Shown here one piece after another: positions 1-64,000 of a stretch of DNA of 64,000 nt. Within the stretch, counting starts at the first letter, position 1; the number at the start of each line of letters is the position of its first letter. This DNA is from Solibacillus sp. FSL H8-0538 (GTDB taxonomy: Bacteria > Bacillota > Bacilli > Bacillales_A > Planococcaceae), in assembly GCF_038003525.1 (NCBI RefSeq), contig NZ_JBBOPI010000001.1, positions 859,001 to 923,000 of the forward strand, written 5' to 3'. The notes beneath the pieces are model-generated. The model was not told where the DNA came from. It saw only the letters and a program-made list of their open reading frames with translations, and made no database searches. The position numbers and the translations under genes were made by a program.

Positions 1-453
1 CTCGATTAAGTTCGGATTATAAACAATACCAACCGTTCCCCAAAAATAAGGGATAGAGTACTCATTTCCTGGGTCAAAAGCTAAATCTAAAAAATATGGA
101 TCGATATTATTCAGGTTCGGAACTTTTGATAAATCAAGCGGAATTAATAAATCGTCCTCTTTCATTGATTCCACAGTGTACTCAGATGGCACGGCAATGT
201 CGTAAGCTGAACCACCCTGTTGTACTTTTGTCATCATCGCTTCGTTAGAATCAAATGTTTCATAAGTAACCTTTATCCCTGTTTCTTCTTCAAATTTATC
301 GATTAATTCTGGATCGATGTATTCGCCCCAGTTAAAAACTGTTAATGTATTTGCACTACCTTTACTACCAGTCGATTGCATTTGATCGGCCACCACAAAT
401 AGTAGGGCGCACGCAATAACAATGGCAATCGTTGCTTGAATTAACTCTCTCAT
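1..453 (-). CDS. potD: Spermidine/putrescine-binding protein PotD (partial, cut by window start)
   Basis: The first 151 residues of an extracellular polyamine-binding protein are visible; the C-terminal half lies outside the window. The N-terminus is a hydrophobic segment with a possible lipobox (VIAC, Cys15). The mature start TLTVFNWGEYID and the segment FEEETGIKVTYETFDSNE are typical of PotD/PotF proteins. It delivers polyamine to the PotB/PotC permease at the membrane. The start ATG overlaps the potC stop by four bases (ATGA), so it is translated as the last gene of the xre-potABCD operon. Family assignment is firm; substrate preference (spermidine or putrescine) cannot be read from this fragment. 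Confidence 0.93.
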   Translation of the reverse strand, partial: MRELIQATIAIVIACALLFVVADQMQSTGSKGSANTLTVFNWGEYIDPELIDKFEEETGIKVTYETFDSNEAMMTKVQQGGSAYDIAVPSEYTVESMKEDDLLIPLDLSKVPNLNNIDPYFLDLAFDPGNEYSIPYFWGTVGIVYNPNLIE

Positions 454-1250
454 CGATGCCCCTCCGTTCCTGTAGATTTTGAACGGCTATTAATGAAGTA
501 GTAGCCGACTACGACTAATACAGTGATAAAGAATACTAAGCCTGAAATTGCGTTTACTGTTAATGAAATGCCAGCCCGTGCCATGGAGTAAATTTCTACA
601 GATAATGTACTGAAGCCATTACCCGTAACGAAAAATGTAACAGCGAAATCATCTAATGAATACGTCATGGCCATAAAGAAGCCAGCAAATATACCTGGTG
701 AGATATACGGTAAAATAACACGTACTAATACATCTCGCTTCGTCGCACCTAAATCGCGTGCTGCATCAATAAGTGACGTATTCATTTCCAATAATTTTGG
801 TAAAACCATTAATACAACGATCGGTACGCTGAACGCGACATGTGATACAAGTACCGATGCGAAGCCCAGCTTAATGCCAATCATCGTAAATAAAATTAAG
901 AAGCTCGCCCCGATAACAACATCTGGGCTTACGATTAAGACATTGTTAAGTGATAATAGCGTGTTGCGCATTTTTTTATTTTTAACAGAGATAATCCCAA
1001 TTGCCCCAAGCGTTCCAATAATTGTTGCGATTAAGCCTGAAAGCAGTGCAACGATTACTGTATTAAGTAAAATAACGATAAGGCGTGAATCCTCAAAAAC
1101 AGCCTTGTAATGCTCTAACGTAAATGATTCAAAGCTGTTCATAGTGCCGCCACTATTGAATGAATAAAAAATTAAATAGAGAATCGGCGCATAAAGTACA
1201 ACAAAAACAAAAACTAAATAAGCTTTCGAAGTAGCGGATAAATTTTTCAT
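450..1250 (-). CDS. potC: Spermidine/putrescine ABC transporter permease PotC
   Basis: Inner permease subunit of 266 aa with about six membrane helices (residues 12-32, 60-85, 95-120, 130-150, 180-200 and 235-255). It carries the cytoplasmic EAA loop DAARDLGATKRDVLVRVILP that docks on the ATPase PotA. It pairs with PotB to form the channel for polyamine uptake. Its ATG overlaps the potB stop (TAATG) and its stop overlaps the potD ATG, which indicates tight translational coupling. Length is normal for PotC. Confidence 0.95.
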   Translation of the reverse strand: MKNLSATSKAYLVFVFVVLYAPILYLIFYSFNSGGTMNSFESFTLEHYKAVFEDSRLIVILLNTVIVALLSGLIATIIGTLGAIGIISVKNKKMRNTLLSLNNVLIVSPDVVIGASFLILFTMIGIKLGFASVLVSHVAFSVPIVVLMVLPKLLEMNTSLIDAARDLGATKRDVLVRVILPYISPGIFAGFFMAMTYSLDDFAVTFFVTGNGFSTLSVEIYSMARAGISLTVNAISGLVFFITVLVVVGYYFINSRSKSTGTEGHR

Positions 1251-2056
1251 TATACGCGTCCTCCTTTAGACTTTTGACCTGTAAAGATCATTGTAATCAC
1301 CATGAAGAAAATTAAGAACACAGCAATTGTCGAACCCATTCCCCAGTTTTGCGAAACAAGAAATTGCTGTTCAATGGCAGTACCTAGTGTGATGACTTGG
1401 TTTCCCGCAATTAAGCGTGTAATCATGAATAGTGATAGGGCAGGAATGAACGTTACTTGAATCCCTGCTTTCACACCGTCAACTGTTAATGGGAAAATGA
1501 CACGACGGAATGTTATAAAGCTTGATGCTCCTAAGTCACGCGCTGCATACACAAGCGTCGGATTTAATTTATCAAGCGAGTTGAAAATCGGGATAATCAT
1601 AAACGGAATAAAAATGTAAACCGATACGAAGACAAAACTAAAGTCTGTAAATAAAATTTGCGTTGGATCAAAGCCTAATACTTCAATCACGGCATTTATC
1701 GGACCATAAAGACCGAAAATCCCGATAAATGCATACGTTTTTAGCAGTAAGTTAATCCATGATGGAATAATAATTAGCATAAGCCATAAACGTTTATGCT
1801 TCGTTTTAGTTAATAAATAAGCTGTAGGGTAAGCGAAAATTAATGTAAATAAGGTAATTAAAAACGCATACCAAAAGCTACTTAATGTCATTTTTAAATA
1901 AACCGGTGAGAAAAACTTTTGATAGTTAGCAAGCGTAAAGTTCCCATTAAGGTCAAGCATTGAATAGTAAACGACTAACGCAATGGGTGCGATAACGAAT
2001 AATGCGATCCATAGAACATAAGGAATTAATGCGCCTTTTGAATTTTTACTCTGCAT
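1250..2056 (-). CDS. potB: Spermidine/putrescine ABC transporter permease PotB
   Basis: Permease subunit of 268 aa with six predicted membrane helices and the EAA loop [20 protein letters not shown] near residue 175. It forms a heterodimer with PotC. The start lies 11 bases inside the end of potA, so it is coupled to potA translation. Order and overlaps match the standard potABCD operon of Bacillales. Confidence 0.95.
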
Positions 2057-3152
2057 GCTCGTCGTCTCCGTAAGATTCTAAACGCTTATCGAAATCTTCT
2101 TCTGTTTCGTTCAAGCGCATCACGTGAATCGCCTCTGGATCGAAGTCTAAACCGATTTCTGCACCTACTTCTGCCTTTTTCAGTGAATGTACTAGCCATT
2201 CATTGCCGTCTATATCATAAGTTGAAATCTCATAGTGCACACCGCGGAATAATTGCGTATCTACTTTTACGATTAATTTTCCTTGCTCGATTGTCGTAAT
2301 TTCTAAATCCTCTGGGCGAATGACGATATCAACTCTTTCATTCGGATTTAAACCTTGGTCAACACATTCAAATGTTTTCCCTGCGAAACGTACTTTGAAA
2401 TCTTCAATCATGGCACCGTCAACGATATTTGATTCCCCGATAAAGTCTGCTACGAAGCGGTTAATCGGCTCGTCATAAATATCTACAGGTGTACCAGATT
2501 GCTTAATTTCACCTTCAGATAAAACGAAAATTTCATCACTCATCGCCAATGCTTCTTCTTGGTCATGCGTTACAAAGACGAATGTTTTGCCAAGGCGCTG
2601 CTGTAATTCTCGCAATTCATATTGCATCTCTGTACGTAATTTAAGATCAAGTGCTGATAATGGCTCATCTAATAAGATAACTTCTGGATCGTTGACGATG
2701 GCACGCGCAATCGCAACACGTTGACGCTGCCCACCAGACATTTCAGAAATTTCACGGTTACCGTAGCCTGCTAAGTTAACGAATTTTAACGCCTCTAATA
2801 CGCGCTCTTGTACTTCTACTTCTTTTACTTTTTTAATACGTAAACCAAATGCCACGTTTTCAAATACATTTAAATGGGGGAATAGTGCATAGTCTTGGAA
2901 TACTGTATTTACTTGTCGTTCATTTGCGGGAATATCATTAATGCGTTTGCCATTAAAAAATATATCGCCACTTGTCGCATCCGTAAAGCCTGCGATAATG
3001 CGTAAAATTGTTGTTTTACCGCAACCAGATGGACCTAAAAGTGTGTAGAACTTCCCTTTTTCGAGCTCGAAATTTATATTTTTTAAAACAACTGTACCGT
3101 CATCATATGATTTTTTGACGTTTTCAAAACGAATAATTGTATTATCCATCAA
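2046..3152 (-). CDS. potA: Spermidine/putrescine ABC transporter ATP-binding protein PotA
   Basis: ATPase of 368 aa that energises polyamine import. It shows a Walker A motif (GPSGCGKTT, about residues 40-48), Q-loop ([11 protein letters not shown]), ABC signature ([14 protein letters not shown]), Walker B ([12 protein letters not shown]) and switch histidine (VTHDQEEA). The C-terminal third (about 240-350) is the TOBE-type regulatory domain. A ribosome site AGGAGG lies just before the start. It follows the XRE-cupin gene by 14 bases and overlaps potB, so it belongs to the same transcript. Confidence 0.96.
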
Positions 3153-3166
3153 AGAACCTCCTAAAT

Positions 3167-3709
3167 TTATAAATAAGATTGGGACGCTACAAGTAGCAGT
3201 TTAGTGATGCCGTTATGTGCATTGAAAATTTGGTGGTGGGATGAAGCTTCATAATATACAGCATTTCCTTCACTAGCTATATATTCTTCATTCCCTATTA
3301 CGACACGAATACGCCCGTTTAATACATAAATGAATGTTTCGGATAATGAAGGGTCAAACTGTTTGAACTCAGCATCTTTTTGCAACGTTAAAAAGACCGG
3401 CTCCATTTCCTTCTCATTGGATGTCGGAATTAACCACTCAATTTCATACTTTTTTTCGCTATCAATAAAGCTTGTTTGATCGTCCTTCGTAAATACGATT
3501 TTTTCATTCCCAGGCTCATCATCGAAAAAGTCCTTTGGTGTTGAACCAAGAACTTCCAGTAAATTGAATAATGTTTCAATGGAAGGGGAGTTTAAGTCGC
3601 GCTCTAGTTGTGAGATATATCCTTTAGTTAAATCTGTGCGTTCGCCAAGTTCTTCTTGCGTTAAGCCCTTTTTTAACCGGAGTGCTTTTATTTTCGTTCC
3701 AATTTGCAT
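3167..3709 (-). CDS. XRE-family regulator with cupin sensor domain, first gene of the pot operon
   Basis: A 180-aa transcriptional regulator. Residues 1-60 form a helix-turn-helix of the XRE/Cro type ([22 protein letters not shown]). Residues 105-175 form a cupin_2 barrel ([20 protein letters not shown]). This architecture is that of PuuR-like polyamine regulators, and it lies 14 bases upstream of potA on the same strand. I infer that it senses a polyamine or related ligand and controls the pot operon, probably including itself. The exact ligand is not shown by the sequence. Confidence 0.9.
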
Positions 3710-3801
3710 ATATTTTAGCTCCTCTTATAGTTTAGTAATTTTAAACTCCTAGTATTCAAAGTTTACTTTTACAAAACTTTAAGTTTATTAATGCAACGAT
3801 A

Positions 3802-3829
3802 ATTATACATAATAAATTTTGAATTTCAA
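3802..3829 (-). promoter_or_regulatory. Candidate sigma-A promoter of the xre-potABCD operon
   Basis: On the minus strand a -35 box TTGAAA is followed after 16 bases by a -10 box TATAAT, about 100 bases upstream of the regulator start. The 420-base gap up to ykuU is otherwise very A/T-rich and shows no other convincing gene. Pattern-based, not proven. Confidence 0.55.
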
Positions 3830-4131
3830 GTATAATACAGTAGGAAAGGCCAAAAAACTAAAAAACATTGAAATTTAATGATTTTATGGTTGTATGGATG
3901 AAATTGAGTAGATTCTAGAAGAATTGAGTCGAAATGCAATGAAAAATGACATTGGTTTGTATTAACGAAGATAAAAGGTAGTATTTTCTTTATTGAATAT
4001 CAACATTTCGACAAAAAGTTGTCAAAAATTGATGTGATTATTTAAAAAAACACTCTAAAATATAGAAAAAAAATAGAAAACTTGGTATGTTGAGAGATGG
4101 ATTAAATAATACATAGTTGGAGGGAATATAA

Positions 4132-4674
4132 ATGGCAGAACGTATGGTTGGCAAACAGGCACCACGATTTGAGATGGACGCTGTGCTTGCGGATAAAACT
4201 TTCGGTAAAGTTTCTTTAGAAAAAAATATGGCAGAAGATAAATGGACAGTATTATTCTTCTATCCAATGGACTTCACATTCGTATGTCCTACAGAAATTA
4301 CTGCGATGTCTGATCGTTACGACGAATTCGAAGACCTAGATGCTGAAGTAATCGGCGTTTCTACAGATACAATTCACACGCATTTAGCATGGATCAACAC
4401 GGACCGTACACAAAACGGCCTTGGTCAATTAGCATACCCACTAGCTGCTGATACAAATCATAAAGTAGCAACTGACTACGGTGTGTTAATTGAAGAAGAA
4501 GGCATTGCATTACGTGGACTATTCATCATCAATCCAGAAGGTGAGCTACAATATCAAACCGTATTCCATAACAATATTGGTCGTGATGTAGATGAAACAC
4601 TACGCGTGTTACAAGCATTACAAACGGGTGGACTATGCCCGGCTAACTGGCGTCCAGGTCAAGCAACTCTATAA
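4132..4674 (+). CDS. ykuU: 2-Cys peroxiredoxin (AhpC/TSA family, YkuU-like)
   Basis: Thiol peroxidase of 180 aa that reduces hydrogen peroxide and organic peroxides in the cytoplasm. The peroxidatic Cys52 lies in the motif FVCPTE, and the resolving Cys169 lies in GGLCPANW, so this is a typical 2-Cys enzyme. Start supported by GGAGGG ten bases upstream of ATG. It is followed by a strong terminator and then a CxxC thioredoxin-like gene. The same ykuU-ykuV pair occurs in B. subtilis, which suggests the downstream protein may help recycle it. Confidence 0.95.
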   Translation: MAERMVGKQAPRFEMDAVLADKTFGKVSLEKNMAEDKWTVLFFYPMDFTFVCPTEITAMSDRYDEFEDLDAEVIGVSTDTIHTHLAWINTDRTQNGLGQLAYPLAADTNHKVATDYGVLIEEEGIALRGLFIINPEGELQYQTVFHNNIGRDVDETLRVLQALQTGGLCPANWRPGQATL

Positions 4675-4750
4675 TCTTCGACATGCTTGAAAACTGTAAA
4701 TAATTTGATAAAGTATTGTTTTGTACCTGTCGCTGTGCTTTCGGTACAGA

Positions 4751-4790
4751 AAAGAGGGTGTCTCAGTTCCCTTATGAGACACCCTCTTTT
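4751..4790 (+). terminator. Intrinsic terminator after ykuU
   Basis: A perfect stem GAGGGTGTCTCA / TGAGACACCCTC with a nine-base loop and a short T-run. A-run and T-run on both sides make it potentially bidirectional. Confidence 0.85.
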
Positions 4791-4826
4791 CACAACATAC
4801 ATATGCTATATTGAGGAGGCAATAAT

Positions 4827-5294
4827 ATGAAATTACGTGCAGAAATGCCTGAACTTACAGGGGCTTCAACTTGGCTGAATAGTAAGGCCATTACAAAACA
4901 ACAATTAGTGGGGGAGAAACCAACACTAATTCATTTCTGGTCAGTAAGCTGTTATTTATGTAAAGAAGCAATGCCAGAAGTGAATGCATTCCGTGATCAG
5001 TACAAAGAAGAACTGAACGTTATTGCCGTTCACATGCCGCGTGCTTCAGAGGATACAGATTTAGCTAAAATTAAAATGATTGCGGCAGAACATGACATTA
5101 CGCAGCCGATTTTTGTAGATAATGATATGAAGTTAACGGATGCTTTTGACAATCAGTACGTTCCTGCGTACTACGTGTTTGATAAATCGGGCGTCCTTCG
5201 TCATTTCCAAGCTGGTGGAAGCGGCATGAAAATGTTAGAAAAACGAGTGAATCGTGTATTAGATGAAATGCGTATTGAGAAAAAACGCTCATAA
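4827..5294 (+). CDS. ykuV: Thioredoxin-like thiol-disulfide oxidoreductase (YkuV-like)
   Basis: A 155-aa TlpA/ResA-like thioredoxin-fold protein. The active-site pair is Cys42-Tyr-Leu-Cys45 in HFWSVSCYLCKEAMP, the place where B. subtilis YkuV has its CxxC. No signal peptide is seen, so it should act in the cytoplasm. Ribosome site GAGGAGG lies upstream. Its adjacency to the peroxiredoxin suggests a shared role in thiol redox balance. Confidence 0.92.
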   Translation: MKLRAEMPELTGASTWLNSKAITKQQLVGEKPTLIHFWSVSCYLCKEAMPEVNAFRDQYKEELNVIAVHMPRASEDTDLAKIKMIAAEHDITQPIFVDNDMKLTDAFDNQYVPAYYVFDKSGVLRHFQAGGSGMKMLEKRVNRVLDEMRIEKKRS

Positions 5295-5434
5295 AATCAA
5301 GGCGGGGCCCAGTGCACCGTCTTTTTCTGTGTTTAAGAACATCATCTCGCCCTATTTGTGCCTTTCTAATTTTGCATAAAGGGTGGAAATTGATGTAAAC
5401 TGAGGGCAATGGGGAAAAATCCGGAGGGAAGAAC

Positions 5435-6094
5435 ATGAAAAAAGAATTCGTAGTAATTGGCCTTGGTCGATTTGGTGGTAGTATTGTTCGGGAACTTGTC
5501 AAACAAGGAGCTGCTGTTATGGCAATTGATTCCCATTCTGAACGTGTCGATGAGTTTGCGCAAATTGCCACGCAAGCAATTGTAGCAGATACAACAGATG
5601 AATCGGTTATTAAATCACTTGGTATCCGGAATTTTGAGCATGTCATTGTCGCGATTGGGGAGGATATTCAGTCGAGTATTTTAACGACACTTATTTTAAA
5701 GGAGTTAGGTGTTCCGCAAATTACAGTAAAAGCTCAAAATGATTATCATGAAAAGGTGCTCCGTAAAATTGGAGCGGACTTTGTCGTCCATCCGGAACGG
5801 GATATGGGGATTCGAATTGCGAATAATATGATGTCGAATAATGTTCTTGATTATTTAGAGCTATCCGAAGAGCACTCAATTATGGAAATAAAAGCGAATG
5901 AGCGCATTGCGGGAAATTCGTTAATTCAGCTCGATATCCGTGTGAAATACGGTATTAATATTGTTGGGATTAAGCGTGGGAATATAATTATGATTTCTCC
6001 AGCTGCGACAGAAAAGATTGAAGTAGGGGATATTTTGCTTGTCATCGGAGCTGATATTGATATTAATCGCTTTGTGAAGAAAGCCATGGGGTAA
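5435..6094 (+). CDS. ktrC: K+ uptake regulatory subunit KtrC/KtrA (RCK protein)
   Basis: A 219-aa cytoplasmic gating ring protein for a Ktr potassium channel. The N-terminal RCK_N domain starts with the dinucleotide-binding fold VIGLGRFGGSI. The C-terminal RCK_C domain (about 135-219) ends in EVGDILLVIGADIDINRF. Nucleotide (ATP/ADP, NAD) and c-di-AMP control is known for the family. The membrane partner KtrB/KtrD is not in this window. Position beside rnjA matches B. subtilis ykqB (ktrC). Start is backed by GGAGGG. Confidence 0.93.
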   Translation: MKKEFVVIGLGRFGGSIVRELVKQGAAVMAIDSHSERVDEFAQIATQAIVADTTDESVIKSLGIRNFEHVIVAIGEDIQSSILTTLILKELGVPQITVKAQNDYHEKVLRKIGADFVVHPERDMGIRIANNMMSNNVLDYLELSEEHSIMEIKANERIAGNSLIQLDIRVKYGINIVGIKRGNIIMISPAATEKIEVGDILLVIGADIDINRFVKKAMG

Positions 6095-6100
6095 ATGAAA

Positions 6101-6137
6101 AAAGCGTTGCTGACCAAATTTGGCCGGCAACGCTTTT
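6101..6137. terminator. Bidirectional terminator between ktrC and rnjA
   Basis: Stem AAAGCGTTGC / GCAACGCTTT with A-run before and T-run after, placed between two convergent genes, so it can end both transcripts. Confidence 0.85.
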
Positions 6138-6148
6138 GTTCTTCTAAC

Positions 6149-7816
6149 CTAGACTTCCATAATGATCGGTAAAATCATTGGGCGACGTTTTGTTTTTTCG
6201 TATAAATACGGTCCTAAAACGTCAGTAATTTCATTTTTAAGCTCAGTCCATTGTGTAGATTTCTCTTGAATGGAGTTGTTTAAATGGTGATTTAGCATTT
6301 TCTGAGCTTCGTTAATCATCGTACCAGATTCACGCATGTACACGAATCCGCGAGAAATGATGTCAGGACCAGAAACGATTTTATTTCTTTCCATATCCAC
6401 ACTAACTACAACGATTACTAACCCTTCTTCAGAAAGAATGCGACGATCGCGTAGTACGATATTGCCTATATCTCCAATGCCGTTGCCGTCGATGTATACA
6501 TCACCTGAAGGTATGCGACCTGTAACTTTAGCTTCGTTAGCACTTAGTGCTAGCACGTCACCATTTTCCATAACAAATGTACGGTCAAGTGGTACGTCAC
6601 ATGAAGCAGCAAGCTCCGTGTGGATTTTTAGCATGCGGTACTCGCCGTGGATTGGCATAAAGAATTTTGGTTTCATTAAGCGTAGCATAAGCTTTTGCTC
6701 TTCTTGAGAACCGTGTCCAGATGTATGGATATTGTTTAATGCGCCGTGGATGACTTCTGCGCCTGCACGGAACAGTAAATTAATAATTTTGTTTACGCTC
6801 AATGTGTTACCTGGTACAGGTGAAGATGAGAAGATAACAGTATCACCAGGCTGAATTTGAATTTGACGATGCGTACCATTTGCGATACGAGATAACGCAG
6901 CCATAGGTTCCCCTTGAGAGCCAGTACATAAAATCATAACTTCATTGGCAGGTAAGCGATTTAAGCTTTGTACATCAACGAATGTTTCCTTCGGTGCTGT
7001 AATATAGCCCAGCTCACGACCGATTGTAATGGCATTGTCCATTGAACGACCGAAGACAGCTACTTTACGACCATATTTTACAGCGGCATCTGTTGCCTGC
7101 TGTAGGCGATGGATATTTGAAGCAAATGTTGCGAAAATAATACGACCATCTACCTTACGGAAAATATCATCAATACTTTTTCCTACAGTTCGTTCTGACA
7201 TTGTGAAATCTGGTTTTTCAGCGTTTGTACTATCAGATAGTAAACATAAAACACCGTCACGACCAATTTCAGCCATTTTTGTTAAGTTTGCTGGCTCGCC
7301 AACAGGAGTAAAGTCAAATTTAAAATCACCTGTATGCACGATATTGCCTGGTGGTGTTTTAACAACGACCCCGAATGCATCTGGAATACTATGCGTCGTA
7401 CGGAAGAAACTTACAGAAGTTTTACGGAATTTAATCACGTCTTCTTCTTTAAATTCTATTAACTTAGTCGTACGAAGTAATCCGTGCTCTTCCAATTTGT
7501 TTCTTAGTAAACCTAATGCTAATTTACCACCATATACTGGTACGTTTACTTGACGTAAAAGATAAGGAATACCACCGATATGATCTTCGTGACCATGTGT
7601 AATGAATAAACCTTTAATTTTATCGACATTGCGTACTAAATATGTGTAGTCAGGGATAACATAATCAATCCCTAATAAATCATCTTCTGGGAATTTAATA
7701 CCGGCGTCGATTAATATAATCTCGTCCTGAAATTGAACTCCGTATGTGTTTTTGCCGATTTCACCCAGTCCGCCAAGTGCGAAAACAGCCGCTTGATCAT
7801 TCTTAACAAATTTCAT
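6149..7816 (-). CDS. rnjA: Ribonuclease J1
   Basis: A 555-aa metallo-beta-lactamase/beta-CASP RNase with 5'-3' exonuclease and endonuclease activity, central to mRNA decay and rRNA maturation. The zinc-binding motif HGHEDH lies at His74-His79, followed by the beta-CASP domain (about 210-360, [10 protein letters not shown] and CTGSQGEP) and the motif HGEYRML with later histidines. The length equals B. subtilis RNase J1. It lies five bases after rpoY on the same strand, the conserved rpoY-rnjA pair. Confidence 0.97.
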
Positions 7817-7821
7817 ATGGA

Positions 7822-8031
7822 TTAAGCGTTCTCCAAACGGAAATTCGGACTAGCTTGTTCATACTCTAAGTAGTTGCCTTCTAAAAGCTGAACAAGTTCA
7901 ATGTTATAATTGCGGTCTTTTAAGTAGTGGCGCACTTCGCGTTCAGAAGATGCCTCTAGATAAAGAGTTTTTGTGTTTTCGCGAACTGGAATGTCAGTGA
8001 TGCCTTCTTGATAATAAACTTTGTAAATCAT
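7822..8031 (-). CDS. rpoY: RNA polymerase epsilon subunit RpoY
   Basis: A 69-aa acidic small protein ([18 protein letters not shown]) matching the DUF1447/YkzG family, the epsilon subunit of Firmicutes RNA polymerase. It sits directly before rnjA, as in other Bacillales, with an AGGAGAG ribosome site. It is thought to protect the polymerase against phage-encoded factors. Confidence 0.95.
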
Positions 8032-8234
8032 AGTTACTCTCCTTTAAGTACGTACATTATTGTTGCATTTACGATTACGGTGCAAAAAAATTGTGTATTT
8101 CTGTTACTTATATAGAATACGTCAACGAAAAGTAAGCGGAAAACGACGATGCAACGTAAAACAACGTATCGATCTGACGATTACAATAAATGCATTTCCT
8201 TTATATTATCATGCGACTCCTTTAAAATAAAGAA

Positions 8235-8259
8235 AAGCCCTTCAATTTGTGAAGGGCTT
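8235..8259 (-). terminator. Intrinsic terminator of the 23-codon gene
   Basis: Stem of ten perfect pairs (AAGCCCTTCA / TGAAGGGCTT) with a five-base loop. On the minus strand it is followed by a T-rich run. Its upstream arm begins at the stop codon of the tiny gene. Confidence 0.8.
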
Positions 8260-8329
8260 AGGCAATTGATTTTTTTCCGAGGATGCCATTTAACCGTTTC
8301 AACCATTTCTTTTTGAGCCGTTTCAACAT
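8258..8329 (-). CDS. Tiny cationic peptide, 23 aa (not recognised)
   Basis: The reading frame begins MLKRLKKKWLKR and ends GKKSIA. About ten of 23 residues are Lys or Arg, and hydrophobic residues are spaced to give an amphipathic helix. Evidence that it is a gene: a very good ribosome site (AAGGAGTG, seven bases before ATG), a consensus promoter 45-50 bases upstream, and a strong terminator at the stop codon, all on one strand. I do not recognise the family. It could be a membrane-active or nucleic-acid-binding peptide, or the transcript could act as an RNA. Confidence 0.7.
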   Translation of the reverse strand: MLKRLKKKWLKRLNGILGKKSIA

Positions 8330-8350
8330 GGTACATCACTCCTTACATTC

Positions 8351-8379
8351 ATTATACGGAAAATTCTGAAATTTGTAAA
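8351..8379 (-). promoter_or_regulatory. Sigma-A promoter of the tiny cationic peptide gene
   Basis: Minus-strand -35 TTTACA, 17-base spacer and -10 TATAAT, an almost consensus promoter. The predicted transcript start is about 15-20 bases before the ribosome site. Confidence 0.8.
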
Positions 8380-8412
8380 GGGCGGACAAAATTAATATGA
8401 AAGGACTTTTAT

Positions 8413-9183
8413 ATGAAAAATATTCTATTTTTTGATGTGGACGGAACGCTTTTTAATAGTCAAAAGAAGTTACCGGTATCTGCTAAAGAGGCGATTTTTA
8501 AAGCCCGAGCAAATGGTCATGAAATTGCAATTGCAACAGGCCGCGCTCCGTTTATGATTAAACAGCTACTAAAAGAGCTTGAGATTGATACATATGTAAC
8601 GTTTAATGGTCAGTACGTTGTTTATAAAGGGGAAGTCATTTTTACTGATAGCATTCCGAACGTGGAGCTAGAAGAAATTATAGCGTACGGTGCTGAGCGA
8701 AATCATCCAGTAGTCTTTCTGGATGATCGCAAAATGATTGCATCGGTAGAAGGCAATGTTGCCATTCAAGAAAGTTTAGACACACTACGTTACCCTTATC
8801 CTGAAATGGATGCGCAATTTTACTTAAATAGTGCTGTATATCAAACGCTACTATTTATAGAAGAACATGAACAGCAACAATATGAAACGCGCTTTCCCAA
8901 TGTGGAGTTTGTGCGTTGGCATGCAAAATCATGTGACATGCTTCCTAAAGGGGGTTCGAAGGCGCGCGGGATTGAAAAAATATTACAACATATTAGTGTG
9001 CCGATTGAACAGGTTATGGCATTTGGTGATGGGTTAAATGATGTGGAAATGCTGCGAGCAGTTGGTATCGGTGTTGCGATGGGCAATGGACATTCAAAAG
9101 CGAAAGAAGCTGCCGATTTAATCGCAGGGCATGTAGATGAAGACGGATTATACAAAATAATGAAGAAATTGATGTTGTTTTAA
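8413..9183 (+). CDS. ykrA: Cof-type HAD-IIB phosphatase (YkrA-like)
   Basis: A 256-aa haloacid dehalogenase superfamily phosphatase. Motif I is DVDGTLF (Asp8/Asp10), motif II is the Thr in IATGRAP, motif III is the Lys in LPKGGSK, and motif IV is GDGLNDVEM. The cap domain (about 85-185) is of the C2B type found in Cof/YkrA proteins, which dephosphorylate sugar phosphates or similar small substrates. The physiological substrate is unknown. Located between rpoY and defB as in B. subtilis. Confidence 0.92.
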   Translation: MKNILFFDVDGTLFNSQKKLPVSAKEAIFKARANGHEIAIATGRAPFMIKQLLKELEIDTYVTFNGQYVVYKGEVIFTDSIPNVELEEIIAYGAERNHPVVFLDDRKMIASVEGNVAIQESLDTLRYPYPEMDAQFYLNSAVYQTLLFIEEHEQQQYETRFPNVEFVRWHAKSCDMLPKGGSKARGIEKILQHISVPIEQVMAFGDGLNDVEMLRAVGIGVAMGNGHSKAKEAADLIAGHVDEDGLYKIMKKLMLF

Positions 9184-9220
9184 GAAGAACGCAATGTAAA
9201 TTAAATCTATATGTTTATCA

Positions 9221-9268
9221 AAAAAAGGAATTGCGCCCTGTGAGTTACTCAGCGAGCGCAATTCCTTT
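9221..9268. terminator. Bidirectional terminator between ykrA and def
   Basis: Stem AAGGAATTGCGC / GCGCAATTCCTT flanked by A-run and T-run between two convergent genes. Confidence 0.85.
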
Positions 9269-9272
9269 CTAA

Positions 9273-9830
9273 TTATTCGCGGTCAAATGGTGCTGCATCC
9301 GGGATAGAGGCGAATGGATCTTCCTCGTTAATGCGATCATAGAACATGACGCCGTTTAAATGGTCAAGCTCGTGCTGAAATGCGATTGCTGGTAGACCAA
9401 TAAGGCGGATTTTTTGTTCTTCACCATCTATTGTGAAAAATTTTGCCGTAATACGTGCGTAACGAGGTACATAACCAGGTACATTGCGATCAACTGATAA
9501 ACAGCCCTCGCCGCCAGAAAGATAGGTTTTTTCAACCGAATGGCTAACTATTTTAGGGTTGATTGCAACTAAACTTAATTGCTCGCCCTTTTCATCTTCT
9601 AAATGCAAGGCGAACATGCGCTTTAAGCTATTAATTTGGTTCGCAGCAAGACCTATGCCGCCGCGTAAACCATATTGTTCAGCTATTTCAGGGTTCTGAC
9701 TATTGATTAAGTATTGAAGCATGTTCTCCGCCAATTGGCGATCTCCTGCTGTTAATGGGAATGTCATTTCTTCTGCGCGTGTACGTAGGGTTGGATGACC
9801 TTCACGAATAATATGTTCCATTAAAATCAT
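9273..9830 (-). CDS. def: Peptide deformylase (type II, DefB/YkrB)
   Basis: A 185-aa metalloenzyme that removes the formyl group from N-terminal fMet of nascent proteins. All three family motifs are present: GIGLAANQI (motif I), EGCLSV (metal-binding Cys) and HELDH (metal-binding His pair and catalytic Glu). Insertions between motifs and the length fit the Gram-positive type II enzyme. Start ATG has GAGGAAG upstream. Position before pdhA matches B. subtilis defB. Confidence 0.96.
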   Translation of the reverse strand: MILMEHIIREGHPTLRTRAEEMTFPLTAGDRQLAENMLQYLINSQNPEIAEQYGLRGGIGLAANQINSLKRMFALHLEDEKGEQLSLVAINPKIVSHSVEKTYLSGGEGCLSVDRNVPGYVPRYARITAKFFTIDGEEQKIRLIGLPAIAFQHELDHLNGVMFYDRINEEDPFASIPDAAPFDRE

Positions 9831-9977
9831 TTGAAACTTCCTCTCACTTTCAACTTATATAATAATTATACATCACTAAAATGGTCATTCAACGAAAAAA
9901 ACTAGCTATTAGAAACATTTTTATATTTTATTGTTGGAAATAAAACGATTCGGGTAACAATAGAAGGGTGTGATAAA

Positions 9978-10106
9978 ATGCTTCTTAAAGCTTTCTTGGG
10001 AAAACTATTCAAGGCAAATGATTACCACTATTATAGTACAGGAAGTGATTTAATATATAACAGTAATTTAATTCGAGAAAAACGTAATTTCTATGAAAAA
10101 ATGTGA
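9978..10106 (+). CDS. Possible small protein, 42 aa
   Basis: A short reading frame MLLKAFLGKLFKANDYHYY... with a ribosome-site-like GAAGGGTG seven bases before ATG. It starts with a hydrophobic/basic stretch and ends polar. It lies alone in the 395-base gap between def and pdhA, just ahead of the pdh promoter. I do not recognise it. It may be a real small gene or a leader; evidence is limited to ribosome site and context. Confidence 0.45.
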   Translation: MLLKAFLGKLFKANDYHYYSTGSDLIYNSNLIREKRNFYEKM

Positions 10107-10126
10107 TTTTAAACAAGAATCAATGA

Positions 10127-11329
<1,203 letters not shown>

Positions 11330-11332
11330 GCG

Positions 11333-12310
11333 ATGGCACAAATGACGATGATCCAGGCGATTACAGACGCACTACGCTGTGAATTAAAAAATGACGAAAA
11401 CGTTTTATTATTCGGCGAAGACATTGGCGTAAACGGAGGCGTATTCCGTGCAACGGAAGGGCTTCAAAAGGAATTTGGCGTTGACCGTGTTTTCGACACA
11501 CCACTAGCAGAATCAGGGATTGGTGGTTTAGCAATTGGTCTTTCTCTACAAGGTTTCCGTCCAGTTCCAGAAATCCAATTTTTCGGTTTCGTATATGAAG
11601 TAATGGACTCGATTAGCGGACAGCTTGCACGTTTACGTTACCGTTCTGGCGGTACGTATCATGCACCAGTTACGATTCGATCTCCTTTTGGCGGTGGCGT
11701 GCATACTCCAGAAATGCACTCGGACAGCTTAGAAGGCTTAATGGCACAGCAACCAGGTTTGAAGGTTGTCATTCCGTCAACGCCTTACGATGCAAAAGGT
11801 TTACTTATTTCATCAATCCGTGATAATGATCCGGTTATTTTCTTAGAGCATTTAAAATTATATCGTTCATTCCGTGAAGAAGTTCCAGAAGAATCGTACA
11901 CTGTGCCGATTGGGAAAGCGGATGTGAAGCGTGAAGGAAAAGATTTATCGATTATCGCTTACGGTTTAATGGTACATGAAAGTTTAAAAGCCGCAGAAGA
12001 ATTAGAAAAAGAAGGTTATTCTGTAGAAGTAGTCGACCTTCGTACAATCCAACCTTTAGATATTGAAACTATTATTGCATCTGTAGAAAAAACAGGTCGT
12101 GCAATTGTTGTGCAAGAGGCGCAAAAGCAAGCAGGAATCGCAGCGAATGTCGTAGCTGAAATTACAGAACGTGCGATTTTAAGCTTAGAAGCCCCTGTTT
12201 TACGTGTAGCAGCACCGGATACAATATATCCATTCCCACAGGCGGAAGGTGTTTGGTTACCGACTTTTAAAGATGTAATGGAAACAGCAAAAAAAGTTTT
12301 AACATTCTAA
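11333..12310 (+). CDS. pdhB: Pyruvate dehydrogenase E1 beta subunit
   Basis: A 325-aa transketolase-like subunit completing the E1 heterotetramer. Typical segments are [15 protein letters not shown], the region [14 protein letters not shown] and the C-terminal domain ending in [16 protein letters not shown]. It follows pdhA by three bases, with GGAG in the end of pdhA as ribosome site. Length and sequence are normal for Bacillales PdhB. Confidence 0.97.
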
Positions 12311-12328
12311 GAATAGAGGGTGAAATAG

Positions 12329-13684
12329 ATGGCATTTACTTTTCGTTTACCGGATATCGGAGAAGGTATTCATGAAGGTGAAATCGTAAAGTGGTTCGTA
12401 AAAGCGGGCGACAAAGTTCAAGAAGATGATATTTTATGTGAAGTTCAAAATGATAAAGCGGTTGTAGAAATACCTTCTCCTGTAGAAGGTATAGTTGAAG
12501 AAATCTTTGTTGGCGAAGGAGTAGTTGCTATAGTTGGTGATGCGTTAATTCGCTTTGACGCACCGGGCTATGAAGATTTAAAACTAAAAGGTGACGATCA
12601 CCATGAAGCAAATACGGAAGCGCAAGTACAAGCAATAGTTGAAGCGGGACAAGACGTTGTGAAAGCTGAGGCGCCGAAAGAAGCACCTGTTGCAGTGGAA
12701 GCACCGAAGTCTGAACCTGCTATGGAAGTAGAAACATCTACTAAACGTATTATTGCGATGCCTTCTATTCGTAAATTTGCACGTGAACACGAAGTTGATA
12801 TTCAACAAGTTGTTGGCTCAGGTACAAATGGTCGAATTTTAAAAGAAGATGTTGAACAATTTATGAACGGTGGCCAAGTGGAAGAAGTATCGACAGCGCC
12901 AACAAACGCACAAGTTGATGCGATAGAAACTATTGAAACTACTGAAACGAAAGTAGCGCCAGTTGTGAACCTTGAAGGTGAATTCCCGGAAACACGCGAA
13001 AAAATGTCAGGTATTCGTAAAGCGATTGCAAAAGCGATGGTACACTCAAAACAAACAGCTCCTCACGTTACGCTAATGGATGAAGTAGACGTAACGGCGC
13101 TTGTGGCACACCGTAAACGCTTTAAAGATATCGCAGCAGAACGCAACATTAAATTGACATACCTTCCTTACGTTGTTAAAGCACTAGTATCAACATTACG
13201 CGAATTCCCTGAGTTTAATCGTTCATTAGATGATGCGACACAGGAAATTATTCAAAAACACTACTATAATATCGGAATTGCTGCGGATACAGAACGAGGT
13301 CTATTAGTACCGGTTATTAAACACACAGATCGTAAATCTGTATTTGCAGTTTCGAGTGAAATTAATGAACTGGCAACAAAAGCACGTGATGGTAAGCTGG
13401 CACCGCATGAAATGAAAGGTGCATCGATGTCAATTACGAATATTGGCTCAGCTGGTGGACAATGGTTTACGCCTGTAATTAACCATCCAGAGGTGGCGAT
13501 ATTAGGAATTGGAAGAATTTCAGAGAAACCAGTAATAAAAAATAGTGAAATTGTAGCTGCACCTGTGTTAGCATTATCATTGAGCTTTGACCATCGCATG
13601 ATCGATGGTGCCACTGCGCAAAATGCGTTAAATCATTTAAAGCGTTTGCTAAGTGAGCCAGACTTATTATTAATGGAGGCGTAA
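12329..13684 (+). CDS. pdhC: Dihydrolipoamide acetyltransferase E2 of pyruvate dehydrogenase
   Basis: A 451-aa core enzyme that moves acetyl groups from lipoyl to CoA. Domains in order: one lipoyl domain (1-80, lipoylated Lys43 in [10 protein letters not shown]), a linker, the peripheral subunit-binding domain (about 140-175, [15 protein letters not shown]), a second linker rich in Thr/Glu, and the catalytic domain (about 220-451) with the active site DHRMIDGA (His422, Asp426). A single lipoyl domain is usual for Bacillales. It lies 18 bases after pdhB. Confidence 0.97.
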
Positions 13685-13688
13685 ACAA

Positions 13689-15101
13689 ATGGTAGTAGGA
13701 GATTTTCCAATCGAGATTGATACTCTTGTTGTAGGGGCAGGTCCAGGAGGGTATGTTGCAGCAATTCGTGCAGCACAAACAGGACAAAAAGTAACAGTTG
13801 TAGAAAAAGGTCAATTAGGTGGCGTTTGTTTAAACGTTGGCTGTATCCCATCAAAAGCTTTAATTTCTGTAGGTCACCGTTTCGAGCAAGCAAAACATTC
13901 AGATGACATGGGTGTAGTAGCTTCAGAAGTGAAACTTGACTGGGCAAAAGCACAAGAATTCAAAGATGGTGTAGTGAAAAAATTAGTAGGCGGCGTTGCA
14001 GGCTTACTTAAAGGCAATAAAATTGATGTAGTAAGCGGTGAAGCTTACTTCGTAGACGCAAACACTGTACGCGTAATTAACGAAGATTCAGCACAAACAT
14101 ATACATTTAAAAATGCGATCCTAGCAACAGGTTCTCGTCCGGTAGAAATTCCGACGTTCAAATTTACGAAGCGCGTAATTAACTCAAGCGGAGCACTTTC
14201 TTTACCAGAAGTTCCTGGTAAATTAGTTGTTATTGGTGGCGGTTACATTGGAACTGAGTTAGGTTCAGCATTTGCTAACTTAGGTTCTCAAGTGACAATT
14301 ATTGAAGGCGGTAAAGACATTTTAGCTGGCTTTGAAAAACAAATGACGCAAATCGTGAAAAAAGGCCTTAAAAAGAAAGGCGTTGAAATTGCAGTAAACG
14401 CTTCTGCTAAAGGTGTTGAAGAAACAGAAACTGGCGTTATCGTAACTTATGAAGTAGGTGGCGAAGAAAAGAACGTGGAAGCAGATTATGTGTTAGTAAC
14501 TGTAGGTCGTCGTCCAAACACAGACGAAATCGGCTTAGAAGCAGTTGGTATCGAGTTTGCAGAACGTGGACTTCTTAAAGTGGATAAGCAATGCCGTACG
14601 AATGTTCCGAATATTTATGCAATCGGTGATATCGTTGCAGGTCCTCAGCTTGCACATAAAGCGTCTTACGAGGGTAAAGTAGCGGCGGAAGCAATTGCTG
14701 GAGAACATTCTGTTGTAGATTACCTTGCAATCCCTGCTGTATGCTTTACAGATCCAGAATTGGCTACAGTTGGTTTAAACGAAGAGCAAGCAAAAGCGGA
14801 AGGCCTTGAAGTGAAAGCTGCTAAATTCCCATTCGCTGCAAACGGTCGTGCTTTAGCGTTAAATGCAACTGACGGTTTCGTGAAGCTTGTTGCGCGAAAA
14901 GAAGATGGTTTACTAGTAGGCGCTCAAATCGTTGGTGCTGGGGCATCAGATATGATCGCTGAAATGGGCTTAGCTATTGAAGCAGGTATGACAGCTGAAG
15001 ATATCGCTCTTACAATTCACGCTCACCCAACTTTAGGTGAAATTACAATGGAAGCTGCCGAAGTATTACTGGGCAACCCAATCCATATCGTATCTAAATA
15101 A
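13689..15101 (+). CDS. pdhD: Dihydrolipoamide dehydrogenase E3
   Basis: A 470-aa FAD flavoprotein that reoxidises dihydrolipoamide and reduces NAD+. The FAD fold [12 protein letters not shown], the redox-active disulfide Cys47/Cys52 ([15 protein letters not shown]), the NAD fold [12 protein letters not shown] and the catalytic HAHPTLGE are all present. It is the last gene of pdhABCD, four bases after pdhC, and is followed by a strong terminator. It may also serve 2-oxoglutarate and branched-chain complexes. Confidence 0.97.
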
Positions 15102-15111
15102 TACTTAATGT

Positions 15112-15150
15112 AAGCCTTTCACATTCTATTAGAGTGTGGAAGGCTTTTTT
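15112..15150 (+). terminator. Terminator of the pdhABCD operon
   Basis: Stem AAGCCTTTCACA / TGTGGAAGGCTT (one G-U type pair) with an eleven-base loop and a T6 run. Confidence 0.88.
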
Positions 15151-15307
15151 ATTGTGAAGGAAATTCACTAGCGTTGCACGAAATAAATAGTGAAAATTCA
15201 AATTTCCATTAACAGTAAAATCGAGTCAGAAAACAATAGATAGAATATTCTTCCTGTTTATTTAAGCCCTTCACTATTATCTGTACTTGATTAAATTATC
15301 TCAAAAA

Positions 15308-15393
15308 AAGCCAAGCGATATTGTAAAATCACGAAATCGATGATACAACATATCCAAAAATATGTGCAAAATGGATCGGATATCGCTTGCTGA
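15308..15393 (-). repeat. Long imperfect inverted repeat in the pdhD-lrgA gap
   Basis: The arms CCAAGCGATAT and ATATCGCTTG are about 60 bases apart and enclose a second inverted pair (CATATCC / GGATATG-like). Read on the minus strand, the outer stem is followed by GCTTTTTTTGAG, so it resembles a terminator or small structured RNA on that strand. No minus-strand gene feeds into it. The rest of the 537-base gap holds only the lrgA promoter. Confidence 0.45.
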
Positions 15394-15578
15394 CGCTTAT
15401 TATCGAATATGTCGTATAGCGCTTTGCTCAATTGTGCGCATCCTGTGTTAAAAAATGTAGTGACGTAAAACGAAACGCCGACAGATTCTACCTACTGAGA
15501 ATTTATTAAATGAAAAAAATGAGTCTCGTAGCAAGAGCAGATTTCGATAGTGAGCCTTTATTATATAACTAAAATTAA

Positions 15579-15607
15579 TAGACAGAATTTTCAGGCGAGC
15601 GTACAAT
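15579..15607 (+). promoter_or_regulatory. Candidate sigma-A promoter of lrgAB
   Basis: -35 TAGACA, 17-base spacer, -10 TACAAT, followed by GGGGGG ribosome site and the GTG start. Confidence 0.55.
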
Positions 15608-15638
15608 ATAAGAACAAAATGCAAAGGGGGGACAAAGA

Positions 15639-16052
15639 GTGCGTGTACTTCGAATTATGGCGCAAATCGCTATTTTATTTGTTTACTACTATATTGGGAC
15701 ATTAATAGTAGATTTTACAGGTATTATAATTCCTGGTAGTATCATTGGGTTAGTTTTATTATGGCTAACTCTTTACTTTAAACTAATAAAAGTAGAATTT
15801 ATTCAAGATGGAGCTGGTTTCTTATTAGCTTTTTTAACATTATTTTTTATTCCTTCAACAGTAGCGGTGGTCAATTATCCAGAGCTATTATCGATAGCCG
15901 GAGCGTACTTAGTCATTGCGGTAATTGTTAGCACAATATGTACAATTGTGATTACGGGGAAGGTAAGTCAATTTATTGAGAAACGTGAAAATCAAGAAAA
16001 GGAGGCGACTGACGTTGTTGCAACTCCTTCAAATGCTAGTCATCATCGTTAG
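15639..16052 (+). CDS. LrgA/CidA family membrane protein
   Basis: A 137-aa holin-like protein with four predicted membrane helices (8-25, 32-52, 60-80, 88-110) and a polar C-terminal tail. LrgA/CidA proteins work with LrgB/CidB partners and affect murein hydrolase release, overflow metabolism or pyruvate transport (PftA in B. subtilis). GTG start with AAAGGGGGG upstream. Overlaps the next gene by 38 bases. Placement next to the pyruvate dehydrogenase operon fits a link to pyruvate, but that is inference. Confidence 0.88.
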   Translation: MRVLRIMAQIAILFVYYYIGTLIVDFTGIIIPGSIIGLVLLWLTLYFKLIKVEFIQDGAGFLLAFLTLFFIPSTVAVVNYPELLSIAGAYLVIAVIVSTICTIVITGKVSQFIEKRENQEKEATDVVATPSNASHHR

Positions 16053-16704
16053 TACTGTTGTTCTGTTTGTGCTGTTAAATAAATTGTATTTAAAAGTGGG
16101 AAACCCATTTTTACTACCTATATTAACGGCTACTATTATTACGGCTGTTGTACTTTTATTGTTTAATATTCCGTACGATACATATATGGAAGGTGGACAG
16201 TGGATTTCGAGAATGCTAGGTCCGGCTGTTGTAGCCTTAGCCTTCCCGCTTTACAATCAGCGCTCAATTATTTTGAAATATAAATATTCTATATTAATTA
16301 GTTTAGTCGTGGCGATGATTTCTGGGTTAGTAAGCGTATATTCGTTTTTAAAGCTAACGAATGCAAGTACATCATTTTTATTGACATCCTTACCGAAATC
16401 ATTAACTACGCCAGTTGCGATGCAAGTAAGTGAATCCATTGGAGGGATTGCGCCGTTAACAGTCGTACTTGTAATGGTTGCTGGATTTACAGGGGCAATT
16501 CTCGGTCCGTTTGTGTTTAAAATAGCGCGAATTGATACAGCAATTAGCCGTGGTGTGGCAATGGGAAGTGCAAGTCACGGAGTAGGATTAGCGAAATTAA
16601 AGGAATACGGGGAGCAGGATTTATCGATTGGCTCGCTCTCAATGGGATTAAGTGCCGTTTTAGGTGCCTTTTTATGTCCGCTATTTGCAATGTTTTTTAT
16701 GTAA
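16015..16704 (+). CDS. LrgB/CidB family membrane protein
   Basis: A hydrophobic protein of about 229 aa with seven or more membrane segments and the family signature SLPKSLTTPVAMQVSESIGG plus AMGSASHGVGLAKL. I chose the TTG at 16015 because AAAAGGAGG lies ten bases before it; a longer frame is possible. It overlaps the LrgA-like gene and surely forms an operon with it. In B. subtilis the related pair PftAB is a facilitated pyruvate transporter, which would suit the neighbouring pdh operon. Confidence 0.9.
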   Translation: MLQLLQMLVIIVSTVVLFVLLNKLYLKVGNPFLLPILTATIITAVVLLLFNIPYDTYMEGGQWISRMLGPAVVALAFPLYNQRSIILKYKYSILISLVVAMISGLVSVYSFLKLTNASTSFLLTSLPKSLTTPVAMQVSESIGGIAPLTVVLVMVAGFTGAILGPFVFKIARIDTAISRGVAMGSASHGVGLAKLKEYGEQDLSIGSLSMGLSAVLGAFLCPLFAMFFM

Positions 16705-16708
16705 AAAA

Positions 16709-16734
16709 CTCGGCAGCCAAAAGTGGCAGCCGAG
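16709..16734 (+). terminator. Hairpin after lrgB
   Basis: Stem CTCGGC-A-GCCA / TGGC-A-GCCGAG with a four-base loop. The following T-run is weak, so termination is likely but not certain. Confidence 0.6.
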
Positions 16735-16796
16735 CTTACTATTTGTTAAGGAAACTATAAAATTTCGCCATGTGGATAACATACAAAAAAAGTAAA

Positions 16797-16922
16797 TGCA
16801 ACGTCTAGGCTAAGCGCCAGCCCCTCGAGGTCGCGGTCTGCCCTCTGCCGAAAGTGGTGAAGCGTTTACGTTCGCTTCGGGCTCGCAAGCCGCTTGTCGG
16901 GGCTAAACAGGCGCTTTAGCGC
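16797..16922. repeat. GC-rich dispersed intergenic repeat
   Basis: A stretch clearly richer in G+C than its surroundings, with internal symmetric arms (GCGCCAGCCCC near the left; GGGGCTAAACAGGCGC near the right) and several self-complementary cores (CCTCGAGG, GCGCTTTAGCGC). It carries no frame. It resembles the palindromic intergenic repeats common in Bacillaceae/Planococcaceae genomes. A short degenerate relative lies near 63111-63166. Confidence 0.7.
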
Positions 16923-16930
16923 ATTTGTTC

Positions 16931-18400
16931 CTAGTAAATTGCTTTGCGTTCCTTAATAACACGAATGGTTTTTAATGTATCATCTTCTGGTCCTTGAACA
17001 GGTAGTCCTGCTGCAATATTCATTTGAATATAGTTTATGTTATCTTGCGTAATTATTTCCCCAGGAATAAAAATAGGAATCCCAGGTGGATACACCATTA
17101 TAAATTCAGCGCAAATATAGCCCTCTGCTTCTGCTAGTGGAATGCTTTCGGTTTGTGCATAAAACGCATCACGTGGTGTCATCGCAAGAGCAGGGATTTC
17201 GGGAATATTGACATTCGTTTCTTTAATGGCTGCTTCTGAATCAAATGCTTTTGACATACGTGTTAACGCATTGATAAGTAGATTTATTTCTTTCTTCGTA
17301 TCCCCTAATGTTACAAGACATAATATATTGTATAGGTCCGATAATTCGACCTCGATATTGGCGTTGTGACGTAGCCATTCCTCTGCTTCATGTCCTGTGA
17401 TACCAAGATCTTTGACGCTAATTAATAGTTTTGTAGGATCCATATCAAATGTAGCGGATGAACCCAACTTTTCTCGTCCAACACAATTTAAATGAGGAAT
17501 CGAATTAATGCGTTTACGTGAATCTTTTGCTAAACGAATTGCTTCGTCAAGTAAATCATAGCCATGAATCGCAAGTTGACGACGAGCCGTGTCAAGAGAA
17601 GCAAGTAATGGATAAGAAGTTGATGTTGTTGTAAGCATTGAAAATACCGCTTGTACTCTCTTAGCCGATACTAAACCTTCACGCACATTTAAAATTGAAC
17701 TACCAGTCATAGAGCCACCCAGCTTGTGAACGCTTGTTGCCGCCATATCTGCGCCAGCTTGCATCGCAGATAACGGTAAATCATCATGGAATTTGATATG
17801 TACACCATGTGCTTCGTCTACGATTACTGGAATATTATGTGCATGTACAATATCGACAATTCGTTGTAAATCGGCAGCAAAGCCAAAATACGTTGGGTTT
17901 ATTACAAGTACTGCTTTTGCATCTGGATATTTATCGAGTGCTCTTTCAACTGATTCTGGAGAAATTCCGTGAGAAATACCAAGCTCAGAATCTACCTCAG
18001 GATGAATGAAAATAGGAATCGCTCCAGCGAATACAATTGCAGACATAATAGATTTATGAACATTCCGTGGTACTAAAATTTTATCGCCTGGACCAACGAC
18101 GGTCAGAACCATCGTCATAATGGCACCACTAGTACCTTGAACGGAAAAGAATGTGTGATCAGCACCAAAGGCTTCTGCAGCAAGCTTCTGCGCTTCCATA
18201 ATTGCACCTTTTGGCGAATGTAAATCATCTAGTGGAGCGATATTAATTAAATCTATTGATAAAACGTTGTCGCCGACGAACTCTCGAAACGCCGGGTCCA
18301 TTCCTTGACCTTTCTTATGACCTGGAATATGGAACTGAATCGGATGTCTGTTTCGATGCTTGAGTAAAACGTCGAACAATGGAGTCTCTAACTGTGACAA
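16931..18400 (-). CDS. speA: Orn/Lys/Arg decarboxylase (SpeA/YaaO-like)
   Basis: A 489-aa fold-type I PLP decarboxylase producing a polyamine precursor. Features: N-terminal PIQFHIPGHKKG, the PLP lysine in TSVHKLGGSMTGSS, VDEAHGVH (PLP aspartate) and the C-terminal domain YPPGIPIFIPGE. I chose the TTG start (MSQLETPLFDVL) because GAGGTGG stands eight bases upstream; a longer ATG frame lacks a ribosome site. Arginine is the likely substrate by analogy to B. subtilis SpeA at the same chromosomal place, but lysine or ornithine cannot be excluded. Confidence 0.9.
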   Translation of the reverse strand: MSQLETPLFDVLLKHRNRHPIQFHIPGHKKGQGMDPAFREFVGDNVLSIDLINIAPLDDLHSPKGAIMEAQKLAAEAFGADHTFFSVQGTSGAIMTMVLTVVGPGDKILVPRNVHKSIMSAIVFAGAIPIFIHPEVDSELGISHGISPESVERALDKYPDAKAVLVINPTYFGFAADLQRIVDIVHAHNIPVIVDEAHGVHIKFHDDLPLSAMQAGADMAATSVHKLGGSMTGSSILNVREGLVSAKRVQAVFSMLTTTSTSYPLLASLDTARRQLAIHGYDLLDEAIRLAKDSRKRINSIPHLNCVGREKLGSSATFDMDPTKLLISVKDLGITGHEAEEWLRHNANIEVELSDLYNILCLVTLGDTKKEINLLINALTRMSKAFDSEAAIKETNVNIPEIPALAMTPRDAFYAQTESIPLAEAEGYICAEFIMVYPPGIPIFIPGEIITQDNINYIQMNIAAGLPVQGPEDDTLKTIRVIKERKAIY

Positions 18401-18443
18401 CGCAGGTACCACCTCACTTAAGTAAATTTTTAAAAACAAATGA

Positions 18444-18472
18444 ATTATAGCACCTATTAAAGTATGTGACTA
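18444..18472 (-). promoter_or_regulatory. Candidate sigma-A promoter of speA
   Basis: Minus-strand -35 TAGTCA, 17-base spacer and -10 TATAAT, about 45 bases before the TTG start. Confidence 0.55.
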
Positions 18473-18541
18473 TATAAAATTTACAAAAAAACAAAATAGT
18501 TAACATGATGTGATTAATAAAAAATGAATCGGGGGATAAAA

Positions 18542-19501
18542 ATGCATTGGCGAACACGTGTAACACAGTTATTAAATGTCGAGTATCCTATTATTCAAGG
18601 TGGTCTAGCGTATTTAGCGTATGCCGAGCTTGCCGCAGCAGTGTCGAATGCAGGAGGACTCGGACAAATAACGGCAATGAGCTTAGCTACGCCGGCTGAG
18701 CTGCGGGCAGAAATTAATAAAGTACGAGCGTTAACAGATAAACCTTTTGGTGTAAATTTTGCAATTGGTCAGCACGGTACAGGCTACGAAAAAATGGTAG
18801 AAGTTGCGGGGGAAATGAATGTGCCAGTTGTAACAATGACAGGAGGCAATCCTGCGCCAATTTTTAATATTTTAAAAGGTGCGCCATGTAAAAAAATGGT
18901 ACTTGTTGCGGCGCGTCGACAAGCACAAAAGGCAGAACAACTAGGTGCAGATGCTGTTATGGTTGTAGGGCAAGAAGGAGGAGGTCACTTAGGGCGTGAC
19001 GATGTCGGTACAATCGTTTTAGTGCCACAAGTGGTAGATAGTGTCTCAATCCCTGTAATCGCTTCTGGAGGCATCGGAGACGGTCGAGGATGGATGGCTG
19101 CACATGCACTAGGAGCAGAAGGGATTGAAATGGGGACACGCTTTATTGCAACGAAAGAATGTGTCCATGCGTCGAAGGAATATATTGATGCACTGCTTGC
19201 AAGTACAGAAGCTGATACAACGGTAATTAAACGTTCGCTTGGTGCTCCGGCACGTGCCATTCGCAATGACTTCACGGAGCAAATTTTACGACTAGAAGCG
19301 GTGACACCTACATATGATGCGTTGAAAACCTATATAAGTGGAGCGGCTAATAAGAAATTCATCTATGAAGGGAATCCTGAACAAGGTTTCGGCTGGGCTG
19401 GCCAAGTAGCCGGAATGATTCAAGATGTGCCGTCTGTTCAACAGTTAATTAGCCGAATGGTTGCGCAAGCAGAGGCAATCCGTTTAAAATGGGGACAGTA
19501 A
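18542..19501 (+). CDS. Nitronate monooxygenase / 2-nitropropane dioxygenase-like flavoprotein
   Basis: A 319-aa TIM-barrel FMN protein. Conserved parts are YPIIQGGLAYLA, the FMN and catalytic region VVGQEGGGHLGRD (active-site His), IPVIASGGIGDG and GTRFIATKE. The family includes nitronate monooxygenases and FabK-type enoyl reductases. Sequence alone leaves the substrate open, though the short form is nearer nitronate monooxygenase. Start ATG at 18542 has GGGGGAT upstream. It stands 21 bases before yktA. Confidence 0.85.
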   Translation: MHWRTRVTQLLNVEYPIIQGGLAYLAYAELAAAVSNAGGLGQITAMSLATPAELRAEINKVRALTDKPFGVNFAIGQHGTGYEKMVEVAGEMNVPVVTMTGGNPAPIFNILKGAPCKKMVLVAARRQAQKAEQLGADAVMVVGQEGGGHLGRDDVGTIVLVPQVVDSVSIPVIASGGIGDGRGWMAAHALGAEGIEMGTRFIATKECVHASKEYIDALLASTEADTTVIKRSLGAPARAIRNDFTEQILRLEAVTPTYDALKTYISGAANKKFIYEGNPEQGFGWAGQVAGMIQDVPSVQQLISRMVAQAEAIRLKWGQ

Positions 19502-19522
19502 TTGAAAAGGTAGGTAACGAAT

Positions 19523-19795
19523 ATGGAATATTCATACCCATTATCGACGGATTGGTCGACGCAAGAAATGGTAGATGTTGTAAAGTTTTTTGAAGCAGTA
19601 GAAGCAGCTTACGAAAAAGGCATCAAACGCGAAGTTGTCATGGCGGCATATCGCAGCTTTAAAGAAGTTGTTCCTTCTCAATCAGAAGAAAAAACACTTT
19701 GCCGTGAATTTGAAGAAGTGAGCGGTTACGTATGCTTCCGTGTTGTAAAATTAGCGAAAGAACTAGCTGACGGACAAATTGTTCGCATGCGTTAA
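19523..19795 (+). CDS. yktA: UPF0223 family protein YktA
   Basis: A 90-aa small helical protein ([20 protein letters not shown]) that matches the UPF0223/YktA family of Bacillales. Function unknown. It follows the nitronate monooxygenase-like gene closely with AGGTAGGTAA as ribosome site and is followed by a terminator. Confidence 0.9.
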
Positions 19796-19802
19796 AAAAA
19801 GA

Positions 19803-19850
19803 AAGGGTTGTACTAAAAGTGAGAATTTTCACTTTTGGTACAACCCTTTA
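19803..19850 (+). terminator. Terminator after yktA, copy 1 of a repeated hairpin
   Basis: Stem of about 19 pairs, AAGGGTTGTACTAAAAGTGA against its complement, with a six-base loop and a T-run. The core GTACyAAAAGTG / CACTTTTGGTAC recurs at 44899 and 63038. Confidence 0.85.
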
Positions 19851-20122
19851 CTACAGAAAAAAGTGGTAATCAAAAAATATTGCGGCTGTCGACAGTGCTT
19901 TTTTTTCTTAAACGTCTTTTTTATATATTGTTCTACAATATTTGTTAGTGCGTACACTGTATCAAAGCTATCGATCGGGAATTCGGCTAATACAAATTCA
20001 GTACCTAGTTCTTCACATACCTCGTTACACTTCTCTCCGATTTCAAAAAAACTCAACGTCTGCTATTCAAGATAACAATTCAAAAGTAATAAAACCACAT
20101 TTTGCTTCTTTATGTACATCAT
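19829..20122 (-). pseudogene. Decayed small gene downstream of a Fur box
   Basis: A minus-strand frame starts at MMYIKKQNVV, meets a TAG stop after about 20 codons and continues in the same frame with protein-like sequence (EIGEKCNEVCEELGTEF, FPIDSFDTVYALTNIVEQYI) before running into the yktA terminator. No ribosome site is visible at either possible start. The codon pattern and amphipathic character of the second part suggest a former gene of unknown function. A perfect Fur box lies immediately upstream, so it was probably iron regulated. Confidence 0.35.
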
Positions 20123-20131
20123 ATACAAGGA

Positions 20132-20146
20132 TGATAATAATTATCA
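20132..20146. promoter_or_regulatory. Perfect Fur box (7-1-7)
   Basis: TGATAATAATTATCA equals the B. subtilis Fur 7-1-7 consensus TGATAATnATTATCA at every fixed position. It lies ten bases upstream of the decayed minus-strand frame and about 110 bases from yktB's 3' end, so it belongs to the former rather than to yktB. Confidence 0.75.
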
Positions 20147-20188
20147 ATTAGGTTAGGCAAAAAAAACAACAAAAAAGGCAACAAAAAA

Positions 20189-20227
20189 AGCTAACAAACA
20201 TTGAACAAAATGTAATGTTTGTTAGCT
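20189..20227 (-). terminator. Terminator after yktB
   Basis: Stem AGCTAACAAACATT / AATGTTTGTTAGCT followed on the minus strand by T7. Confidence 0.85.
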
Positions 20228-20256
20228 AATTGTGCATATTAATAAAAGACTATCGT

Positions 20257-20883
20257 TTACTTGCCAATAATTACATTATAAATCGGTAGTAACGCGTCAA
20301 AAGTTTCTTCTGTAAGTGCTGTGAATTTTTCTGGTGACATTTTAATTGCATCTTCAGCAGCAATATGACGTCCAACTAAAAATTCACCTTTTTTCACATC
20401 ACGTAAACGGGTAATAAGCTGTTCAAGCTTTGCATCACGTGCCTCAGCAAGCGTAATCGCATCTGGAGACATATGATCACCTGAAACGATATAGTCGTCT
20501 GATAATGCGTCAAATAATTCGAGATGATTTAATAACCGCTGTGCCATCTCTTGCTTTTGGGGAGCTTCGTAAATAATTGCAGTTACGATAAATAAATGCG
20601 TACCCCATAAGCCAATTTGGAAATGAGGTAATGCTTTATAGCCTCGTTTATAGGGTGCATAAGCTACCCAAGAATCTTGCGGCGGGTTCACAGTGCGTCT
20701 GGCATGTTTAGCGACATGTGGAAAAAACTCATCACCAGTTTGTGCGCTGAAATAAGAGGAATATACTTCACCTAGTTGGTGAAATTTAGGTCTAATAATA
20801 GAAGTTAATGCGTCCATTCTATCGCTCAATCCATTTATTTGGAAAACGCTGAAGTCTTCAGAAGTCCATTGTATTTTATTCAA
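20257..20883 (-). CDS. yktB: UPF0637 (DUF1054) family protein YktB
   Basis: A 208-aa conserved protein with the family pieces FPHVAKHARRTVNPPQDSWVA and YKALPHFQIGLWGTHLF. UPF0637/YktB proteins are widespread in Bacillales; biochemical function is unknown. AGGAG precedes the ATG. The gene order yktA-yktB-suhB(yktC) is that of B. subtilis, although here yktB is inverted. Confidence 0.9.
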   Translation of the reverse strand: MNKIQWTSEDFSVFQINGLSDRMDALTSIIRPKFHQLGEVYSSYFSAQTGDEFFPHVAKHARRTVNPPQDSWVAYAPYKRGYKALPHFQIGLWGTHLFIVTAIIYEAPQKQEMAQRLLNHLELFDALSDDYIVSGDHMSPDAITLAEARDAKLEQLITRLRDVKKGEFLVGRHIAAEDAIKMSPEKFTALTEETFDALLPIYNVIIGK

Positions 20884-21004
20884 TTTTGATAACTCCTTTC
20901 GATTTATATGTTTATTTTATTAACTTTTTGGGAAAAAATCAGATAACAAAAACTTTCGAGAATGACAAAAAGTTTTTCAAAAAAATAATAAGGAAGTGAT
21001 TTTA

Positions 21005-21202
21005 ATGAAACAGATGATTAAAATTATACGCAAAGTTGATATTGAAAAGCAATACGAAGAAATTTTACGTTTAGAGCTGGATTATGAACTTGCTTCTCTT
21101 TATTCTGCGATGAACGAGCAAAATATTTCTGATATCGAAAAAGCGAAAAAGCGTCTAACGGAAATTCAGGGTGAGCTTGAAGGTTTACATGCATATGCGT
21201 AA
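21005..21202 (+). CDS. Small helical protein, 65 aa, unknown function
   Basis: Begins MKQMIKIIRKVDIEKQY and is almost entirely charged helix with a heptad-like pattern (ILRLELDYELASLYSAM), so a short coiled coil is likely. AAGGAAGTG lies eight bases before the chosen ATG; the frame could extend three codons further but without support. It is followed by its own terminator, so it forms a monocistronic unit. No family recognised with confidence; B. subtilis has a similarly placed small gene near yktC. Confidence 0.75.
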   Translation: MKQMIKIIRKVDIEKQYEEILRLELDYELASLYSAMNEQNISDIEKAKKRLTEIQGELEGLHAYA

Positions 21203-21223
21203 TAAAAAGTTTATACCAAAATA

Positions 21224-21263
21224 AAAAATCACTTGCTGGATATTCGGACAGCAGGTGATTTTT
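21224..21263 (+). terminator. Terminator after the 65-aa gene
   Basis: Stem AAAATCACTTGCTG / CAGCAGGTGATTTT with a ten-base loop and flanking T-run. Confidence 0.85.
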
Positions 21264-21347
21264 GTTATACTAACTGATATATATAGAATATTTAGTTAAC
21301 TAAATGTGGTAAATTTATATATATTGTTGTTGAAAGGTGGATGCTAG

Positions 21348-22139
21348 GTGGATTTTAAACGTTTAGATGAATTTGCAAAAGACATGCTTTTTGAAGCGGG
21401 GAGACGCATCCGTGAATCGTTCTCCTATGATTTAGAAATTGAAACGAAATCAGGTGCCAATGATTTAGTAACAAATATTGACCGCGAAACAGAGTTATTT
21501 TTTATTGAACGCATTAAAACATTTGATCCATCTTATCGAATTCTGGGTGAAGAGGGAATGGGGGAAAAGGTTGATAATTTAGATGGCGTTGTGTGGATTA
21601 TTGATCCGATCGATGGGACGATGAATTTTGTGAAGCAACATCGACATTTTATGATTTCAGTGGGCCTGTTTGTAGACGGTGTTGGTAAGCTAGGGTACAT
21701 ATTTGATGTAATGCGCGAAGATTTATTTTATGCGATTGCTGGTGAGGGTGCTTGGTATAATGACTCCCCATTGCGCAAACTACAGCCTGTCGTAATTGAA
21801 GAAGCGGTTATTGGGATAAATGCAAGCTGGGTGACGCCGAATCCTAAAATTAACCATGAAAAATTGATCGAATTAGTACGGGCAGTTCGAGGGACACGCT
21901 CGTATGGCTCTGCTGCAATGGAAATTGCCTTTGTGGTGAGTGGCAAGCTGGATGCGTATATTTCAATGCGCCTTGCACCTTGGGATATTGGCGGTGGAAC
22001 AATTATTGCTAAAGAAGTTGGCGCAATAGCAACGAATTTACATGGGGAATGGTTTGATTTCTTATCCAATGATACATTCATTATTGCCAATCCTCATATT
22101 CATCAATTAATCTTGGACAAGTATATAGAAGAAAAATAA
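21348..22139 (+). CDS. suhB: Inositol monophosphatase family protein (SuhB/YktC)
   Basis: A 263-aa Mg2+-dependent sugar phosphatase. Metal-binding motifs: GEEGMGE, DPIDGTMNF (Asp, Ile, Asp-Gly) and WDIGGGTIIAKEVGA. The family hydrolyses inositol-1-phosphate and related substrates. GTG start with AAAGGTGG upstream. Corresponds to B. subtilis yktC. Confidence 0.92.
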   Translation: MDFKRLDEFAKDMLFEAGRRIRESFSYDLEIETKSGANDLVTNIDRETELFFIERIKTFDPSYRILGEEGMGEKVDNLDGVVWIIDPIDGTMNFVKQHRHFMISVGLFVDGVGKLGYIFDVMREDLFYAIAGEGAWYNDSPLRKLQPVVIEEAVIGINASWVTPNPKINHEKLIELVRAVRGTRSYGSAAMEIAFVVSGKLDAYISMRLAPWDIGGGTIIAKEVGAIATNLHGEWFDFLSNDTFIIANPHIHQLILDKYIEEK

Positions 22140-22180
22140 AAAATGACCTCGGTGTAGCTTGCGCCGAAGTCATTTTTTGT
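22139..22180 (+). terminator. Terminator after suhB
   Basis: Imperfect stem AAAAATGAC-TCGG / CCGA-GTCATTTTT with an eleven-base loop and T-run. Confidence 0.75.
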
Positions 22181-22196
22181 AGACGCGTAGGAATAA

Positions 22197-22261
22197 CTTA
22201 CTTATCTACATAAGTAAGGACAGCATCTAACCCTATTTTGGGCGAGATGTGTCTTTCTAAC
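22197..22261. repeat. Dispersed two-hairpin repeat, copy A
   Basis: First hairpin CTTACTTAT-ctac-ATAAGTAAG, then GGACAG, then a second hairpin CATCTAACCC-tatttt-GGGCGAGATG, then TGTCTTTCTAAC. Nearly identical sequence recurs at 24972-25034 and, with compensatory changes, at 45007-45068. Confidence 0.8.
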
Positions 22262-22262
22262 A

Positions 22263-22478
22263 TTATAGAAGACCTTGCTCACGGAATTTCCGTTTTGTTT
22301 TGAAGCCCATAATAAAGATGCAACACATCGCAATAATACAAGCAACTATGCCGATAAAACCTAACATATCAAAATCTGTCCCAATCATTCCGATTAAGGC
22401 AACAGAAAATCCGATACCCATCATTGATAAAATGGCTGCGAGTGTATAAATGAACATAACTACTTTTGCTTTATTCAT
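22263..22478 (-). CDS. ylaF: DUF5325 family membrane protein (YlaF)
   Basis: A 71-aa protein with two membrane helices (about 6-28 and 35-58) and a basic tail GFKTKRKFREQGLL. Start at MNKAKVVMFIYT is set by GGGGAGGA seven bases upstream. It stands immediately beside typA, as YlaF does in B. subtilis. Function unknown. Confidence 0.8.
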   Translation of the reverse strand: MNKAKVVMFIYTLAAILSMMGIGFSVALIGMIGTDFDMLGFIGIVACIIAMCCIFIMGFKTKRKFREQGLL

Positions 22479-22537
22479 TTTAATCCTCCCCAAAATAAGT
22501 AAATATGTTATAAAAAATTGAACATAAATTTTCCGAA

Positions 22538-22566
22538 AAGACATTTCATCTTTCTTGTGCTATAAT
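22538..22566 (+). promoter_or_regulatory. Candidate promoter of typA
   Basis: -35 AAGACA, 17-base spacer, extended -10 TGCTATAAT, about 40 bases upstream of the typA ATG. Confidence 0.6.
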
Positions 22567-22607
22567 ATCACAGTTAAACATACGAAAAAAGAATATGGAG
22601 TGGAATA

Positions 22608-24458
22608 ATGACAAATTTACGTCAAGACTTACGTAACATCGCAATTATCGCGCACGTTGACCATGGTAAAACTACATTAGTAGACCAATTATTAAAACAA
22701 TCAGGGACTTTCCGTTCAAACGAACACGTTGAAGAACGCGCAATGGATTCTAACGACATCGAGCGTGAGCGCGGGATTACAATCCTTGCCAAAAATACAG
22801 CTGTTAACTATCATGACACACGCATCAACATTTTAGATACACCTGGACACGCCGATTTCGGTGGTGAAGTTGAACGTATCCTTAAAATGGTAGATGGCGT
22901 TCTATTAGTAGTAGATGCATATGAAGGTTGTATGCCTCAAACACGTTTCGTACTAAAAAAAGCTTTAGAACAAAGCTTAACACCAATCGTAGTAGTAAAC
23001 AAAGTAGATAAAGATTCAGCTCGTCCTTTAGAAGTAGTAGACGAAGTTCTTGAATTATTAATCGAGCTTGGTGCTGATGACGATCAATTAGACTTCCCAG
23101 TAGTTTACGCTTCAGGTGTAAATGGTACTGCTTCTCTTGATTCAGATCCATCAAAACAAGAAGAAAACATGAAGTGCTTATTCGAACAAATTATCGAATC
23201 AATTCCAGCACCAGTAGATAACTCAGAAGATCCATTACAATTCCAAGTAGCATTACTTGACTATAATGACTTCGTTGGACGTATCGGTATTGGTCGTGTA
23301 TTCCGCGGTACAATCGAAGTAGGCCAACAAGTTTCATTAATGAAATTAGACGGTAAAGTGAAAAACTTCCGTGTAACTAAATTATTCGGTTTCTTCGGTC
23401 TTAAACGTGAAGAAATTCAATCAGCTAAAGCTGGTGACTTAATCGCTATTTCTGGTATGGAGGACATCAACGTTGGTGAAACAGTTTGTCCGGTAGACCA
23501 CCCAGACGCGTTAACGCCATTACGCATTGATGAGCCTACTTTACAAATGACTTTCTTAGTAAACAACTCTCCATTCGCAGGTCGCGAAGGTAAATGGGTA
23601 ACTTCAAGTAAAATTGAAGAGCGTTTACGTGCACAGTTACAAACTGACGTATCTTTACGTGTAGAAGATACGGATTCTCCAGATGCTTGGACAGTTTCAG
23701 GTCGTGGTGAGCTTCATTTATCGATCTTAATCGAAAACATGCGTCGTGAAGGCTTCGAATTACAAGTGTCTAAACCACAAGTAATTATCCGTGAAGTTGA
23801 CGGCGTAAAATGTGAGCCAATTGAACGTGTACAAATCGACGTTCCAGAAGACTGCGTAGGTTCTATTATCGAATCTATGGGTAACCGTAAAGGTGAAATG
23901 TTAGACATGGTTAACAACGGTAACGGACAAGTTCGTTTAATCTTTAACGTACCTGCTCGTGGTTTAATTGGTTACACAACTGAGTTCATGTCTATTACTA
24001 AAGGTTTTGGTATTATCAACCATACATTCGATTCTTACCAACCAGTAGTTTCTGGTAAAGTAGGCGGACGTCACCAAGGTGTATTAGTTTCAATGGAAAC
24101 TGGTAAAGCTACTACTTACGGTATGATGGGTATTGAAGACCGCGGTACTTTATTCCTTGAACCAGGTACTGAAATTTACGAAGGTATGATCGTTGGTGAA
24201 AATACTCGTGACGCTGATATCACTGTAAATATCACAAAAATGAAACAAAAAACAAATATCCGTTCAGCGAACAAAGACCAAACGAACGTAATTAAAAAGC
24301 CTCGTATCCTAACTCTTGAAGAAGCTCTTGAATATTTAGGTGACGACGAGTATCTTGAAGTAACACCAGAAAACATTCGTTTACGTAAACAAATTTTAGA
24401 TAAAAATGAACGTGAGCGTATTGCTAAAAAGAAAAAGAACGCTGAGTTAGAAAAATAA
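22608..24458 (+). CDS. typA: Ribosome-associated translational GTPase TypA/BipA
   Basis: A 616-aa EF-G-like GTPase that helps 50S ribosome assembly and stress adaptation, notably in the cold. G motifs: [31 protein letters not shown]. Domains III, V and the BipA-specific C-terminal region ([21 protein letters not shown]) follow. Full length. Codon use differs slightly from its neighbours, with many frequent codons as expected of a well expressed gene. Confidence 0.97.
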
Positions 24459-24487
24459 TTCAGTTTTTGGGGAAAGGATGAACTATA

Positions 24488-24880
24488 TTGAATATGCTGT
24501 CTACATTCGTTGGCACATTAAATTTCATTCAAGCATCTGCACCTACAACAAGTACTGGCGAAAATGATTTTGTATTCGGACGCATGTCAGGAACTACGCG
24601 TTATCTTTATGAGAACCTATCAAGCTATGAAATGGCGGGGTATGTGACATTTATTATCGTGTTTTTACTATCTGCACTCGTGTATAAGCTTGGTTTTGCA
24701 AAGCAATTGCCTTTAGGTAAAAATATTATTATTTACATCTTCCTTTTTTTAGGGTGTGTCGTGCTAACCTTTTTAGCGCTATTTTTACCAATGATTGAAG
24801 GATTAATAGTTGCTGTCTTAATTTTAATTACGTATAAATCACGTTTATGGCGTGAGAAACGTGAACAAAAGCAAGCGTAA
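24488..24880 (+). CDS. ylaH: YlaH-like membrane protein
   Basis: A 130-aa protein with an N-terminal hydrophobic stretch and three membrane helices (about 50-68, 78-100, 102-120), ending in a basic tail RLWREKREQKQA. TTG start backed by AAAGGATG; an ATG two codons later is an alternative. It follows typA by 29 bases, the ylaG(typA)-ylaH arrangement of B. subtilis. Function unknown. Confidence 0.85.
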   Translation: MNMLSTFVGTLNFIQASAPTTSTGENDFVFGRMSGTTRYLYENLSSYEMAGYVTFIIVFLLSALVYKLGFAKQLPLGKNIIIYIFLFLGCVVLTFLALFLPMIEGLIVAVLILITYKSRLWREKREQKQA

Positions 24881-24899
24881 AACTAAATAAATTTATTTA

Positions 24900-24947
24900 C
24901 TGCACCCCCATTATTAGTTTGTGCTAATAATGGGGGTGCAGTTTTTA
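24900..24947 (+). terminator. Terminator after ylaH
   Basis: Perfect 18-pair stem CTGCACCCCCATTATTAG with its complement, six-base loop and T5. Confidence 0.92.
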
Positions 24948-24971
24948 TTTAGTCGATAAGAACGTATAACA

Positions 24972-25034
24972 TTCTTATTTACATAAGTAAGAACAGCATC
25001 TCACCCTATTTTGGGCGAGATGTGTCTTTCTAAC
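24972..25034. repeat. Dispersed two-hairpin repeat, copy B
   Basis: TTCTTATTTACATAAGTAAGAA, then CAG, then hairpin CATCTCACCC-tatttt-GGGCGAGATG and TGTCTTTCTAAC. Matches copy A almost base for base; lies between the ylaH terminator and the ABC lipoprotein gene. Confidence 0.8.
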
Positions 25035-25143
25035 AGATTAAGAGGAGTGGGAGCAAATGTCTTTTCTCATTTCGATTCACACTTTATTTTCGTGATACAT
25101 AACCTACTCTAGAAAGAAATGTCTAAGTTGAGGAGGAAATGGA

Positions 25144-25689
25144 ATGAAGAGCATTCGAAAATCGAGTTTCATTGGTATTCTTACATGTATGGTGCTCGTT
25201 CTTCTTGCAGCGTGTGGAAAGGAAGAACTAAAAGACGTCAGTGTCGGTGAAGTTACACGTTCCATTTTTTATGCGCCACAATATGTAGCCATTGAAAAAG
25301 GCTTTTTTGAAGAAGAAGGCTTGAAAGTGGATTTAAAAACAATTCCTGGTGGCGATAAAACAATGACGGCGCTGTTATCGGGGGGCATTGATGTGGCACT
25401 TGTTGGTTCTGAAACCTCTATTTATGTAACAGCTCAAGGAGCAAACGACCCAATAAAAAACTTTGCTCAGCTTACACAAACAGATGGCACATTTTTAGTA
25501 GCGCGTGAAAAAATCGATAATTTTTCATGGGATATGTTAAAAGGGTCTACATTCCTTGGTCAACGTAAGGGCGGTATGCCACAAATGGCAGGAGAATTTG
25601 TCTTAAAGAAACATGGTATTGATCCGCAAAATGATTTAACGCTTATTCAAAATATTGATTTTGCTAATATTGCAACTGCGTTTGCGTAA
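25144..25689 (+). pseudogene. ABC importer lipoprotein, 5' part, interrupted by the mobile element
   Basis: Residues 1-181 of an NMT1/THI5/SsuA-type substrate-binding lipoprotein. It has a signal peptide with lipobox LAAC and the family opening VGEVTRSIFYAPQYVAIEKGFFEEEGL. The host sequence stops after codon 180 (ACT GCG TTT GC), and element sequence supplies the last codon and the TAA. The missing C-terminal part lies 17.2 kb away before 43320. Joined at TTTGC, the frame is 331 codons, normal for the family. Such proteins bind sulfonates, nitrate or pyrimidine-type precursors; the substrate here is unknown. Confidence 0.93.
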
Positions 25690-25714
25690 GGGTACAAAAA
25701 ACATCACTACATAT
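25660..25714. other. attL: left junction of the element
   Basis: Host sequence ends ...GCAACTGCG, core TTTGC (25681-25685), then element sequence GTAA and the arm GGGTACAAAAAACATCACTA (25690-25709). The reverse complement of the arm shares GTAGTG and TTTTTTGTAyCC with the other end of the element. Confidence 0.85.
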
Positions 25715-25790
25715 TGAATGGAGATGTTACATAATGAGTAGCTCCTGTTTTGTAACGCATCACAATATGTGGCAGAGGAATTAATGTCAA

Positions 25791-26006
25791 ATGGGATGGC
25801 GCGGAAAAAGAGGCTTACTTGGGAAGAATTATCCGCAGTCCTCATGTAAGGGAGGAGAGGTACTAGTACTTGCCTATTTGAATACAGACTTAACACCGCA
25901 CCGCTCGCATCATAAACATACGTCACTTTTAGCAGAGACCGGTATAACACTTGATCAAATTATAGACAAGTTCTATTCAGATGATCAAATCTCACGAAAA
26001 AAATGA
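25791..26006 (+). pseudogene. Relic ORF at the left end of the element
   Basis: A 71-codon frame without a good ribosome site. Its last 40 codons (LAETGITLDQIIDKFYSDDQ) look protein-like. Overlapping pieces of protein-like sequence in the other two frames just upstream (ELMSNGMARKKRLTWEELSA) suggest one frameshifted gene. Not recognised. A 12-pair hairpin follows it. Confidence 0.3.
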
Positions 26007-26056
26007 ATCGAAGCCTTCCACAAGTTTGCTCAACTCATGAGACACTTCGATTCATT
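26002..26056. terminator. Hairpin between the left-end relic and the first cargo gene
   Basis: Perfect arms AATGAATCGAAG / CTTCGATTCATT about 31 bases apart. No strong T-run, so function as terminator is uncertain. Confidence 0.45.
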
Positions 26057-26114
26057 GTAACTATGTTAACATGTGTTCACACACTTTACCTGCGTGGAAT
26101 GTATGAACTCAAAA

Positions 26115-27293
26115 TTAACTTTTCTGATTAAATCTTCTTAAAAATCCAAATTGCTGATTTAAAGCCATGTTAATTAGTTTCAAAAAACTAGCTTCCGTAA
26201 GGTCACCTGTAGTACGGATAACAAAAGCACCAATAATTAATAGAAATACTTCTGCAAAAATAAATACTAACAAAATGAGCCATGAGGAACTGATAACATT
26301 ACTGACGATTGTTAATCCGGTAATAATAAACCCAAAGGCCAATAAAAAAAAACTACCGATTGACCATAGCTTCACTAATTTATTATCTTGAAAAGAATAT
26401 TCACTTGTCAGTTTATTAGTTTGTTTTGGATCAATAATTTTCATAAGCTTTATAAACTCCTTCTCATTTTCAAATTTTACATATAAATCAGCCCACAAAT
26501 GTTTATTTTCTTTTAAAATCTCCTTTAAATTATCAAAATTAATTTCCTGCCCTTTCAGGTATTGATTCCACTCAGGATTTGTTTCGAAGGCCCTTTGAGA
26601 TAAACAATAAGCATCCCAAATATACTTAATTAAATTGAGCAACTCATTTTTCGAAAGATCTTTATGGGAGGTACTGTGATCTAAAATAATTTTAGTCATG
26701 GCTGATGTTATATTAGCCCTCATTCCAAAAGAATTTCCCATAGTAATTCTTTTATATGTTAAATCTAAAGCACCTTGATTTACCTTCTTATCAACTTCCT
26801 CTACCATCCGTTCAGTTCGATCTAATGCCTCTTTATAATAGTCTAAAGCTTTAACTGAATCACCATTATCCCAGGCTTTTCGTGCTAGCATTCCACTATA
26901 TTGCGCTTTATTTGTATTCAAAAAAAACTCCCACACATTTAATTGATTTTCTAATTTTATATCTCTTTTTGTTTTCTTTAAACTATTAATCGCATTTGTT
27001 ATGTGGATATCACTGTTTCTATAATGCTGTATAGCGCTTTGAATATCTCTATTTTCATAGAAGTAAGCCGAGAGACAATGTTCTTTTTCAAATAAATAAT
27101 ATTCTGCATAAGCTGTATGACTTAATTTATCTTGTATTGACTCTATATCCTTAATCAAATCCAGGTATATTTCACCGGCGTTCTTAAATTCTTCAGCTGC
27201 CAATTTATAATATTTAGTATTCTCCGGAGATTTACGAGCAATTTCTTTCAAACTATGCCCTTCATTAAAATGTTTAATTATTGTATCATTCAT
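26115..27293 (-). CDS. Helical-repeat (TPR-like) protein with two C-terminal membrane helices
   Basis: A 392-aa protein not matching a family I can name. Residues about 20-240 are predicted all-helical in antiparallel pairs resembling tetratricopeptide repeats (KYYKLAAEEFKNAGEIYLDL, WDNGDSVKALDYYKEALDR). Residues 308-332 and 336-362 are two strongly hydrophobic helices, followed by a short basic tail. The layout, a sensing or scaffold domain plus a membrane hairpin, is common among bacterial conflict-system effectors. It stands alone on the minus strand near the left end of the element. Role inferred only. Confidence 0.7.
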   Translation of the reverse strand: MNDTIIKHFNEGHSLKEIARKSPENTKYYKLAAEEFKNAGEIYLDLIKDIESIQDKLSHTAYAEYYLFEKEHCLSAYFYENRDIQSAIQHYRNSDIHITNAINSLKKTKRDIKLENQLNVWEFFLNTNKAQYSGMLARKAWDNGDSVKALDYYKEALDRTERMVEEVDKKVNQGALDLTYKRITMGNSFGMRANITSAMTKIILDHSTSHKDLSKNELLNLIKYIWDAYCLSQRAFETNPEWNQYLKGQEINFDNLKEILKENKHLWADLYVKFENEKEFIKLMKIIDPKQTNKLTSEYSFQDNKLVKLWSIGSFFLLAFGFIITGLTIVSNVISSSWLILLVFIFAEVFLLIIGAFVIRTTGDLTEASFLKLINMALNQQFGFLRRFNQKS

Positions 27294-27915
27294 ATTAATG
27301 TCTCTTCTCTATTTTTATATTTAAACCAATAAACCATAAATTTATAATCCTTTAAACATAATTAGATATTAATTATACGTAATGTCACTTCAGCCACTCC
27401 TTTGCATAAGGGCAACCCTTTTATACTATGCAAGCTCTAGGGGGTGCCAAATGGATCTAGTTCCTCTTGATTCAGTTTGATATAGAATTCTTTACTATGT
27501 CCGGAATGAAATATAAATTTGCTTGAATGCTTCCTAGCGCTTTTTGTAGATATTTGCGGGTTTTATTTTCATTTCGTAAAAGGTTCAATTCCTTCCTCCA
27601 TATTTGGATAGTTAAAATTTTTTATAGAGGATAAAGTTCAATCCCTAAGTCTTCAACTATGAAAAACATTAATATGGAGCAATGGACCTGATTGCATCGT
27701 TTGGTTAAGTCACACCCATTTAACTAGCTTACTGGTACAATAAATCATGTCTAGATAAGTTCGTTCCATGTCTAATGGCTAGTGCGCCCCTTATGCTTTA
27801 ATAAAACCATTTTTCCATCTAAAGAAGTTGCCCGAATCTGTTTCCATTCCATTCCGGCACCCTCACTCCTTCTCAAAAAAACCAGATTGTATTATAATGT
27901 ATATAAATATAATTA
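27294..27915. other. Non-coding stretch of the element with decayed coding traces
   Basis: About 620 bases without an intact gene. On the minus strand a 26-codon frame (MEWKQIRATSLDGKMVLL...) with GGAGTGAGGGTG upstream ends at a stop, and further down pieces such as KYLQKALGSIQANLYF appear in shifting frames. This looks like one or more decayed genes. The right edge holds the promoter of the following gene. Confidence 0.4.
27870..27898 (+). promoter_or_regulatory. Candidate promoter of the HEPN-motif gene with a very short leader
   Basis: -35 TTCTCA, 17-base spacer, -10 TATAAT. The -10 ends only 17 bases before the ATG, so the mRNA would begin about 8-11 bases before the start codon and carry no usable ribosome site. 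Confidence 0.5.
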
Positions 27916-29193
27916 ATGGGGGTTTTTCAAATAGCTGTCCGACTAATATCCAGTCAATGTGACATATGCTCTTCAAATATAAATTTGAAATTTCAAGAAG
28001 GTCAATTAGACAAATATCCGATATATTTTAATTGTCCCGTATGTTTAACTAGGAATTCTGGTGAAATTAAAAGATTACCAGACAGATGGGATATAAAAAT
28101 CGATAATGTTAATATTATAGAGGATTATAACTTTAAACCAGAATTTTTAATAATTCTATCTGGAGAGTTCCCAGCAACTAAAATGCTATTACATGAAGAT
28201 AGTCAGGAATTTAATTTATTTACTTCTATCTCTCCATTCCTTAAGCATAGACCATCGGATTTAGATACTTTCACAAGGTTGCAAAATATAATTCCAGCAA
28301 TTGTTGAAAATGACTGGAGAATAATAGAACGTATTACCAACTTATTTTTCAACAACAGAGAAGAATTTATTGAGCAAGAAATAACTAAATTGCGAGTCAG
28401 TCCATATTTTAATATACAAGAATATGAACTACCTAGAAGTGTGCGCGATTTAGTAGCCACAATTCCTAGGAGCTTTAACCAATTCAATAACATATACAAT
28501 ATGAGTGTGGAGGATATTTTCAAGACTATATCAATTCAAAGAACAAAAAATGAATCAAACTATATCTCCTTCATTAATTCATTTACTGAAGATGATATAT
28601 CACAAATTTTAAAAAGAGCATTTGAGATTATAAATAACTTCATTAAAAATTACAGATTTTTTCTTCCTGTCATATATTTGGAGGGTAATTCTGAAGATCT
28701 AGATGCAATAAAAGAATTTGAAGGACTGACAACTGTCTCAATTGACGAGTTGGATAAATTTTATTTATTTGCTTATGAATCCATTATGGAATGCTCTGAA
28801 TTACTATTAATTATAGATAACTATGTTAATAAAGGGAGTCATGAGATTTTTCCGAAAATGAAGTTCAATAAATTCCCCCCCTTAAATAATCTAAGTGATT
28901 ATCGAAAATTAACAAAGGGAAATCGATTAAAAGTTCTTGCTCATAAAGATAATACCATTAGTACAATTATAAGTATGAATTTAGAGGCTAATTTAAGAAA
29001 TGCAATTGGGCATAACAACTATAAATACGAACAAAACTCGCAAAAAATAGCTTATAAGGGTTCGGAAATTTATTTAATTGAATTTGCTAATATATGTTAT
29101 CAATTATTAAAAATAGCAACATATATTTGGGATGTTGGATTTGAGTTTATGAATTTAAAAGTTCATAATGATAATATTTCTCCTATAATATGA
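27916..29193 (+). CDS. Zinc-finger protein with HEPN-type RxxxxH motif (putative defence ribonuclease)
   Basis: A 425-aa protein I cannot assign to a named family. Two CxxC pairs near the N-terminus (CDIC at 16-19 and CPVC near 40) form a probable zinc ribbon. The middle is helical. The C-terminal 90 residues are helical with the motif LRNAIGHNNY (Arg361, His366), the RxxxxH signature of HEPN RNases, which act as toxins or phage-response nucleases. A strong terminator follows. Start is uncertain because no ribosome site precedes the ATG. RNase function is inference from one motif and genomic context. Confidence 0.7.
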   Translation: MGVFQIAVRLISSQCDICSSNINLKFQEGQLDKYPIYFNCPVCLTRNSGEIKRLPDRWDIKIDNVNIIEDYNFKPEFLIILSGEFPATKMLLHEDSQEFNLFTSISPFLKHRPSDLDTFTRLQNIIPAIVENDWRIIERITNLFFNNREEFIEQEITKLRVSPYFNIQEYELPRSVRDLVATIPRSFNQFNNIYNMSVEDIFKTISIQRTKNESNYISFINSFTEDDISQILKRAFEIINNFIKNYRFFLPVIYLEGNSEDLDAIKEFEGLTTVSIDELDKFYLFAYESIMECSELLLIIDNYVNKGSHEIFPKMKFNKFPPLNNLSDYRKLTKGNRLKVLAHKDNTISTIISMNLEANLRNAIGHNNYKYEQNSQKIAYKGSEIYLIEFANICYQLLKIATYIWDVGFEFMNLKVHNDNISPII

Positions 29194-29206
29194 TTATCTA
29201 GCTCTG

Positions 29207-29234
29207 AAGCCAATAAGTTTTCTTATTGGCTTTT
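29207..29234 (+). terminator. Terminator after the HEPN-motif gene
   Basis: Stem AAGCCAATAAG / CTTATTGGCTT, short loop and T-run. Confidence 0.85.
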
Positions 29235-29476
29235 AAAAACCCCAATCCTTATCGGCTTGCTCCTTGCTTAATAATAAAGGTTTATCTAGATATAAATTAT
29301 GATGTTATATATAACTTTCTAGCCTTTCCGCTATATACAAGGACATCTTAGGTGTATTATAGCTTTTCGCACTTAAATGATGAAATTCTCAAGTGACTTA
29401 CACCCGGAGCAAAAGCAATAACAATACGAATGATTTCGCCAATTATCAATTGTACGCTCTTTAAAAACCCTAGATT

Positions 29477-31750
29477 TTATTCGTCTACATCTGAGAATAT
29501 ATTACCACTATGCTGAGTTTCATATACATCATAGTGAGAGAAATCCTCTTCATCATAATCCTCTTCAAATTGATTTCCTTGTAGCTCCCACTTATAATCG
29601 CTTAATTTCAAAGATGCTTCATGTAAAATATTATCAAAGCACTCTTCTTCTTCCACAGTCAATATTGAACGTCTATTAATTTCATTCAAAAATAATTCTA
29701 CAGAGTGAAACCATTCACTATAAATTTCTTCAAAATCATCTGTATCATCCATATTGTCAAATAATGACTCTAACTCTTCCATAAAATATTCTGCACCTAA
29801 TTCTTTAAATTCTAACAAAATCGAGTCAACATCTCCATCAGTTAAAAACAATCGTATTGTTTCATTGGATAAGTAAGTTGAGTCCCGTCTAGCAATTGCT
29901 ATCCTTCTAACATCTTCGACAATTACACTTCTCAATTCTTCATTAATTAATCCTAGTCTCTCCAATCGAGTTGCAAATTTATATGCAGACCCAAAGTCAA
30001 ATTGTCTGAAAGGCTGTTGTACTAAATGAGATAGATACTTATATTTCTCTTCACTAAACCAACCAAGGAAGTCATCAGGTGTTTCGTGAAGGAAAAATTT
30101 TATTAGGGTTTCTTTTTCAAAATGATACATATTTAGTTCAAATAATTTCTCAGTAAGTAAATCCCAAAACTCTTGAGGAATGAAAATTTTATGCTCTTTA
30201 TCCAGACAAGAAACATCCCGCAGTATTGTTCTATTGTTTGCTCCAATAAGAAATAATTCAAGCATCTCTGTATTTCTAGCTAAGATCATCTGAAGTGAGT
30301 CCAACATACTTGGATGAAAAAGAGACCACATTTGCCTACCAGAAACAATAGATAATTTAACTAAACTATCCTTCATAATATTTAAAGAATTTCTGATTTC
30401 AGGTAAACTAACGGCATACGATTCTTGGAATGTTTTATCAATATTCTCCGCTCTTACTGGGCTAGGTAATTGATTACCATGCAGGAGAATAAGAGTAAGA
30501 GCAGCTTTTTTATTTTCATCAAGTGAATCTATTACATTTTCAAAGAACCGAACTGGCTTAGAGAAAAACTCATTCAATGATTCCCTATTCATAGATAAAT
30601 CCTTATGAAAAATTGAAGTTCCTAGTCTTCTTGCCAATTCAGGGGAAAAGTTTTCATTAGCTGCTACCTCTTCTAAAAAAGGTTTCAATTCCCCCTTAAT
30701 TTCCTTAGTTAAATCGCCACTTTTAATATGATTATAAAGTATTTGTTCTCTTTCATTCTTGGTAAGATCTAGTACATTTATATGAACTTGAGAGTCAAAT
30801 AGTAGAGGAAATACACTTTCCTTTATTTTTGACTGCGCCTCTCTAAAAATGTAATCTCTACTCGTAAAGATAAATGTTGCACCTTTTTTTAAAGCAACAT
30901 TTAGTAGAGGAAAGTTACGGTCCCACTGGTTTAGCAACAAGTTATCTAAATTGGTTGTTCCAAAGGCATCATCGAACCAGTACGTTTTATGAGGGTCTTC
31001 TGGATTCCAATGTTTTCTAAACTCACTTGCATCATTTAAAATAATTGTTTCACGGGATTCATCTTCAGCTATAGCTGTCATACATAAAGTAGCAGCAATT
31101 GTTGTTTTACCAACGGCTGGAGGACCCAGTAAAATTACAAATCTTTTATCTACAATTCCTTTTAAAGCACTTTGATAAGATTTTGTGCTTACAAAGGATA
31201 AAACATTAGCTTGAAGTTCTTCTAACAATTCTTTTGATTGTTTATGTATTCTCTCATCAATAATTTCAGACAAGTCTCCAATTCCATATAACCTAGGAAC
31301 CAGTCTTCTTAAGAATTTATGGGCATCAACAGTTGATTCGAACCATTCCCGTCCTAAAGTTGTACAACTTTTGAGGCCTTTTATCTTAAGAAACTCCTTT
31401 TTTATTTCCTCGTCGTTGCCAGCCGAAAGGTTATAGTTGGTAAATATTATGTAATGTTCTACCCCCTCGCTCTTTACAAGCTCAGTAATTTTTGGAATTT
31501 CATCTTTAACTGCAGATAGGGTAAAATTTTTATCTATTTTAGAGGTATGTTTACATTGAAAGACAAACTTCCCCTTGAGTGGTTTATCATTAACATTTAA
31601 TTTACCTTCACCCTCAAAGAAACCATCTCTGCCTCCATCTTTACCTTCTGAAAAAGGCGTATAGGTAGCACCAAATATATGTTGCATGATATTAGTACAA
31701 AGATTTTCAAATGCTTTCCATCCAAGTAAGTGCATATTATATTTATCCAA
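29477..31750 (-). CDS. Restriction endonuclease-like / STAND ATPase defence protein
   Basis: A 757-aa protein. Residues 1-130 form a PD-(D/E)xK nuclease domain of the Mrr type: GWKAFENLCTNIM, catalytic Asp42 in GGRDGFF, and FQCK (Gln65, Lys67). Residues about 185-400 form a P-loop ATPase of the novel STAND (nSTAND3) kind with Walker A GPPAVGKTT (209-217), Walker B YWFDDAFG (Asp260/261) and FTSRDY near 297. The remainder is an all-helical sensor-like region with an acidic tail. Such nuclease-STAND fusions are known in antiphage systems, where the C-terminal region senses a phage product and the nuclease is the effector. All key residues are intact. Confidence 0.88.
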   Translation of the reverse strand: MDKYNMHLLGWKAFENLCTNIMQHIFGATYTPFSEGKDGGRDGFFEGEGKLNVNDKPLKGKFVFQCKHTSKIDKNFTLSAVKDEIPKITELVKSEGVEHYIIFTNYNLSAGNDEEIKKEFLKIKGLKSCTTLGREWFESTVDAHKFLRRLVPRLYGIGDLSEIIDERIHKQSKELLEELQANVLSFVSTKSYQSALKGIVDKRFVILLGPPAVGKTTIAATLCMTAIAEDESRETIILNDASEFRKHWNPEDPHKTYWFDDAFGTTNLDNLLLNQWDRNFPLLNVALKKGATFIFTSRDYIFREAQSKIKESVFPLLFDSQVHINVLDLTKNEREQILYNHIKSGDLTKEIKGELKPFLEEVAANENFSPELARRLGTSIFHKDLSMNRESLNEFFSKPVRFFENVIDSLDENKKAALTLILLHGNQLPSPVRAENIDKTFQESYAVSLPEIRNSLNIMKDSLVKLSIVSGRQMWSLFHPSMLDSLQMILARNTEMLELFLIGANNRTILRDVSCLDKEHKIFIPQEFWDLLTEKLFELNMYHFEKETLIKFFLHETPDDFLGWFSEEKYKYLSHLVQQPFRQFDFGSAYKFATRLERLGLINEELRSVIVEDVRRIAIARRDSTYLSNETIRLFLTDGDVDSILLEFKELGAEYFMEELESLFDNMDDTDDFEEIYSEWFHSVELFLNEINRRSILTVEEEECFDNILHEASLKLSDYKWELQGNQFEEDYDEEDFSHYDVYETQHSGNIFSDVDE

Positions 31751-33072
31751 TTTTCGACCTCCCCATATTAACTTTTCTATTAAATCTTACCTGTGAATAT
31801 TTTCCTATCTATAATTCTAATACTATTCTTAATACAGAACAAGCACCTTCATAGGTGATTGCAATTGTATTAGAATAATAAACTCGAAAGATACGGAATT
31901 ACTTGTATCAACAAATTGATACGCCATTTCCAGTGTAGAAGGACTTGTAGAATCTAAAAGAAAAAATTTGGATGCCTTCCTAACTTCAAAATGCCGATTA
32001 AATCCATAATGTCTGAAGGTGATCAAGTAGCGGTTTATTTTATATTTGAGAGGTAGCATGGTAGTATTCGACTTTTGGATGATCCTGCAACGGGAAAAAC
32101 CGTTAAATTCTCTCTTATTACACTATTGTGAATTGCTGATGGCAAAATCGGTGGTAAAGATCGTATGTTGATGTACATGATATTTTTCTTCAACTTGGTT
32201 TAAACTCTTAATACTTTGGAAGCTAAACATCGAGTTAGCTAAAAAAGAAATCCTTTAAAGGTCTCATATTTTATACTTGGGTATCAATCTAACCAAGTGC
32301 TTATGTTACTAACCTGCTTCGTTAATTTAATGACTTCAACCACAAAGAACCTTCCCTTACAAGAATTCGGCTTTTTACATTTAGGTAAGTCTTTGAAGTT
32401 ATCACTGGCTTTTCCTCTGTTAAAATTATACGTGCGGCTTTCATCGCATACGGCGTTCCAACTAGTCATATTTTATTCTTTCTATGTTTTAAGAAGTAGA
32501 GTGTAAAATTTCCAAAGTTAGATTGTTTCATTGTTACATTTCAGTCGTAATTTATTTACCACTTCCATTTGCTTAATTAAAAGCTTTGCGGATTATAGGA
32601 ACTTTTCAACTTTTACAATATGCTTCAGATGAATAAGTTGATGTATGGCCTTATCTAGAACTATTTAAGTTTGAATAGCCATCATCTTTAGAAATATGTA
32701 ATCAACCTAATCCGGCATTCTTCTTATTATTTTTAACTTTCTCTCTTCAAAAGACTCCCATATAACACAAATAATACTCTATAAATTACTTCAAATTTCA
32801 ACAAGACCACTTGAAGATACCAAATGAATTTAAAATTTTTTAATTATCTATTCGAACAGCTTAAATCACCTGTTACAATGTTTCAAATTTAGAAAGGACA
32901 ATTAAGTAAATTGCAAAACGGTCTTAAACAGAAAATGGATTAGGAAATAGTTACAAAGCGGAAAATAGTCAAATTGAACTATAAGAATATTAAAATCTGA
33001 AGATAGAATGATTAATACTCGAGGCCAAGAGTATTTTTCAACTTCAAATCATAATGAGAAAGGAGGTCCTTC
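31751..33072. other. 1.3-kb decayed region of the element
   Basis: No intact gene. Short protein-like frames appear and stop in several phases on both strands. It contains the group II intron domain V relic described separately. Overall this looks like the graveyard of one or more earlier insertions. An A/T-rich stretch at the right edge leads to the small-ORF cluster before the recombinases. Confidence 0.45.
32402..32462 (-). mobile_element. Group II intron domain V-like relic
   Basis: On the minus strand the sequence GCCGTATGCGATGAAAGCCG followed by CACGTATAAT closely follows bacterial group II intron domain V (upper stem TGCG-TGAAAG-CGCA, catalytic AGC-like base). Translated in one frame it gives AVCDESRTY, the hallmark by-product of such domains, followed by GKASDNFKDLP. 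The lower stem is partly destroyed and no reverse transcriptase is present nearby, so it is a dead fragment. Confidence 0.5.
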
Positions 33073-33074
33073 AA

Positions 33075-33221
33075 GTGGAGGGAAAAGAGTATCTTAACAA
33101 TACTGAATGGTATAAACAGTGCTTAGACCATTGTGAATCCTTCGGTATCTCTAAAAATATCATTAATTTATTCATTCTCCTACAGGAACAAAACCATGAA
33201 CAAAATTATGAGAAAACTTAA
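33075..33221 (+). CDS. Small ORF upstream of recombinase 1 (48 aa)
   Basis: GTG start with an excellent ribosome site AAAGGAGGT nine bases upstream. The product begins MEGKEYLNNTEWYKQCLDHC and ends HEQNYEKT. Short, polar and helical; not recognised. It overlaps the next small ORF in a different frame, so translation of the two may be coupled. Being first in the recombinase cluster, it could encode a regulator or directionality factor. Confidence 0.5.
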   Translation: MEGKEYLNNTEWYKQCLDHCESFGISKNIINLFILLQEQNHEQNYEKT

Positions 33222-33345
33222 AATTCCAGGATATCAAACAAAGCCAATTATTATTCCAAGGAAGAACAATTCTTCGGTATTACCTGATGTTGTTCAGCTA
33301 TCGTTGGATTTTAATAAAGACGAAAAAAGAGATTTGGAGAATTAA
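33196..33345 (+). CDS. Small basic ORF upstream of recombinase 1 (49 aa)
   Basis: Starts MNKIMRKLKIPGYQTKP and ends DFNKDEKRDLEN. It begins inside the preceding 48-codon frame, with a weak AGGAAC site, so translational coupling is needed. A basic first half and acidic tail suggest a small DNA- or protein-binding factor. Not recognised. Confidence 0.4.
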   Translation: MNKIMRKLKIPGYQTKPIIIPRKNNSSVLPDVVQLSLDFNKDEKRDLEN

Positions 33346-33356
33346 CGTATAAAAAA

Positions 33357-33401
33357 ATCCTCTCCAGGCAATGATTATTACAAAATCATACTGGAGGGGA
33401 T
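33357..33401 (+). promoter_or_regulatory. Hairpin that buries the ribosome site of the recombinase-leader ORF
   Basis: Arms ATCCTCTCCAG (33357-33367) and CTGGAGGGGAT (33391-33401) pair along all 11 bases (one G-U). An inner stem ATGATT / AATCAT extends it. The right arm contains the ribosome site GGAGGGG of the ORF starting at 33405, and no T-run follows, so it is not a terminator. Confidence 0.65.
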
Positions 33402-33404
33402 CAA

Positions 33405-33563
33405 ATGAAGGAAAATTATCGAGTTATTAAAGTCAGTTACTCTGAAGAGCTATCATCTGAATCGGAACTATGGTTTAGACGTTTTATTGAGAAAATGCTA
33501 TTAGACCATATTGTGAAAGATGATTACAGACTACGAGCTTTACTGATTAAAAAGAGAGGTTAA
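33405..33563 (+). CDS. Small basic protein directly before recombinase 1 (52 aa)
   Basis: Begins MKENYRVIKVSYSEELS and ends LRALLIKKRG, with GGAGGGG eight bases upstream inside a hairpin. It ends five bases before recombinase 1, which has no strong ribosome site of its own, so recombinase 1 is probably translated by coupling. Size, charge and position fit a recombination directionality factor, but I see no known family. Confidence 0.6.
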   Translation: MKENYRVIKVSYSEELSSESELWFRRFIEKMLLDHIVKDDYRLRALLIKKRG

Positions 33564-33568
33564 TTTAC

Positions 33569-34945
33569 ATGAGAAAATTTGAAATTATTTATACGCGCGT
33601 CAGTTCAGCAGCACAAAATCTTGAATTACAATTAACTGCTGCAAAAAGGTATCTTGAGTCGATTAATTTAAGTGGCAATGAGGAATCAATTATTTATCTA
33701 TCAGATCACGATGTTTCTGCAACAAAATTGAAAATGGATCAGCGACCAAAATTGGCCGAGTTAATTAGCCTAATTGAAGAAGGCAAAGTAGAAAAGCTAA
33801 TCGTTTATAAACGTGATCGCTTAGCTCGAAACTTTTATGAATTTGTGGATTTAACAAAAATATTTATAAAATATAATGTTGAAATTATATACACAGCTAG
33901 TAATGAACCGCCCTTTAAAAAGAAGCTTGCCCTAGAAGCATTTTATGGAATGTTTGGGCAACTTGAAGGCGAAAATATTCGTACTCGTACGGAAGATGCT
34001 CGCAAACAATATCCTTCGCGTCTTTTTGGCTACACACGAATAAAAGAAGATGAACAAGTTCGCTTCCAAATTAATGAGGATAAAAAAGATTTAATTCTTT
34101 CATTATTTGAAGATTTTAGTAACGTGCAAGACGGTGAGCAATTTCTAAATTTTTTAATGGTACGACGTAAAGGTTTTAATAAGCCTGAAAAGTTGTTTCG
34201 CATTTTATCAAATCCATTTTATGCAGGACACTATGAAGCAAAAAATGGTTATCAGCTATTACCTCATGTAACACCAATAATTGATTTAGACCTTTTCCTT
34301 AAAGGTAAATCCAAACTTGATGAGTACTTTTCCTATTATCAAGAAAGTTTAGATGGTGCTAACAACCAATTTTTAGTTACACCAAATTGCGAGAAGTGTG
34401 GAAATGTAATGAAGCATCGAAGAGAAAATGTGTTTGATATAGGATACTTTGTTTGTAGTGATAACCATAAACGACTTTCAATCACCGTTGAAGAGTTAAA
34501 TTGTTTAGTTAAAGAAACATTATTGGAACACATCCAATCGATTTCAGCCAAACATTTAAGAAGCATTATTTATAAACGCATCATAGCAGAAAATAAAAAG
34601 CTACAAATAGAATTAGAGGTAACTAAATCTGAATTCCTCAATAATTCACTAGCTCTAAGTACCATTGATGTAAAAAGAAAGCCTGCTATAGCAAGGCTAT
34701 TAGATAAAATAAAATCACTAAAAGATAAGTACAATGACTTAGAACTGGATTTACAAAGTATTCAGAAATTAGGTGATGAAATTATAGAAATTTACTCACT
34801 TTTATCACAGCTTACATTAGATTTTACACCGCAAGACCTTCAGCGACTTTCTGAATTGCTTATTGATAAAGTTAAGGTTTATGAAACATATGTACATGTG
34901 GAACTATTCCTTTCCTCTTATGGGAAAGAGGACAATGTCTCATGA
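33569..34945 (+). CDS. Large serine recombinase 1
   Basis: A 458-aa large serine recombinase. The resolvase catalytic domain (1-145) shows IIYTRVSSAAQ with catalytic Ser12 and Arg10, and YKRDRLARN. A recombinase domain (about 160-260) follows, then a zinc ribbon (CEKCGNVM ... CSDNH) and a coiled-coil segment (about 340-420). The stop overlaps the start of recombinase 2 by four bases (ATGA). Somewhat shorter than SCCmec Ccr proteins, with a compact recombinase domain. Host gene partners in the element suggest one of the trio acts at the attL/attR sites. Confidence 0.93.
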   Translation: MRKFEIIYTRVSSAAQNLELQLTAAKRYLESINLSGNEESIIYLSDHDVSATKLKMDQRPKLAELISLIEEGKVEKLIVYKRDRLARNFYEFVDLTKIFIKYNVEIIYTASNEPPFKKKLALEAFYGMFGQLEGENIRTRTEDARKQYPSRLFGYTRIKEDEQVRFQINEDKKDLILSLFEDFSNVQDGEQFLNFLMVRRKGFNKPEKLFRILSNPFYAGHYEAKNGYQLLPHVTPIIDLDLFLKGKSKLDEYFSYYQESLDGANNQFLVTPNCEKCGNVMKHRRENVFDIGYFVCSDNHKRLSITVEELNCLVKETLLEHIQSISAKHLRSIIYKRIIAENKKLQIELEVTKSEFLNNSLALSTIDVKRKPAIARLLDKIKSLKDKYNDLELDLQSIQKLGDEIIEIYSLLSQLTLDFTPQDLQRLSELLIDKVKVYETYVHVELFLSSYGKEDNVS

Positions 34946-36441
34946 CAAAAGTAAACGCTACTGGGTATTTGCGATATTCCGATCAGAAACAGAATGATAA
35001 TCACTCATTAGAAATCCAAAAAAGCCAAATTCAACTATTAGCCGAAAGAGAGAATCTCCAAATCATTGCATGGCGCGCTGATAAGGCAACTAGTGCATTT
35101 CGAAATAATATTAGTAAACGTAAAGGGATTCAATTAATTATTGAAGATATTAAGAGTGGCGCTGGGGCTATCTGCTTCTATGAAGAATCCCGTTTAACTA
35201 GAAGCATTACTGATTTTTACAACGAGCTTTACTTGCCAATTAAATTGGAGTACCCTCATGTTAAGTTTTTTAGTACCCAATCTGAAGCAGAGTGGAATCC
35301 AAATGATCCAATCGTGCAGACAAAGCTTGTCATTGCTGCTGAGGAATCAGAAATAAAGTCTGTTCGCGCAAAAGATGCTCAAAAAAGTTTACTGCATCGT
35401 GAGCAACCGACAAGACCTGGGAGTCGCCCCCCTATTGGCTATGATATGATTGATGGAGTTTTACATCCTAATGAAGATGCACAAATAGTCCAATTAATCT
35501 TCCATCTAGCGTGTTGGGGTCACTCTCATGGATTAATTGCTGATTACCTAAACCAATGCACCATTACTACTAAAAAAGTGAAGTATTGGAATAGTAGCAC
35601 GATCGGATACATCCTTTCTAACAAGGTTTACTCAGGAAATCTAGCTTGGAATGTTAGGACTAGCTACGATTCTAGTAAACCAAAGAATGAATTAGAAATT
35701 GATTTATTCAAAAATGTTCATGAACCAATCATTAGCCCCACCACTTTCCATTTATCTAAACAAATAAATGATTTAAAAAAACAAGTTGGCACGATGAATA
35801 CACCATATTATCTCCGCTCAATATTAAAATGTAAAAAATGCAATTGTTTTTTAGTAGCGAAGGATAATTCACCCAAGGGTAAAAATGGAAAGTATATGAT
35901 TTATAAATGTACAGGATGTAAAAAATCGGTACCGATAATCCCTATCCATCAAGTTGTACTAAATGATCTGCAGAAAAAGTGGAATACACAACTTCATCAC
36001 TTTTCAGCTACTTCAAAAGAACAGCTTAAAAATTGGGCTACTACCCTTACTAAAACAAGTGGTAACATAAAGCATCTTCTTGAAAAAGGACAATATAATC
36101 AAATAATGATGGCAGCAGATATTGAGAATAATCCTCTATTAGCCGAGGTCTTTCAAACTACCCAGCTGCATTTAAAAAACGAATTAATCTACACAAACGA
36201 AACACTAGATGAAATGAAATCTCTTCTTAATGATGACTATCTGGATAAAGTTATAAAAAAGTTAATACAACAAAGCTTTTTTAAATTTAAGGATAATGAA
36301 TTAAGAGTATTTTTCTTAATGTATTTTGAAGAAGTTACAATTAATTTTGAAAAGAATAACGAACTTAGTATAAATTATCGCCTATCTCCTTTTGTCTCAC
36401 TGGAGAAATCCATTGGTTATATAACCGAACAATTTTATTAA
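34942..36441 (+). CDS. Large serine recombinase 2
   Basis: A 499-aa large serine recombinase. Catalytic Ser13 lies in TGYLRYSDQKQ (Arg11), and YEESRLTRS takes the place of the usual YDRLSR helix motif. The recombinase domain spans about 165-300 (SRPPIGYDMIDGVLHP), followed by a zinc ribbon (CKKCNCFLV ... CTGCKKS). It starts inside the recombinase 1 stop (ATGA), so both are made together and may act as a pair, as CcrA and CcrB do in SCC elements. The analogy is inference. Confidence 0.92.
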   Translation: MTKVNATGYLRYSDQKQNDNHSLEIQKSQIQLLAERENLQIIAWRADKATSAFRNNISKRKGIQLIIEDIKSGAGAICFYEESRLTRSITDFYNELYLPIKLEYPHVKFFSTQSEAEWNPNDPIVQTKLVIAAEESEIKSVRAKDAQKSLLHREQPTRPGSRPPIGYDMIDGVLHPNEDAQIVQLIFHLACWGHSHGLIADYLNQCTITTKKVKYWNSSTIGYILSNKVYSGNLAWNVRTSYDSSKPKNELEIDLFKNVHEPIISPTTFHLSKQINDLKKQVGTMNTPYYLRSILKCKKCNCFLVAKDNSPKGKNGKYMIYKCTGCKKSVPIIPIHQVVLNDLQKKWNTQLHHFSATSKEQLKNWATTLTKTSGNIKHLLEKGQYNQIMMAADIENNPLLAEVFQTTQLHLKNELIYTNETLDEMKSLLNDDYLDKVIKKLIQQSFFKFKDNELRVFFLMYFEEVTINFEKNNELSINYRLSPFVSLEKSIGYITEQFY

Positions 36442-36629
36442 ATCGATATTTTGACTGGTTAGGCAACCGAAACGAAATGCACTTACTACATTTTTAGAAA
36501 ATCCACTTTTCATGAATCCCTTGATATCAAGGGATTTAGAGTATAATCATTCGGTTCCCTAACCATCTTGGAATTCCTCGATGGCCTTAAAACCGAAAGC
36601 TATAATGTATTTATGGTCAAAAAACCGAA
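36423..36629. repeat. Cluster of five AACCGAA heptamers with an inverted pair and a 22-bp palindrome
   Basis: AACCGAA occurs at 36423, 36465, 36591 and 36623, and inverted (TTCGGTT) at 36550. Two copies belong to longer inverted arms GGTTAGGCAACCGAA (36457-36471) and TTCGGTTCCCTAACC (36550-36564), 14 of 15 positions matching. Between them lies a perfect 22-bp palindrome centred on TTGATATCAA (36515-36536). It lies just behind recombinase 2. Confidence 0.65.
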
Positions 36630-36740
36630 GTTTTAAACTTAGAATATAATAATTTTTTTAAGAGGCTTAAAATATAAAAATACAAAGATATAATGATTTA
36701 AGAAATATCCAATCGAATAGTAGAACCCCAAAATAAGCGA

Positions 36741-36804
36741 AAACCGCAGCGGGAACTAAATCCACATTATTAATTTGTGGATCTAGTCTTACTGCGTTTT
36801 TTTT
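36741..36804 (+). terminator. Branched hairpin with T8, probable terminator of the recombinase 1-2 operon
   Basis: Outer stem CGCAG / CTGCG, inner stem ACTAAATCCACA / TGTGGATCTAGT with one mismatch, followed by a T8 run. Confidence 0.65.
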
Positions 36805-36823
36805 GCGAAAGGAAGATGTATAA

Positions 36824-36910
36824 ATGATCCATCAACTAAAAGCAGTAATGTATTATCGTGTAAACTCAATTGAACAGCTATATTCAATTCCAACAGGAAG
36901 TAAAATTTAA
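36824..36910 (+). pseudogene. Short ORF resembling a serine recombinase N-terminus (28 aa)
   Basis: GAAAGGAAG precedes ATG. The product MIHQLKAVMYYRVNSIEQ resembles the resolvase opening (AxxYxRVSTxEQ) but has Asn at the catalytic Ser position and stops after 28 codons. Either the stump of a fourth recombinase gene or a chance likeness. Confidence 0.35.
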
Positions 36911-37042
36911 AAGGATTATTTGGACAATATTCCTAAAGTCTACGAAAAAGTTTATTTAATCAAAAGTTAACAGCATAGAAGAAATGGAATAACAGAATTC
37001 ACTATAAAGTTTTAATATGAACAACTAAATAACTGATAAGGG

Positions 37043-37096
37043 AAAACCCCATAGAAGGTTTTACACAAAATTGTGTAAAACCTTCTATGGGGTTTT
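37043..37096. terminator. Long perfect hairpin (26 pairs, two-base loop)
   Basis: Arms of 26 bases, starting AAAACCCCATAGAAGG and ending in the exact complement followed by TTTT and more T. It can terminate in both directions, but its length and perfection exceed ordinary terminators. It separates recombinases 1-2 from recombinase 3. Confidence 0.8.
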
Positions 37097-37117
37097 TCTT
37101 TTTTAAAAGAATTAAAA

Positions 37118-37206
37118 AGGGTGTTGAATTAAGCGTTATTATGAGTCATTCCAATGTAAATAAATGACTAATATTATCGATTCAAAACGAATACACTTTA
37201 ACACCC
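37118..37206 (+). promoter_or_regulatory. Nested inverted repeats in the leader of recombinase 3
   Basis: Outer arms AGGGTGTT (37118) and AACACCC (37200), inner arms AGTCATT (37144) and AATGACT (37163). They lie between the long hairpin and the 67-aa ORF. Could be an operator, recombinase binding site or RNA structure. Confidence 0.35.
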
Positions 37207-37228
37207 CATAACATCGGAGTGATTTATT

Positions 37229-37432
37229 ATGAAGGAAGTAATTCATCATCAATCGTTGGGTAAAATTGACATAGGTGGAGTAACGTATCTCCACAAACCA
37301 GATGATAATTTTGATTATTTAAAGGATATTTCAGAAAATGAAGTTAAAATACATTTAAAATTCACCAAAGACCGTGAAAAAAGAAAAGAAGCAAAAAATG
37401 CATTAAAAACGTTTTTCTTAGAGATATTATAA
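37229..37432 (+). CDS. Small protein upstream of recombinase 3 (67 aa)
   Basis: ATG with CGGAGTGA eight bases upstream. The product starts MKEVIHHQSLGKIDIGG and ends in a basic helix (FTKDREKRKEAKNALKTFFL). It stands 41 bases before recombinase 3 in the same direction, mirroring the small ORF before recombinase 1. Candidate accessory or directionality factor; no family recognised. Confidence 0.65.
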   Translation: MKEVIHHQSLGKIDIGGVTYLHKPDDNFDYLKDISENEVKIHLKFTKDREKRKEAKNALKTFFLEIL

Positions 37433-37473
37433 ATATCTCTTTTTTTAACTTAACAGGCGAATGAAACGGGTGT

Positions 37474-39072
37474 GTGGAAATGAAACGAGTTTGGTGTCTT
37501 TATCGAGTATCTAAGAAACAACAAGTAAGTATAGATGATGATATACCGATGCAAAGGAATTCTTGTCATGAATTCATCAAAAACAAACCTGATTGGATAA
37601 TAACAAATGAGTTATACGAAAAAGGAGTATCCGGTTGGAAGAAAACAGTAAACGAACGAGATGAAATGGCCATACTAAAAGATGGCGCATTAAATAAAGA
37701 ATTTGACGTACTTTTGGTTTTCATGTTCGATCGTTTAGGTAGAAGAGAAGATGAAACACCAGTAATGGTAAATTTTTTAATTCAGAACGATATTGAGGTC
37801 TGGTCTGTAAAAGAGGGCCAAAGAAAAATTGAATCTCATATTGATAAGCTTCTAAATTATATAAGCTTTTGGCAATCGGATGGAGAAAGTCAAAAAACTT
37901 CAATTAGGGTAAAAGAAGCAAAGAAACAGCTAAGTGAACAAGGCTATTTTCAAGGTGGCTCGGCACCAATTGGATACAAAATTGTTGAAACAGCTGAGCA
38001 ACACTGGAAAATTAGAGAACGTCGAGTTAAAGAATTAGTACCAGATGAAGATGAATCTGAAATGATTAAGTTGATTTATAAATTATATGTAAACAAACAT
38101 ATGGGTTATAGAAAAATTGCTGATTATTTAAATGAAAATGGATATCGAAATAGAGACGGTAATGTTTTTGTGGTGAGTACCATACAGAGAATATTATCAA
38201 ATTCAATTTACATTGGTTTAAAGAGATATAAAAATGCTGTAGGAGGAATGCAGCCGTTTAACGAAAGGTTAAGAATTATTCCAGATGAGTTATTTAGTCA
38301 AGCTGAACAAATAAGAAATAATAGGAGTAGTAATATTAAAGAACAAGACAAATCAGATATACCAAGAACAGGGAAATTGCTGTTTTCAGGTTTGGCATAC
38401 TGCAAATATTGTGGTTCAAAGTTAACCTCTAATTATTTATATAGGAAGTTAAAATATAATAATAAAGAGGGATACTATAAAAACACCATTTACCGATATA
38501 AATGTCCTTTAAATAAAGGTAAATTATATTGTGATCATCAACAAAATATCTGGGGTGGAAAAAAATTCGATACACTAATTATTAATAAGATAAAAATTAT
38601 CTTATCACAATTTGAATTGAGATCCTTTCTTGATACAAGCAAAAATATGAAAGCAGAATTGCTAAAGCTAAAGGAACGGAGTGTTCATAATTTAGAAAAA
38701 GAATATTTACATTTAACAAAGCAACATGAAAAATTAAACCTTGAAATTGGGAAGACTTTAATCGGGGAGAGTTCTTTTACTGCTGAACAGTTATCTGGAG
38801 CCATTAATGCAATAGAAAAGCAAATAGAAGAAAAGTTATCACAATTAAATTCTTTGAAAGAAGAATTGGAAAAAGAGAGAGAGAACTATTCGGATGTGAA
38901 TTATCTGGCAAATGAATTAGAAAATTGGAAGCAAAAGTTTAATGAAGCAGATGATGATCTAAAAAAAGCAATGCTCTCAAGAATAATAAATAAGGTTTAT
39001 TTAGGGAAAAATGAAATAGAAATTGAACTAAATATATGGTTATCAGATTACTTTGAAGGGAAATTTGATTAG
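37474..39072 (+). CDS. Large serine recombinase 3
   Basis: A 532-aa large serine recombinase. Catalytic domain 1-150 with LYRVSKKQQ (Ser13, Arg11) and FMFDRLGRREDE; recombinase domain about 165-290 (GGSAPIGYKI, GYRKIADYLNENGYR); zinc ribbon at about 310-365 (CKYCGSKL ... CPLNKGKLYCDH); and a long coiled coil at about 390-490. This is the classical architecture of phage integrases such as phiC31-like and TP901-like enzymes. Start may be GTG 37474 or ATG 37480. It has its own leader and is separated from the other two by strong terminators. Confidence 0.94.
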   Translation: MEMKRVWCLYRVSKKQQVSIDDDIPMQRNSCHEFIKNKPDWIITNELYEKGVSGWKKTVNERDEMAILKDGALNKEFDVLLVFMFDRLGRREDETPVMVNFLIQNDIEVWSVKEGQRKIESHIDKLLNYISFWQSDGESQKTSIRVKEAKKQLSEQGYFQGGSAPIGYKIVETAEQHWKIRERRVKELVPDEDESEMIKLIYKLYVNKHMGYRKIADYLNENGYRNRDGNVFVVSTIQRILSNSIYIGLKRYKNAVGGMQPFNERLRIIPDELFSQAEQIRNNRSSNIKEQDKSDIPRTGKLLFSGLAYCKYCGSKLTSNYLYRKLKYNNKEGYYKNTIYRYKCPLNKGKLYCDHQQNIWGGKKFDTLIINKIKIILSQFELRSFLDTSKNMKAELLKLKERSVHNLEKEYLHLTKQHEKLNLEIGKTLIGESSFTAEQLSGAINAIEKQIEEKLSQLNSLKEELEKERENYSDVNYLANELENWKQKFNEADDDLKKAMLSRIINKVYLGKNEIEIELNIWLSDYFEGKFD

Positions 39073-39222
39073 AATTTTTTAGTACAGATAATGTTTCTGA
39101 ACACCAAAAGATCGCAATATTCATCTGTTACAAACATTTGAAATAGCATTGAAATTAGTATCAAATTAACATGCTAATTATCACTTCAATTGACTTTATA
39201 ATTAGCAATCATTTCACAAAGT

Positions 39223-39256
39223 AAAAGGACTTAGCTTCTGCGAACTAAGTCCTTTT
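39223..39256 (+). terminator. Terminator after recombinase 3
   Basis: Stem AAAAGGACTTAG / CTAAGTCCTTTT with a ten-base loop. Confidence 0.85.
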
Positions 39257-39970
39257 ATCATTGTTCCGATATTCAGATATTCAATTAAAGCGCCCGAGTG
39301 TAGGTATTTTAAAAATAAAATATAGAGTAGTAGGTCTGTTGAATAAATAACCTTCCTAAAACAGTTATTTTAAAAACGTCCCCAAACATTGTTAACGTTC
39401 GTGCCTTTTTACGATGACTATTGTTTATACAGCTTTTTATACAAATGGCGCAAACAGTTGATGCAGCAGCATTTATATTTGCTGGGCTTGTTCTTTAATT
39501 TGCATAAAAACTTGTATAACATATTTCTTATCGGTGAAATCTGAATCTTTTCTGACACTACCCCATAAAAAAATGTTGTTCAATTATATTGCCCTTTAAT
39601 GGAAACAAGCGCTGATTCTTATTTCAGAATCGCGCCCGTTTGTGGAACATTTAAAAATGCTATGTTTGCAAAACCGTTCCTCAGTTATTCTACTAAAACC
39701 TCAATTTACTTAGGTAGAAAAAGCTTCTCCAGTGTCCAATTTATAACTTTCTTGCAACAATCTTATTAACTGCAGATCTTTAATTTCTCGTTTGGAGTAC
39801 AGTATCATACGGATTAATTTCTTCTTTAATATAATCGACAAGGCCACTTCTGAAGTTCTAGTTTCCCTATACGTATTAGAAATGGTAAAATAATGGTAGT
39901 AAATAGTTGCTTATTAAAATAACCCAGTAGTTTAATTGTAGAATTTTTAGGATTTTATTTAAGGAAAGGA
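39257..39970. other. Decayed 0.7-kb region of the element
   Basis: No intact gene. The minus strand near 39750-39860 shows protein-like pieces in two frames (GLVDYIKEEINPYDTVLQT; KREIKDLQLIRLLQESYKL), suggesting a frameshifted gene. A GTTCAATTAT-type repeat lies at 39567-39655. Confidence 0.4.
39567..39655. repeat. GTTCAATTATAT-type repeat, copy 1
   Basis: Contains AATGTTGTTCAATTATATTG then GCCCTTTAATGGAAACAAG, the inverted pair GATTCT-tatttc-AGAATC and GCGCCCGTTTGTGGAACA. Related pieces occur at 40570 and 42650, all inside the element. Confidence 0.5.
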
Positions 39971-39979
39971 GGCACTCGT

Positions 39980-40468
39980 TTGTTTTTGTATCATGTGATT
40001 ATTAGAAATGATGATCTCGGTGTATATATAAGCCCCGAAATCGTTTTAAAGGAAGGATTAAATCGTAAGACGGCTACAAAATGGTATGGCAATAGTGGTA
40101 ATTTATTTCCAGAACTAACTATCCGTTTCAGACCCGCAAATTTACCGAAATGGGTTGATTTTAAAGTTGCTTTCGGTGCAGGTTTGGAAGAGTATGATAT
40201 TCCTCACTATCGATTTCCATTGTTTAGTGATAAAATTTTAGTTTTTAACAGAGATATATCAAGTGATTTATTTGCTTATATTGAAGATATTTATGATGGT
40301 GGCAATGGGCGTATTGTTGAAGGATTACCTTCAAAGGAAGATTTAATGAAAAATTATTGGGCAAGTATGAACACTCTTGAAGAATTTTTAAAAAATAAGC
40401 CTTATAATAACCCAGAACTTTATGTTTTTGAACAAGTTCCTGCAAAGTTAATTGACTATATAGAGTAA
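39980..40468 (+). CDS. Unknown protein, 162 aa
   Basis: TTG start preceded by the strong site GGAAAGGAGG. The product begins MFLYHVIIRNDDLGVYISPE and has a compact alpha/beta character, with a run of aromatic residues and RFRPANLPKWVDFKVAFG in the middle. The opening LYHV resembles the first strand of several ADP-ribosyltransferase-like toxin folds, but I cannot identify the other catalytic residues, so no function is claimed. Single gene between recombinase 3 and the HNH gene, with its own terminator. Confidence 0.75.
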   Translation: MFLYHVIIRNDDLGVYISPEIVLKEGLNRKTATKWYGNSGNLFPELTIRFRPANLPKWVDFKVAFGAGLEEYDIPHYRFPLFSDKILVFNRDISSDLFAYIEDIYDGGNGRIVEGLPSKEDLMKNYWASMNTLEEFLKNKPYNNPELYVFEQVPAKLIDYIE

Positions 40469-40486
40469 ATTCTTGTTCAGTTTCAT

Positions 40487-40512
40487 CCACCTTTAATAGA
40501 GGTGGTTTTTTT
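40487..40512 (+). terminator. Terminator after the 162-aa gene
   Basis: Stem CCACCT / AGGTGG with a seven-base loop and T7. Confidence 0.8.
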
Positions 40513-40567
40513 ATACCCCTAAAGTGTTATAACTTTTGAGATTACAAAGTTCCACCTACGTTTTGGG

Positions 40568-40604
40568 AACAAAAAATGTTGTTCAATTATATGGCCCTAT
40601 AATT
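40568..40604. repeat. GTTCAATTATAT-type repeat, copy 2
   Basis: AAAAAATGTTGTTCAATTAT followed by ATGGCCCTAT, matching the left part of the copy at 39567 almost exactly. The right part is absent. Confidence 0.5.
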
Positions 40605-40655
40605 AAATAAAGCACTTTTCTTAAAATAATTCATGGGGGAGGAATGTTAAATCAT

Positions 40656-40760
40656 ATGGAATACGAATTTGAAATGGATTTCTACAGGGATTGGACTTCT
40701 CATCTTAGAAATATCTTAAAGCAATCTGGATATATTCTTATCCGTAACAGTTTGATATAA
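40656..40760 (+). CDS. Possible small acidic/aromatic ORF (34 aa)
   Basis: Starts MEYEFEMDFYRDWTSHLRN; GGGGGAGG lies 12 bases upstream, with another in-frame ATG four codons earlier directly after it. Ends abruptly in RNSLI. Could be a small gene or the truncated start of a lost longer one. Not recognised. Confidence 0.35.
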   Translation: MEYEFEMDFYRDWTSHLRNILKQSGYILIRNSLI

Positions 40761-40796
40761 ACAATAGATAATGTTTATACTTATTGGACGAAATAA

Positions 40797-40819
40797 AAAA
40801 GCGACTTAGAAGCCGCTCA
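40797..40819 (-). terminator. Terminator after the integrase-HNH gene
   Basis: Minus-strand stem AGCGGCTTC / AAGTCGCT-like with T6 directly after. Confidence 0.6.
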
Positions 40820-40826
40820 ATTTTAG

Positions 40827-42122
40827 TTAAAAGTTTTCTTTAAAATTTTCCCTATGATCCTTTAGTGCATCAAGCGAAGGGTGATAATCCTTATTTATTG
40901 GTAATCTGATTTTCTGTTTATCAAAAGACCGGTAATAATCCGATTCAACTTTATATGAAATTAGAAGTTCATAATTATCACTGATTATTATTAGTCCCGC
41001 ATCAAATAATTTATGAAAATCGACTCTTAATAATATGCCATTCTGCGGATGATGGCTTTTCTCGTTAATGTATCCTTGGATATGCGCTGATTCCAAAACC
41101 TCTTTAATTGACTCATTAGTAATTGCACATTTTTCTAGGTAATTAAAGCATATTCGATCCCTAAACTCGCCTTGTCTAACTCTTTTTACTGCTTGATTCA
41201 CATTCTCTTTATCTTTTAAACTTGAATCTAGCAATTTAAACGGTTTAAATTCAAAATTCAAGTTATATAAATCGCTCATTAATTGTTCATTAGTAAATCT
41301 TTTAAGTCTAGTAGGAAAGCTTTTCGTTCCGTTAGATTGTGTTTGTTGTTTTAGATTAAATCTAAATATAATCTCAGTTAATGCTTTTTTTTCATTAAAA
41401 AGACCGTCTTTCAAGTAAATACTTTTAGCCAAAGCAACTTTACCAGAATCTACAATATAGTTTGGTTTTTTTTCTGGAAAGCCAAATATATCTGCTAAAG
41501 ATTCGATTCTTCTACTAATTAAGAATCTTCCACTGTTTGGATTTATATCTTCTTTGTGCCTTCCTTTTTTTATCTTTTTAATAACATATTCACTTTCTAT
41601 GAGAGGAAAAACAGTGGTTTTTGCTTCTGAAGTTCCGTTTTTTAAGAAGTATTGTTTTTGATCATTCGCCTTTAAGATTAATTCAATACATTTCTCACTA
41701 ACCACTAAATGTCTTATTTCACCATTATCATTTAGTTTCAGCATATTTTTATCTATATTTACATCTTCCATTTTCAAATTTAGAAGTTCTGAAAACCTAT
41801 CACCGCCAACTCCTTCAAATAATAATTGCAGGATAATTGAATCTTGAGGATTTATACATTTTTCAATAATTTCTTCAAATTCACTATCCAACAAGTAAGG
41901 TTTATGCGGAGGAACTAAACTTTTGATCCATTGCGAACTCATGGATTTTCCCAATAGGTTAAATTTTGCAAATTCCATTTCGACGCAATAGTTAATATAA
42001 CTTTTAAGTAAAGATAAACGCGTTCTAATGCTTTCTTCTGTTGATAGATTATATGATTTTAATAACTGTTCCATTTCTTTAAGATTAAAATCATAAATAT
42101 CCTTATTAAAGAGTAATTCCAC
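40827..42122 (-). CDS. Degenerate tyrosine-integrase fold fused to HNH endonuclease
   Basis: A 431-aa protein. Residues 1-100 look like an integrase SAM-like/core-binding domain (LKEMEQLLKSYNLSTEESIR). Residues 110-270 follow the tyrosine recombinase catalytic fold, with LLFEGVGGDRFSELLNLKMEDVNID keeping the first catalytic Arg. The usual HxxR is replaced (VDSGKVALAKSIYLKDG) and no catalytic Tyr is evident. Residues 330-405 form an HNH_2-type nuclease (RDRICFNYLEKCAITNE, ESAHIQGY, NGILLRVDFHKLFDAG). So it probably binds DNA with a dead integrase fold and cuts with HNH. The frame stays open upstream to 42218 with protein-like sequence and a better ribosome site, so the true start may be earlier, possibly ATT. 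Confidence 0.8.
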   Translation of the reverse strand: MELLFNKDIYDFNLKEMEQLLKSYNLSTEESIRTRLSLLKSYINYCVEMEFAKFNLLGKSMSSQWIKSLVPPHKPYLLDSEFEEIIEKCINPQDSIILQLLFEGVGGDRFSELLNLKMEDVNIDKNMLKLNDNGEIRHLVVSEKCIELILKANDQKQYFLKNGTSEAKTTVFPLIESEYVIKKIKKGRHKEDINPNSGRFLISRRIESLADIFGFPEKKPNYIVDSGKVALAKSIYLKDGLFNEKKALTEIIFRFNLKQQTQSNGTKSFPTRLKRFTNEQLMSDLYNLNFEFKPFKLLDSSLKDKENVNQAVKRVRQGEFRDRICFNYLEKCAITNESIKEVLESAHIQGYINEKSHHPQNGILLRVDFHKLFDAGLIIISDNYELLISYKVESDYYRSFDKQKIRLPINKDYHPSLDALKDHRENFKENF

Positions 42123-42308
42123 TCTATTACCTTGTTGTAGTATATATATATGGTGTTTTGCAGTCTTTATATTTGAATATACATTTTCTGCAAATTCAAT
42201 TTTTAATTGATTATTAATGACATTCTCCCCCTCTATGAAGCACTCTAATCCCTTTTATTTCCTATTTTATATTACTTTTTTTGATTCTTTCCTATTTTTT
42301 ATTCTATG

Positions 42309-42337
42309 TAAAAAAAAACCGACTTATTAAAGTCGTT
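42309..42337 (-). terminator. Terminator after the deaminase pseudogene
   Basis: Minus-strand stem CGACTT / AAGTCG with T8. Confidence 0.7.
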
Positions 42338-42349
42338 TCTCTAAGCTTA

Positions 42350-42602
42350 TTAACCAATTCTCCAATATCCTTCATCTATTTTTAAGCCCGTTTCCTCAAA
42401 AAGTCTTTCCCTGTATAATTGTTTAAAGATTACCAATATTCCTATACATAATTCTGTTCCTGCGTTGATTACTTCTGGCGCAATACTCATTAGTATTTTA
42501 CCATCTTCAGTAAACATTGCAGCTGCACCACCCCATCCAGTAGGATATCTTTTTTTCAATTAACTCTATAGCTGCTTCATACAATCTTTGTTCGATTTCC
42601 AA
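42350..42602 (-). pseudogene. Cytidine deaminase-like pseudogene (frameshift, truncated)
   Basis: AAAGGAGGTG precedes a TTG start giving MEIEQRLYEAAIELIEKK. After a run of seven A the frame shifts, and the next frame continues KRYPTGWGGAAAMFTEDGKI then APEVINAGTELCI, the typical first half of small cytidine/blasticidin-S deaminases including the region before the zinc-binding Glu. The second half with the PCxxC zinc motif is gone. The intact sequence would need one A fewer in the run. Confidence 0.65.
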
Positions 42603-42647
42603 TTTTACACCTCCTTTGTAACTAATTAATGATTACAATTTGAAAAT

Positions 42648-42712
42648 TTTCGTTCAATAATCTGGCCCGATTGTGGAGCAAGATAAACAACATTCTTCAA
42701 CTAACCTGGCGC
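42648..42712. repeat. GTTCAATTATAT-type repeat, copy 3 (degenerate)
   Basis: CGTTCAATAATCTGGCCCGA then TTGTGGAGCAAGATAA, followed by CTTCAACTAACCTGGCGC. It shares the GTTCAA.TAAT and TTGTGGA.CA blocks with the copy at 39567. Confidence 0.4.
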
Positions 42713-42834
42713 TTTAGATTAATAAAAAACAAAACCATAAATAAAAGAACTAATACCACATATGTAAGCGTTTATGAATTACTACAATAAAATTATAACG
42801 ATAAAAGTAAATTACTTCTGTTAGCTATTGTAAA

Positions 42835-42890
42835 TAGTAGTGTTTTTTGTATCCGTAAGCCTTTGCATCTGGAACGGGCGATTATGTTCA
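42835..42890. other. attR: right junction of the element
   Basis: Element arm GTAGTGTTTTTTGTATCC (42837-42854), spacer GTAAGCC, core TTTGC (42862-42866), then host sequence ATCTGGAACGGGCGATT. The host frame resumes at once in phase with the 5' part of the lipoprotein gene. Confidence 0.85.
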
Positions 42891-43320
42891 ATTATTTGAA
42901 CCGACTGCAAGTGTTTTTGAAAAAGAGGGAGTTGGTCATATTGTTGCCTCATTTGGTACAGAATCAGGCCATTTACCATACACAACATTTATGACAAAAG
43001 CGAGTTATATCGAGAATGATGCCGAAACGTACGAGAAATTTACGAGAGCTATAAAAAAAGCGCAAGATTGGGTATATGAAAATAGTGCGGAGGATATTGC
43101 TAAGGTAATTCAGCCGTATTTTGAGAATACGGATGTAGCGTTAATTGCTACAGTTGTTGAACGCTATCGCTCACAAGGATCGTATGCACGTGATCCGATT
43201 TTAGACGAGGAAGAATGGAATAACTTACAAGATGTGATGGATGAAGCAGGGGAATTACCAAAAAGAATGGATTATAACGAGCTAGTAAATACGTCGTTTG
43301 CCGAGAAAGTATCGAAGTAA
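42862..43320 (+). pseudogene. ABC importer lipoprotein, 3' part, cut off by the element
   Basis: Codes for the last 151 residues (from about SGTGDYVQLFEPTASVFEKE) of the NMT1/SsuA-type binding protein. The sequence ends DYNELVNTSFAEKVSK, two bases before the ATPase ATG. With the element in place this part has no start signal of its own except an internal ATG at 42991 without a ribosome site, so no functional binding protein is made. Excision would restore the gene. Confidence 0.92.
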
Positions 43321-43321
43321 T

Positions 43322-44104
43322 ATGGGCTTTTTAACCGTCAGCAACGTACATCATACGTATTTTTCCACTGAAGCGGCAACTGAAGCGGTAAGAGATATTC
43401 ATTTAGCAATAGACAAAGGAGAATTTGTCTCTTTCTTAGGGGCTAGTGGTTGTGGCAAAACAACACTATTATCGATTATCGCTGGGTTAATTACTCCTAC
43501 TATGGGGACGGTATTAATAGAAGGCCAGCCAGTTTTAGGGGATGACCATTTGTCCATTGGCTATATGCTGCAGCAAGACTATCTCTTTCCCTGGAAAACA
43601 GTCGAGGAGAACGTTATGCTCGGCTTAACTATTTTGAAAAAAGAGAAAACAAGTTCACTTGAAGTAGCTAGCAAATTACTTCAAGATGTGGGGTTGCCAA
43701 ATGTACAAGAAAGGTATCCGCGTGAACTTTCAGGAGGCATGAGGCAAAGGGTTGCGCTTGCAAGAACGCTTGCTGTAGATCCTAAAATATTATTACTTGA
43801 TGAGCCATTTTCAGCTCTTGATTATAAATCCAAATTAAATTTAGAGGATTTAGTTTCGAAAATGCTAAAGCAATATGGAAAGACCGCAATTCTTGTCACA
43901 CATGATATTGGTGAGGCAATTGCGATGAGTGATCGAATTTTCTTGTTCTCATCAAAACCAGGGGAATTGTACAAAACATTTCGAGTACCTGAGAATTTAA
44001 GGGAACTAACGCCATTTGAAACACGTGCTCAAGCAAGCTACTCCACACTTTTCCAAAAAATCTGGGGGGAGATGGAAGCCCTTGAACATGAATCTTCTTT
44101 ATAA
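43322..44104 (+). CDS. ABC transporter ATP-binding protein (SsuB/TauB/ThiZ type)
   Basis: A 260-aa ATPase with Walker [11 protein letters not shown]-loop [15 protein letters not shown] (typical of nitrate/sulfonate/taurine importers), signature [14 protein letters not shown] and Walker [14 protein letters not shown] use the ATG right after the lipoprotein stop; an upstream TTG would extend into that gene. Second gene of the importer operon, and overlaps the permease. With the binding protein split, the transporter is probably inactive, and downstream transcription may now depend on element sequence. Confidence 0.92.
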
Positions 44105-44876
44105 CGAATATAAAAAGGCGCTTATTAAAGAAAAACGCTTGATTCGAATTTTTCAATTGTTGATTTTAATCGTTTTTTTTGGAATATGGGAGATTGCTTC
44201 TCGCTTGCATTGGATTGACCAACTTATTTTTAGCTCCCCAACGAAAATCTGGGGTTTATTTCTAGAAAAAATGGTGGATGGCACGTTAATACCTCATATT
44301 AATGTTACATTATTTGAAACCGTGCTCGGATTTATTATCGGGACTTTTTTAGGAACAGTTTTAGCTACAATTTTATGGTGGTCTCCAATGCTTTCGAAAG
44401 TGTTAGATCCATATCTTGTTATACTAAACGCAATGCCAAAAGTGGCGCTTGGCCCAATTTTAATTGTCGTCATGGGACCTGGTATGACATCCATTATTAC
44501 AATGGGTGCTATTATTTCAGTAATCATTTCAACAATCGTCATTTATACAGCATTTAAAGGTGTAGATCCAAACTATTTGAAAGTGCTACAAACCTTTAAT
44601 GCGACAAGGTTTCAAATGTTTAAGGAAGCTATACTACCGGCTTCATTTCCAACAATTATTTCGACACTAAAAGTAAATGTAGGGCTTGCTTGGGTGGGTG
44701 TTATTGTTGGTGAGTTTCTGGTTTCATCGAAAGGACTCGGTTATTTAATTATTTATGGCTTCCAGGTGTTTAATTTTAATCTGGTGCTATTATCTTTAAT
44801 GATCATTGCGATATTTGCTTCGATTATGTACCAGGTAGTGGAATTGCTTGAAAAAACGCTAATAAAAAATGGCTAA
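44088..44876 (+). CDS. ABC transporter permease (SsuC/TauC type)
   Basis: A 262-aa permease with about six membrane helices and the EAA-type loop [28 protein letters not shown]. The late glycine-rich motif [11 protein letters not shown] is typical of the sulfonate/nitrate/taurine family. Start ATG ([14 protein letters not shown]) overlaps the ATPase gene by 17 bases. A terminator follows directly. Confidence 0.92.
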
Positions 44877-44898
44877 AACCAATATATGTGCAAAAAAT

Positions 44899-44940
44899 GG
44901 GCTGTACCAAAAGTGGATTTCTCACTTTTGGTGCAGCCTT
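44899..44940 (+). terminator. Terminator after the ABC permease, copy 2 of the repeated hairpin
   Basis: Stem GGCTGTACCAAAAGTG / CACTTTTGGTGCAGCC with a seven-base loop. Same core as the hairpins at 19803 and 63038. Confidence 0.8.
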
Positions 44941-45006
44941 TGCTATTAGACAAAATTTTGTAGCATTCGGTAATGCCACTTTTTAGTGGAGAAGCAAGTA
45001 TAACTT

Positions 45007-45068
45007 TCCGATCCACATAAGTAAGGACATCAACTCGCCTGATTTTAGGGTGAGTTGTGTCTTTCTAA
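45007..45068. repeat. Dispersed two-hairpin repeat, copy C with compensatory changes
   Basis: CCGATCCACATAAGTAAGGA then hairpin CAACTCGCCT-gatttt-AGGGTGAGTTG, then TGTCTTTCTAAG. The stem bases differ from copies A and B on both sides in a way that keeps pairing (CATCTC/GAGATG becomes CAACTC/GAGTTG). The rest of the 377-base gap to ylaI has no gene. Confidence 0.75.
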
Positions 45069-45253
45069 GGATTTTTTATAAAGGGGAGTATATTTTCTTA
45101 ATGAACACTCATATAGACGAAATTAACATACAACTTATTTTCAAATAAGTTGTATATCAAATCCGATGATTTTTACAATTCGCGAAAATATATTACGTGG
45201 GTAATTTTCCTCGCCCTGATTTTAGCCATACAATTTTTTTATCATTTAATCAT

Positions 45254-45457
45254 TTAAAATTCCTCATCAAGCTTTGAAGAAGTGCGGAAAAATCTGAATT
45301 TTCCAGTAGCTAGTCGTGTATCCGTATTTTCGCTAATACGCGTCTGACATGGAGTGCACATATACGTATGAATCGGACGATTGCGCAATTTTTTTGCTAA
45401 TGGTAAATCGTCTTCCAAATTATTTATCACATCACAAATGACACATTTAACACGCAT
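45254..45457 (-). CDS. ylaI: DUF2197 zinc-binding protein YlaI
   Basis: A 67-aa protein with two cysteine pairs, CVIC and CTPC, forming a probable zinc knuckle (MRVKCVICDVINNLEDD). It matches the YlaI family of Bacillales and lies in the ylaH-ylaI-ylaN order of B. subtilis. Function unknown. It stands 11 bases after the next minus-strand gene with GGAGGAAAA before the ATG. Confidence 0.9.
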   Translation of the reverse strand: MRVKCVICDVINNLEDDLPLAKKLRNRPIHTYMCTPCQTRISENTDTRLATGKFRFFRTSSKLDEEF

Positions 45458-45468
45458 CGATTTTCCTC

Positions 45469-45966
45469 CTATTGAATGCGAATTGCTGCCACACTTTTAA
45501 TTGGATTTTCAACATTTGAACCATCTGCGAATAGAATGTGCACGGGACCATCCTCTACAAGGGGCTTGCCATCTTGGCTATATTTAAAAATAATTGTAGA
45601 CGCTTCTTCAATTGAAAATACATGTTCCGTGCCATCTTGACACTCAAACACAACCTCTGTAGCTGTAGGTAAGATTTGTGCATTGTTTAAGAATGGTTTA
45701 ATCTCGATGCCGAATGTACCGGTCAACAGCCCTTTGCGATCGAATTTACGCTCTGTTTTTAAAGTTGGAGGGAAAGTAGCGCCTTCCATTATTTCACGTG
45801 ACCAATGTGCACCCATTTCTCGTAAATATTTTTCGTCTTCTACCACTTCTTTTGTTGAAGTGAAATATGTAGTAAGATCGAGTTTACGATCGTCGAAAAT
45901 CCAAACTGTTGGATCTAAAGTTAATTGATATGTGACAGCACCTTTAATTGGAATAATTGTTTCCAT
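45469..45966 (-). CDS. Conserved protein of unknown function, 165 aa
   Basis: Begins METIIPIKGAVTYQLTLDP and contains VWIFDDRKLDLTTYF and FGIEIKPFLNNAQILPTATE. No signal peptide or membrane helix. I have a weak memory of related Bacillales proteins under various labels, including peptidyl-prolyl isomerase, but see no motif that proves it. GAGGAGGA lies upstream of the ATG; it is cotranscribed with ylaI. Confidence 0.8.
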   Translation of the reverse strand: METIIPIKGAVTYQLTLDPTVWIFDDRKLDLTTYFTSTKEVVEDEKYLREMGAHWSREIMEGATFPPTLKTERKFDRKGLLTGTFGIEIKPFLNNAQILPTATEVVFECQDGTEHVFSIEEASTIIFKYSQDGKPLVEDGPVHILFADGSNVENPIKSVAAIRIQ

Positions 45967-46285
45967 TGTAACGCAGTCCTCCTCATTTAATTCTCGTCTT
46001 TCATTATAACGTCACTTGAAACAATTAATAAAGTGAAACTTTGCTCGATGTTGTTTGACCTAGTAGAAGTTGGATCAATAGGACTTTTAGGGACAGTTGA
46101 TTTTACTTTAAGTACCATCTATTCACCGAAAGTTCTTAGGGGGAAATTCTACTGTCCCATAATGCGGGGAAAGAATTATAATTGAATTAGGATAATTCAT
46201 ACAAAGACACTTGCAATTTTACTTGCAAAAAGATAAACTTTATTAAGATAGAATCGAAGAAATATCAAATAATGGGGGCGTCCTC

Positions 46286-46567
46286 ATGGATACGAAATCA
46301 CAAGCTTCCTTTCAGGAAAAAGCTTTAGAGTTATTGTCAGTTGATGCAGACAAAATTGCTCGACTAATTAGAGTTCAAATGGATAATTTGACTATGCCGT
46401 CATGTCCATTATATGAAGAAGTGTTGGATACACAAATGTTTGGCTTATCACGTGAAATAGATTTTGCTGTTAAGTTAGGATTAATTGAACGTGAGCAAGG
46501 GAAGGGAATTCTTGATTCATTAGAGAAAGAACTATCTTTATTGCATGAAGCGTATACAGACAAATAA
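46286..46567 (+). CDS. ylaN: YlaN (UPF0358), iron-related partner of Fur
   Basis: A 93-aa all-helical protein with the family blocks [20 protein letters not shown] and [20 protein letters not shown]. YlaN is needed for growth in low iron in B. subtilis and S. aureus and has been shown to bind Fe(II) and relieve Fur repression. Located before ftsW as in B. subtilis. GGGGGCG ribosome site upstream of ATG. Confidence 0.94.
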
Positions 46568-46569
46568 AA

Positions 46570-46606
46570 GAAAACTCAAACGCCGTGCGCGATTTGGGTT
46601 TTTTTT
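46570..46606 (+). terminator. Terminator after ylaN
   Basis: Imperfect stem AAACTCAAACGC / GCGATTTGGGTTT with T8. Confidence 0.7.
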
Positions 46607-46625
46607 CTAGAATGAGGTTTAGTAA

Positions 46626-47840
46626 ATGAAAAAATATTTCGCGCTATATTTCCGGAACTTCGACTATCCTTTGTTTTTTACATATATATTTTTATGTATT
46701 TTCGGATTAGTAATGATTTATAGTTCCAGTATGATGGTAGCAATCGTGTATGAAGAAGAAAGTCCAGATTACTTTTACAAAAAACAGTTATTAAATTTAC
46801 TATTTGTAGCAGCACCATTGTTTGTCATCGCGGCAATTATGCCGTACCGAAGATTAAGTAATAAGTATTTACTTGGTTTCTTAATGATCGTTATGATTGT
46901 GCTAGAAATATGGTTGACAATTGATGGAATTGGTAAAGAACAAACCGGTTCCAAAAGTTGGATTAATCTTTTTGGTTTAACAACGTTTCAGCCATCCGAA
47001 TATGCGAAGTTATTTGTCATTGTGTATTTCGCAGGGTCCTTTTATAAAAAAAGTCTGAAAAAAGATTCGATTCAGTCATTAACGGCCGAAGATATTAAAT
47101 TTCCAATTTTTATATGGTTGTTAATTTTAGGTTGTGTATCGCTGGAAACCGATATTGGTGCAGTAGGTATTATCTTCGTCATTGCGATGTCTGTTGTATT
47201 TGCAAGTGGCATGGAGGGGAGTGCGCTACGCCGATTAGTGACAACTATAGGAGGCTTTGGGGCTTTAGTTGTCGGCGTGTTATTGCTTATAAAGCGTGAT
47301 TCCATTTTCAATGAGAGTCGTTTAGGGCGTTTTACATCGTATCGAAATCCGTTTGAATATTCTGATGGATCGGGTCACCAAGTTATTAATGGCTATTATG
47401 CGATTGGTTCAGGTGGCTTAGAAGGAAAGGGCTTAGGTCAATCTGTTCAAAAACTTGGGTATTTACCAGAGCCCCAAACGGATTTTATTATGGCTATTAT
47501 TGCAGAAGAGCTAGGTTTACTTGGTGTGTCCATCGTTATATTTGGTCTAGGGTTTATTGTGCTACGCGGTTTTTGGATCGCAATGGTTACAAAAGACCCG
47601 TTAGCGCGTATGCTTGCTACGGGCATTTCTACTTGGATAGGGTTACAAACATTTATTAACCTCGGTGGTTTGTCGGGAATTATCCCGTTAACTGGAGTAA
47701 CGCTACCTTTTATTAGTTATGGCGGTACTTCTATAGTATTACTTTCTCTAGCAATTGGGATACTTATTAACGTTTCCACTAACTACAAATTAGAAAAAAA
47801 AAGTTATAGGGAGTTGAGAAGAAATGAAGTCAATCAATAA
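46626..47840 (+). CDS. ftsW: Peptidoglycan glycosyltransferase FtsW (SEDS family)
   Basis: A 404-aa polytopic membrane protein with about ten helices. SEDS signatures: DIGAVGI, NPFEYSDGSGHQVINGYYAIGSGG with GKGLGQS, LPEPQTDFIMAIIAEELG and PLTGVTLPFISYGGTS near the end. It polymerises glycan from lipid II at the division septum together with a class B PBP. Its end overlaps the start of pyc by 17 bases, the usual ftsW-pycA arrangement of Bacillales. Confidence 0.95.
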   Translation: MKKYFALYFRNFDYPLFFTYIFLCIFGLVMIYSSSMMVAIVYEEESPDYFYKKQLLNLLFVAAPLFVIAAIMPYRRLSNKYLLGFLMIVMIVLEIWLTIDGIGKEQTGSKSWINLFGLTTFQPSEYAKLFVIVYFAGSFYKKSLKKDSIQSLTAEDIKFPIFIWLLILGCVSLETDIGAVGIIFVIAMSVVFASGMEGSALRRLVTTIGGFGALVVGVLLLIKRDSIFNESRLGRFTSYRNPFEYSDGSGHQVINGYYAIGSGGLEGKGLGQSVQKLGYLPEPQTDFIMAIIAEELGLLGVSIVIFGLGFIVLRGFWIAMVTKDPLARMLATGISTWIGLQTFINLGGLSGIIPLTGVTLPFISYGGTSIVLLSLAIGILINVSTNYKLEKKSYRELRRNEVNQ

Positions 47841-50800
47841 AATTTTAGTTGCAAACCGTGGGGAAATTGCCATCCGTATTTTCCGTGCGTGTAATGAGTT
47901 ACATATTAAGACAGTTGCTATTTATTCGCGGGAAGATAGTGGTGCATACCATCGCTATAAAGCAGATGAAGCTTATCTAGTCGGAGTGGGTAAAAAACCA
48001 ATCGATGCGTATTTAGATATTGAAGGAATCATTTCTATTGCAAAAGACGCTCAAGTTGATGCAATCCATCCAGGTTACGGATTTTTATCTGAAAATGTTG
48101 ACTTTGCACGTCGATGTGAGGAAGAAGGCATTCAATTTATTGGACCAACATCTGCGCACTTAGACATGTTTGGGGATAAAGTAAAAGCGCGTGAACAAGC
48201 AATTCGTGCGGATATTCCAGTTATTCCTGGTACAGACGGCCCTGTAGCCAATATTGAAGAAGTTGAAGAATTTGGTGAAAAAAATGGCTATCCAATTATG
48301 ATTAAAGCCGCATTAGGCGGTGGTGGTCGTGGTATGCGTATGGTGCAAAAACCTGAAGAGTTAGCCTCAGCATATGAACGCGCGAAATCAGAAGCAAAAG
48401 CTGCTTTCGGTTCAGATGAAGTGTATGTTGAAAAATGTATAGTGAAGCCAAAGCATATTGAAGTTCAAATTTTAGGGGATACAGAAGGAAATATTATACA
48501 CCTTTATGAGCGTGACTGTTCAATTCAGCGCCGCCATCAAAAAGTAGTAGAAATTGCTCCTTCAAATTCCATTTCAAATGATTTACGTAATCGTATTTGT
48601 GACGCAGCTGTGAAGCTTATGAGTAATGTGAATTATATAAATGCAGGGACAGTAGAGTTTTTAGTGACTGACGATGAATTTTATTTCATCGAAGTAAATC
48701 CTCGTATTCAAGTAGAGCACACTATTACTGAAATGATTACAGGGATTGACATTGTACATGCGCAAATTAAAGTCGCGCAAGGGCTTGGACTACATTCAAA
48801 AGAAGTTGGTATCCCAGCACAGGGAAATATTCCGTTATTTGGTTTTGCGATTCAATCGCGGGTAACGACAGAAGATCCGAAAAATGACTTTATGCCAGAT
48901 GCAGGTAAATTAATGGTATACCGTTCAAGCGGTGGGTTTGGCGTACGATTAGATGCAGGTAATGGTTTCCAGGGTGCGGTTGTAACTCCTTACTATGATT
49001 CATTACTTGTAAAAATCTCAACTTGGGGTATGACGTTTGCTGAAGCAGCAGCGAAAATGGACCGTAACTTACGTGAGTTCCGTATTCGTGGCGTAAAAAC
49101 AAATATTCCATTCCTGGGCAATGTCGTTGTCCATGAAAAGTTTTTAAATGGTCAGTTCGATACGAGCTTTATCGATACGACGCCTGAATTATTTGAATTC
49201 TCAGAAAGAAAAGACCGTGGTACAAAACTATTAAACTATATCGGGAACGTAACAATTAACGGTTTCCCAGGTGTTGAAAAGAAAGCAAAACCAATTTTCG
49301 TACAACCAGACAAGCCAAAAATTCATTTATTAACACCACCAACACCAGGTACGAAGCAAATTTTAGATGAGCGCGGTGCAGATGGTTTAGTCGAATGGAT
49401 TAAAGCGCAGGAAGATGTACTGCTAACGGATACAACATTCCGTGATGCGCATCAATCACTGCTTGCAACACGTGTGCGCTCACAAGATATGTTCCAAATT
49501 GCAGACGAAACAGCGCGTCTAATGCATAATTACTTCTCGCTAGAAATGTGGGGCGGTGCAACATTTGACGTAGCATACCGTTTCTTAAAAGAAAACCCAT
49601 GGGCACGTTTAGAAAAATTACGTGAACAAGTACCGAACGTGCTATTCCAAATGTTATTGCGTGGAGCAAATGCAGTAGGTTACACAAACTATCCAGATAA
49701 TTTAATCCGTGAATTCATCAAAGAATCAGCTTCGTCAGGAATCGATGTATTCCGCATTTTCGACAGCTTAAACTGGATTAAAGGGATGGAAGTAGCTATT
49801 GATGAAGTTCGCAATTCAGGAAAAGTTGCAGAAGCGGCAATTTGCTATACGGGTGATATTTTAGACGATTCTCGTGCGAAATACACAGTACAGTACTACA
49901 AAGACATGGCGCGTGAGCTAGAAGCGGCAGGAGCGCATATTTTAGCAATTAAAGATATGGCAGGGCTTCTTAAACCGGAAGCAGCGTATCGTTTAATTTC
50001 AGAATTGAAGGATGCAACAAGCTTACCGATTCACTTACACACACATGATACTAGTGGTAATGGTATTTATTTATATGCAAGAGCAATCGAAGCAGGCGTA
50101 GACATTATTGATACAGCGTTAGGTTCAATGGCAGGCTTAACTTCACAACCAAGCGCAAACTCGCTTTACTATGCTATAAAAGGCTCAAAACGTGAAGTAC
50201 GTGCGGATATCGAATCACTTGAAAGCTTATCTTACTACTGGGAAGATGTACGCAAATACTACACAGACTTTGAATCAGGCATGATTAGCCCGCATTCAGA
50301 AGTGTACGTACACGAAATGCCAGGTGGTCAATATAGTAACCTACAACAGCAAGCAAAAGCAGTAGGACTAGGCGATCGCTGGGATGAAGTGAAGACAATG
50401 TACTCTACTGTCAATTTAATGTTTGGTGATGTTGTGAAAGTTACACCTTCTTCAAAAGTAGTTGGTGATATGGCCTTATTTATGGTGCAAAATGATTTAA
50501 CAGAAGACAATGTAATTGAGCGTGGTCAAACAATCGACTTCCCCGATTCAGTTATTGAGTTTTTCCAGGGTTATTTAGGACAACCTCATGGCGGATTCCC
50601 AAAAGAACTACAAGAAGTAATTTTAAAAGACCGCGAAGCGATTACAGTGCGTCCAGGTGAGTTACTAGCTCTAATTGATTTCGAGGCGTTAGAGCAAGAG
50701 TTAGAGGCTAAAATCGGCCGTAAACCGACAAACCAAGATGTATTAGCGTACGCATTATATCCAAAAGTATTCGAACAATATTCGCAAGCGGCGGAATCGT

Positions 50801-51258
50801 TCGGGGATATTTCAGTTTTAGATACGCCAACATTCCTATATGGTTTAAAACTTGGAGAAGAAATCGAAGTTGAAATCGAAAAAGGGAAAACATTAATTAT
50901 TAAATTGGTGTCTATTGGTGAATCACAACATGACGGTACACGAGTTATTTACTTTGAGTTAAATGGTCAATCTCGTGAACTTGTTATTCAAGATTTAACA
51001 GTGGAAGTGGATGGCAGTATCGCACAAAAGGCAGATCCAGCCAATCCAAACCAAATTGGTGCAACAATGCCAGGTACGGTACTAAAAGTCGTTGTGAACA
51101 AAGGAAGCTCTGTAAAGCGTGGGGATCATTTGTTAATTACGGAAGCAATGAAAATGGAAACAACGGTACAAGCACCGAAAGATGGTATTGTCAAAGAAGT
51201 ATACGCTGTAGCAGGTGACGCAATTTCAACTGGTGACCTATTAATTGAATTAGAATAA
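47824..51258 (+). CDS. pyc: Pyruvate carboxylase
   Basis: A 1144-aa biotin enzyme that makes oxaloacetate from pyruvate and bicarbonate. Order: biotin carboxylase with ATP grasp (1-450, KAALGGGGRGMRMV, EVNPRIQVEHT), carboxyltransferase (about 530-800, DTTFRDAHQSLLATRVRS, HTHDTSGNG), allosteric/tetramer region, and biotin carrier domain ending the protein (AMKMET, biotinylated Lys1110). Full length. It feeds the TCA cycle in balance with the pdh complex encoded upstream. Confidence 0.98.
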   Translation: MKSINKILVANRGEIAIRIFRACNELHIKTVAIYSREDSGAYHRYKADEAYLVGVGKKPIDAYLDIEGIISIAKDAQVDAIHPGYGFLSENVDFARRCEEEGIQFIGPTSAHLDMFGDKVKAREQAIRADIPVIPGTDGPVANIEEVEEFGEKNGYPIMIKAALGGGGRGMRMVQKPEELASAYERAKSEAKAAFGSDEVYVEKCIVKPKHIEVQILGDTEGNIIHLYERDCSIQRRHQKVVEIAPSNSISNDLRNRICDAAVKLMSNVNYINAGTVEFLVTDDEFYFIEVNPRIQVEHTITEMITGIDIVHAQIKVAQGLGLHSKEVGIPAQGNIPLFGFAIQSRVTTEDPKNDFMPDAGKLMVYRSSGGFGVRLDAGNGFQGAVVTPYYDSLLVKISTWGMTFAEAAAKMDRNLREFRIRGVKTNIPFLGNVVVHEKFLNGQFDTSFIDTTPELFEFSERKDRGTKLLNYIGNVTINGFPGVEKKAKPIFVQPDKPKIHLLTPPTPGTKQILDERGADGLVEWIKAQEDVLLTDTTFRDAHQSLLATRVRSQDMFQIADETARLMHNYFSLEMWGGATFDVAYRFLKENPWARLEKLREQVPNVLFQMLLRGANAVGYTNYPDNLIREFIKESASSGIDVFRIFDSLNWIKGMEVAIDEVRNSGKVAEAAICYTGDILDDSRAKYTVQYYKDMARELEAAGAHILAIKDMAGLLKPEAAYRLISELKDATSLPIHLHTHDTSGNGIYLYARAIEAGVDIIDTALGSMAGLTSQPSANSLYYAIKGSKREVRADIESLESLSYYWEDVRKYYTDFESGMISPHSEVYVHEMPGGQYSNLQQQAKAVGLGDRWDEVKTMYSTVNLMFGDVVKVTPSSKVVGDMALFMVQNDLTEDNVIERGQTIDFPDSVIEFFQGYLGQPHGGFPKELQEVILKDREAITVRPGELLALIDFEALEQELEAKIGRKPTNQDVLAYALYPKVFEQYSQAAESFGDISVLDTPTFLYGLKLGEEIEVEIEKGKTLIIKLVSIGESQHDGTRVIYFELNGQSRELVIQDLTVEVDGSIAQKADPANPNQIGATMPGTVLKVVVNKGSSVKRGDHLLITEAMKMETTVQAPKDGIVKEVYAVAGDAISTGDLLIELE

Positions 51259-51266
51259 TAATAGAA

Positions 51267-51296
51267 TCCGGAGGGCAAAAAGCTCTCCGGGTTTTT
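51267..51296 (+). terminator. Terminator after pyc
   Basis: Stem CCGGAGGGC / GCTCTCCGG (one wobble) with five-base loop and T5. Confidence 0.85.
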
Positions 51297-51330
51297 CATT
51301 TGATAAGAAAGTACATTATCTCAAACGAAA

Positions 51331-51372
51331 AAAAGTGAAGTCTCGTTTAATCAAGAACGAGATTTCACCTTT
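51331..51372 (-). terminator. Terminator after ctaA
   Basis: Minus-strand stem GTGAAATCTCGTT / AACGAGACTTCAC with T7. Confidence 0.85.
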
Positions 51373-51376
51373 TTAT

Positions 51377-52300
51377 TTACTTACTTCGTGATACAAGCAA
51401 AATCATGTAGCAGAGTAAACCGAATAATAATGAAATTAGCAATGAGTGCATAAGCGCAACAAACAATTGCAATTTTAGTAATACGACTAACATACCTGCT
51501 ACTACTTGTAGACAAACGATGACGAAAGCGGTAATCCAACCCCAATAGATCACGCGTTGGTTTGAATAATTTTTCACTACATGCCATGTAATATAAGCAA
51601 TCCAAATGAAAATTAACAATACTGCGAAACGATGCCCCATTTGTACCCATTCGTACATATTGTACGGAATGGCAAAAGGTTCATCATTACGACAAAAAGG
51701 CCAATCTGGACATACTAAACTAGCTTCAGTATGACGAACTAGTGCCCCTGTATAAACAACGATGTAAGAATAAAGCGTAACACCGATTGTATGCCATTTT
51801 AATTTATCGCCTATATAGATTCTATCTGCATCAAACTTTGTATCAACCTCAAAAACTATCAATGTAAGCAGTAACACCGCTGCAAAAGAAATGAGAGAAA
51901 TACCAAAATGTAATGCTAAAATAAAGTCGCCTTGTCCCCATAATACTTGTGCAGCACCAATTAATGCTTGCGCTATTAGGAAAAACATGGCTAAAAAGCC
52001 TAAAAACTTAACTTCACGAATATGTCCTAGTGAGCGCCATGTCCAAACTGTTAAAATCAGAATGAAAATAGAGACAGCACCTGTCACAACGCGGTGTGAA
52101 AATTCAATCAATACTTCAGTTGTAATTACTTTAGGAATAAGAGATCCGTTACAATCTGGCCAATTTCGACCACAGCCTAATCCACTATCTGTTTTCGTAA
52201 CGAGTGCTCCGCCTAAGAGGATAAGCAACATACCGATTGTTGCCGCAACAGCAAACCATTTTAAATATTTACTATGTTTTTGTTGCATGAATTGAGCCAC
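51377..52300 (-). CDS. ctaA: Heme A synthase CtaA
   Basis: A 307-aa membrane enzyme with eight helices that oxidises the C8 methyl of heme O to make heme A. Conserved heme-ligand histidines are in EFSHRVVTG, LHFGISL, MGHRFAVLL and ALMHSLLIS. The extracellular cysteine pairs CGRNWPDC and CPDWPFC are both present, as in Gram-positive CtaA. It is divergent from ctaB, the normal arrangement. Confidence 0.96.
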   Translation of the reverse strand: MAQFMQQKHSKYLKWFAVAATIGMLLILLGGALVTKTDSGLGCGRNWPDCNGSLIPKVITTEVLIEFSHRVVTGAVSIFILILTVWTWRSLGHIREVKFLGFLAMFFLIAQALIGAAQVLWGQGDFILALHFGISLISFAAVLLLTLIVFEVDTKFDADRIYIGDKLKWHTIGVTLYSYIVVYTGALVRHTEASLVCPDWPFCRNDEPFAIPYNMYEWVQMGHRFAVLLIFIWIAYITWHVVKNYSNQRVIYWGWITAFVIVCLQVVAGMLVVLLKLQLFVALMHSLLISLLFGLLCYMILLVSRSK

Positions 52301-52532
52301 CTACTTTGTCTATCAACATCGCTCATAAAAAGCGTCTCTAGTTTTAAATGATAGCGAATAAATGCCAAAAAGACAACTTCATTCCGGATATCCATAATAG
52401 ATGTCTCTCCTTTTTCACAAATTGTTCATAAATTCGTTCGTTAACCTTCACAATTCTAATTGGAAAATGCATTAATATATATATGTTGTTTTCTATTTCT
52501 TGCTAGTTACATGCTTTTTTACCAAACTTCAT

Positions 52533-52573
52533 CGAAATTTCACGAAACGTCTAGAAATCATAGACGAATTTCG
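52533..52573. promoter_or_regulatory. Nested inverted repeats upstream of ctaB
   Basis: Outer arms CGAAATTT and AATTTCG, inner arms CGTCTA and TAGACG around GAAATCA. They lie 50-90 bases before the ctaB start, in the ctaA-ctaB divergent gap. A protein operator is more likely than a terminator because no T-run follows. Confidence 0.4.
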
Positions 52574-52623
52574 ATATAGTTGTGATAGCGGAATATGCTT
52601 ACAAAAATGAAAGGAGAGGTAAT

Positions 52624-53541
52624 ATGTCAAACGGTCGTGCAATATCGACTGCCAGAAAAACTGAACCGGAAACGACATCTTTCTTAAAAGATTTTCTCGC
52701 ACTCATAAAGATTGGAATCGTTAATTCTAATTTAGTGACAACTTTTACCGGGATGTGGTTAGCTTTTCAGTTCACTAATGGTCACTTTCTAGAACGTTTC
52801 GATGTGGTATTATGTACAATGCTTGGAGCAGCTTTTATTATTGGTGGCTCTGGTGCTTTGAATAATTACATAGATCAAGATATCGATCCAGTTATGAAAA
52901 GAACGAAAGCAAGGCCAACAGTAACTGGCAGATTCAGGACTGTACATGTGTTGACAATTTCTCTCACGTTATTAATTGTAGGTGAAATTTTGTTATTTAC
53001 GGCATCACTCGCTGCCGGCATGTGGGGACTAGCAGGGATTTTAGCTTATGTAGTTTTGTACTCAATGTGGTCTAAAAGAAAACACGTTAGCAATACAGTG
53101 GTGGGAAGTATTTCAGGTGCAATTCCTCCGGTAATTGGTTGGGCGGCAGTTGAGCCTAATCTCGGATTTGGCGCACTTGCGTTATTTCTTATTATGTTTG
53201 CATGGCAGCCACCGCATTTTTATGCACTTGCTATGAAACGGACAGAGGAGTACCGCGCAGCAAATATTCCGATGCTCCCTGTTGTGAAGGGCTTTAAACG
53301 TACGAAAGTGTCAATGCTCTGTTGGGTACTTTCCTTACTACCTCTACCATTTCTATTATTAGAATTAGGTACAGGGTTTATTGTTTTAGCAACAGTACTT
53401 AACGTAGGGTGGCTAGTATTAGCAATTAGCGGCTTTAATACGAAAGATGATATGAAGTGGGCAAGCAAAATGTTCATATATTCCTTGAATCATATGACTA
53501 TTCTTTTTGTATCCATGATTATTTTTTCCGTATTCAGCTAA
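52624..53541 (+). CDS. ctaB: Protoheme IX farnesyltransferase (heme O synthase) CtaB
   Basis: A 305-aa UbiA-type prenyltransferase with about nine membrane helices. It adds a farnesyl group to heme B. Active-site motifs are NNYIDQDIDPVMKRTKARP and the second aspartate-rich loop around RTEEYRAANIPMLPVVKG. The start at MSNGRA is set by AAAGGAGAGG; the frame is open for 14 codons more but without support. First gene of the caa3 oxidase cluster. Confidence 0.95.
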   Translation: MSNGRAISTARKTEPETTSFLKDFLALIKIGIVNSNLVTTFTGMWLAFQFTNGHFLERFDVVLCTMLGAAFIIGGSGALNNYIDQDIDPVMKRTKARPTVTGRFRTVHVLTISLTLLIVGEILLFTASLAAGMWGLAGILAYVVLYSMWSKRKHVSNTVVGSISGAIPPVIGWAAVEPNLGFGALALFLIMFAWQPPHFYALAMKRTEEYRAANIPMLPVVKGFKRTKVSMLCWVLSLLPLPFLLLELGTGFIVLATVLNVGWLVLAISGFNTKDDMKWASKMFIYSLNHMTILFVSMIIFSVFS

Positions 53542-53645
53542 ACTAAATGCAGGAATTCTTTCTTTGATAAGAATTCACATAGATCACAACCGTAGTCCTG
53601 GTTACACATGAAAATACAACAAAGAAAGAGGGGTTTAATTAAGCT

Positions 53646-54719
53646 ATGATGAAAGGGCTTAAAAAATGGCGTTTATTCTCGCTGTTAACAGTAATGACAG
53701 TTTTCCTTTCTGCATGTGGAGAAGATTATCTTTCTACACTAAGACCAGCAGGCGCAGTAGGGAAAGAGCAACTGAACATTCTTCTGTTCACAACTGCAAT
53801 CATGACACTTGTAGTTATCGTCGTATCAGTTATCTATTTAATTGCTTTCTTTAAGTTCCGCCGTTCAAGAGTTGGCGAGAACGCAATGCCAAAGCAAGTG
53901 GAAGGTAGTCACACACTTGAAATAATTTGGACAGTAATTCCAATTATTTTATTACTTATCTTAGCTGTTCCAACTTTAAACTCTACTTATAAATTTGCAG
54001 ATGTTGCTGCAATGGACGAAGTAGACGAAGATGGAAACAAAACTGCATTGACTGTAAACGTAACTGCAAAATTATATTGGTGGGAGTTTGAGTACCCAGA
54101 ACAAGGAATTGTTACAGCACAAGAGCTTGTAGTTCCAACTGGAGAAAAAGTTTACTTCAATTTAAAAGCAGCTGACGTTAAGCACTCATTCTGGATTCCA
54201 GCTGTTGGTGGTAAAATGGATACTAACGTTGAAAACGTAAACAAATTCTATTTAGAATTCGGTAAGGAATCGAAAGACTTAAACGAAGGCGAAGGCGTAT
54301 TCTATGGTAAATGTGCTGAGCTTTGTGGTCCTTCGCATGCTTTAATGGATTTCAAAGTTAAAACTTTAGACCGTACTGCATTTGATGCATGGGTAGCTTC
54401 AATGCAAGCGACTGAAGGTCAAGTAGCTTCTAAAGAGTCTTCGGACCTAGGTGAAGCAACATTCGCTAACAGTTGCTTAGGCTGTCACGCAGTGTCTGGT
54501 GTTGGTGTTGGTGGTGCAATGGCGCCAAACTTAGCTACTTTCGGTGATCGTAACCGTGTTGCTGGTTTCTTAGATCATACAGAAGCAGAAGTAGTAAACT
54601 GGTTACAAAACTCAGACGAGTTAAAACCAGGAAACTTAATGCCCTTATACGATTCTATGTCTCAAGAAGAATTGGATGCAATTGCCAAATACTTAATGAC
54701 ACTATCAGTAGAAAAATAA
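53646..54719 (+). CDS. ctaC: Cytochrome caa3 oxidase subunit II CtaC
   Basis: A 357-aa lipoprotein. Signal peptide with lipobox FLSAC, two membrane helices (about 40-65 and 90-110), CuA domain (about 130-255, with the KCAELCGPSHALM cluster) and a C-terminal cytochrome c domain with heme motif CLGCH (near 283). The fused cytochrome c defines the caa3 type. Receives electrons from cytochrome c and passes them to CtaD. Full length. Confidence 0.97.
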   Translation: MMKGLKKWRLFSLLTVMTVFLSACGEDYLSTLRPAGAVGKEQLNILLFTTAIMTLVVIVVSVIYLIAFFKFRRSRVGENAMPKQVEGSHTLEIIWTVIPIILLLILAVPTLNSTYKFADVAAMDEVDEDGNKTALTVNVTAKLYWWEFEYPEQGIVTAQELVVPTGEKVYFNLKAADVKHSFWIPAVGGKMDTNVENVNKFYLEFGKESKDLNEGEGVFYGKCAELCGPSHALMDFKVKTLDRTAFDAWVASMQATEGQVASKESSDLGEATFANSCLGCHAVSGVGVGGAMAPNLATFGDRNRVAGFLDHTEAEVVNWLQNSDELKPGNLMPLYDSMSQEELDAIAKYLMTLSVEK

Positions 54720-54758
54720 TCTAACAATTAGATACAAACTTTGAAGGAGGTTAAAGTT

Positions 54759-56663
54759 GTGAGCTCTGTCGCAAAGAAAAAGGGCTTTGGAGCACATGTA
54801 TGGGACTATTTAACAACTGTCGATCATAAGAAAATCGCTATTATGTATTTAGTCGCTGGTACATTGTTCTTCGCTATCGCAGGTTTCGAAGCGTTATTAA
54901 TGCGTGTTCAGTTAATGATCCCAAATAACGATTTCATCTCTGCAGGCCTATTTAACGAATTATTAACAATGCATGGTACGACGATGCTATTCTTAGCAGC
55001 CACGCCATTGCTATTTGCATTTATGAATGCTATTGTCCCACTCCAAATTGGTGCCCGTGACGTAGCGTTTCCATTCTTAAACTCACTAGGATTCTGGTTA
55101 TTCTTCCTAGGAGCTATTTTCCTTCACCTATCATTCTTTATGGGTGGAGCACCGGATGCAGGTTGGACTTCTTATGCATCATTATCTTTATACTCTCCAG
55201 GTCATGGTATTGACTTCTATGTACTTGGTTTACAAATTTCTGGTGCGGGTACGCTAATTTCAGGTATCAACTTCCTTGTAACAATTATTACAATGCGTGC
55301 ACCTGGTATGACATTTATGCGTATGCCATTATTCACTTGGACTTCTATGGTATCAAGTGCATTAATCTTATTCGCATTCCCTCCACTTACAGTTGGTTTA
55401 TTCCTAATGCTAGTGGACCGTATGTTCGGGGCAAACTTCTTCGATCATACAATGGGTGGTAACACAATTATTTGGGAACACTTATTCTGGATCTTTGGTC
55501 ACCCTGAAGTATATATCTTAGTACTACCAGCGTTTGGTTTATTCTCTGAAATTATTCCTGTTTTTGCTCGTAAACGCTTATTCGGATATTCTTCAATGGT
55601 ATTTGCTACAATCTTAATTGGGTTCCTTGGCTTCATGGTATGGGCCCACCATATGTTTACAACGGGTCTTGGCGCGACTGCTAACGCAATCTTCGCTGTA
55701 GCAACAATGGCTATCGCAGTACCAACAGGTATGAAGGTATTTAACTGGATTATGACTATTTGGGGCGGTTCAATTAAAGTTACAGTACCAATGCTTTATG
55801 CGCTTGGTTTCATCCCGTCATTCGTTGCGGGTGGTGTTACAGGGGTAATGCAAGCAACTGCACCTCTTGACTACCAATTACACGATTCTTACTTTATCGT
55901 AGCTCACTTCCACTATGTAATCGTAGGTGGTATCGTAACTGCGTTATTCGGTTCAGCACACTTCTACTGGCCGATTATGTTCAACCGTACTTTAGGTGAA
56001 AAACTAGGCGTACTTACTTTCTGGGTATTCTTCATTGGTTTCCACTTAACGTTCTTCTTACAACATTTCTTAGGTTTAATGGGTATGCCACGTCGTGTAT
56101 TCACATACATGGGCGGCCAAGGCTGGGATTTATTCAACATGATCTCAACTGTTGGTGCAATGATGATGGGTCTAGGCGTAGTTTTACTTGTAATTAATGT
56201 ATTATTATCGATTAAATCAGAACCAGTTAATCGTCGCGATTACTGGGGAGATGGTCGTTCTCTTGAATGGGCATTGGAAACTCCACTACCATTCTATAAT
56301 TTTAAACAAACTCCACTTGTTCGTGGATATGACCCGTATTGGATTGAAAAATCTGAAGGTAACAAAGAGGGTATGGTTTATGCTGAGCCAGTAGGCGAAA
56401 TTCATATGCCAAACAACTCAATTTTACCGTTAGTAATTTCTATCGGTACATTTGTTGCTGCATTCGGTGCACTGTATCACCCGGATGGCGTATCTTGGTC
56501 AATTCCGGTAATCGTAATTGGTCTTGGTATGACTGTTGTGGCTATGATTATTCGTTCTCTTAAAGATGACCACGGTTTCCACGTGCATGTTGAAGAAATC
56601 GAAGCAATCGAAAAAGATTTAGCTGCTTACCGTGCAACAGGTAAAAAAGGAGGTAACAAGTAA
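54759..56663 (+). CDS. ctaD: Cytochrome caa3 oxidase subunit I CtaD
   Basis: A 634-aa heme-copper oxidase core with twelve or more membrane helices. CuB and heme ligands: LTMHGTTM, HPEVYILVLPAFG, HHMFTTG and the pair in HDSYFIVAHFHYV. I take the GTG (MSSVAKKK) because AAGGAGG lies ten bases upstream; the ATG six codons earlier overlaps that site. Reduces O2 to water and pumps protons. Its stop overlaps the start of ctaE (TAATG). Confidence 0.97.
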   Translation: MSSVAKKKGFGAHVWDYLTTVDHKKIAIMYLVAGTLFFAIAGFEALLMRVQLMIPNNDFISAGLFNELLTMHGTTMLFLAATPLLFAFMNAIVPLQIGARDVAFPFLNSLGFWLFFLGAIFLHLSFFMGGAPDAGWTSYASLSLYSPGHGIDFYVLGLQISGAGTLISGINFLVTIITMRAPGMTFMRMPLFTWTSMVSSALILFAFPPLTVGLFLMLVDRMFGANFFDHTMGGNTIIWEHLFWIFGHPEVYILVLPAFGLFSEIIPVFARKRLFGYSSMVFATILIGFLGFMVWAHHMFTTGLGATANAIFAVATMAIAVPTGMKVFNWIMTIWGGSIKVTVPMLYALGFIPSFVAGGVTGVMQATAPLDYQLHDSYFIVAHFHYVIVGGIVTALFGSAHFYWPIMFNRTLGEKLGVLTFWVFFIGFHLTFFLQHFLGLMGMPRRVFTYMGGQGWDLFNMISTVGAMMMGLGVVLLVINVLLSIKSEPVNRRDYWGDGRSLEWALETPLPFYNFKQTPLVRGYDPYWIEKSEGNKEGMVYAEPVGEIHMPNNSILPLVISIGTFVAAFGALYHPDGVSWSIPVIVIGLGMTVVAMIIRSLKDDHGFHVHVEEIEAIEKDLAAYRATGKKGGNK

Positions 56664-57289
56664 TGGATTTCAATACTAAATACACTCCTCAAACTTGGCC
56701 GAAGCACCCGGAACAAGCTACACAGGAAGGGAAAAATAAAGTCGTTGGATTTTGGATTTTCCTTGCTTGTGAGGTCGTTCTATTCGCAAGTCTATTTGCA
56801 ACTTACCTAGCACTTAAAAATAAAGGTCCAGCTGGTATGGAATTCTCAACACAAAGCTTATTCGAGCTTCCACTAGCATTCATGATGACAATGTTACTAT
56901 TAACGTCATCTTTAACGTCAGTTTATGCAATGTACCATATGAAGAACTATAACTTTAAAGGTATGCAAACTTGGTTAGCAATTACAGTTATTTTAGGTTT
57001 AGGGTTCTTAGGCTTAGAAATTTATGAGTTTAACCACTATGTACACATCGGGTTTGGTTATACTCAATCTGCGTTCTCTTCTGCGTTCTTTACGCTAGTA
57101 GGTACACACGGTCTTCACGTAATTATCGGTTTAGTGTGGTTTATCTTATTAATCACACGTAATGCGAAACGTGGACTTAACCTTTACAACGCACCGAAGT
57201 ACTTTATCGCTTCACTATACTGGCACTTTATTGACGTTGTTTGGGTATTCATCTTCACAGTAGTTTACTTGATGGGAGTGTTGGGATAA
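56663..57289 (+). CDS. ctaE: Cytochrome caa3 oxidase subunit III CtaE
   Basis: A 208-aa membrane protein with five helices, including the conserved SAFFTLVGTHGLHVIIGL and LYWHFIDVVWVFIFTVVYL. Structural subunit that stabilises subunit I. Coupled to ctaD by a one-base overlap and to ctaF two bases later. Confidence 0.96.
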   Translation: MDFNTKYTPQTWPKHPEQATQEGKNKVVGFWIFLACEVVLFASLFATYLALKNKGPAGMEFSTQSLFELPLAFMMTMLLLTSSLTSVYAMYHMKNYNFKGMQTWLAITVILGLGFLGLEIYEFNHYVHIGFGYTQSAFSSAFFTLVGTHGLHVIIGLVWFILLITRNAKRGLNLYNAPKYFIASLYWHFIDVVWVFIFTVVYLMGVLG

Positions 57290-57290
57290 T

Positions 57291-57632
57291 ATGTCACAAG
57301 AAGCTCACGTAGAAACTCGTACACAAGCACAATACGAATATGACCGTCATCATAATAAGGTTCATATGCGTAAACAAGTAGTAAACTTTGCGATTATGAT
57401 TTTATTAACATTCATTGCGTTTACTACGGTGGTAGCTGGCTTCTCAGCTACATTTATCTTGCCACTAATTTTATTATTAGCAGGCATTCAAGTAGTTTTA
57501 CAACTGTATGCTTTCATGCATATGGAAGATCGAGAAATGCACATGATCGGGGTTATTGAATTCTTCATGTGGAGCGGTATATTCATCGCGTTAACATTCT
57601 TTGTTGCGTTCACTACTATTATTTGGTGGTAA
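57291..57632 (+). CDS. ctaF: Cytochrome caa3 oxidase subunit IV CtaF
   Basis: A 113-aa protein with a polar N-terminus and three membrane helices (about 32-50, 52-72, 88-112). Matches the small subunit IV (COX4 pro) of Bacillus caa3 oxidase. Last gene before the operon terminator. Confidence 0.94.
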   Translation: MSQEAHVETRTQAQYEYDRHHNKVHMRKQVVNFAIMILLTFIAFTTVVAGFSATFILPLILLLAGIQVVLQLYAFMHMEDREMHMIGVIEFFMWSGIFIALTFFVAFTTIIWW

Positions 57633-57638
57633 TACTTA

Positions 57639-57677
57639 AAAAAACGTCTCTGGCTGAGCCAGAGACGGTTTTTTTAT
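57639..57677 (+). terminator. Terminator after ctaF
   Basis: Stem CGTCTCTGGCT / AGCCAGAGACG-like with A-run before and T8 after. It separates ctaBCDEF from ctaG. Confidence 0.88.
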
Positions 57678-57789
57678 AATTCAACAGCAAAAATATGTTT
57701 CTTGAGCACAATTGTCATACTTCGTTCATTGAAGTTACTATGTAAGAACTCTATAATAGTAGTACTGAAGTTAAAAGGAGCACGAGTAT

Positions 57790-58704
57790 ATGCCGCTAAG
57801 TATATTTGGTTTTCAAGCATTATGGAGCCCATATTTAATGGGAGTCATTGTATTTTTAACAGTGCTTTATTTTCTAGTAACAAAAACTTGGAGAAAAGAT
57901 TTCCAAGTAAGTGAGCCATTAAAGAAAAGTGAAGCAGCCTATTTCTTAATTGGGATGATAACTTTATATATAGTAAAAGGTTCTCCGATTGATTTATTAG
58001 GACATATTATGTTTACATGGCATATGGTACAAATGGCGTTGTTATTACTTCTTGTCCCAGTATTCCTGATTAAAGGAATTCCGCCGTGGGTATGGAAGGT
58101 CATTGTGGAAGCGCCATTTATTAATAAAGTAATGAAAGTATTTACCCAACCACTTTTTGCAATATTATTATTTGTTGGTTTATTTTCTTTTTACCATTTG
58201 CCATCAGTATTTGATACGATTAAATTAGACGAGACTTTACATGGCTTATATACTTTTATTTTATTTTTATCAGCTGTAAATATGTATTGGCCATTATTGA
58301 ATAATGTTGAAGGTCAACATCAATTAAAAAATATTCATAAACTTGGATATATTGCAGCAAATGCTGTATTAATTACACCGGCATGTGCTTTGATTATTTT
58401 TGCATCACATCCGCTGTATGGAACTTATAGTGATTCAGAAATGTGGCTAAAGGCGATGGAGCTTTGTGTACCAGCTTCCACATTATCTGGATTGTCATTA
58501 TCTGGTCCGGAGTTGTTTTCAAACATGAGTCTTGTTTCAGATCAGCAAGTGGGCGGCGTTCTAATGAAAATCATCCAAGAAATTATTTTTGGGGTTATTT
58601 TATTCAAAGTATTCAGGAAATGGTGGAATACGGAGCGTGCTAACCAAGATGAAATTACCGCAGACGCATTAAGGGAATTCCAAAAGAAATCAACAGTTCA
58701 ATAA
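57790..58704 (+). CDS. ctaG: Cytochrome c oxidase assembly factor CtaG
   Basis: A 304-aa membrane protein with seven or more helices, of the caa3_CtaG family (FTWHMVQMALLLLLVPVFLIKG, VNMYWPLLNN). Needed for CuB insertion or assembly of caa3 oxidase in B. subtilis. AAAGGAGCA lies before the ATG. Confidence 0.95.
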   Translation: MPLSIFGFQALWSPYLMGVIVFLTVLYFLVTKTWRKDFQVSEPLKKSEAAYFLIGMITLYIVKGSPIDLLGHIMFTWHMVQMALLLLLVPVFLIKGIPPWVWKVIVEAPFINKVMKVFTQPLFAILLFVGLFSFYHLPSVFDTIKLDETLHGLYTFILFLSAVNMYWPLLNNVEGQHQLKNIHKLGYIAANAVLITPACALIIFASHPLYGTYSDSEMWLKAMELCVPASTLSGLSLSGPELFSNMSLVSDQQVGGVLMKIIQEIIFGVILFKVFRKWWNTERANQDEITADALREFQKKSTVQ

Positions 58705-58733
58705 TATAAAATAAAGAGATAGGGGAATTGTCA

Positions 58734-59195
58734 ATGGGAGTACCTATATTACCTACAATTAGTACAGCATTCATCGTAATCAGTGCAGTTTTAGTAGCAA
58801 TTGGTTGGGGGCTTATTTTTAAAAGGAAAATCGAAGCACATAAAAAAGTAATGTTAGCTGCAGGCGTATCGGCACTTATTTTCTTTATTATTTACGCTTC
58901 TCGTACGGTTTTTATCGGCAATACTGCGTTTGGTGGACCAGATGAATTAAAAGGTTATTATACATTTTTCTTAGTGTTCCATATTACTTTAGCAACAGTA
59001 GGGGCCGTGTTTGGGATTGTAAGTATTTTAACGGGCTTAAAAACTAATTTAAAAATTCACCGGAGAATTGGACCGATTACTAGTATTATTTGGTTTTTCG
59101 TAGCGATTACAGGTGTAATGGTATATTCTCTTCTTTATGTAATTTATGAAGGCGGAGAAACAACTTCTGTATTTAAAGCGATATTAGGCTTTTAA
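58734..59195 (+). CDS. ctaM: DUF420 membrane protein (CtaM/YozB-like)
   Basis: A 153-aa protein with four membrane helices. The DUF420 blocks YTFFLVFHITLATVGAVFGI and HRRIGPITSIIW hold conserved histidines. In S. aureus CtaM is needed for heme-copper oxidase maturation, in accord with its place after ctaG here. ATG at 58734 has AGGGGA at good spacing; a TTG two codons earlier is too near. Confidence 0.88.
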   Translation: MGVPILPTISTAFIVISAVLVAIGWGLIFKRKIEAHKKVMLAAGVSALIFFIIYASRTVFIGNTAFGGPDELKGYYTFFLVFHITLATVGAVFGIVSILTGLKTNLKIHRRIGPITSIIWFFVAITGVMVYSLLYVIYEGGETTSVFKAILGF

Positions 59196-59197
59196 TA

Positions 59198-59242
59198 AAA
59201 AGGCTTCCACTCGATTGTTGATCGAAACGTGGAAGCCTTTTT
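59198..59242 (+). terminator. Terminator after the DUF420 gene
   Basis: Stem AAAAAGGCTTCCAC / GTGGAAGCCTTTTT with 17-base loop that itself pairs TCGAT/ATCGA. Confidence 0.85.
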
Positions 59243-59246
59243 ATTT

Positions 59247-59297
59247 GGTTAAGAAAAACATCTCTCACCCTTATTTTGAGCCAAGGATACCTTTCTA
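59247..59297. repeat. Degenerate copy D of the dispersed two-hairpin repeat
   Basis: AAGAAAAACATCTCTCACCC then TTATTTTGAGCC and CCTTTCTAA follow copies A-C at many positions but the second stem is mostly lost. Confidence 0.4.
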
Positions 59298-59309
59298 ATA
59301 TGTAGTGAA

Positions 59310-59341
59310 AATAAAAAAGCTGGGCAGTCCAGCTTTTTTAA
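59310..59341. terminator. Bidirectional terminator before the YugN-like gene
   Basis: Stem AAAAAAGCTGG / CCAGCTTTTTT with a five-base loop. Confidence 0.85.
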
Positions 59342-59346
59342 TACGA

Positions 59347-59703
59347 TTAAATGCCGTATTCAGTAAGTTCTTTACGAACGTTTGATAAAATGGCTTCGCA
59401 ATCTTTTACAAGGTGTGCTGGGAATACTTCGTTATCGTATTCCACGCCATGTGGATAATAGTATTTACCTATTGCAGGTTTGTTAATGTTTAAAGTAGCA
59501 TCGTGAGCACCTACATCACCAGATACAGCGTTACAGAACACGCGTAAATAGAAACGGCCTTCACGTACGTCAAAACGACGGTCAAAAGTCATACGGTCAT
59601 AATCCCATCCACCGTGACATTCTAATCCGAATTTACGCATTACAGTGGCAAGAACTTCTTGATCAACTTTAACTTCTTCAAGTTGTGTGTTTTCAAAATA
59701 CAT
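59347..59703 (-). CDS. YugN-like family protein (YlbA position)
   Basis: A 118-aa protein with a central block WDYDRMTFDRRFDVREGRFY and the C-terminal block YYPHGVEYDNEVFPAHLV, as in the YugN-like family. Function unknown. Start at MYFENTQLEEV is set by AAAGGAGGA; an upstream frame lacks support. In B. subtilis ylbA occupies this place after ctaG. Confidence 0.87.
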   Translation of the reverse strand: MYFENTQLEEVKVDQEVLATVMRKFGLECHGGWDYDRMTFDRRFDVREGRFYLRVFCNAVSGDVGAHDATLNINKPAIGKYYYPHGVEYDNEVFPAHLVKDCEAILSNVRKELTEYGI

Positions 59704-59852
59704 TGATTTATCCTCCTTTAGCAAATCGTACATAAGTATACGCTCAATTTTAATAATAGAGCAAATTGCCCTTTGTTGCAATGACAACATTGTGTCAAGG
59801 CAACTTCAATTGCTATAATTATAACTAATAGAATGTATAGAAGGAGGTACGA

Positions 59853-60926
59853 ATGAAAACACTTTTCCGCATCCTTATTGTGGCTACTTTTCTTGGCATC
59901 ATTTACTATTATTCAAATGATGCAAAAAATGAGTATGACTTATTAGAAGGACCGAATCAAACGTTACAAGCAATTCCAAAATTGGATTATACTGACCTTG
60001 ATGAGGAAGCAATCCCGCGTCCTAAAACGGGAATTTCTACGCTAATTGATACTTCAAGCGATGAGATCGTAGCGCGTTACGGGACACCAAGTCGTATAGA
60101 TATCACTTCATATGGTTATGAGTGGTGGGTATATAACGAAACTGGGAATTTTTTAATGGTTGGCGTATGGGATGGGATCGTAACACAACTGTATACGAAT
60201 GAGGAGTCCATTGATGTGGCGCCGTATTCGATTGGTCAAACGCTCAATGATATTTATCGCATGACGATTTTCGAGTCAGAGGTCACAGTAAAGGTCGATG
60301 ATAATGTGTATATGTTTAGTATGAATGAAGAGGATATGCAGAGTCGAATTTTAGTGGAATATGAAGGGGTTTATGCACAGTTATACATAGATTATGAGTC
60401 GCAAAAGTTGAGCGGTATTCGTTTTATGAATGGTCAAACACTGGCGATGCATCAGCCGTATGAACTGCAATTTGTAGGAGATTTAATCGAGTCGCCAACA
60501 CCATCTAGCTTTTTACAAATGGAAATTAATTTAGCAAATGCCAATCAATTAGCAGATCTAGTCAATGCGTATCGCACGAAGATGGATCTTCCTAAATTGA
60601 CGCAGCTTAATAGTTTAAACTTTCTTGCAAGTGCACATAGTGAGGATATGTTTTTAGAAAATTTTGTCTCACACAATTCACCAACGTACGGTTCCTTAAC
60701 GGATCGCTTAGACAGTCAACAAATTGAATATGAGTTATCTGCAGAAAATCTGGCTACAGGTTATTTGGATGTCATCGAAGTCGTCCATGGTTGGATGAAT
60801 TCAACAGATCATCGTGAAGTCATGTTTGACGAAGCATACACACACATTGGCTCAGGTGCGTTTGTGAATTATTATACCCAAGTTTATATTGAGAAAAAAT
60901 TGACTGAAGCCTCGCTGATTCAATGA
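59853..60926 (+). CDS. ylbC: CAP-domain protein YlbC
   Basis: A 357-aa exported or membrane-anchored protein with an N-terminal hydrophobic segment (5-22), a CAP-associated N-terminal domain (about 60-200) and a SCP/PR1-like CAP domain (about 230-345: LVNAYRTKMDLPKL, SAHSEDMFLENFVSHNSP, ENLATGY, HREVMFDEAYTHIG). Catalytic-type His and Glu residues of CAP domains are kept. Matches the B. subtilis YlbC architecture and position. AGAAGGAGGT upstream of ATG. Confidence 0.92.
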   Translation: MKTLFRILIVATFLGIIYYYSNDAKNEYDLLEGPNQTLQAIPKLDYTDLDEEAIPRPKTGISTLIDTSSDEIVARYGTPSRIDITSYGYEWWVYNETGNFLMVGVWDGIVTQLYTNEESIDVAPYSIGQTLNDIYRMTIFESEVTVKVDDNVYMFSMNEEDMQSRILVEYEGVYAQLYIDYESQKLSGIRFMNGQTLAMHQPYELQFVGDLIESPTPSSFLQMEINLANANQLADLVNAYRTKMDLPKLTQLNSLNFLASAHSEDMFLENFVSHNSPTYGSLTDRLDSQQIEYELSAENLATGYLDVIEVVHGWMNSTDHREVMFDEAYTHIGSGAFVNYYTQVYIEKKLTEASLIQ

Positions 60927-60931
60927 GAAAG

Positions 60932-60971
60932 ACATTTGCAAAAGGGATTTTTTCTTTTGTAAACGTTTTTT
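60932..60971 (+). terminator. Terminator after ylbC
   Basis: Imperfect stem ACATTTGCAAAAG / CTTTTGTAAACGT with T6. Confidence 0.7.
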
Positions 60972-60995
60972 ACTGTGGCATGACAGACACTTTCC

Positions 60996-61003
60996 CATAT
61001 AGT
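60996..61003 (+). promoter_or_regulatory. Sporulation-type -10 element (CATATAGT) before the murE paralogue
   Basis: CATATAGT matches the sigma-E -10 consensus CATACAnT at all but one fixed position and the sigma-K form CATAnnnTA completely. It lies 18 bases before the chosen start. The -35 match is weak, so this is a lead only. Confidence 0.35.
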
Positions 61004-61021
61004 AAGTAGAGGAGAGTGGAT

Positions 61022-62494
61022 GTGCAGTTAGCAGAACTCATCAAAGATTGGCCATGCACAGTGAAGGGCTCCGTTCGCGTAGACGTTAAACGAGTTGAAG
61101 ATGATGCGAGGGAAGTTCAGCCAGGGGATTTATTTGTTGCACGAAAGGGAAGACATAATAACGGCGCTGAGTTTATTCATCAGGCACTCGCTAGGGGAGC
61201 AAGTGGTATCGTCGTTGAAGATGAATTAAAGCTTGACCAACTTATTGCTCCTGTGCCGATTATATGGGTGCCAAATGTATTGAAGTTTATTTCGTTCGCC
61301 AGTGCCAAGCTACTTCATTTCCCATCTGAAGCATTGCAAGTTGTTGCGGTAACAGGGACGAATGGTAAAACAACCGTTACACATTTTATAGGGCAAATCT
61401 TGCAAAAGCTACATAAAAAAACAATGGTTATTGGCACAAACGGGGTTTATTTACAAGGAGAGCGCACAACTCATCAACTAGAGTCACTGACAACGTTACA
61501 ACCAAAACAGTTGCATCGATTATTGCAAGAAGCGGTATATCAAGATGTTGAATATGTCATTCTAGAAGCTTCTTCAATGGGGCTTGCAACGCATCGACTG
61601 GATCACTGCCATATTACAACTGGGGTCTATTTGAATTTGTCTGAGGACCATATTGAGGACCATAAAAGCTTTGAAAATTATAAACTTGCTAAGCAACAGC
61701 TTGCCAAATTAAGTGATCAGCTCGTTTTAAATGGCGATGATGCTTTTTGTCGTTCCATCGGTGTACTGTCGAAAAAAAAGAAACACTATTTCGGCTGTGG
61801 CAACCGAGTAGATGTACAGCTCCAACTCATTACAGAAGAAGAGGGCTTTTCTACATGCTGTATACAAACGGAACAACAAGAAAAAGTCGTTACATTCCCG
61901 GTAATGGGTGATTATCAGCGCTCGAATATGCTAGCAGCGATTACGACGGTCTGTACGCTCGGATTTCCGTTTGCGGATGTGTGTAATGTCGCGCAGCATA
62001 TAACATTACCTGAAGGACGTATGCAACGGATAAAGAATGATATCGGCCTTACGATTTTAATTGACTACGCCCATACAGCAGAGGCGCTCCGTGCGGTATT
62101 GCAAGTCGTACGGAAACAAGCAAAAAATAAAGTAATAGTAGTATTTAGTTGCGGTGGAGAACGAGATCAACAAAAAAGAGCCAAAATGGGTATGGTTGCC
62201 TCCACATTTGCCGATTTTATTTATTTAACAACAGATAATCCCCGAGGCGAATCACCAGTAAAAATTAACGAGCAAATTCAAGAAGGGTTTTCAGCTAACC
62301 AGGCATTTGACGTGGAATTAGACCGTAAGAATGCCATTAGAAAAGCACTGGAGCTTGCGAAAGCGGGTGATACTGTTGTGATTATCGGAAAAGGGCATGA
62401 ACGAACACAAACAATTAGTGGGCGTACGTTACCATTTTCAGATTATGACTGTGTGCAGAACGTGCTACGAACGTCGCTAAATTACGAAAAATGA
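61022..62494 (+). CDS. Mur ligase, MurE paralogue with DNPR motif
   Basis: A 490-aa UDP-MurNAc-tripeptide synthetase-like enzyme. Features: N-terminal UDP-binding domain, ATP site GTNGKTT (112-118), YKLAK (carbamylated Lys region), central domain ending DYAHTAEAL, and C-terminal domain with DNPR (405-408) then GKGHERTQ. DNPR is the residue set that selects meso-diaminopimelate. It lies between ylbC and ylbF, away from a division-cell wall cluster. The GTG at 61022 is seven bases from GGAG; a GTG two codons earlier is too near. A role in making mDAP peptidoglycan is inferred; see findings. Confidence 0.88.
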   Translation: MQLAELIKDWPCTVKGSVRVDVKRVEDDAREVQPGDLFVARKGRHNNGAEFIHQALARGASGIVVEDELKLDQLIAPVPIIWVPNVLKFISFASAKLLHFPSEALQVVAVTGTNGKTTVTHFIGQILQKLHKKTMVIGTNGVYLQGERTTHQLESLTTLQPKQLHRLLQEAVYQDVEYVILEASSMGLATHRLDHCHITTGVYLNLSEDHIEDHKSFENYKLAKQQLAKLSDQLVLNGDDAFCRSIGVLSKKKKHYFGCGNRVDVQLQLITEEEGFSTCCIQTEQQEKVVTFPVMGDYQRSNMLAAITTVCTLGFPFADVCNVAQHITLPEGRMQRIKNDIGLTILIDYAHTAEALRAVLQVVRKQAKNKVIVVFSCGGERDQQKRAKMGMVASTFADFIYLTTDNPRGESPVKINEQIQEGFSANQAFDVELDRKNAIRKALELAKAGDTVVIIGKGHERTQTISGRTLPFSDYDCVQNVLRTSLNYEK

Positions 62495-62580
62495 AAATGT
62501 AGCTATATGTGCGAGGAAGACAAAATAACAAATTTATTATAGTTTCTGTTATGATAGTGTCAGATTGGAGGAATTTACAA

Positions 62581-63026
62581 TGCTAATGACTTCTGAATGG
62601 GCTATTATTTTAGATGAGGTCGATGAATTAAGTAACATGATTCTTTCTTCTGAGCAGGCGCATAGTTTGCGTCATGCATATACGGCCGTTTATAAGGATG
62701 AAGAGCTCGCAGTGGAAATTGCTGCTTTTCAAAGGATGAAGGATCACTATGAGGATGTACAACGCTTCGGGAAATATCACCCGGACTATCATACAATCAT
62801 GAAAAAGATTCGCGAGCAAAAGCGTGCGCTTGATTTAAATGAACGCGTCGCCGCTTTAAAAATTGCGGAAAATGATTATCAAGATTTGTTAGATGAGGTT
62901 AGCTTATTAATTGGGCGTTCAGTATCTGATGCTGTTAAAGTTCCGGTAAGCAATCCGTTTTTTGCAAGCAGTGGTTCTTGTGGCACAGGTTGCGGCACAG
63001 GCGGCGGCTGTTCTTGCTCGTCATAA
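62581..63026 (+). CDS. ylbF: YlbF (RicF), iron-sulfur subunit of the Y-complex
   Basis: A 148-aa helical protein of the YlbF/YmcA family (LSSEQAHSLRHAYTAVYKDE) with a cysteine-rich tail SCGTGCGTGGGCSCSS holding four Cys. In B. subtilis the YlbF-YmcA-YaaT complex binds [4Fe-4S] clusters, and YlbF cysteines take part. The complex guides RNase Y in mRNA maturation and is needed for competence, sporulation and biofilm. Start ATG after TTGGAGGA; a longer frame is possible. Confidence 0.93.
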
Positions 63027-63037
63027 TTTAATGAAAA

Positions 63038-63082
63038 TGGCTGTGCCAAAAGTGAAATTTCCACTTTTGACGCAGGCATTTT
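63038..63082 (+). terminator. Terminator after ylbF, copy 3 of the repeated hairpin
   Basis: Stem GGCTGTGCCAAAAGTG / CACTTTTGACGCAGGC (imperfect) with T7. Same core as at 19803 and 44899. Confidence 0.75.
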
Positions 63083-63110
63083 TTTAGATAAGAAACCATA
63101 ACTTTTTAGG

Positions 63111-63166
63111 AATATCTAGGCATTCTCGGCCAGCGCTTGTCGCATACAAACGGGCGCGAATGTGCT
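63111..63166. repeat. Truncated relative of the GC-rich repeat
   Basis: Shares TCTAGGC, CCAGCGC, TTGTCG and CGGGCGC in the same order as the longer repeat at 16797. Confidence 0.4.
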
Positions 63167-63170
63167 TTTC

Positions 63171-64000
63171 TTATGCTTTTTGAACTTTTTGTAATAATGT
63201 ATGTGCGATGTCAGGGCGATCTGTTACGATGCCGAATGCGCCATTACGAACAACGCGGCTCATTGTCATTAAATCATTAACACCAGTATAAAGTAGCGGC
63301 ACGTTTAAATCAGCTAAAAACTTCACGAATTTTGGTGAATCGTAAGAGAATACACCTGACTTAAGTGGAACTTTGAACACATCTATTTTGGGATTGTATA
63401 AATGCCCAAACTGGCTTGAAAATGCAGTAATCGCCTTTTTAATATCTGCATCGCCAGCTCCTAAGGCAACACGATTTTGTGCGTATAAGTTGAAGCGGTC
63501 GATTTGCTCACTGTAAACACTCGTCACAACAATGTTATTTTGTGCACCTAGCTCCTCGATTAATCGCCATAACTTCGACGGCATTAAGCTACCCTCATAC
63601 GTATCTGGGCCGTCTTTGATTTCAATTACGATTAATTTGTCAGTAAATTTCTCAAGCACTTCTCGTAATGTTACTACTGTTACTTGCTCGTCGCGGTAAG
63701 GTGTATTACCTTCTAAGCATTCGAAATTGAAGCCGTGGTTTAACTGCTGTAAATCCGCTAAAGTTAAATCTTTAACATAACCAGCACCGTCAGTTGTACG
63801 GTCTACTGTTGCGTCATGAAATGCGATAATCTCTTCATCCTTCGTTAAACGGATACTAACCTCAAATCCATCTACACCCAGTTCTGTCGCTTGATCGAAT
63901 GCAAGCATCGAATGTTCAGGTGCTAAATGTGCACCGCCGCGATGTGCAAGAACGATAGGACGTCCGAATTGTAACGCTTCTTTCCCTTCACGCTTTTGTG
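63171..64000 (-). CDS. Glycerophosphodiester phosphodiesterase (partial at window end)
   Basis: A TIM-barrel GDPD domain protein whose 5' end lies beyond the window. Active-site motifs LAHRGG, EVSIRLTKDEEIIAFHDATVDRTTDG are visible. The catalytic His, Glu and Asp residues are all present. It releases glycerol-3-phosphate from lipid head groups or teichoic acid-related diesters. The C-terminus ends DRPDIAHTLLQKVQKA. Whether it is secreted cannot be judged without the N-terminus. Confidence 0.92.
   Translation of the reverse strand, partial: QKREGKEALQFGRPIVLAHRGGAHLAPEHSMLAFDQATELGVDGFEVSIRLTKDEEIIAFHDATVDRTTDGAGYVKDLTLADLQQLNHGFNFECLEGNTPYRDEQVTVVTLREVLEKFTDKLIVIEIKDGPDTYEGSLMPSKLWRLIEELGAQNNIVVTSVYSEQIDRFNLYAQNRVALGAGDADIKKAITAFSSQFGHLYNPKIDVFKVPLKSGVFSYDSPKFVKFLADLNVPLLYTGVNDLMTMSRVVRNGAFGIVTDRPDIAHTLLQKVQKA

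Follow-up and report, generated by a model that had tools for sequence, protein, structure and literature searches.

The window, the whole 64,000-nt stretch analysed here, contains an element of 17,181 bp, measured between the centres of the TT dinucleotides in attL and attR, and within it the genes of three large serine recombinases, R1, R2 and R3 (Table 1). A sequence-only reading by a model had described three unlike recombinases in a 17-kb element with none at an end, the first 2 overlapping by ATGA; the element length was measured, its ends are free of recombinases, all 3 frames are intact, their coordinates were confirmed, and the shared ATGA lies at 34942-34945. R2 and R3 are separated by about 1.0 kb containing a 54-bp hairpin and then the small gene S3, in agreement with the separate leader and small ORF described for the third recombinase. 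The earlier reading had not mentioned 2 further small ORFs upstream of R1, the composite palindromic site that follows R2, or a tyrosine-integrase remnant near the left end of the element. The Resolvase domain was identified in R1, R2, and R3, and the Recombinase domain in R2 and R3 and not in R1 (Pfam); R3 scored above the cut-off for PF00239 and PF07508, and for PF13408 reached 24.0 bits, slightly below the required 25.3. Catalytic Ser and nearby Arg residues, which had been described as kept, showed no variation across 19 R1/R2 homologue pairs. Zinc ribbons had been assigned to all 3 proteins, and this stands in part: the zinc-ribbon-type set of R1 (C-x2-C...C...H) is invariant in the 19 pairs, whereas the R3 match falls just under the Pfam cut-off and cysteines are absent from the invariant columns of R2. 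R2 and R3 match each other weakly. Against PDB, the R1 profile matched catalytic domains and the C-terminal region of A118 integrase, R2 matched structures of YokA (SPbeta), and R3 had no match.

Table 1. Coordinates of features in and around the element (positions in the window)
Feature	Position	Strand	Evidence or remark
5' part of gene for SsuA-family ABC transporter substrate-binding protein (attB target)	25144-25689	+	NCBIfam SsuA_fam
attL	25657-25712	+	crossover TT 25681/25682; inner arm GGGTACAAAAAACATCACTAC
C-terminal remnant of a tyrosine integrase of the groEL-site family	25845-26051	+	blastx 52% identity, E 6e-20 vs G126b integrase
Mrr-like nuclease and nSTAND3 NTPase fusion, candidate defence protein	29477-31750	-	PADLOC candidate PDC-S73
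sA, 48 aa, first gene of the R1-R2 module	33075-33221	+	upstream ORF kept in most of 24 modules
sB, 49 aa, overlapping sA	33196-33345	+	
sC (S0), 52 aa, 5 nt upstream of R1	33405-33563	+	alignment
R1, large serine recombinase, 458 aa	33569-34945	+	intact frame
R2, large serine recombinase, 499 aa	34942-36441	+	intact frame; ATGA overlap with R1
Site I, accessory palindrome	36506-36545		core CCCTTGATATCAAGGG at 36518-36533; centre varies between modules
Site II, 48-bp palindrome, candidate R1-R2 crossover site	36550-36597		central AT 36573-36574
Half-site ATGGTCAAAAAACCGAA, similar to right arm of site II	36613-36629	+	alignment
Perfect 54-bp hairpin followed by T run, probable terminator dividing R1-R2 module from S3-R3	37042-37096		
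S3, 67 aa, candidate recombination directionality factor of R3	37229-37432	+	intact frame
R3, large serine integrase of the element, 532 aa	37474-39072	+	intact frame
attR	42836-42886	+	crossover TT 42862/42863; inner arm GTAGTGTTTTTTGTATCC
3' part of substrate-binding protein gene	42863-43320	+	in-frame rejoining to full-length ORF

Relatives of R3 (57-92% identity) were identified in 10 of 250 order genomes, counting the window genome and one partial copy, and in 8 of the 9 R3/S3 loci examined one and the same transporter gene is interrupted at an identical codon, with only the ninth, G226 (57% identity), located elsewhere. These 8 loci comprise 4 elements with all three recombinases (trio elements) and 4 with R3 only, and their breakpoint is identical, base for base, in the 8 left and 7 right junctions aligned. 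Removal of the 17,181 bp in silico yields a single continuous ORF of 332 codons including the stop, and relatives carry uninterrupted alleles of the substrate-binding protein gene. The attP is an inverted repeat, with inner arms GTAGTGTTTTTTGTA and TACAAAAAACACTAC flanking GCCTTTGC and inverted about TT; R3 thus has the fixed target and inverted-repeat attP of a large serine integrase. Because of the common split point, this attP, the restored frame, and the intact alleles, we conclude from the compared loci that R3, with S3, is the integrase of the element, as the sequence-only reading had proposed for the third recombinase. S3 lies immediately 5' of R3 in all 9 loci checked, with 42-88% identity outside the window, and this position directly upstream makes it the likely directionality factor of R3.

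The 4 elements with R3 only have the same insertion site and the same att arms, and R1-R2 are missing from them. This agrees with the earlier suggestion that the pair has a role different from that of R3, and the uses imagined for it find no support: excision of this element in view of the same 4 elements and of a candidate pair site that is intact inside the element, and internal rearrangement, taken narrowly, for want of a second site in the genome. We likewise rejected R1-R2 as the integrase of the element, on the 4 same-site elements and the unsplit site of the pair. As a separate observation, the gene block containing R3 has one orientation relative to the att sites in WIN (the window element), G004, G106, and G126a and the opposite one in G002, G005, G021, and G247; since the att core TT is asymmetric, element interiors have been inverted, and such inversions were seen both with and without R1-R2.

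R1 and R2 form part of a module of about 3.8 kb, made up of 3 small upstream ORFs (sA, sB, and sC), R1, R2, and then the 48-bp palindrome; sC precedes R1 in nearly all modules complete at that end. By profile and sequence searches, we identified about 30 R1-R2 modules in Bacilli, with hosts including Lysinibacillus, Sporosarcina, Cytobacillus, Neobacillus, Shouchella, and thermophiles. The integrase near the module was R3 with S3 in 4 cases, tandem tyrosine integrases in about 6 (at groEL in the 2 loci whose flanks were examined), and a 492-aa serine recombinase in about 6 (adjoining an rlmD-like gene in the 2 examined), and the remaining modules had other tyrosine enzymes in a few cases and no integrase found in several. 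Identities of R1 and R2 correlate (r=0.98), and in the combined R1+R2 tree, where the nodes relied on have support close to 1.0, integrase types are interleaved: G142 (tyrosine) groups with G247 and G106 (R3), L070 (tyrosine) with L062 and L064 (492-aa serine), and L066 and L071 (tyrosine) with G239 (492-aa serine). On the correlation and the mixture of integrase types in the tree, we conclude that the R1-R2 module is inherited as a whole and exchanged between integrases. Among trio elements, R3 is 90-92% identical, whereas identity to the window proteins is just 57-59% for R1 and 64-65% for R2, and R1-R2 and R3 therefore differ in history.

R1 and R3, with 10 carriers of each, co-occur in 4 of the 250 genomes (hypergeometric probability 0.0002). 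The sequence-only reading had staked its proposal on conservation of the trio and on its members not belonging to separate elements, and the outcome is divided: the trio recurs in these 4 order genomes, the window genome included, and the pair is also found without R3, beside other integrases. Cargo from 6 module loci included GajA, PARIS AriA, type I restriction-modification, TmtA, Avs1a/LmuA-like, and PDC candidate matches. Among viral contigs, relatives of R1 were weak partial matches at most. A 147-aa N-terminal fragment of a serine recombinase was identified between R2 and the 492-aa serine recombinase in L062 (13235-13678), with similar fragments in L064 and G239. In the trio element of G126a (L027/L028), the R1 frame is broken and R2 may be shortened, with S3 and R3 retained, and the same genome has a second R1-R2 module, intact, at groEL.

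In nearly every module surveyed, site II comes straight after R2, inside a conserved noncoding stretch directly 3' of that gene, and follows the pattern TTCGGT-N15-GNATNC-N15-ACCGAA. Across an alignment of 21 modules, mirrored positions pair in 78% of cases, falling to 16-26% when the axis is slid by 1-3 bp; the outer 6 positions and the inner CCATC are almost invariant, and AT stands at the centre in 20 of the 21, the exception being L072 with TT. A distant carrier, G489, has a perfect palindrome (24/24 pairs) with different inner arms, and module G355 has no detectable site II. Site I has the form CTTG-N4-CAAG, and its centre lies exactly 48 bp to the left of that of site II (-48 bp) in 20 of the 20 loci where it was found. 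We searched for the site II pattern in the 250 order genomes and in 399 genomes of the class Bacilli, the window genome being in both sets. It matched 8 of the 250, with one copy each and all of them R1 carriers, and 4 of the 399, namely 3 R1 carriers and 1 non-palindromic stray; across the union of the 2 sets, 11 genomes matched, 10 of them R1 carriers and 1 a chance match. The reversed pattern had no match in either genome set. Among the R1 carriers in the class set, 6 lacked a strict match, and 4 of these had a relaxed version. A viral origin of site II was considered and rejected: the 3 IMG/VR matches were non-palindromic (8-14 of 24 pairs) and lay in stretches without matches to window proteins, R1 and R2 included, and the 2 examined were both within coding sequence.

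The palindromes might act as a regulatory RNA or an operator rather than as a recombination site. Sites I and II are both able to fold as hairpins, and a motif like CTTG-N4-CAAG also occurs upstream of sA in several modules, but no Rfam family exceeded its gathering score over 32400-37500, and site II mismatches show no excess of G-T (15, vs 31 A-C), so that nothing suggests RNA and a hairpin in RNA of the coding strand is disfavoured. The central AT is also conserved where the flanking position is variable. We consider this reading unlikely, although site II may serve as an operator or some other binding site. Nor do we find it probable that the pair is a spent integrase, a relic left behind by an older element that now lies inside the R3 element. 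Such a relic would agree with the sharp edges of the module and its exchangeability; against it, the R1 and R2 frames are intact with catalytic residues invariant in the 19 pairs, the operon with its small ORFs is conserved, and the palindrome is unsplit in nearly all carriers where split att sites would be expected. We hold the chance of it to be small.

DNA to the right of site II varies. Left of site II, the 4 closely related thermophile modules L075-L078 are 88-97% alike; right of it their DNA is unrelated. In L077, the likeness to its relatives ends 2 bp beyond the site II centre, and the DNA beyond the break is the interior of a transposase gene, of which an uninterrupted relative also has AT at the joint. 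The junction matches what a two-base AT crossover would leave, and it is a single event; the lost half of the site was looked for in the L077 draft genome and not found. In mesophile modules with different integrases, homology ends at about +118 to +138 and not at the site II centre, which fits the composite site moving whole or ordinary recombination beyond it. Because related sequences are not independent, the counts of loci and genomes given here overstate the number of events. The left 130 bp of the window site is nearest to G142 (77%, with 63% to G106) and the right 130 bp to G106 (84%), a left-right chimerism that is suggestive in a comparison made after the fact.

One explanation for these patterns is that R1-R2 fuse islands by recombining site II with site II and so gather integrases and defence cargoes, as proposed for CcrAB and SCC composites. 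It is in keeping with one module type standing beside at least 3 kinds of integrase, with the remnant of a tyrosine integrase within this R3 element, with the variable right flanks, with the window site being nearer to different relatives on each side, and with the tandem integrases of several carriers, at groEL in the 2 examined. Genomes with 2 site II matches are, however, absent among the 250 and the 399, and the mesophile breakpoints fall outside the site; we treat fusion as possible but somewhat doubtful. The remnant itself lies at the left end of the element, where the stretch across it has 75% DNA identity with G126a.

A second explanation takes R1-R2 and the composite site as a system for multimer resolution of a circular form, with integrases swapped through ordinary homologous recombination. 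The palindrome with its invariant centre, the accessory palindrome at fixed spacing, the palindromic AT centre, and the single copy beside the genes all favour it, and Abe et al. (PMC5595907) proposed resolution for girAB because plasmid pMC319 encodes relatives. Against it, integrases have been swapped several times beside one module type, the L077 junction connects unrelated DNA, and R1 is without a close plasmid relative in PLSDB, where neither R1 nor R2 had a match better than about 24-29% identity. We give resolution a substantial chance, if a little short of an even one.

We favour, with moderate confidence, a model of two systems in which R3 with S3 performs integration and R1 and R2 act together at a composite site of their own. 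In the first system, R3 would insert the element into the substrate-binding protein gene by attP x attB recombination, and the element would presumably be removed by R3 with S3 as directionality factor. The second would consist of the sA-sB-sC-R1-R2 cassette and its composite site (site II, site I 48 bp to the left, and half-sites), at which R1 and R2 together would act on site II rather than on the element ends, so as to fuse, exchange, or resolve islands or their circular forms. What the compared sequences show is the set of parts and how they are linked, the constant geometry, the exchange of integrases, and one junction at a site centre; from these we infer the cutting of site II by R1-R2, the role of S3 as directionality factor, and the direction of the reaction. 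Since each genome has one copy of the site, R1-R2 would be expected to join or separate 2 molecules with one site each, and the single site beside the pair suits a two-molecule reaction or one between 2 copies in a dimer. The pair appears ill-suited as an integrase because its single internal site is intact and the site of an integrase splits on insertion. Fusion or exchange would explain the swapping of integrases, the tyrosine-integrase remnant, and the variable right flanks, and resolution would explain the res-like layout, with about equal weight. A wider proposal, that the module is a transferable two-enzyme cassette, not an integrase, which shuffles or merges defence islands with unrelated integrases across Bacilli, we put forward tentatively, as rather less likely than not.

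The earlier statement that 3 large serine recombinases in one element match no common class does not hold, as gin elements (PMC5595907) and streptococcal ICEs with serine-integrase triplets (PMC4701971) were already published. As described by Abe et al. (2017; PMC5595907), gin elements of Bacillus cereus and B. toyonensis carry a girA-girB operon, the girC integrase, and girX; their third recombinase, aided by a small directionality factor, excises the element during sporulation, GirC and GirX act at the gin ends, deletion of girAB left excision unaffected, and the authors leave the role of girAB open, proposing composite formation or multimer resolution. By the same account, the element studied here resembles gin in its two-gene recombinase operon with a separate third large serine recombinase doing the integration, in an insertion that interrupts a host gene, the frame of which excision restores, in the absence of phage genes and a mixed cargo including restriction-modification, and in a pair less conserved than the integrase. 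It differs in its target, which is gerE for gin and an SsuA-family substrate-binding protein gene here, and in the 67-aa S3 directly upstream of R3, compared with a GirX of 42 aa; the text consulted describes girAB without a site or small ORFs. Membership in the gin class is by architecture, because the Gir proteins were compared by description and not by sequence. No description of site II or of the small ORFs was found in the open-access literature, with subscription papers outside the scope of the search, and no later open-access paper on the function of a girAB-type pair was found after 2017.

SCC elements, which are chromosomal islands, likewise encode 2 different large serine recombinases in a single operon, and CcrAB, as cited in PMC5595907, is reported to recombine site with site, fusing islands. 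Here, in contrast, a third enzyme integrates, the site of the pair is internal to the element, and the element lies in a transporter gene, whereas SCC integrates at the rlmH end. Scores for the Ccr models were far from those required (R1, CcrA 42/700 bits; R2, CcrB 64/900; R3, CcrB 94/900). Streptococcal ICEs share the 3 large serine recombinases per element and insertion within genes, but their triplet sits at the ICE extremity and is read as 2 duplications of one module (PMC4701971); here R3 lies 1 kb from R2 with none of the 3 at an element end, and R1-R2 and R3 are distant in sequence and different in history.

Serine resolvases such as those of Tn3/gamma-delta and Sin are single small recombinases that act at multi-subsite res sites; such systems delete the DNA between 2 direct sites with topological selectivity. 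The candidate R1-R2 site resembles res in layout alone, being a composite site beside its gene with a palindromic AT crossover and accessory subsites at fixed spacing, and differs in being paired with 2 large recombinases and 3 small proteins.

The 3 recombinases are thus a real finding of a known class; what the analysis adds is an independent R1-R2 module with its candidate site. A pair that is likely of girAB type gains operon partners, an exact candidate site, and a site geometry, and the module occurs in islands that differ in their integrases; phage-defence genes (Gabija, PARIS, type I restriction, and Avs1-like) are present in several of these islands. If R1-R2 do join or exchange islands, they would provide a route for the assembly of bacterial defence islands. 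Two large serine recombinases that share a symmetric site might also find use as a laboratory tool. Within the element of the window, the minus strand at 40827-42122 also encodes an MrpR-like protein, with repressor domains of the tyrosine-recombinase fold, fused to an HNH_2 endonuclease domain.
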